Shown: one piece after another, positions 1 to 22,654 of the stretch
Layout: the number at the start of each line of letters is the position of its first letter
Position numbering within the stretch: position 1 is the first letter of the stretch
IMG/VR virus record: IMGVR_UViG_3300009509_000362
Coordinates: 1-22,654 of that record
Length of the DNA: 22,654 nucleotides
Origin: a virus
Direction: 5' to 3' (one strand)
The notes under the pieces: generated by a model
The model's input: only the letters and a program-made list of their open reading frames with translations
Told to the model about the DNA's origin: nothing
Database searches by the model: none
Program-made: the position numbers and the translations under genes

Positions 1-20
1 GGCTCCGCCCGCACATCAGA

Positions 21-47
21 GCCATGCGCCCATCAGTGGCGCATGGC
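21..47. repeat. Perfect 10-bp inverted repeat (hairpin H1)
   Basis: Bases 21-30 (gccatgcgcc) are the exact reverse complement of 38-47, with the 7-base loop catcagt. It is the first of several hairpins in the non-coding first 300 bases. No T-tract follows, so it is not a typical intrinsic terminator on this strand. Its role is unknown: RNA structure, a protein-binding palindrome or part of a packaging or replication site are all possible. Confidence 0.75.
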
Positions 48-54
48 AGGCATC

Positions 55-70
55 GCCCCCCGCAGGGGGC
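55..70. repeat. GC-only hairpin H2
   Basis: Bases 55-60 (gccccc) pair with 65-70 (gggggc) around the tetraloop cgca. It is short but very stable and lies 8 bases after H1. Function is unknown; it belongs to the hairpin cluster at 21-102. Confidence 0.55.
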
Positions 71-81
71 CGACGCAAAGG

Positions 82-102
82 AGTACCCCTGCGGGGTACC
101 AG
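82..102. repeat. Hairpin H3 carrying copy A of the GGGGTACCAG repeat
   Basis: Bases 83-89 (gtacccc) pair perfectly with 93-99 (ggggtac) around the loop tgc. The 3' arm belongs to the 10-base word ggggtaccag at 93-102, which recurs exactly 200 bases later at 293-302. In both places an upstream tacccct can pair with it. The two copies bracket the three-way-junction element at 157-281. Confidence 0.65.
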
Positions 103-156
103 CCCAACCAAGCAGCGGTTGACACATCAACAACAGGCCGCTCCACGCCACCCACC

Positions 157-281
157 GGGGTAGTCACGGACGACGGGATGAAACCTGAAAGGTTTCACCC
201 CGTCGACCTAAAGGAACATCACCCTCGCTGCCATCAATCTTCGATTGAGGCAGCGAAGCGTGATGTTCCTTTGACTACCCC
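157..281 (+). ncRNA. Three-way-junction structured element (RNA candidate)
   Basis: Three helices fit together without conflict. P1 is 157-165 with 273-281, nine perfect pairs. P2 is 171-186 with 190-205, sixteen positions with one A-C mismatch and a GAA loop. P3 is 210-222 with 260-272, thirteen perfect pairs, continuing through a small internal loop into 226-232 with 249-255 and 234-239 with 243-248, capped by TTC. P3 and P1 abut on the 3' side with no unpaired base; the other linkers are 5 and 4 bases. No ORF here looks real. The strand is assigned by the direction of the genes; the inverted repeats alone would allow either strand, or a DNA cruciform. Phi29-type phages encode a three-way-junction packaging RNA near a genome end, but equating the two is speculation. 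Confidence 0.6.
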
Positions 282-302
282 TATGTAAACAGGGGGTACC
301 AG
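276..302. repeat. Alternative hairpin and copy B of the GGGGTACCAG repeat
   Basis: The word ggggtaccag at 293-302 repeats 93-102 exactly. The upstream segment 276-282 (tacccct) can pair with 292-298 (gggggta), with one T-G wobble, around a 9-base loop. Bases 276-281 are also part of helix P1 of the three-way junction, so the two pairings exclude each other. Confidence 0.45.
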
Positions 303-320
303 ATAAGAATGTACGTAGGT

Positions 321-381
321 CTTTGGGTTGTGGTTGGTAAGTGTGGGTGGTGTGTGGTGTGTTGTGCGGTTGGGTGTGGTT
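321..381 (+). other. GT-rich strand (almost no A or C)
   Basis: Over about 60 bases the + strand is nearly all G and T, with only the AA at 339-340 and one C near 367. It contains many GG and GGG runs. The composition differs sharply from the genes and suggests a strand-asymmetric site such as G-quadruplex-forming, packaging or replication-related DNA. No conserved motif identifies it. A doubtful ORF (341-640) begins inside it. Confidence 0.45.
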
Positions 382-640
382 TCCGGCACATGCTTACGCC
401 ATGGTGGTGGGGGCCGCTGCTTGCGGAGCCTTGAGTTGCGTCGGACTGGCTCGCTTCTGGTCCGACCGGCGCTCAAGGGCTTGGTGCGCCGTGGTGGCGG
501 TTAGGGATCTTGGCTGGACATGGGGGTTCCTGTTTCGTATGATGTATGCGAAGGACGTTGCATCCTCTGACAGTATCGCCCTCCCAGGCGTCTGTCAATC
601 GCAGGCTGGACATCTGCGAGTGAGGCTCCTTCGTATGTAG
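341..640 (+). CDS. Doubtful small membrane-protein ORF
   Basis: An open frame of 99 codons from GTG at 341, directly after an in-frame TAA; an internal ATG at 401 would give 79 residues. The first 40 or so residues are hydrophobic and could form one or two membrane segments, followed by a basic stretch (RFWSDRRSRAW). Against it, the 5' part is translated from the GT-rich tract, which yields Val, Trp, Cys and Gly by composition alone. Neither start has a visible ribosome-binding site, and the strong promoter at 515-543 lies inside the frame. I do not recognise a family. A holin-like protein is conceivable, but I consider this more likely non-coding. Confidence 0.2.
   Translation: MWVVCGVLCGWVWFPAHAYAMVVGAAACGALSCVGLARFWSDRRSRAWCAVVAVRDLGWTWGFLFRMMYAKDVASSDSIALPGVCQSQAGHLRVRLLRM
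515..543 (+). promoter_or_regulatory. Sigma70-type promoter for the structural operon
   Basis: TGGACA at 515-520 (5 of 6 to the -35 consensus) and TATGAT at 538-543 (5 of 6 to the -10 consensus) are separated by exactly 17 bases. Transcription would start near 550 and read into the terminase gene with a leader of about 130 bases. It is the best promoter match I found, and it sits where the long co-directional operon needs one. Confidence 0.6.
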
Positions 641-642
641 AT

Positions 643-674
643 CGGAGGCCCGCTGCACTGACGGCGGGCTTCCG
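643..674 (+). promoter_or_regulatory. Leader hairpin just upstream of the terminase start
   Basis: Bases 643-653 pair with 664-674 over 11 positions (one G-T wobble), with a 10-base loop. The stem ends 6 bases before the ATG at 681. Its 5' arm contains GGAGG (644-648), the only good Shine-Dalgarno-like sequence upstream of the gene, but this is 32 bases from the start and buried in the stem. No T-run follows, so a terminator is unlikely. It may modulate terminase translation. Confidence 0.5.
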
Positions 675-680
675 GTCGTT

Positions 681-2783
681 ATGCTGGTTTCGATGCCTGA
701 CTATGCGGTTGATCAGGGGAACTTTCGTCCTCGTCGGAAGTGCCAGCTCGATGGGTGTAATCGGGAGATCCCGGTGAGCCGGTATCGGTCGTTGTATTGC
801 ACGGATTCGCATAAGAACAGGGCGAAGGATCTGCGGAAGGCTGAGCGGGCCCGGTTGAAGAAGTTGGCTGAGTCGGATGGGACCGCTTTGCCGGCGACGA
901 TGCAGGATCGGATGAACTCCCGTCAGCGGAAGGGGAAGATCTACAAGCAGTTGTTGGAGACGGGGATCTCTGCCGAGTTGCTTGCCGAGCGGGTGACGCC
1001 GACGATTGCGGCGCAGATGTTGAACACGTCGGTGGCGGAGATCATGCGGGCGTTGTCGGCTATCCGGTGGGATGAGGCTCGTAGGGAGGCTGCCGAGAAC
1101 TGGAGGATGGACGACGACGTGGCAGCCCTGTTCCCTGTTTCGCTGTTCGATGAACTGGCAGGGTTGGGGTTGGCTGCGGAGGGAACATCCCGGTTCGACG
1201 AGATCGTCGGTGAGCTCGTCGATGCGTGGGAGGCGTTCCAGGGCCGGTACTTCACGATCGGGTCGCTTCAGCTGCCGATGATCGTCAAGGACTTCCACCG
1301 TGAGTGGGTTGGCGAGATGATCGTGGCAGTCGTCTTCGGGTTGAAGGTGCTGATCATCGCCCCTCCCCGGCATGGCAAGACCGAGGTGCTGATGCGGTTC
1401 CTCGAATGGCTGTACATCATGTTCCCGAATCGTCAAACGTTGTGGGTCGGGTCGTCGACGCCGCTGGTGCGCAACATGGCGTCGGGGATCAAGGAGAACT
1501 TCCAGCTGAACGAGAAGCTCCGTACCGAAGTGTTACCACCGGGTGCCACGTTCGTCCCGTCCCGGCAAGACCCGAACCGTCCGTGGGGTACGAACGAGTT
1601 CACGTTGGCGACCCGTACCGCCATCGGGTTGAAGTCGCCGACGATGACGGCGCTCGGTGCGAAGGCGTCGATCCCCGGACGTGACGTCACCGACCTTGTC
1701 ATCGACGACCTTGAAGATCTCGACTCTGTCACCGACGATGTCCAACGGCACAAACGTCGGGAGAAACATGGTGAGATCATGGAGCGGAAGGAACCGACCA
1801 CATGGTGTGTCACCATCTGTTCCCGTCAGCATCCCGAGGACATCCCGTCGTATCTGATGCAGAAGGAAGGCGACGAGGCGTGGCGTGTCCTCGAGTATTC
1901 GGCACATGCCGACTGGTGTGACCTGGACCCTGACATTGCCGACGGGCACGACGACAACGGTTGTGTCCTGTTCCCCGAGGTGCGACCGTACTCGTGGATC
2001 TTGGAACGCAAAACCGAATACGAATCGCTTGGCCTTCCCGGCCGTTTCGAGATGCGTATCTTGAACAAGCCGATGCCGACGACCGGGCTTGTGTTCCGCA
2101 TCGGTGAGATCCGTGAACGCTGCTTGGACCATTCCCGTTCGGTGGGTGTCGACGGTCTGCCACCGATGACGATGATCGCAGGGATCGACCCTGCGTCCCG
2201 TCAGACACAGGCTGCCTTTGCATGGGGGTGGACGTCGACGACGAAGTATGTGATCGACCTTGAGACGCAACGTGCCGGCGGGTTCGCAGGCGCATTCGAA
2301 CTGATCGAGGAATGGTTGCACCGTTACGGCATCGACACGTTCGTGTATGAGGACAACTCGACACAAATCGAGTTCTTCAGGGATCCCCGTTTCTACGCTC
2401 TCAAGTCGAAGTATCCGGGTCTCCAGATCCTGCCCCATACGACGGGTGCCAACAAGCATGACCCCGAGTTGGGGATCACGACGATGGCACCGGACTTCCA
2501 CAATGGAAACGTGAACCTTCCCTACGGTGACCCTGAGTCACGCAAGAAGGTGAACGAGTACCTTGCCCAGTTGGCCACATGGTCGACGGACAAGAAGATG
2601 ACCCGTCGGGGAAAGACCGACATCAAGATGGCGTCATGGTTCCCATGGCCTCGCTTGCTGCTGTGGGACCGCAAAGCACTCGCCGACGGGCCCATCAATG
2701 TGAGAGAGAGTGCAGGGAATCCGTATCCGATGTCGTATCCTGATCTGAACGACTTCTCCCAGATGAACGAGGCGCCCTGGTGA
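681..2783 (+). CDS. terL: Terminase large subunit (packaging ATPase/nuclease)
   Basis: The motor that pumps DNA through the portal and cuts it. The ATPase domain shows a Walker A motif PPRHGKT (residues 228-234), a Walker B region LVIDDLED (339-346) and a coupling-motif-like TICSRQH (378-384). The C-terminal RNase H-like nuclease has candidate acidic residues in GIDPA (D503), VYEDN (E557, D558) and TDIKM (D647). At 700 residues it is longer than many terminases. The extra N-terminus has a C-x4-C-x13-C-x3-H pattern (C21, C26, C40, H44) and an HTH-like stretch near 106-128, which could supply the DNA-binding role of a small terminase. The start is uncertain: ATG 681 and ATG 693 both lack a close ribosome-binding site. 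The stop overlaps the portal start by 4 bases. Confidence 0.95.
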   Translation: MLVSMPDYAVDQGNFRPRRKCQLDGCNREIPVSRYRSLYCTDSHKNRAKDLRKAERARLKKLAESDGTALPATMQDRMNSRQRKGKIYKQLLETGISAELLAERVTPTIAAQMLNTSVAEIMRALSAIRWDEARREAAENWRMDDDVAALFPVSLFDELAGLGLAAEGTSRFDEIVGELVDAWEAFQGRYFTIGSLQLPMIVKDFHREWVGEMIVAVVFGLKVLIIAPPRHGKTEVLMRFLEWLYIMFPNRQTLWVGSSTPLVRNMASGIKENFQLNEKLRTEVLPPGATFVPSRQDPNRPWGTNEFTLATRTAIGLKSPTMTALGAKASIPGRDVTDLVIDDLEDLDSVTDDVQRHKRREKHGEIMERKEPTTWCVTICSRQHPEDIPSYLMQKEGDEAWRVLEYSAHADWCDLDPDIADGHDDNGCVLFPEVRPYSWILERKTEYESLGLPGRFEMRILNKPMPTTGLVFRIGEIRERCLDHSRSVGVDGLPPMTMIAGIDPASRQTQAAFAWGWTSTTKYVIDLETQRAGGFAGAFELIEEWLHRYGIDTFVYEDNSTQIEFFRDPRFYALKSKYPGLQILPHTTGANKHDPELGITTMAPDFHNGNVNLPYGDPESRKKVNEYLAQLATWSTDKKMTRRGKTDIKMASWFPWPRLLLWDRKALADGPINVRESAGNPYPMSYPDLNDFSQMNEAPW

Positions 2784-4615
2784 GCACACGACTTGACGAC
2801 ACGTATGTCCTTCAACGGGTCGACGACCTCAACCGCTCCAACCAAGACCAGTTCCGAGACAAGTGGCGTATCCGTTCCATCATGGATGGCGGCCCTGACG
2901 GTGTGATCGCTGTCATGCTGTGGGACAAGGGTGGCCGTGACCGTATCTCACGGGACGACGCCCTCCGCATGATCGGCACCGACCTGCCCACAGTGAACCT
3001 TGCACTGTCCGGACTTGACCGTCTCGGGCAGATGGTGGGACGGCTCGCCACATTGAAACCGCCGAAAGCGGACGACCTGACACAGCGGGAACGGAACCAG
3101 CGCCGCATCGAAATCCTCGACATGTGGGATGCGGAACAGAAACTCGAACTGATGATGCCACAGCTGGCACGGTGGCTCCCCGGCTACTCGTTCGGGTTCA
3201 TGTCGATGACGCAAGGCAAGAACAGTTTCGGTGAGTGGTATCCGAAGCTGCATCTGCGTGACTCGTATGACGTGTCCCCCGGCTACTTCGGTGCCGACCA
3301 GTCACCCAAGGATGTTGTCGCCAACAGGGTCGTCCCGCTGTACCAGCTCAAACACATCTACCCGGAGCTGCCATGGGACACCTACGAGTCGGACCTGCGG
3401 GTGAAGCGGCCACAGAACCGTATCGCTGCGATGGACCTGCGCAACTCGTCAGGGGCTTCCGTCGCCTATGACGGTCAACGCACATGGGAGGGGCCACGTA
3501 CCGGGATCCGCATCGCTGAATACTCATGCGAGTCGGGCCGGTACGTTGTCATCCCCGAGTTCGACACCTGCGTCGAGTACATCCCGAACATGTTGGATCA
3601 GCTGCCGTTCGTGTTCGGCAAGCGGATCTCGTTCAACAAACTCCAGTCGGCCTACTCGCAGATCATCGGGCTGATGTCGATGCACGCCAAGTTGAACATC
3701 TTGGGGATGATCGCCTCCGAAGACTCGACGTTCCGTGAGACGAACATCATCGGCGAGCTCGTCGGTGAGGAGTATCAGCGGGGCCGCAAGGGCATCAACA
3801 TGTTCCTCCCCGGCACCCGCATCGAACGGCTGTCAGGGGATCAGGCGCAACAGGTGTGGGCGCAGATCGACCGTATCGAACGGCAGCTCCGCATCGGGAT
3901 GAACTACGACGTTCAGCAGGACGGTACGTCACCCAACTCGTTCGCCACTGGCCAGGGAATGCGTGAACTCCAAACAGCGTCGGCGAACAACGTCCGTGAG
4001 TATCAGACCGTTCTGCGGTACATGATGCAGGACGCCGACTCGAAACGTCTCGAGTTTGCAGAGAAGGCGTACCAGTCGCAGAAGCGCAGCTACTGGGATA
4101 TGCGTGGCGACAAGAAGACGTACCGTGCCTCCACGGCCATCAACGGCGACTACCGGACCCGCCGTGTGTACGGGGCGATGGCAACATTCGACGACCAGCT
4201 CAAGATCGTCGTCGGCCTTCAGCTGCTCCAAGGTCAGGCAATCGACGTCGAAACGTTGCAAGAGAACATCGACGGGCTCGAGGATCTGCCTTTGATCAAC
4301 GAGCGGATCGCACGGCGTCAGGCCAAGGATGTGCTGTTCGAACGGCTGCGGATGCGTGCCGAGCAGGATCCACGGGCCGACGCTGCCTTGACCCAGATCA
4401 TCCTGAACCCCCGTGACGAAGCTAAGATCCTTGTTGAATACTTCGCACCCGAGGTCGAGGAAGGGGAGGAGGGGCCGCCGATGGCGTTCCCACCGCAACC
4501 ACCCGGACTCGCTATGGGCGAAGGTGGCGCACCACCGGAGGCGTTCTCCACCGTGCTGTCGAGGCTGGAAGGCGATCAGGCCAACCTCGGAGTCCAGACC
4601 GTCGGAGCTTTGTAA
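2780..4615 (+). CDS. Portal protein
   Basis: Predicted dodecameric ring at the head vertex through which DNA is packaged and ejected. I assign it from its place directly after the terminase, its 611-residue length and its alpha-helix-rich, portal-like composition. The central region (about residues 275-450) has long helices and an NSFATGQGMRELQ segment of the kind seen in the portal wing/stem. The C-terminal 55 or so residues are acidic then Pro/Gly-rich (EVEEGEEGPP), probably disordered. The GTG start at 2780 overlaps the terminase TGA, with a GAGG at 2769-2772. No catalytic motif is expected. I cannot name the portal subfamily from the sequence alone. Confidence 0.85.
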   Translation: MSTRLDDTYVLQRVDDLNRSNQDQFRDKWRIRSIMDGGPDGVIAVMLWDKGGRDRISRDDALRMIGTDLPTVNLALSGLDRLGQMVGRLATLKPPKADDLTQRERNQRRIEILDMWDAEQKLELMMPQLARWLPGYSFGFMSMTQGKNSFGEWYPKLHLRDSYDVSPGYFGADQSPKDVVANRVVPLYQLKHIYPELPWDTYESDLRVKRPQNRIAAMDLRNSSGASVAYDGQRTWEGPRTGIRIAEYSCESGRYVVIPEFDTCVEYIPNMLDQLPFVFGKRISFNKLQSAYSQIIGLMSMHAKLNILGMIASEDSTFRETNIIGELVGEEYQRGRKGINMFLPGTRIERLSGDQAQQVWAQIDRIERQLRIGMNYDVQQDGTSPNSFATGQGMRELQTASANNVREYQTVLRYMMQDADSKRLEFAEKAYQSQKRSYWDMRGDKKTYRASTAINGDYRTRRVYGAMATFDDQLKIVVGLQLLQGQAIDVETLQENIDGLEDLPLINERIARRQAKDVLFERLRMRAEQDPRADAALTQIILNPRDEAKILVEYFAPEVEEGEEGPPMAFPPQPPGLAMGEGGAPPEAFSTVLSRLEGDQANLGVQTVGAL

Positions 4616-4624
4616 GGAGAACGC

Positions 4625-4996
4625 ATGGCAAGCAAGCGAACCATTGGTGAGGAACACATCGACGCCCCCATCGTCCTTGACGGTGAAGGCCTCCCCGACG
4701 TCGATGTGACCACCATCGAGGAACCCCCTGCGGTCCAGCTGGCACCGACAGAGGTCGAGAACGTCACCGACGGTGACATGACCCGCACATGGGGTCCGTT
4801 CAACGACTACACGTTCGTGTCGACATCGTGGGGTGAATACGGTGTCCCGAAGGGCAAGGTGCTGTTCTTCAACGTCGAGGACGTGTGGGACAACAAGGAG
4901 AAGCGGTTCGACCGTCGCCCGATGCCGTACTACGTCAACCCTGGCGAACCGCTGGTCCCGGTCAAGCCGAACCTTCCCAACACGATTGAGAGATAG
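4625..4996 (+). CDS. Small acidic head-region protein, unknown function
   Basis: A 123-residue protein with a good ribosome-binding site: the portal stop TAA (4613-4615) is part of TAAGGAGA, four bases before the ATG. The first 50 residues are acidic and Val/Pro/Thr-rich. The second half is aromatic and probably beta-structured (FNDYTFVSTSWGEYG, VLFFNVEDVW). I do not recognise the family. Its position between portal and the small fibre-like gene suggests a virion or assembly role, such as a head-vertex component, but this rests on context only. Confidence 0.75.
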   Translation: MASKRTIGEEHIDAPIVLDGEGLPDVDVTTIEEPPAVQLAPTEVENVTDGDMTRTWGPFNDYTFVSTSWGEYGVPKGKVLFFNVEDVWDNKEKRFDRRPMPYYVNPGEPLVPVKPNLPNTIER

Positions 4997-5005
4997 GACA
5001 CCATC

Positions 5006-5308
5006 ATGACCATGAACCGTGGAGCCGTCATCCTTGCAGGATCAGGAACGCCAGAGTCAGCTGTTGAAGGCCCGATCGGGGCGCTGTACCTTGACCAGAC
5101 AAACGGTGCCGCCTATGTGAAGACAACGGTTGCCACGGTTCTGACAGGCTGGTCACTTGTCGGTTCAGCCACACTCACCTATACCGATGCGACACGGCCC
5201 GACCCGACAACGGTGCCAATCGGAACCATGATCTTCAACACGCAAGACGGGTTCCCGAACTGGTCCGATGGCACCAACTGGGTCACCAGTGCAGGAGTCA
5301 CCACCTGA
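5006..5308 (+). CDS. Small beta-rich fibre-type virion protein
   Basis: A 100-residue protein with two copies of a pattern common in phage fibre and tail proteins. The first is GSGTPESAVEGPIGALYLDQ (residues 12-31) followed by GAAYVKT. The second is DPTTVPIGTMIFNTQDG (about 66-82) followed by WSDGTNWVTS. These motifs typically form short beta-hairpin units in trimeric fibres or decoration proteins. The ATG at 5006 has AGGA at 4995-4998, seven bases upstream, which favours it over the ATG at 5012. The stop overlaps the next start by one base (TGATG). Its exact place in the virion is unknown. Confidence 0.75.
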   Translation: MTMNRGAVILAGSGTPESAVEGPIGALYLDQTNGAAYVKTTVATVLTGWSLVGSATLTYTDATRPDPTTVPIGTMIFNTQDGFPNWSDGTNWVTSAGVTT

Positions 5309-5724
5309 TGGCACGGGGCGGCTACCGGAAGCCAGCCAGCCCTGCACCAGTGTCCCTCCCACAGTCCGGTGCCCGCACCGACGGTGGGGCAGGGCAGCCC
5401 ATCCGACTCGCATCGAATCAGGCATACGGTGAACGGCAAGCGATGGAAGCAGCCCAAGCGGCTGCGCCGATGGCAGCCGGTGAGGGAACCCCGACGGGGG
5501 GTTCCTCTCCGGCTCCGTCCGGAACGCCGACTACCCCCGCTGCGATGATGGCCGGTCTCGGCCCGATGCCCAACGTGTTCGCACCGACGAACCGGCCCAA
5601 CGAACCACTGGGCCCGTCCGGTCCCAACCCGGCCACACTCGGTGAGATCCCCGCCGATGCGATCCTGCGTCGTCTCTACGCCGCCTACCCGAACCCTTAC
5701 ATCGCTCGACTGCTCAAGCCATGA
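5308..5724 (+). CDS. MARGGY-type low-complexity phage protein
   Basis: A 138-residue protein rich in Pro, Ala and Gly, beginning MARGGYRKP and containing SGARTDGGAGQPIR. I recognise this N-terminal pattern from many phage structural operons, where such proteins sit near the portal and lack an assigned function. Most of the chain looks disordered; only the last 25 residues (ADAILRRLYAAYPNPYIARL) look helical. It starts one base inside the previous gene and ends in an ATGA overlap with the giant gene, so translation is probably coupled. A strong hairpin (5477-5512) lies within the coding sequence. A linker or scaffold-like role is possible but unsupported. Confidence 0.75.
   Translation: MARGGYRKPASPAPVSLPQSGARTDGGAGQPIRLASNQAYGERQAMEAAQAAAPMAAGEGTPTGGSSPAPSGTPTTPAAMMAGLGPMPNVFAPTNRPNEPLGPSGPNPATLGEIPADAILRRLYAAYPNPYIARLLKP
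5477..5512 (+). repeat. Intragenic hairpin in the MARGGY-type gene
   Basis: Arms 5477-5492 and 5498-5512 pair over 14 positions (4 + 3 + 7, with one T-T mismatch and one bulged G) around gacgg. It lies in the Gly/Pro/Ser-rich part, about 210 bases upstream of the giant gene. It could be a by-product of glycine and proline codons, or a polarity or mRNA-processing element. Confidence 0.4.
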
Positions 5725-8700
5725 CCGAATACGATCCGGTCTACCAAGCCAACGTAGACGGAGCCAACGCAAGGGTCCGCTGGCAGCAGACACAGTGGGC
5801 GTCGTTGGACCGGCAGCTCACACCGATGGCGAAGAACGCTGCCGGGTTGGCGAAGATGGCACCGGAGATGTCCCCCGAGCTCGTCACTGCCTTCGTCCTC
5901 GCTGGTCAGAAAGCTGAGGAACTGCCGACCCCTGCCTTCTCCGAGATCCGACGCAAGGATGCCATTGCGAACGACTCGAACTGGTGGGGCATCGAACCGA
6001 TGATCCGTGGCGGGATGACCGTGTTCGAGTCGCTGTGGCAGTCCAAGCAGCGCAACGAACGATTCGTCCTCGGCTTGCTCCAAGGCCAGGGCATCGGCGA
6101 GTCATGGGACAACGCCGGTACCACTTTGATCGACGAAGTGATCCGCACTGCCCGCAAAGGCGAACCGATCAACCTCGGTTCCGGTTGGACGCAGCGGTCG
6201 ACACTGCCGCAGAACCAGCCGGGATATCAGGAAGCCCTCGGCTACTGGTTGAAGAAAGGTGTGCCGCTGGGTGAAGCGCAGCGTCGTGCCACGGAAACGT
6301 CGGTGAACCGTTACGGCAAACCGCTGTCCCAATACGTGGACTTGGTGAACGAGTTCGCCACAGGTCTCAACGTCAAGAACGCTGAAGGGCAGACCATCAC
6401 TGTGCCATGGTCGTTGGGTCGTGGCATCGCCCAATATGTGGCACCGGCTGAAACCCAATGGTTCGACACCGTGTCGGGCATGATCGACGGTTACAACCGG
6501 ATCTTCGGTGACCCGATCGACGTGCCGCTGCGTGAACTGTGGATATGGCGCAGGAACCGGAACATGTGGGTGCCGGCAGGCGGCGACGAAATGTTCCGTG
6601 AAGTGTGGGACAACGCCATGCATGAGATCAACGTGCTGCTGTCACCGGAGAACATCGGCATCGACCTCAAGACGTTGGGCATCGACGAATCCGAGAACCT
6701 CATGGGATTGCTTCCCGGCCCGCAAACCCTTGACAAGATCGGCCACACATGGCCGCAAGACCCTGAGAAGATGAACCCGATCCTCCTGTTCCGTGAGAGG
6801 ATCACCCGTTACCTGAAACGGCTCGACAATCCTGAGCTTGGTGACCGTGTCCCTGATGGCCGCTACGTCGACGTGTTCGACACTGACGGCAACAAGGTCG
6901 ACGAAGTGCTCGAAACGTTTGAGCATCGTGTCCGGTCAGAGTTCGGTGACGACCCTGAGATCCTTGACGCCATCCCCGAATGGCAGCGTGGCAAGCTCAC
7001 CTCACCGTATGCGCAGGCGTATCTCGACGAGGGGATGACGAACGACGACCTGCGAGACCTCATCTACTACCAGGGTGGTGAACGTGTCCTCGAGGACTAC
7101 ATCCTTGAACATGAGCTCATCCACGGTGAGAAGCAGATCCAACGGGTGTCCGAGTATCGGAGCCTCGGTGAGCGTCTCCGTCAGATCCGGCAGAATGTCG
7201 CCCCCAATGCCGGTGATCTTCGCAGCCGCATCCTCGACGATCTCATGCCTGACATTGAACGGGTGCGGGCCACATGCGATCCCGTGTCCAAGGGTGCCTG
7301 TGTCGAAGTGTCCACGAAGCTGGCTGATGAGATCCCCGGTCTCCGTGTCAACAAGGGCTCCTACGGTGGGATGCAGCACGCATGGAACGAGCTGCCCGAC
7401 GGGACGATCATCGACGCCACCGCTGACCAGTTCGGTGGCGACCCGATCAGGGTGATCAAACCGTCCGACCCGGACTACGCCAAGTATTCGCAGGTGACGT
7501 CGATCGACGAGGCGATCTGGGATGCGATGCCTGACTTCATCCGTGGCCACACGTCGAACGCTTTCGCTGTCGAGACGGGTGGGTGGACACGTGACCTTGG
7601 CAAGCTCGAGGACGCCCTGACCGACACGGACCTTGAGATCATCGACACGCTCATCGGCGATGCACGTCGCTACACCGACGAGGGATTCGCCGAGTCCCGT
7701 GCGATGCAAGCCGAGTACGACGCATGGATGGGAGCTTCCAGACCGTCAAGCGAGATCGACTACAACTGGTGGGCTGATCTTCTTGACGATGCAGCAGAGC
7801 GGGCACAACGGGCTATTGCCGGTGGTCGTCCTGAGGGTATGACGATAGAGGAATGGCGTGAACTTGGTATGTACGTCAACTCTCTCCGTGAGGCTGCTCG
7901 TGGTGCCCGAAACGGCCAGAGAGTCGTGATCCCCGCTGTCTTTGCCAACGATCTGGAAATGGTCAAGGATCCATGGAAGATCGCACGTCAGATCGCTGGT
8001 GATGAAACACTTGGTAGGCCTGGGCCGATGCCCCACGACGGCGATTTCCGTCCATGGGAGTTCCACGACGACTGGGATCCCCCTGTCAACCTCACACCAG
8101 AGCAGGCCGCTTATCTCGGGATCGACCCCGACGATATGCAGTATCTGAGCTACACGGAGGTCGTGGGTCGCATCAAGAGCAAGGCCCGTGAACGTGTCCT
8201 CAAGCTGAAGGGCAAGATCGAGTCAGGCGATCTCGGGTCGATGAGTGCCACCCCTGAGGACTGGGACAAATGGGCCGATGAGGTACGGCAGGCGTCGAAG
8301 GAGAACCGTCCCAGAGACTACGCCCCGTTCGAGCAGCCAGAGATCTCCGGTCAGCAACAGCTCAACCTGCCCGACAGGTATGTGCCGCTGCGGGCACGTC
8401 AACGCCCGTATTGGGAGGAACTTGACAGGCGAGTTGCTGCCGGTGACAAGTTGTCCTTGGAGGACATCCGTGGCGTTGGTGGAATGCTGGAGACGAAGTA
8501 TCTGCCCTACGTCGACGACATCCAAGGGCTCAATAGTGAAGCTGCACGTGTCCTCTACCAGCAAGGCGAGTTTGGGGATCGGATCACCCAGCTCGAAGCG
8601 GTGCTTGAAGGGGCTGAAGGCCGTTTGGAAAGTGCGTTGGACCGGGCAGCTCAAGCCCGTGGTGCCATCAGCGTCGACGACTATGCACGCATCCTGTCTG

Positions 8701-11700
8701 ACCGTGCCCAGCGGAACCTTGCGCTGATCGACAAGATGTTGGAAGGTGGCGGTCAAATCGACTACTGGATGGTGTACCGCCTCCAGATCGAGGCGCACAT
8801 TTATCAGGCAATCGCCGATTACAGCCACGACTTTGAACAGCTGATGGCATTCGACAGTTCGTTCCTTAGTGACCCGGAGTTCGCCAAAGCGGCTGGTGTA
8901 GTGAAGATTGCCGATGATGGCAGCGTCGTCCCTGACTACGAGACGCTGAGGGCAATCCTGTCGACCCCTGAAGATGTGGACGTTTCCCGCTTCGACGATG
9001 TGGTGGCGATCCTCGACGACATTCTCGGTATGCCTGAGGAGTACGAGATTGCGGGCCGCCAGTATGACGAAGCGATACGAACATGGAACGAGACGGTGAT
9101 GGACAACGCCGACTTCGAATCGCTTCAACAGGCCCGCAGGGAACGGGAACTCCAGATTTACGGCGTGTTCGATGAGGTGAGCGAAGCAGAGGGCATCGCA
9201 CGAGAAGCAACAGCCGAGTACCTTGCTCAACTCCAAGCCCGCATTGACGACTTGCTTGGCCGTGCGATGGGTGGGACCGATGAGGGCGGCGACCTGGCCC
9301 GTTCCTCCGGCGATTTCGCTTCCGAGTTCTCCGACGTGTCAAACCAGCTTGACCGCATCAAATACGAGATCGAGTACGAAGCTGAACGTGAGGCGATCCG
9401 ACGGTTGAAGCGGGGCAAGCTGTCCACATCGGGGCTCCGTGAAAAGGTGTACAAGGAAGCTGGGATTGGCCGCTGGTGGAGGCCATGGTTGAAGACTCGC
9501 ACTGTGGACGACCTGTTGAACACGAAGCGTGGACGCAGGCTCATCGACTACACCACACGGAACAAGTCGATCTCGGACATCAGACGCCTGTACTCGCATC
9601 TGCCTGCCGGTGCGCAGAAGCGACTTGCCGAAACAGACGACCCGGCTGAGGTCGTCGAGATCATCCGACGTTATGCCGGTGGTGCCCGCATGCCGGATAT
9701 GCCGACGATGTCACGGACGCAACGGGCGGCTGACAAGTTCGAGACGTTCGCTGATGTACGTGAATACTCGCCTGTGGCACAAGGTGTACGCCGATGGGTT
9801 GCCCAGTCCGGTGACATGATCCTCGACCCGTTCCGTATCAAGGAGTCCATGGACGCTGCCGAGTCGTGGCTGTGGACGGTGGGTGCTGACCGTACCGAAG
9901 TGGATCGGCTTCTCACGAAGCTCGCCGGTGCCGAAGGCGATATGGGCAAACTCAACGAGGTGTGGGAGGAAATGCTCCAGTCTGCTGAGGCCCGCATCAG
10001 ACAGCTCGGCTACACGCAAGACGAGATCACGACGATCATGAGCGACATCGCCTCGAAGAACATCCAGGCCAAGCTCTACTTCGACAACCTTGCGGGACGG
10101 AACACGTTGCTGTACAACACGGGGAAGTGGACGGCGAGGGACGGGACGACGCTTGGTGTGATCTCCGGTCACCTCCCATCGGAGTTCTCCCACAACTTCA
10201 TCATCATGCCGAACATGCGCAACATGAGACGGGCAACGTCACGGGCACGGTCCACGGTGCAGAAGATGCGCCGGCACTATCCCGAATCGTGGTGGCGTGG
10301 TTCCACCGGACAGTTCACAGATCCTCTGGGTATCCATCCGAACCTGCTTGCCAAGCTGCTCGACCCGATGGCTGCGGCATGGCGCAACCTTGCCCTGCTC
10401 CGTGTCGGATGGCCGCTGCGTGTCATCCCCGAGGAGCTGATCAGGATGCAGGCTGCCGGTTACACAGACACGGTGCGTCATCCGTTCTCGTATCTGGCGT
10501 TGGTGTTCGGTGACACGAAGGGCCGCATCGGGATCATGGGTGACAACCTCGACGATGTGTTCACGGCCAAGCAGCTCGGCTCCGGTCAGATGGCAGTGGA
10601 CTGGACGAACACGATCAGGGGCACAGCGTGGGACGCTGCGAACGCTTCATGGGCGATCGTCCATATCGGGAACGTCGAGGAGTACAAGGTCGGGTTGGCA
10701 CGTGAGATCCTCGACCTGTGGGGTTCCGACGTGTCCCGCCATGTTGCCGGATACGGTGTCGATGAGACGTTCAACTGGTTGCGGAACACGAAGGAAGGTC
10801 AGCGTTACCTTGAGAACACGGTGAACTCGTCGACGACACGGTCGCATTGGCGGGCCACCGTTGTCGGTGATCTGTCCCCGACGGAGGAACTGGCCGACCA
10901 GTCGCTGCGGTCGGTGCTCCAGTCGATCGAAGCCCGCATCCACAAGAACACGGGCGGTCACTATGTGGCACGTCAGATCGACCCGCATACGACGATGCCT
11001 ACCGGCAAGTGGGTGGACGACTACGACTCGGTGTTGCCGTTGGATAGGTACGACGACTGGTCGATGCGGCAGCTGCGTGACGAACTGGCTCGCCGTGACA
11101 TCCTCCCGTTGGGCACTCCGATGGAGGAGCACCTGTGGGACATCAACCCGGCGTCCCCGGTCAATACGGGAATGCCAACGAGCTCGGACGAGATGATTGA
11201 CGCTTTGCTGCGTGACGACGGATTCGGTGCAGTCCTCGACGCCGACAACGACACGTTCTTCATCATCATGGAGGAAGGTGACGCCCGTATCCGTCAGATG
11301 ATCAACTCGGGTGAGCTCGACGGTACACGTCACCTGCATCCGGAGATGTCCAAGAAGCAGATGCGGGACTTCGAGAACAACATCGTCGGGCTGTACCAGG
11401 ATCAGCGGTATCTCCCTGAGACGGTGAAGTCCGCTGATGTTCGCCAGTCCCGCAATCTGTCACAGGTGTACGACTCGGTGACAGACGAGATCTTCAACGT
11501 GCTCATGGGTGTCCCGACCCGCAAACTGATCCGGTCACCGTTCGCACGGATGCGGTACACCGAGGAGGTTGCACGGGGCTACATCTTCTCCACACCCGAG
11601 ACACGTGCCGAGATCCTGCGATGGGTTGACGAGTCTGGGATGCGTGTCCAGTTCGACGAGTTTCTGGAAAAGGCGATGCGGGACATCAACCTCCGTGCGT

Positions 11701-13652
11701 TGCCCGACGAGGTGACCGACGCCTTCCAGAACATGAAGGAGATCGACACGATGGCGAAGGCCCGTGCTGTCGAGGACACACGGGAGCTGTTCTATGACCT
11801 GTCCAAGCGTGGCAACTGGGCTGACGCCACACGGCTGATCTTCCCGTTCGCTGATGCATGGTGGGAGGTCATCTCCCGCTGGGCGAAGTTCCTCGACCCG
11901 ACGGGTCTGGTGCCGGGACGTCACGCCGGTCAGGTGTTCGAGGCGATGCGAAACTCCCGCAAAGCCGCAGTGATCATCAACGGGGCACGCACCAACGGTT
12001 ACTTCTCCGAGGACAAGTACGGCAACGAGGTGTTCAACTGGCCAGGGTTCGGCTTGTTGGCCGGTCATCTGCCATGGGGTGAGCAGAACCCGCAAGGGTC
12101 CGGTGTTGGCATGTCGTCGACGACGACTCTCGAATCGTTGATGTTCATCGACCCGAACATCAGGGGCATCTTGGCTCCCGGTACCGGCCCTATCGCACAG
12201 CTTGCGGGGTCGGTTGTCCAACCGCTGTTGCCGTCGCAGCTCCAACCGATGTTCCAAGACGCCATCTTCGGCGAGTTTGACCCGCCGCCGAACAAGAACC
12301 CGTTGGACTTGATCATGATCTTTGCCCCGACGTGGGCGAAGCGCATCTCGGAAGCGGCGTTCCCGAACTACCGGCAGGTGTTCGCTGACACGATCACTGG
12401 CCTGTACGCCTCCACATATCTGTCGAACAACCCGATGTGGGGGGATCTGTCACAACGGTCGTCGGATGAGCGGATGCGATGGGCACAATCGCAGGGAAGC
12501 CAGCTTGCCATCCTCCGCATCTTCGATGCGATCATTTCACCGTCCCAGCCGACGTATGAGCCCGAAGTGCTGCTCGAAGCCGTACAGGGGCCGCAGGGTG
12601 CGACGTGGGTCAAGTATCAGGCGTTGATGGACGAGTACCGCACGGCTCGTCGGTTCTACCAGAACGACATTGCAGCCGGCATGTACATGTTGGAGAACTT
12701 CGGTGTCGACTTCCTCGACCTCATCCCTGAAACGATTCAGGTGTACCAGCGTCCGACCCGCACCGAGGAGTACCTGTATCTCGAGGACAATGCGTATCTG
12801 CGGGCAGCGGCACCGTACACGCTGATGGCCTGGGTGCCTGCCGGTGACGACGACGATTTCTCCTACTACGTGTACCAACAGCAGTTCTTTGAGGAGGACG
12901 AGACGGGGACGGTGGCCCGTCAGGTGATGACACCGGAGATGGCCGCTGCGTACCACAACTCGGCACTTGGGTTCCGTGTGTGGAACAACGTGCAGGATCA
13001 GTACAACCAGCAGTTGGAGCGGGCACGTGTCCTGTATGCCAACGAGCCGAATCGGTTGCGTCAGTTCCGTAACCAGCTCGACGATTGGAAGGCACAGCAG
13101 CGTGATGCCATCCATACCCGTTACTGGGCGTGGGGGTTCGATCGTGAGATTCCCGGTCGGGTGACACGGCCCACATATCGGACACTGTTCGACGAGATGG
13201 CTCGGCTCCCCGAAATGTCCGAGATGCGGGAGCTCAATCCGCAGCTCGCTGATTGGATCACGGTGACGACCGGCTTGTGGCGTCACGCTGAGGAACAGTC
13301 GATGGCGAAGGGCTACGACATTGATTGGTGGCGCACGTCAGAGCCTCAGACCAGCACGGAACCGGAACAGTGGCGGCAATGGTTCTTCACATCGGTTGAG
13401 GATGCAACCAAGAAACTGACCGATCCTGTCGCACGGCAAGGCGCACAGTGGTACATGAGCTATGTCCTGTCCCGACTTCTCAACGGTGTGGAATGGGACG
13501 ACTCGTTCTGGTTCGAGTTGGAACAGGCACCGATACCGGGAACAGAAGGTGCCTATACCTACGATCAGATAAACGACTTCACGAACTTGCCGGGACATCA
13601 GGCTCCGATTCCTGAATGGCAGCAGCGGTACGAACAGGAGATCAACCCATGA
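5721..13652 (+). CDS. Giant multidomain internal-virion/ejection protein candidate
   Basis: One uninterrupted frame of 2643 residues, over a third of the window. No signal peptide is visible, and the composition is acidic, Trp/Tyr/Arg-rich and mostly helical. Visible parts: HELIH at 464-468, a zincin-like motif with no third ligand identified; a papain/transglutaminase-like core with C527 (KGACVE), H553 (QHAW) and D565 (TIIDATADQF); heptad-like helical stretches around 870-1250; a possible SAP-like segment at about 1779-1805 (DWSMRQLRDELARRDILPLG). The segment ATRLIFPFADAWWEV resembles conserved parts of other giant phage virion proteins. Location between portal and capsid, next to a lysin, suggests a protein packaged in the head and ejected, like T7 gp15/gp16 or N4 virion proteins. 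No polymerase motif was found. The start overlaps the previous stop (ATGA) and has no ribosome-binding site of its own. Confidence 0.9.
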   Translation: MTEYDPVYQANVDGANARVRWQQTQWASLDRQLTPMAKNAAGLAKMAPEMSPELVTAFVLAGQKAEELPTPAFSEIRRKDAIANDSNWWGIEPMIRGGMTVFESLWQSKQRNERFVLGLLQGQGIGESWDNAGTTLIDEVIRTARKGEPINLGSGWTQRSTLPQNQPGYQEALGYWLKKGVPLGEAQRRATETSVNRYGKPLSQYVDLVNEFATGLNVKNAEGQTITVPWSLGRGIAQYVAPAETQWFDTVSGMIDGYNRIFGDPIDVPLRELWIWRRNRNMWVPAGGDEMFREVWDNAMHEINVLLSPENIGIDLKTLGIDESENLMGLLPGPQTLDKIGHTWPQDPEKMNPILLFRERITRYLKRLDNPELGDRVPDGRYVDVFDTDGNKVDEVLETFEHRVRSEFGDDPEILDAIPEWQRGKLTSPYAQAYLDEGMTNDDLRDLIYYQGGERVLEDYILEHELIHGEKQIQRVSEYRSLGERLRQIRQNVAPNAGDLRSRILDDLMPDIERVRATCDPVSKGACVEVSTKLADEIPGLRVNKGSYGGMQHAWNELPDGTIIDATADQFGGDPIRVIKPSDPDYAKYSQVTSIDEAIWDAMPDFIRGHTSNAFAVETGGWTRDLGKLEDALTDTDLEIIDTLIGDARRYTDEGFAESRAMQAEYDAWMGASRPSSEIDYNWWADLLDDAAERAQRAIAGGRPEGMTIEEWRELGMYVNSLREAARGARNGQRVVIPAVFANDLEMVKDPWKIARQIAGDETLGRPGPMPHDGDFRPWEFHDDWDPPVNLTPEQAAYLGIDPDDMQYLSYTEVVGRIKSKARERVLKLKGKIESGDLGSMSATPEDWDKWADEVRQASKENRPRDYAPFEQPEISGQQQLNLPDRYVPLRARQRPYWEELDRRVAAGDKLSLEDIRGVGGMLETKYLPYVDDIQGLNSEAARVLYQQGEFGDRITQLEAVLEGAEGRLESALDRAAQARGAISVDDYARILSDRAQRNLALIDKMLEGGGQIDYWMVYRLQIEAHIYQAIADYSHDFEQLMAFDSSFLSDPEFAKAAGVVKIADDGSVVPDYETLRAILSTPEDVDVSRFDDVVAILDDILGMPEEYEIAGRQYDEAIRTWNETVMDNADFESLQQARRERELQIYGVFDEVSEAEGIAREATAEYLAQLQARIDDLLGRAMGGTDEGGDLARSSGDFASEFSDVSNQLDRIKYEIEYEAEREAIRRLKRGKLSTSGLREKVYKEAGIGRWWRPWLKTRTVDDLLNTKRGRRLIDYTTRNKSISDIRRLYSHLPAGAQKRLAETDDPAEVVEIIRRYAGGARMPDMPTMSRTQRAADKFETFADVREYSPVAQGVRRWVAQSGDMILDPFRIKESMDAAESWLWTVGADRTEVDRLLTKLAGAEGDMGKLNEVWEEMLQSAEARIRQLGYTQDEITTIMSDIASKNIQAKLYFDNLAGRNTLLYNTGKWTARDGTTLGVISGHLPSEFSHNFIIMPNMRNMRRATSRARSTVQKMRRHYPESWWRGSTGQFTDPLGIHPNLLAKLLDPMAAAWRNLALLRVGWPLRVIPEELIRMQAAGYTDTVRHPFSYLALVFGDTKGRIGIMGDNLDDVFTAKQLGSGQMAVDWTNTIRGTAWDAANASWAIVHIGNVEEYKVGLAREILDLWGSDVSRHVAGYGVDETFNWLRNTKEGQRYLENTVNSSTTRSHWRATVVGDLSPTEELADQSLRSVLQSIEARIHKNTGGHYVARQIDPHTTMPTGKWVDDYDSVLPLDRYDDWSMRQLRDELARRDILPLGTPMEEHLWDINPASPVNTGMPTSSDEMIDALLRDDGFGAVLDADNDTFFIIMEEGDARIRQMINSGELDGTRHLHPEMSKKQMRDFENNIVGLYQDQRYLPETVKSADVRQSRNLSQVYDSVTDEIFNVLMGVPTRKLIRSPFARMRYTEEVARGYIFSTPETRAEILRWVDESGMRVQFDEFLEKAMRDINLRALPDEVTDAFQNMKEIDTMAKARAVEDTRELFYDLSKRGNWADATRLIFPFADAWWEVISRWAKFLDPTGLVPGRHAGQVFEAMRNSRKAAVIINGARTNGYFSEDKYGNEVFNWPGFGLLAGHLPWGEQNPQGSGVGMSSTTTLESLMFIDPNIRGILAPGTGPIAQLAGSVVQPLLPSQLQPMFQDAIFGEFDPPPNKNPLDLIMIFAPTWAKRISEAAFPNYRQVFADTITGLYASTYLSNNPMWGDLSQRSSDERMRWAQSQGSQLAILRIFDAIISPSQPTYEPEVLLEAVQGPQGATWVKYQALMDEYRTARRFYQNDIAAGMYMLENFGVDFLDLIPETIQVYQRPTRTEEYLYLEDNAYLRAAAPYTLMAWVPAGDDDDFSYYVYQQQFFEEDETGTVARQVMTPEMAAAYHNSALGFRVWNNVQDQYNQQLERARVLYANEPNRLRQFRNQLDDWKAQQRDAIHTRYWAWGFDREIPGRVTRPTYRTLFDEMARLPEMSEMRELNPQLADWITVTTGLWRHAEEQSMAKGYDIDWWRTSEPQTSTEPEQWRQWFFTSVEDATKKLTDPVARQGAQWYMSYVLSRLLNGVEWDDSFWFELEQAPIPGTEGAYTYDQINDFTNLPGHQAPIPEWQQRYEQEINP

Positions 13653-15934
13653 CGAGACGTGACGCAGGTTCCGGTGGTCGGACCCAAACGTTCGAGCTAC
13701 CTGACATTGCACAGATCTCGATGTCGTCTCCGATTGCCCGTGAGAATGCGCTGCGTGCCAACTGGCGGGCAACCCGTGTCGACGATGGGACGGTGGATGA
13801 GTTCGGCTGGCTATCCGACTATTCACCGGCAGAGCGGGCTCAGACGTACCTGTTCTTTGCCCTGACGTTCATGCAGCAACCAGAGGCGATGTCTGCTGAC
13901 CAGCTGCTGCTGTTGGGCTATGGCATCGGCCAGGACGATGAAGCCAAAACGATCGGTGCCCGTCAGCTCGGTGAGCAGGAAGGCCTCGATGACTTCCCCA
14001 GTTTCTACGAGGCGATCACCGATCCCAAGACGTTGGGTCTTGGACCTACCGATCCTGAGGAAAGCAAGGCCCGTCTGGACCGGCTCGACAAGCGGTACAT
14101 GGAGTACCTGAACGATGATGACAGGCGTCAGGCAGCCAAGGACTATGCCGACGAAGTGGTGGGCAATGTCAACCTGATTGACGAGTTGAGGGATTCGCCA
14201 CGGCAGAAACGGTGGGAGTCTGCGTACCGTCGCCGTCTCGAAGATTTGCAGAAGGCAGGCGACTGGCGGTTCAACGAGGGTGAACCGGGTGGGTCGCAAC
14301 CTGAGATCGGTGAGGATGTTGCGTCGTTCGGCACGGTCGCCTATGACATTCCGACGCAGGGTTCGACACGGCTCGAGGCTGACATTGTGCGGTGGGGCAT
14401 GACCCCGCAGGGTCCGACGGAGACACAGCGACGTGTCGACTGGACTGTCGATATGGGGATCACGATTGCGGGGATCGTCGGCACGATTGTTGCGGGTGGC
14501 ACTGTCGCAGGGACGGCTGCTCGTCCTCCGCTGCTGATGGCTCAGATCCGCAACTGGCTCCAGTCGGGTCGCCAGATGGCGAATATCTCACAGCGGCTCG
14601 CCAATGCCGGTTACATCGAACCGGCTTTGACGATCCAGGGCATGCGTATGGATGCTGCCGGAACGATCCGCAGCATGTACGCTGCAGGCACTGTCTATGC
14701 CACGGCACGGTTCGGCGACGCAGTTGCCGGTCAGGCGTTCTCAGCGTTCAACGCTGCCACCGAGGAGATCGACCGAGGGTGGACACAGGCGTTCGGTGAT
14801 GATCAGGCATCCGGTTTGGCTGGCACTGTCGGCGCTGACCGGGAGTCCGGTTTCGGTGTACGCAACAGGCCGTCACCGCAGAACAGTCCGACGGGAACCA
14901 CCACACCCACCACGGGAACGAACCAAACCCAACCTTCCTCTGGTTCCGCTGGCGCAACCAGTTCGACACCGACAAACCCTGCCGATCAGGTACAGGCATA
15001 TCTGAAGCAGTCCCCGATTGCTGAGGATGCCGGATACGCCTACGACGATGACCCGTACATTGGTGTCGGTCCCCGCTATCAGGGCGGCGGCAACATGTAT
15101 TGGGATCCGCAGACGTCCCAGTACAGGGAACGGCCAACGACGAAGATCGTGCAGGATGCCAATGGCAACTGGACCGAGGTGCCGTACCTTGATTGGATCG
15201 CCACTCATCCTGTCGGCACTCCCGGTGGGGCAACCTTGGCCGATGTCAATGCCGCAGGATCTGCCATTTACCGGCAGTCCGACTTTGAGAAGATCCTTGG
15301 CAATCTGACGCCTACCGGGTTGGCGCTCGTCGAGGATCAGATGATCCGTGCCGGTCTCATCAACCCTGATTCGACCGTACAAGGAGCGAAGTATGTGCCA
15401 GGGTCAAAGGGTCCACACTTGGCACAGGGTCTTGAGACGTTGTTGTGGATTTCCAACAACGAACATCAGGTATGGCAGACGCAGCTGGGGAGAATGGCCA
15501 AGGCTGGTGATGAAGCGAAGATCACGGAGAACCAGCGGCCAGGGTTCGTGCCTCGTGCATACCTTGCACCGGACTACGCCAGCCTTGCGAGTGCTGCACG
15601 CAACGAGGTGCAACGTCGGCTGGGCCGTGAGATCAATGAGTGGGAAATGCAGATGCTGACCGAAGGCATGAAGGGTGACTATCGGGAGCAGTACGACCAG
15701 CAGATTGCTGCCGACCGTTCCGTGTGGGAGGCTCAAGGTCGAGCCAGTGAAACGTTTGAGGAGCAGACACCGACCGGATCGTTCACTGCGGTCGACCCTG
15801 CAGCACGGTTCTCCGAACGGTTCCAAGACTTGTATTCGGATGAGATCGACGAGCGGGAACGGTGGGCGAAAGTCCAACAGTCCACGTCGAATCTGTTCGG
15901 TGGACTTGATTCGATGTCGAGAATGGTGGGCTGA
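13649..15934 (+). CDS. Internal virion protein candidate with hydrophobic segment
   Basis: A 761-residue protein. I chose ATG 13649 (MTRRDAGSGG) because AGGAG lies 8 bases upstream (13636-13640) and the start overlaps the giant gene's stop as ATGA. The longer frame from 13616 would overlap by 37 bases with no such site. The N-terminal 230 residues are helical and charged. From about residue 269 comes a Gly/Ile/Val/Ala-rich hydrophobic stretch (MGITIAGIVGTIVAGGTVAG) that could cross or insert into a membrane. A Thr/Ser/Pro/Asn-rich linker (about 406-448) separates it from a C-terminal helical domain. I do not recognise the family. The position before the lysin fits a channel-forming or internal core protein that is ejected into the cell envelope. 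Confidence 0.85.
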   Translation: MTRRDAGSGGRTQTFELPDIAQISMSSPIARENALRANWRATRVDDGTVDEFGWLSDYSPAERAQTYLFFALTFMQQPEAMSADQLLLLGYGIGQDDEAKTIGARQLGEQEGLDDFPSFYEAITDPKTLGLGPTDPEESKARLDRLDKRYMEYLNDDDRRQAAKDYADEVVGNVNLIDELRDSPRQKRWESAYRRRLEDLQKAGDWRFNEGEPGGSQPEIGEDVASFGTVAYDIPTQGSTRLEADIVRWGMTPQGPTETQRRVDWTVDMGITIAGIVGTIVAGGTVAGTAARPPLLMAQIRNWLQSGRQMANISQRLANAGYIEPALTIQGMRMDAAGTIRSMYAAGTVYATARFGDAVAGQAFSAFNAATEEIDRGWTQAFGDDQASGLAGTVGADRESGFGVRNRPSPQNSPTGTTTPTTGTNQTQPSSGSAGATSSTPTNPADQVQAYLKQSPIAEDAGYAYDDDPYIGVGPRYQGGGNMYWDPQTSQYRERPTTKIVQDANGNWTEVPYLDWIATHPVGTPGGATLADVNAAGSAIYRQSDFEKILGNLTPTGLALVEDQMIRAGLINPDSTVQGAKYVPGSKGPHLAQGLETLLWISNNEHQVWQTQLGRMAKAGDEAKITENQRPGFVPRAYLAPDYASLASAARNEVQRRLGREINEWEMQMLTEGMKGDYREQYDQQIAADRSVWEAQGRASETFEEQTPTGSFTAVDPAARFSERFQDLYSDEIDERERWAKVQQSTSNLFGGLDSMSRMVG

Positions 15935-17127
15935 TGACCACACAGATGAACCCGTTCGAAGGAATGTCGAAGGACCAGCAGCGACAGCCCGTTTCCGGTT
16001 CAACGAATGGTGCCCTCAACACGTCGAACATGACGATCGACACGTTCATGGCTGCGATCCGGCGTCTCGAGTCGGGTTCATATCAGGGGAACTACGCAGC
16101 GGTGGGACGCATGGTGCGTGGCGACCGTGCCATCGGTGCGTATCAGATCATGAGCCGATATTGGGACAAGTGGGCGGCAGCAGCAGGGATTGCAGGAGCC
16201 GATTGGCGTGATCCGGTGGCGCAGGATCATGTGGCCCGCCATGTGATGTCGAAATACTACGAACGGTTCAAGAACTGGGATCTCGTGGCGTTGGCATGGT
16301 ATGCCGGCGGTTCGACGGCTCAGAAGGTGCTGGACCGTGGCTATGCGGGACCGCAGTCGATCAACAATCCCGGTATCCGGCAGTACGTCGAGGAGGTTTC
16401 CCAGTACGCAACGGAAGCCCAGGCCAAAGACATCCTCCCGAAACAGGGTTACGGCCCGATTCCGACGATGAGCCAGTCAGCGTCGGGATGGATCTTCCCT
16501 GTCGCTGGTGCTGCGACGTGGAGTCGTGGCTCATGGATGCCGAATGAGAAGACGCATCGTGATCGGTTTCATCCTGCCATTGACATCTATGCCGAAGCGG
16601 GCACTCCGATCGTGTCGCCGATCAGTGGCGTGGTGCAGCAGACGAAGAAGACGAACATCGGTGGCAACACGGTGCGTGTTCTGGGTGATGACGGGTACAC
16701 GTACTACTTCGCCCACATGCAAGACGCTGCCGTGGTTGGTGCAGGGCAGCGGATCAACTCGGGCCAGTTCCTCGGCTACGTCGGGAACACTGGTTCAGCG
16801 TCAACGACAGACCCCCACTTGCATTTCTCGATGGTGGACGACCGCAAGCGTGAAGTGAATCCGATCTCGTGGCTTGAAGCTGCTGTGATGGGTGGCGGTG
16901 CGATGGCGCAGGGGTACACGATGGACGACTTCGGTGCGCAGAAGCCAGAAGGTATCGAGTTGCGTCCGTTGGGTCAGGAAGCACCAACGAAGCAGGGTGC
17001 GTTGACGCAGCTGTTGGGAACGTTGGCAGACAAGGTGGCCGGCGGTTCCCGTGATCCGTCGTTGTGGCGCAAATACGGTGAGATGTCGCAGGACGATTAC
17101 GAGTCGACGACGTTGGAGACACCATGA
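15934..17127 (+). CDS. Virion lysin: lytic transglycosylase-like plus M23 peptidase
   Basis: A 397-residue two-domain peptidoglycan hydrolase. The N-terminal domain (about 33-150) resembles the lysozyme-like SLT fold: IRRLESGSY with candidate catalytic E46, then AIGAYQIM (66-73) and LVALAWYAGG (117-126). After a linker, residues 185-315 are a peptidase M23/LytM domain with zinc ligands H213 and D217 (HPAID) and the HLH motif (H295, H297), plus H261 in YYFAHMQ. It would cleave both glycan strands and peptide cross-links. No signal peptide or holin neighbour is seen, and it lies among head/ejection genes. This favours a virion-associated enzyme used at entry rather than the end-of-cycle endolysin. 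It overlaps its neighbours by 1 base (TGATG) and 4 bases (ATGA). Confidence 0.9.
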   Translation: MTTQMNPFEGMSKDQQRQPVSGSTNGALNTSNMTIDTFMAAIRRLESGSYQGNYAAVGRMVRGDRAIGAYQIMSRYWDKWAAAAGIAGADWRDPVAQDHVARHVMSKYYERFKNWDLVALAWYAGGSTAQKVLDRGYAGPQSINNPGIRQYVEEVSQYATEAQAKDILPKQGYGPIPTMSQSASGWIFPVAGAATWSRGSWMPNEKTHRDRFHPAIDIYAEAGTPIVSPISGVVQQTKKTNIGGNTVRVLGDDGYTYYFAHMQDAAVVGAGQRINSGQFLGYVGNTGSASTTDPHLHFSMVDDRKREVNPISWLEAAVMGGGAMAQGYTMDDFGAQKPEGIELRPLGQEAPTKQGALTQLLGTLADKVAGGSRDPSLWRKYGEMSQDDYESTTLETP

Positions 17128-18311
17128 CCTACGAATACACGGACAAACCGATCGTTGGTCAGGACTACACCGACGATACGACAACTCGTTTCAACGGATT
17201 GCCGGGTGAACCAGAGGTCTGGTACGAGGAAGGCACTGGCAAGGTGTACATGGTGTACGTCGTGCCAGGATCGAACCCTCCGATCTTCACTGCATATCAC
17301 GTGCCGAACGAAGACGTGCTCCAAACGTACTTCGGTGAGGGCAAGGAGATGGGCTACGACAAACGGTTCACTCCGGGTCAGATGCAGAAGATGGGTGTGG
17401 TCGTGTTTGGTACGACAGCAGCCATTGCGGATACGACGGGTGACCCGTGGGCCGGGTTCTTGGAACGGATCGAACGTGCCAAGTCGGTGATGCCATGGTT
17501 GGACGACCCTGAGGTGTTGCAGATCATCGGTGCCGCCTACCTCGAGGATCGTGCAGTGGGTGACTGGGAGTTCACTGGCACCGATTGGTGGATGAACCAT
17601 ACGGAAGGTGAACGCCGCTGGTTGGAGTTGATCGTCACTGATCCGCTGACTGCCGAACAGGAGCTTTCCGATGCCCAGTCGAAGGTGATGGCCCTGTTCC
17701 GCAACTACGGGGTGTTCAACCCTGATCAGGCTGTCCTCGACTATGTGCGCAACGGGCTGGCGACAGGCAAGTTCACAGAGATCCAAGCCGGTGAACAGGT
17801 GAAACTGGTGTTGGGGCTCGATTCTGCCATGGGCATGGATGCTGGTCTCCAAAAGGTGATGTCATCTATCGGGTCGACCATGCAGGCAACGAACAACATG
17901 TCGACCATTCGTGAGCTCTACGACACGTGGCTGGGTCCGATGTATGCCCCTGATGACAAGACGGTGCAACGGTGGGTGAACCAGTTCGCCTTGGACCCTG
18001 AGGCGGCGAATCAGGCGCTGATCGAACAGCTGCGGCAGCAGCGGCTCACACTCTTTCCCGGCTACGACAATCCCAACTCGACGTATCAGGACATTGCCGG
18101 ACCATGGAAATCGTATGTGTCGAGCATTTGGGGACTGCTACCGGACGACACGGACACCGAGTTCCAGAACATGATCCGTGCCAACGATGCGTCAGAGGTG
18201 GCGAAGATGGCACGACGGGTCGGTTTGGAACGGGACTATGACCGTGTGAAGCAGAAGGCGCTGTTCGACCTGGATTCGCAGATGAACATGAACGTGAGAG
18301 GGACGACCTGA
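17124..18311 (+). CDS. Virion protein of unknown function with Trp-rich repeat-like motif
   Basis: A 395-residue soluble-looking protein with no signal peptide or membrane segment. The first 75 residues look beta-structured (VWYEEGTGKVYMVYVVPG). Residues about 150-197 contain TGTDWWMNHTEGERRWLELI followed by DPLTAEQEL, then a helix ending LFRNYGV. I have seen this W-W...R...DP pattern, often repeated, in large structural proteins of actinophages. The rest is helical. GGAG at 17115-17118 precedes the ATG, which overlaps the lysin stop (ATGA). It belongs to the internal-virion block by position; no enzymatic motif is evident. Confidence 0.8.
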   Translation: MTYEYTDKPIVGQDYTDDTTTRFNGLPGEPEVWYEEGTGKVYMVYVVPGSNPPIFTAYHVPNEDVLQTYFGEGKEMGYDKRFTPGQMQKMGVVVFGTTAAIADTTGDPWAGFLERIERAKSVMPWLDDPEVLQIIGAAYLEDRAVGDWEFTGTDWWMNHTEGERRWLELIVTDPLTAEQELSDAQSKVMALFRNYGVFNPDQAVLDYVRNGLATGKFTEIQAGEQVKLVLGLDSAMGMDAGLQKVMSSIGSTMQATNNMSTIRELYDTWLGPMYAPDDKTVQRWVNQFALDPEAANQALIEQLRQQRLTLFPGYDNPNSTYQDIAGPWKSYVSSIWGLLPDDTDTEFQNMIRANDASEVAKMARRVGLERDYDRVKQKALFDLDSQMNMNVRGTT

Positions 18312-19138
18312 TGGCTCAGATACCCGAGGAGTTCCGCATCCAATATGGGTGGCTGCCCGAGGAAGCCCTCCAAGTGTTCTACAACGCATGGATCGAGGAC
18401 GAGACGACGGCATGGTCAGTGGTCCGTGCCGATTCACGATACGAGTCGTGGTTTCCGGGCAACAAGACGGAGGATGGCCGTGTCCGTATCACGGAAAGCC
18501 AGTATGCCAAGACAATCGTCGAGTATGAGGATGCGTTTCGTGCCGTCGGTATCCACCCGGAGTTCTTCAAGGAACAGTTCGCCGAGCTGATCCGTGGTGA
18601 GGTGACACCTGATGAGCTGTATCAGGAACGTCTCGCCCCCATGTACGACCGGATCGTGGCATCGAGCCAGTCGATCAGGGAGTATTACGCCGAGACCTAC
18701 GGGATCGAGGGGATGACCCCTGAAGCGTTCATGGCCGGTGTGATGGACCCGAACCTTGGCACGAAGATCCTGTTGGGTCAGATCGGTGTGGCTGAGATCG
18801 GTGGCGAAGCACTCGAATCAGGGTTCGACATAACGGAGGGGTTTGCACGTCAGCTGCTTGAGGCCGGTGTGACACAGCAGGCTGCCGATCAGCTGTTCTC
18901 TCGAGCTCAGTCGCTGCTGCCCACGTTGGAAGTGCTTGCCCAGCGACATGCGGACCCTGATGACGACTTCGACATCAGCGACTTCACTGCTGCTGCCGTG
19001 TTCTCCGACCCGACACAGTTGCGCCGTATACGCCGTCTCCAGGCTCAGGAGTCGTCGCTGTTTGCCAACGCCACAACGGATGTGCTCTATACCCGTCGTC
19101 GTGACGAAGCTGGTGTTGGCGGTCTAGAGGCATACTGA
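18311..19138 (+). CDS. Last protein of the ejection block, unknown function
   Basis: A 275-residue, acidic, mainly helical protein with no signal peptide. It opens with an aromatic segment (about 10-55: YGWLPEEALQVFYNAWIEDE, later SRYESWFPGNKTEDG). This recalls the W-rich motif of the previous gene, suggesting the two are distantly related or partner subunits. A middle portion has AEIGGEALESGFDITEGFAR, and the C-terminus is rich in Arg (RRIRRLQAQ, YTRRRDE). The family is not recognised. The start overlaps the previous stop by one base. It is the last gene before a 246-bp non-coding gap, so the coupled block ends here. Confidence 0.8.
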   Translation: MAQIPEEFRIQYGWLPEEALQVFYNAWIEDETTAWSVVRADSRYESWFPGNKTEDGRVRITESQYAKTIVEYEDAFRAVGIHPEFFKEQFAELIRGEVTPDELYQERLAPMYDRIVASSQSIREYYAETYGIEGMTPEAFMAGVMDPNLGTKILLGQIGVAEIGGEALESGFDITEGFARQLLEAGVTQQAADQLFSRAQSLLPTLEVLAQRHADPDDDFDISDFTAAAVFSDPTQLRRIRRLQAQESSLFANATTDVLYTRRRDEAGVGGLEAY

Positions 19139-19151
19139 TCGCCACGATTTG

Positions 19152-19160
19152 TGGTATCTT
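19152..19160 (+). promoter_or_regulatory. Possible extended -10 promoter before the capsid genes
   Basis: TGG directly followed by TATCTT (4 of 6 to TATAAT) forms an extended -10 element; no recognisable -35 lies at the usual distance. A start 6-7 bases downstream would fall at about 19166, within the 5' strand of the closing stem of the structured RNA at 19164-19356. A dedicated promoter would help make scaffold and capsid in excess. Confidence 0.3.
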
Positions 19161-19163
19161 CGG

Positions 19164-19356
19164 GTCACGGCCCGGTTGCCAGTATCTCGGTCGTCAAGGG
19201 GTTGCAGCCGACCCCGAGTAGAACTGCGTATCACCCATAGGCTGCCAGAGGAAGCCCCTACGGGGTTCAGCTTCGTTGTTGGCAGACGGTACGCAGCTCC
19301 TCTGGTTTCCCGAAACCGTCTCCCGGTCGCTCGTGGGCCACGCCACGGGCCGTGAC
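19164..19356 (+). ncRNA. Structured RNA / 5' UTR candidate before scaffold and capsid
   Basis: Bases 19164-19174 (gtcacggcccg) are the exact reverse complement of 19346-19356, an 11-bp stem closing a domain of about 190 bases. Inside are nested and side helices: 19189-19193 with 19209-19213 (ggtcg/cgacc); 19224-19230 with 19290-19296 (ctgcgta/tacgcag); 19242-19247 with 19280-19285 (ctgcca/tggcag); 19255-19258 with 19262-19265 (cccc/gggg) extended by gaag/cttc; and 19304-19309 with 19312-19317. Competing pairings also exist: 19245-19252 with 19298-19305 (8 perfect) and 19285-19290 with 19315-19320. No convincing ORF occupies the gap. The closing stem ends 14 bases before the scaffold ribosome-binding site, so a cis-regulatory leader is likely; a free RNA is possible. 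No known riboswitch or ribozyme class is recognised. Confidence 0.6.
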
Positions 19357-19384
19357 ACCGCAAACGTGCGAGAGGAGACAGGCA

Positions 19385-19852
19385 ATGACGACGAATGAGC
19401 AACCGATGAGTGACACCTCAGGTGAGCAGGAAGCCAATACAGGGCCACATGCTCATATCCGTGAACTCGAAACGGAGAACAAGGGGCTGCGACAGCGGCT
19501 CGCCTCCACTGAGCTCAAGGAAATGGGACTCGACCCCAACACAGGGCTAGGAAAGGCGATCCTCAAGACTTACAACGGGTCATATGAGGATGGCGATATC
19601 CAGAAGTTCGCCGTCGAGGAGTACGGGTGGGAAGCGCCGTCATCGGAAAGCCCGGTAGTTGCCGAGCAGATCGAAGCCGAGCAGCGGATCACGCAGCTCG
19701 AAACCACGTCAGAGTCTGTCCAACCCCCCGAGCAGGTGCCGATCATCCAAGCGGCGGCAGAGGTCTTTGAGAGCTCCGAGGCAACTCGTGATCAGCTCAT
19801 CCAGGGTCTTGGTCTTGTCGCAGAGGACATCAGGCGGCAGCTGCATTCCTGA
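19385..19852 (+). CDS. Scaffolding protein (capsid assembly)
   Basis: A 155-residue acidic, Glu/Gln-rich protein immediately upstream of the major capsid gene, the usual scaffold position. A short coiled-coil-like helix (about 24-44: HIRELETENKGLRQRL) is followed by MGLDPNTGLGKAI (47-59) and KFAVEEYGWE (74-83). This pattern is familiar from actinophage scaffolds. The tail is Glu/Ser/Pro-rich and ends in a charged helix (EDIRRQLHS), which may contact the capsid protein. The ATG at 19385 is chosen because AGAGGAGA lies at 19371-19378. The longer frame from GTG 19352 starts inside the RNA closing stem without a site. The scaffold would be lost from the mature head. Confidence 0.8.
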   Translation: MTTNEQPMSDTSGEQEANTGPHAHIRELETENKGLRQRLASTELKEMGLDPNTGLGKAILKTYNGSYEDGDIQKFAVEEYGWEAPSSESPVVAEQIEAEQRITQLETTSESVQPPEQVPIIQAAAEVFESSEATRDQLIQGLGLVAEDIRRQLHS

Positions 19853-19872
19853 CAACATGAGGTGATACGAAT

Positions 19873-20904
19873 ATGGCCGCATTCGGTACCGGCGACCAAG
19901 TTGCCGCATCAGTACCCACAGGTGGCGTAGCGGGTTGGGGTACATGGAACCTTCCCAACCTCGTCGGCGTGCTGCACAGGCTCTCGCCGCTCGAGACCCC
20001 GCTGCTTTCCATGATCGGTGGAATCAACGGTGGGATGAACACGGACGGATCTCCCGTGTTCGCATGGCAGGACACCCTGCACCGTGCGCCCGCCATCCAG
20101 TCCGTCGTCGAAGGTGACGACCCGACCTACAGCGCCCAGAAGCGGGCGGCACGCAAGAACGTGGTTGCGATCCACCAGTACGGAGTCGAGCTGTCGTACT
20201 CCAAGCAGGCGGCGATCAACTACGTGACGCCGATCGCAGCGACGGGACATCATCAGGGCCAGAGCAATCCGGTCACGAATGAGATGGCGTTCCAGATGCA
20301 GATCAAGATCGAGCAGGCGGCACTCGACGTCGAGCTCATGTTCCTCCAGGGCACCTATGCCTTCCCGACGGACGGCACGGCCCGTCAGACGCAGGGCATC
20401 GAAGGTGCCATCACCGACGTCGCTCCGAATGCTGCGGCAGCCGGCGTGATCGTCCCTGCGGCCTCCACGGCCACAGCCAAGCAGATCATCAACTACGTCA
20501 TGAAGGCGGGTTGGGACAATGGCTGGGCCGAGGGTGAGCGGTACCTGATGTTGGGTTCCGCAGAGCAGGTCGATCTCGAGACGTATGCCGAGACAACGAA
20601 CTGGAACCTTCAGCCGCTGTCCCGCACGGAGTTCGGTGTCAACGTGACGAGGATCGTGACGTCCTTCGGGGCGCTCAATGTCGTCAAGAACCGGCATCTG
20701 ACGGCGCAGACGGCACTGTTCCTCGACATGGCATCGCTCGCTCCGGTGTTCATGCCGATCCCCGACAAGGGCCATTTCTTCGTCGAGCCTTTGGCGAAGG
20801 CGGGTGCCTACGACCGAGCACAGCTGTACGGCGAGATCGGTCTCGCCTACGGTGCGCAGAAACAGCATGCAGTCGTGACCAACTGGGGCACGGTGGCGGC
20901 CTGA
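19873..20904 (+). CDS. Major capsid protein (SU10/DUF5309-like, HK97 fold)
   Basis: A 343-residue protein forming the icosahedral shell. The N-terminal part has LSPLETPLLSMIGG (37-50), a substrate-like PVFAWQDTLH (61-70) and SVVEGDDPTYSA, then NVVAIHQYGVELSY (96-109). This order matches the DUF5309/SU10-type major head protein family. The C-terminal half includes LFLDMASLAPVFMPIPD and QLYGEIGLAYGAQKQHAVV. A ribosome-binding site (GAGGTG, 19859-19864) precedes the ATG. It lies 20 bases after the scaffold and is followed by a very stable hairpin (20916-20941). Length and motifs are those of a complete capsid protein with no obvious N-terminal delta domain, consistent with a separate scaffold. 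Confidence 0.9.
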   Translation: MAAFGTGDQVAASVPTGGVAGWGTWNLPNLVGVLHRLSPLETPLLSMIGGINGGMNTDGSPVFAWQDTLHRAPAIQSVVEGDDPTYSAQKRAARKNVVAIHQYGVELSYSKQAAINYVTPIAATGHHQGQSNPVTNEMAFQMQIKIEQAALDVELMFLQGTYAFPTDGTARQTQGIEGAITDVAPNAAAAGVIVPAASTATAKQIINYVMKAGWDNGWAEGERYLMLGSAEQVDLETYAETTNWNLQPLSRTEFGVNVTRIVTSFGALNVVKNRHLTAQTALFLDMASLAPVFMPIPDKGHFFVEPLAKAGAYDRAQLYGEIGLAYGAQKQHAVVTNWGTVAA

Positions 20905-20915
20905 CGCATTTGATT

Positions 20916-20941
20916 GGGGAGTCACCTTCGGGTGACTCCCC
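20916..20941 (+). terminator. UUCG-capped hairpin after the capsid gene
   Basis: Eleven perfect base pairs (20916-20926 with 20931-20941, ggggagtcacc/ggtgactcccc) close on the exceptionally stable TTCG tetraloop. It lies 11 bases after the capsid stop. The bases that follow (tctcaagga) are not a T-run, so it is probably a partial terminator or an mRNA 3'-end protector rather than a strong intrinsic terminator. It could set the capsid-to-decoration expression ratio. Confidence 0.65.
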
Positions 20942-20962
20942 TCTCAAGGAAGGATCAATGGA

Positions 20963-21577
20963 ATGGCTGTAACAACTCGGTGGTACAAGCAGGGAGCACT
21001 CAAGTTCCTCGATGGCACGCTGGATTGGGACACGGGAACGTGGAAGATCGCCCTATTCACGTCGACGGACACTCCCGATGTCGACACCGACACGACCTAC
21101 ATCAACACGAACGAAGTCACCACAGGTGGCGGCTACACGCAGGACTCGAAGACGTTGACCACCCCGGCCGTCACGGCGGTCGTGGACTCGTCTGCCACGG
21201 CGCACGCCATCTCAACGAATTACGACGTGGGTGACATCGTGCGTCCGGCATCGGCCAACGGCTACGTGTATCGGTGCATTGTTGCCGGACAGTCATCCGG
21301 CACCGCTCCGACGTGGGCGTCGTACACGACAATCGGCATCAGTTTCACTGACAATACGGTGACGTGGGAGAACGCCGGTACGTCGTTCGTCAAGTTGACG
21401 GCGGCCAACGTGTCGTGGACGACATCGACGATCACGGCCCGTTACGCCAAGATCTACGACGACATCACGAACGATCTGGTGTTCCTCGTGGACTTCGGTC
21501 AGGACGAGTCCTCGTCGAACGGCAACTTCGACATCAACTGGAACGCAGACGGTATCGGCCAAGCCTTCATCCAGTAG
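20963..21577 (+). CDS. Head decoration/structural protein with inserted binding-like module
   Basis: A 204-residue beta-rich protein directly after the capsid gene. Residues 1-75 and about 140-204 form one recognisable unit (LKFLDGTLDWDTGTWKIALF; then ANVSWTTSTITARYAKIYDD), typical of small phage head proteins placed after the capsid gene. Between them, residues about 78-139 look like an independent module (YDVGDIVRP, GYVYRCIVAGQSSGTAPTW, TVTWENAG), a pattern common in phage surface proteins and similar in style to carbohydrate-binding modules. The start at 20963 is favoured by AAGGAAGG at 20946-20953. The nearer ATG at 20958 gives only five codons. Likely displayed on the capsid; ligand unknown. 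Confidence 0.8.
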   Translation: MAVTTRWYKQGALKFLDGTLDWDTGTWKIALFTSTDTPDVDTDTTYINTNEVTTGGGYTQDSKTLTTPAVTAVVDSSATAHAISTNYDVGDIVRPASANGYVYRCIVAGQSSGTAPTWASYTTIGISFTDNTVTWENAGTSFVKLTAANVSWTTSTITARYAKIYDDITNDLVFLVDFGQDESSSNGNFDINWNADGIGQAFIQ

Positions 21578-21588
21578 CGGATAACAGC

Positions 21589-21993
21589 ATGGCTCGTACC
21601 CCAACTCGGTCGGTCACGATCGCCTTTGGCGGACAAACCTCCGTCGTGGTAGGTACGGCCGCTGCTGTGGAAGGAGATGAGGATTTGCCCGTAACCCGAC
21701 TGACAGGAAACACAACGCTCACTGCATCGGGCACGTACATCGTGGACTCGGCAGCAGCGATCAGGACCATCACCCTGCCGCTGCTGTCGGGTGCCCCGAC
21801 TGAGGGCTATGTCATCACGGTGAAGCGTGAAGGTGCCAACTACGTGGATGTCGATGCGAACGGTGCCGACGAAATCGAGCCGTCCGCTGTGACGACACTG
21901 CGACTGTTCACCAACTGGTCGGCGGTCAAACTGGTTGCTGACGATGCGGCGAACGTGTGGTACCTGCAAGGGTTCTATGGCGCTGTGACGTGA
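21589..21993 (+). CDS. Small fibre-like virion protein
   Basis: A 134-residue protein starting MARTPTRSVTIAFGG at ATG 21589, 11 bases after the preceding stop with only a weak upstream AGCGGA. The longer frame opening at 21364 overlaps the decoration gene and is discarded. From residue 36 on it has the layout of a beta-sandwich repeat seen at the ends of phage fibres: LTGNTTLTASGTYIVD, AIRTITLPLLSG, GYVITVKREGANYVDVDANG, TLRLFTNWSAVKLV, NVWYLQGFYG. It may form a fibre tip, connector or decoration subunit. The next gene, a tailspike, starts 6 bases after its stop, so the two may assemble together. Confidence 0.8.
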   Translation: MARTPTRSVTIAFGGQTSVVVGTAAAVEGDEDLPVTRLTGNTTLTASGTYIVDSAAAIRTITLPLLSGAPTEGYVITVKREGANYVDVDANGADEIEPSAVTTLRLFTNWSAVKLVADDAANVWYLQGFYGAVT

Positions 21994-21999
21994 TACACC

Positions 22000-22654
22000 A
22001 TGGTTGACATCAACGTCTCAGCAGTCACATGGCCCTCACCCACACAGTACGCACAGTCCGTCATCGACGGTGAGGCTGCGGGTACGTCGTTCGTGCTCAA
22101 GGCCGGTGTGCATCGGATGCAGACGATCAGCCTGCGTACCGGCGACACGCTGACCTTCGAGCCGGGAGCGATCATGCGTGGCTCCGAGGACATCTCGGGG
22201 TGGACGTGGACGAAGGACGGTGCCAACGATCGGTGGTGGGCCACCCTGTCATCCCCCGGCACGGAACTCGGCGGCACGGCCAACGCTGGCTACCTGCTGT
22301 ACCCGTATGCGCCTGTCCTCGACGGGGAGCCGATGGCGTACAAGGATGCGCTCACGTCGGTGGATGCGTGGACAGCGTTCTACGACACGGGCCAGTCCCG
22401 CCTCTACATCGGACGTGATCCTGCGGGATTGACGACGATGGAGTTGATGCGTCAGGTGAATGCCATCGGCGCAACGGCATCCAATGTCACCGGGGTCACG
22501 ATCCAAGGCGACCGTGGCACTCCGGGCATCATCGAGAACTACTGTCCCGGCCCACAGGCGGAGAACGCCGGGGTGAAGATCGGCCGGTTCTCGACATCCA
22601 CGATCACCAACGCCAACTGGGTGTTCCAAGACATGATCGTGCGGAACATGCGAG
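22000..22654 (+). CDS. Tailspike / beta-helix protein, 5' part only
   Basis: The frame opens at ATG 22000 (MVDINVSAVTWPSPTQYA) and stays open to the end of the window, giving at least 218 residues with no stop. The early part (FVLKAGVHRMQTISLRTGD, then TFEPGAIMRGSEDISGW) is the typical first rungs of a right-handed parallel beta-helix, as in pectate lyase-like tailspikes. Later comes NVTGVTIQGDRGTPG and FQDMIVRNMR, again rung-like. Such proteins bind or cleave host surface glycans. The active site, if any, would lie downstream and is not visible. It starts 6 bases after the preceding gene with no clear ribosome-binding site. Confidence 0.75.
   Translation, partial: MVDINVSAVTWPSPTQYAQSVIDGEAAGTSFVLKAGVHRMQTISLRTGDTLTFEPGAIMRGSEDISGWTWTKDGANDRWWATLSSPGTELGGTANAGYLLYPYAPVLDGEPMAYKDALTSVDAWTAFYDTGQSRLYIGRDPAGLTTMELMRQVNAIGATASNVTGVTIQGDRGTPGIIENYCPGPQAENAGVKIGRFSTSTITNANWVFQDMIVRNMR

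Follow-up and report, generated by a model that had tools for sequence, protein, structure and literature searches.

The region ahead of the terminase gene in this phage raises the question of what a three-way junction of almost complete pairing is for, and whether it acts as an RNA or as a structure of the DNA itself. The DNA analysed here, hereafter the window, is a whole virus contig of 22,654 bp (IMGVR_UViG_3300009509_000362), in which the junction at 157-281 lies upstream of the gene for the large terminase subunit (TerL; 681-2783, + strand), a 700-aa protein matching PHROG 38. A DNA-level inverted repeat rather than an RNA gene is the best explanation of 157-281, because both strands are equally exceptional in folding, the pairs are almost only Watson-Crick, and no Rfam match was found; strand-specific RNAs normally have more wobble pairs. 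The chances are about even that the element is, more specifically, a fold-back structure of the DNA at a genome end (concatemer junction) and/or an origin, as has been inferred for T7.

The three-way junction at 157-281

The junction is closed by a stem in which GGGGTAGTCA (157-166) is the exact 10-bp complement of TGACTACCCC (272-281), and both arms abut this stem. Arm A (168-208) is a hairpin of 2+7+8 bp with the 3-nt loop GAA (187-189), and arm B (210-272) has about 13+8+6 bp and a 3-nt loop at 240-242, reading TTC on the + strand and GAA on the minus strand. In total, 54 Watson-Crick pairs leave 3 unpaired junction bases, which are 167 and 209-210 in the DNA fold. Both strands fold with RNA as well as DNA parameters: the RNA energies are -83.8 kcal/mol (+) and -93.2 kcal/mol (-), with z-scores of -15.7 and -14.6 and none of 200 dinucleotide shuffles as good, and the DNA parameters give -51.2 (+) and -55.1 (-), with z about -14. 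The minus strand folds better, and its two G-U pairs correspond to A-C mismatches on the + strand, the fold of which holds no G-U pair. Among all 125-nt folds of the 22.6-kb contig, 157-281 ranks first (the best grid window reached -81, against a mean of -40.8 and an sd of 6.7). Moreover, an exact 10-bp upstream partner for the dyad that supplies the 3' strand of the closing stem appeared within 250 nt in 0 of 500 shuffles under Watson-Crick pairing, and in 0.6% when wobble pairs were allowed. The three-way junction is real and far beyond chance. An initial annotation of this DNA had described three compatible helices of 9, 16 and 13+7+6 positions, meeting almost without unpaired bases and unlikely to arise by chance; RNA folding, one of the checks that it proposed, recovered the junction with its closing stem and two arms, and the count of unpaired bases, the z-scores and the shuffles all bear out that description.

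The annotation was silent on three further hairpins in 1-100, as well as on the closing-stem 3' strand being half of a conserved dyad. These hairpins are GCCATGCGCC/GGCGCATGGC at 21-47, GCCCCC/GGGGGC at 55-70 and GTACCCC/GGGGTAC at 83-99, and 157-281 is the last and strongest member of the window's hairpin block, which ends at the dyad. The loops at 62-64, 89-91, 187-189 and 240-242 read GNA on one strand or its complement, three of them closed by C-G, a type of DNA mini-hairpin with unusual stability; GNA-type loops are absent from the hairpins of the related locus L035. The GNA/TNC loops, together with a 2643-aa ORF in the structural region (5721-13652), prompted consideration of hairpin promoters for an N4-style virion RNA polymerase, which were dropped, the protein having neither a polymerase match nor a T7-like motif. 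This ORF matched no family or solved structure apart from a weak YunG-like stretch, and Streptomyces phage Immanuel3 (NC_048686) has a giant ORF (1648 aa) in the same position without detectable similarity. A coding role for 157-281 was also rejected, as the ORFs crossing it have no PHROG match.

The conserved dyad and the hairpins to its left

No near DNA relative of the window was found among named phages; 43 related IMG/VR loci were recovered by TerL alignment. A non-coding block of about 130 bp (265-399), G/T-rich on the + strand, is common to the window, L030, L035 and L022/L024, with homology detected by pairwise BLAST in L030 and L022/L024, and in L035 by way of L030 and L022, in phages with a TerL just about 40-45% identical to that of the window. 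The block begins with a 20-bp dyad, TTGACTACCCCTATGTAAAC (271-290), the left half of which forms the 3' strand of the closing stem. A profile search with the dyad re-found the phages from which the profile was built, and a search for further contigs with the pattern returned only those already known; the independent support is the pairwise BLAST.

Clear homology ends at the dyad, and on the left side of it the hairpins differ from phage to phage. The contig of L024 (G009), whose 55-bp exact end overlap indicates a probably complete, circularised genome (about 47.5 kb), has about ten hairpins in the 400 bp left of the dyad, L035 has six in about 190 bp, and L054 has a strong fold adjoining a degenerate dyad. 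The z-scores of the hairpin-rich DNA directly left of the dyad are -11.8/-7.9 in G009, -3.5/-3.7 in L035 and -3.1/-5.3 in L054, and a closed junction with a dyad half as 3' strand was significant in the window only. By this sequence comparison, a hairpin-rich block recurs at the dyad in the relatives that reach that far, and the window's particular junction does not. Covariation, also proposed by the annotation, is unusable as a test because the hairpins of the relatives are not homologous to those of the window.

A closing stem shared with other viruses was considered and rejected, as the pattern GGGGTAGTCA-N80..109-TGACTACCCC gave 7 matches that fold quite differently and were put down to chance or to unrelated inverted repeats. 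In the large unrelated virus contigs L009, L011, L013, L014 and L015, inverted repeats ending in GGGGTAGTCA/TGACTACCCC, about 100 bp apart, resemble small transposon-like elements. Long-range TAGTC/GACTA closing pairs in L035 have a high pair probability and are not significant against shuffles. A mobile element was set aside, arm B having no copy in viral contigs and the region none in phages or plasmids, and a genome scan with TerL for a prophage form gave distant matches only. As for other arrays, G009 carries a second one (L094, 3100-3370) between divergent ORF groups, adjoined at the start of the rightward group by ACCCGTATG, as in the dyad, inverted. In L054, a 600-bp inverted duplication (3303-3905 and 3992-4555, about 70% identical), both copies of which fold strongly, lies directly left of the dyad-like site.

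Between dyad and terminase, a leader block is kept in the window (385-505), L030 (113-290), L035 (1843-1990) and L025 (268-399), with TAGTCAGTCGTTTCGGGCTACCAG in the latter three. Its outer stem reads CCTCAAG/CTTGAGG in those three and CCTTGAG/CTCAAGG in the window, which may be a compensatory change. A conserved leader RNA at 385-505 was rejected, the strand-biased stability being due to G/T-rich composition (z -0.6 on the + strand).

Strand composition at the dyad

On the + strand, the G+T content is 0.35-0.43 (A/C-rich) in the 200-400 nt left of the dyad and 0.69-0.74 in the first 200 nt to its right in the window, G009, L030 and L035, with a weaker rise in L054 (0.60 rising to 0.69); this G/T-richness decays over roughly 1-2 kb. 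Compared over 250-nt windows, the switch at the dyad is the largest of each contig readable on both sides, falling at 310 in the window, at 1729 in L035, at 4627 in L054 and, in G009, 13 nt to the right of where the dyad begins, and the maximum switch in Immanuel3, lambda, T7 and phiC31 is 0.16-0.17. An A/C-to-G/T switch of 0.3-0.4 upstream of TerL was also found in L026 (near 4158), L032 (near 568) and L043 (near 4395), which lack the dyad motif, and many other relatives, several dyad-less ones among them, have no switch upstream of TerL.

The ORFs left of the dyad in G009 run toward the site, and gene direction therefore does not explain the switch. On either side of the dyad, the strand that leads away from it in the 5' to 3' direction is keto-rich, a polarity that would fit an origin or divergent transcription; DNA ends with exposed 3' overhangs would produce the reverse. 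The genome-wide cumulative keto skew of G009 has no extreme at the dyad site, gene-strand effects dominating there, and phages need not show one. As a consequence, genome-wide skew was dropped as proof of an origin; the local switch in strand composition found at the dyad, which is looked for at origins, suggests the locus as a replication origin.

Divergent transcription from the dyad would also yield the composition switch, and a transcribed structured RNA that works after folding, being either a minus-strand ncRNA starting near the dyad or a + strand regulatory RNA, would suit the extreme RNA z-scores and the better minus-strand fold, with wobble pairs where the + strand has mismatches. However, such an RNA is rather unlikely given the lack of an Rfam match, the near absence of G-U pairs and a structure that as such is not conserved, and a scan of 1-1000 found no sigma-70-like promoter ahead of 157-281 on either strand, the only one (515-543, + strand; a consensus match only) lying downstream of the element and ahead of the terminase. 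For the processed regulatory RNA proposed by the initial annotation, no positive evidence was found.

Tandem transcription terminators or insulators, separating an upstream operon from the terminase operon, are unlikely as well. In G009 a co-directional ORF group does end where the array begins, with the terminase on the other side, and the second array of that genome sits between divergent groups, but the hairpins of 1-281 have no following T run, the scan of 1-1000 for intrinsic terminators (a G+C hairpin and then a T run, rho-dependent and T-less types lying outside it) found none in 1-281, and neither the three-way junction nor the composition switch would be needed. Improbable to the same degree are non-functional palindromes generated by template-switch mutation in often single-stranded non-coding DNA, for example close to an origin. 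Template switching at quasi-palindromes is an established process (PMC3820800), and it would account for hairpins that are nearly perfect, non-coding, wholly different between relatives and placed where the strand signature suggests single-strand exposure. Independent switches, however, are not expected to give an exact 10-bp closing stem that joins two arms, leaves 3 unpaired bases and ends in a conserved dyad.

Genome ends and known systems

Immanuel3, a distant relative, has the gene order of the window, with homology detectable in TerL, portal, and the M23 region with its neighbours, and its TerL starts at 679, against 681 in the window; its genome carries an exact 275-bp direct terminal repeat (1-275). 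Among the ten TerL-holding contigs of 15 kb or more (loci from the alignment plus the window), 7 end within 1.3 kb upstream of TerL, a preference with a rough binomial P of 2e-7, or 3e-6 with L023/L024 counted once, for an assumed genome size that is a guess; breaks caused by hairpins could lead to the same pattern. Four of the loci (L022, L023, L024 and L030) begin exactly 8 nt to the left of the dyad. The window contig does not include its right end, hence no terminal repeat is readable there.

The window phage shares its major-capsid family with SU10, a phage with a terminal repeat of 193 bp. In T7 infection, a hairpin that includes the terminal repeat has been noted, and phiEco32-like phages may, according to the SU10 paper, use an unknown mechanism (PMC4281155). 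In T7 the strongest fold near the join sits inside the terminal repeat; the SU10 and Immanuel3 ends have no exceptional fold, and the strongest one near the join is outside the repeat. The window has the strong hairpin of a T7-type end in the form of its strongest contig fold, at 157-281, the placement of which within a terminal repeat is conjectural.

The fold, the hairpin-rich blocks of the relatives, the homologous dyad block, the composition switch and the Immanuel3 terminal repeat at this locus are read from sequence; from these we infer that the window's hairpin block may itself be (part of) a terminal repeat or origin, and that a fold-back step may occur. The DNA would be opened or nicked during replication or maturation, and the outward-running strand (minus, left of the dyad) would fold back into the three-way junction, which could then provide an end for priming or fold-back, in the manner inferred for the T7 terminal repeat. 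Alternatively, the junction might mark a site for terminase or an initiator bound at the dyad. The greatest doubt attaches to the role of the block, which may be that of a terminal repeat, of an origin or of both, and to any use of the fold itself. Among the three options of the initial annotation, a cis-acting packaging or replication site is the best supported, by the conserved dyad block, the composition switch and the Immanuel3 terminal repeat.

More tentatively, and with less than even confidence, the locus could represent an undescribed genome-end/origin class of uncultured, probably actinobacterial phages, in which a conserved 20-bp dyad at an A/C-to-G/T flip and a fast-diverging array of near-perfect hairpins, here condensed into a three-way junction, would form a DNA signal that acts through its structure and not its sequence, either in priming or in cutting by the terminase. 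Repeat duplication in phages with direct terminal repeats is not a settled question, and a conserved dyad with a strong fold-back next to it, at a sharp strand signature, would offer a concrete site for hairpin-primed end duplication or origin firing. The sharp switch upstream of the terminase might also be a simple marker for such sites in metagenomic phages.

With regard to known systems, the likeness to the forked-hairpin attP of CTXphi lies in inverted half-sites enclosing a forked hairpin beside an XerD-like half-site, and contigs begin where the would-be XerC arm has its outer edge. In the dyad, the right half (TATGTmAAC) is similar to the XerD arm of dif, that of F. alni being CACGCCGATAATGCACATTATGTCAAGT (PMC3025954). 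A Xer/dif-like site for site-specific recombination is nevertheless very improbable: the left half is unlike the XerC arm, the spacing is not constant from phage to phage (a difference of 1 nt), folding fails to restore the full core site, and eight related records hold no tyrosine or large serine recombinase, although use of the host Xer would still be possible. Furthermore, the window phage, in contrast to CTXphi, is a double-stranded tailed phage, with no integration evidence and no prophage found to carry the site.

A phi29-like packaging RNA (pRNA), also among the initial options, can practically be dismissed. The three-way junction is roughly of pRNA size and near a likely genome end, but no Rfam match reaches the gathering threshold (those at E up to 1 are at chance level), the two strands fold about equally well, G-U pairs are nearly absent, and the relatives carry unrelated hairpins without the closed junction; the terminase is a full-size large subunit and not the small gp16-type ATPase, as the annotation had rightly observed. 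A Streptomyces-telomere or parvovirus-like terminus was likewise rejected, the likeness being visual.

For the preferred reading of a DNA fold-back structure at a genome end or origin, the left end of Immanuel3 is like that of the window in being non-coding and A/C-rich (G+T 0.31 in the first 150 bp) with TerL close behind, and differs in having no dyad block, no comparable three-way junction and no sharp composition switch. With G4-type primase sites and phage or plasmid origins, the window has in common that a single exposed strand carries several hairpins next to an origin-like composition switch, initiation at the window locus being conjectural. Compared with the T7 concatemer junction, the window's three-way junction is far stronger, adjoins a conserved dyad and has the terminase gene right beside it, and no T7-type RNA polymerase was seen in the window contig, for which a terminal repeat is putative. 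Like the T7 junction, however, the window has a strong fold inside or beside the end region, at what is likely a terminal-repeat locus.
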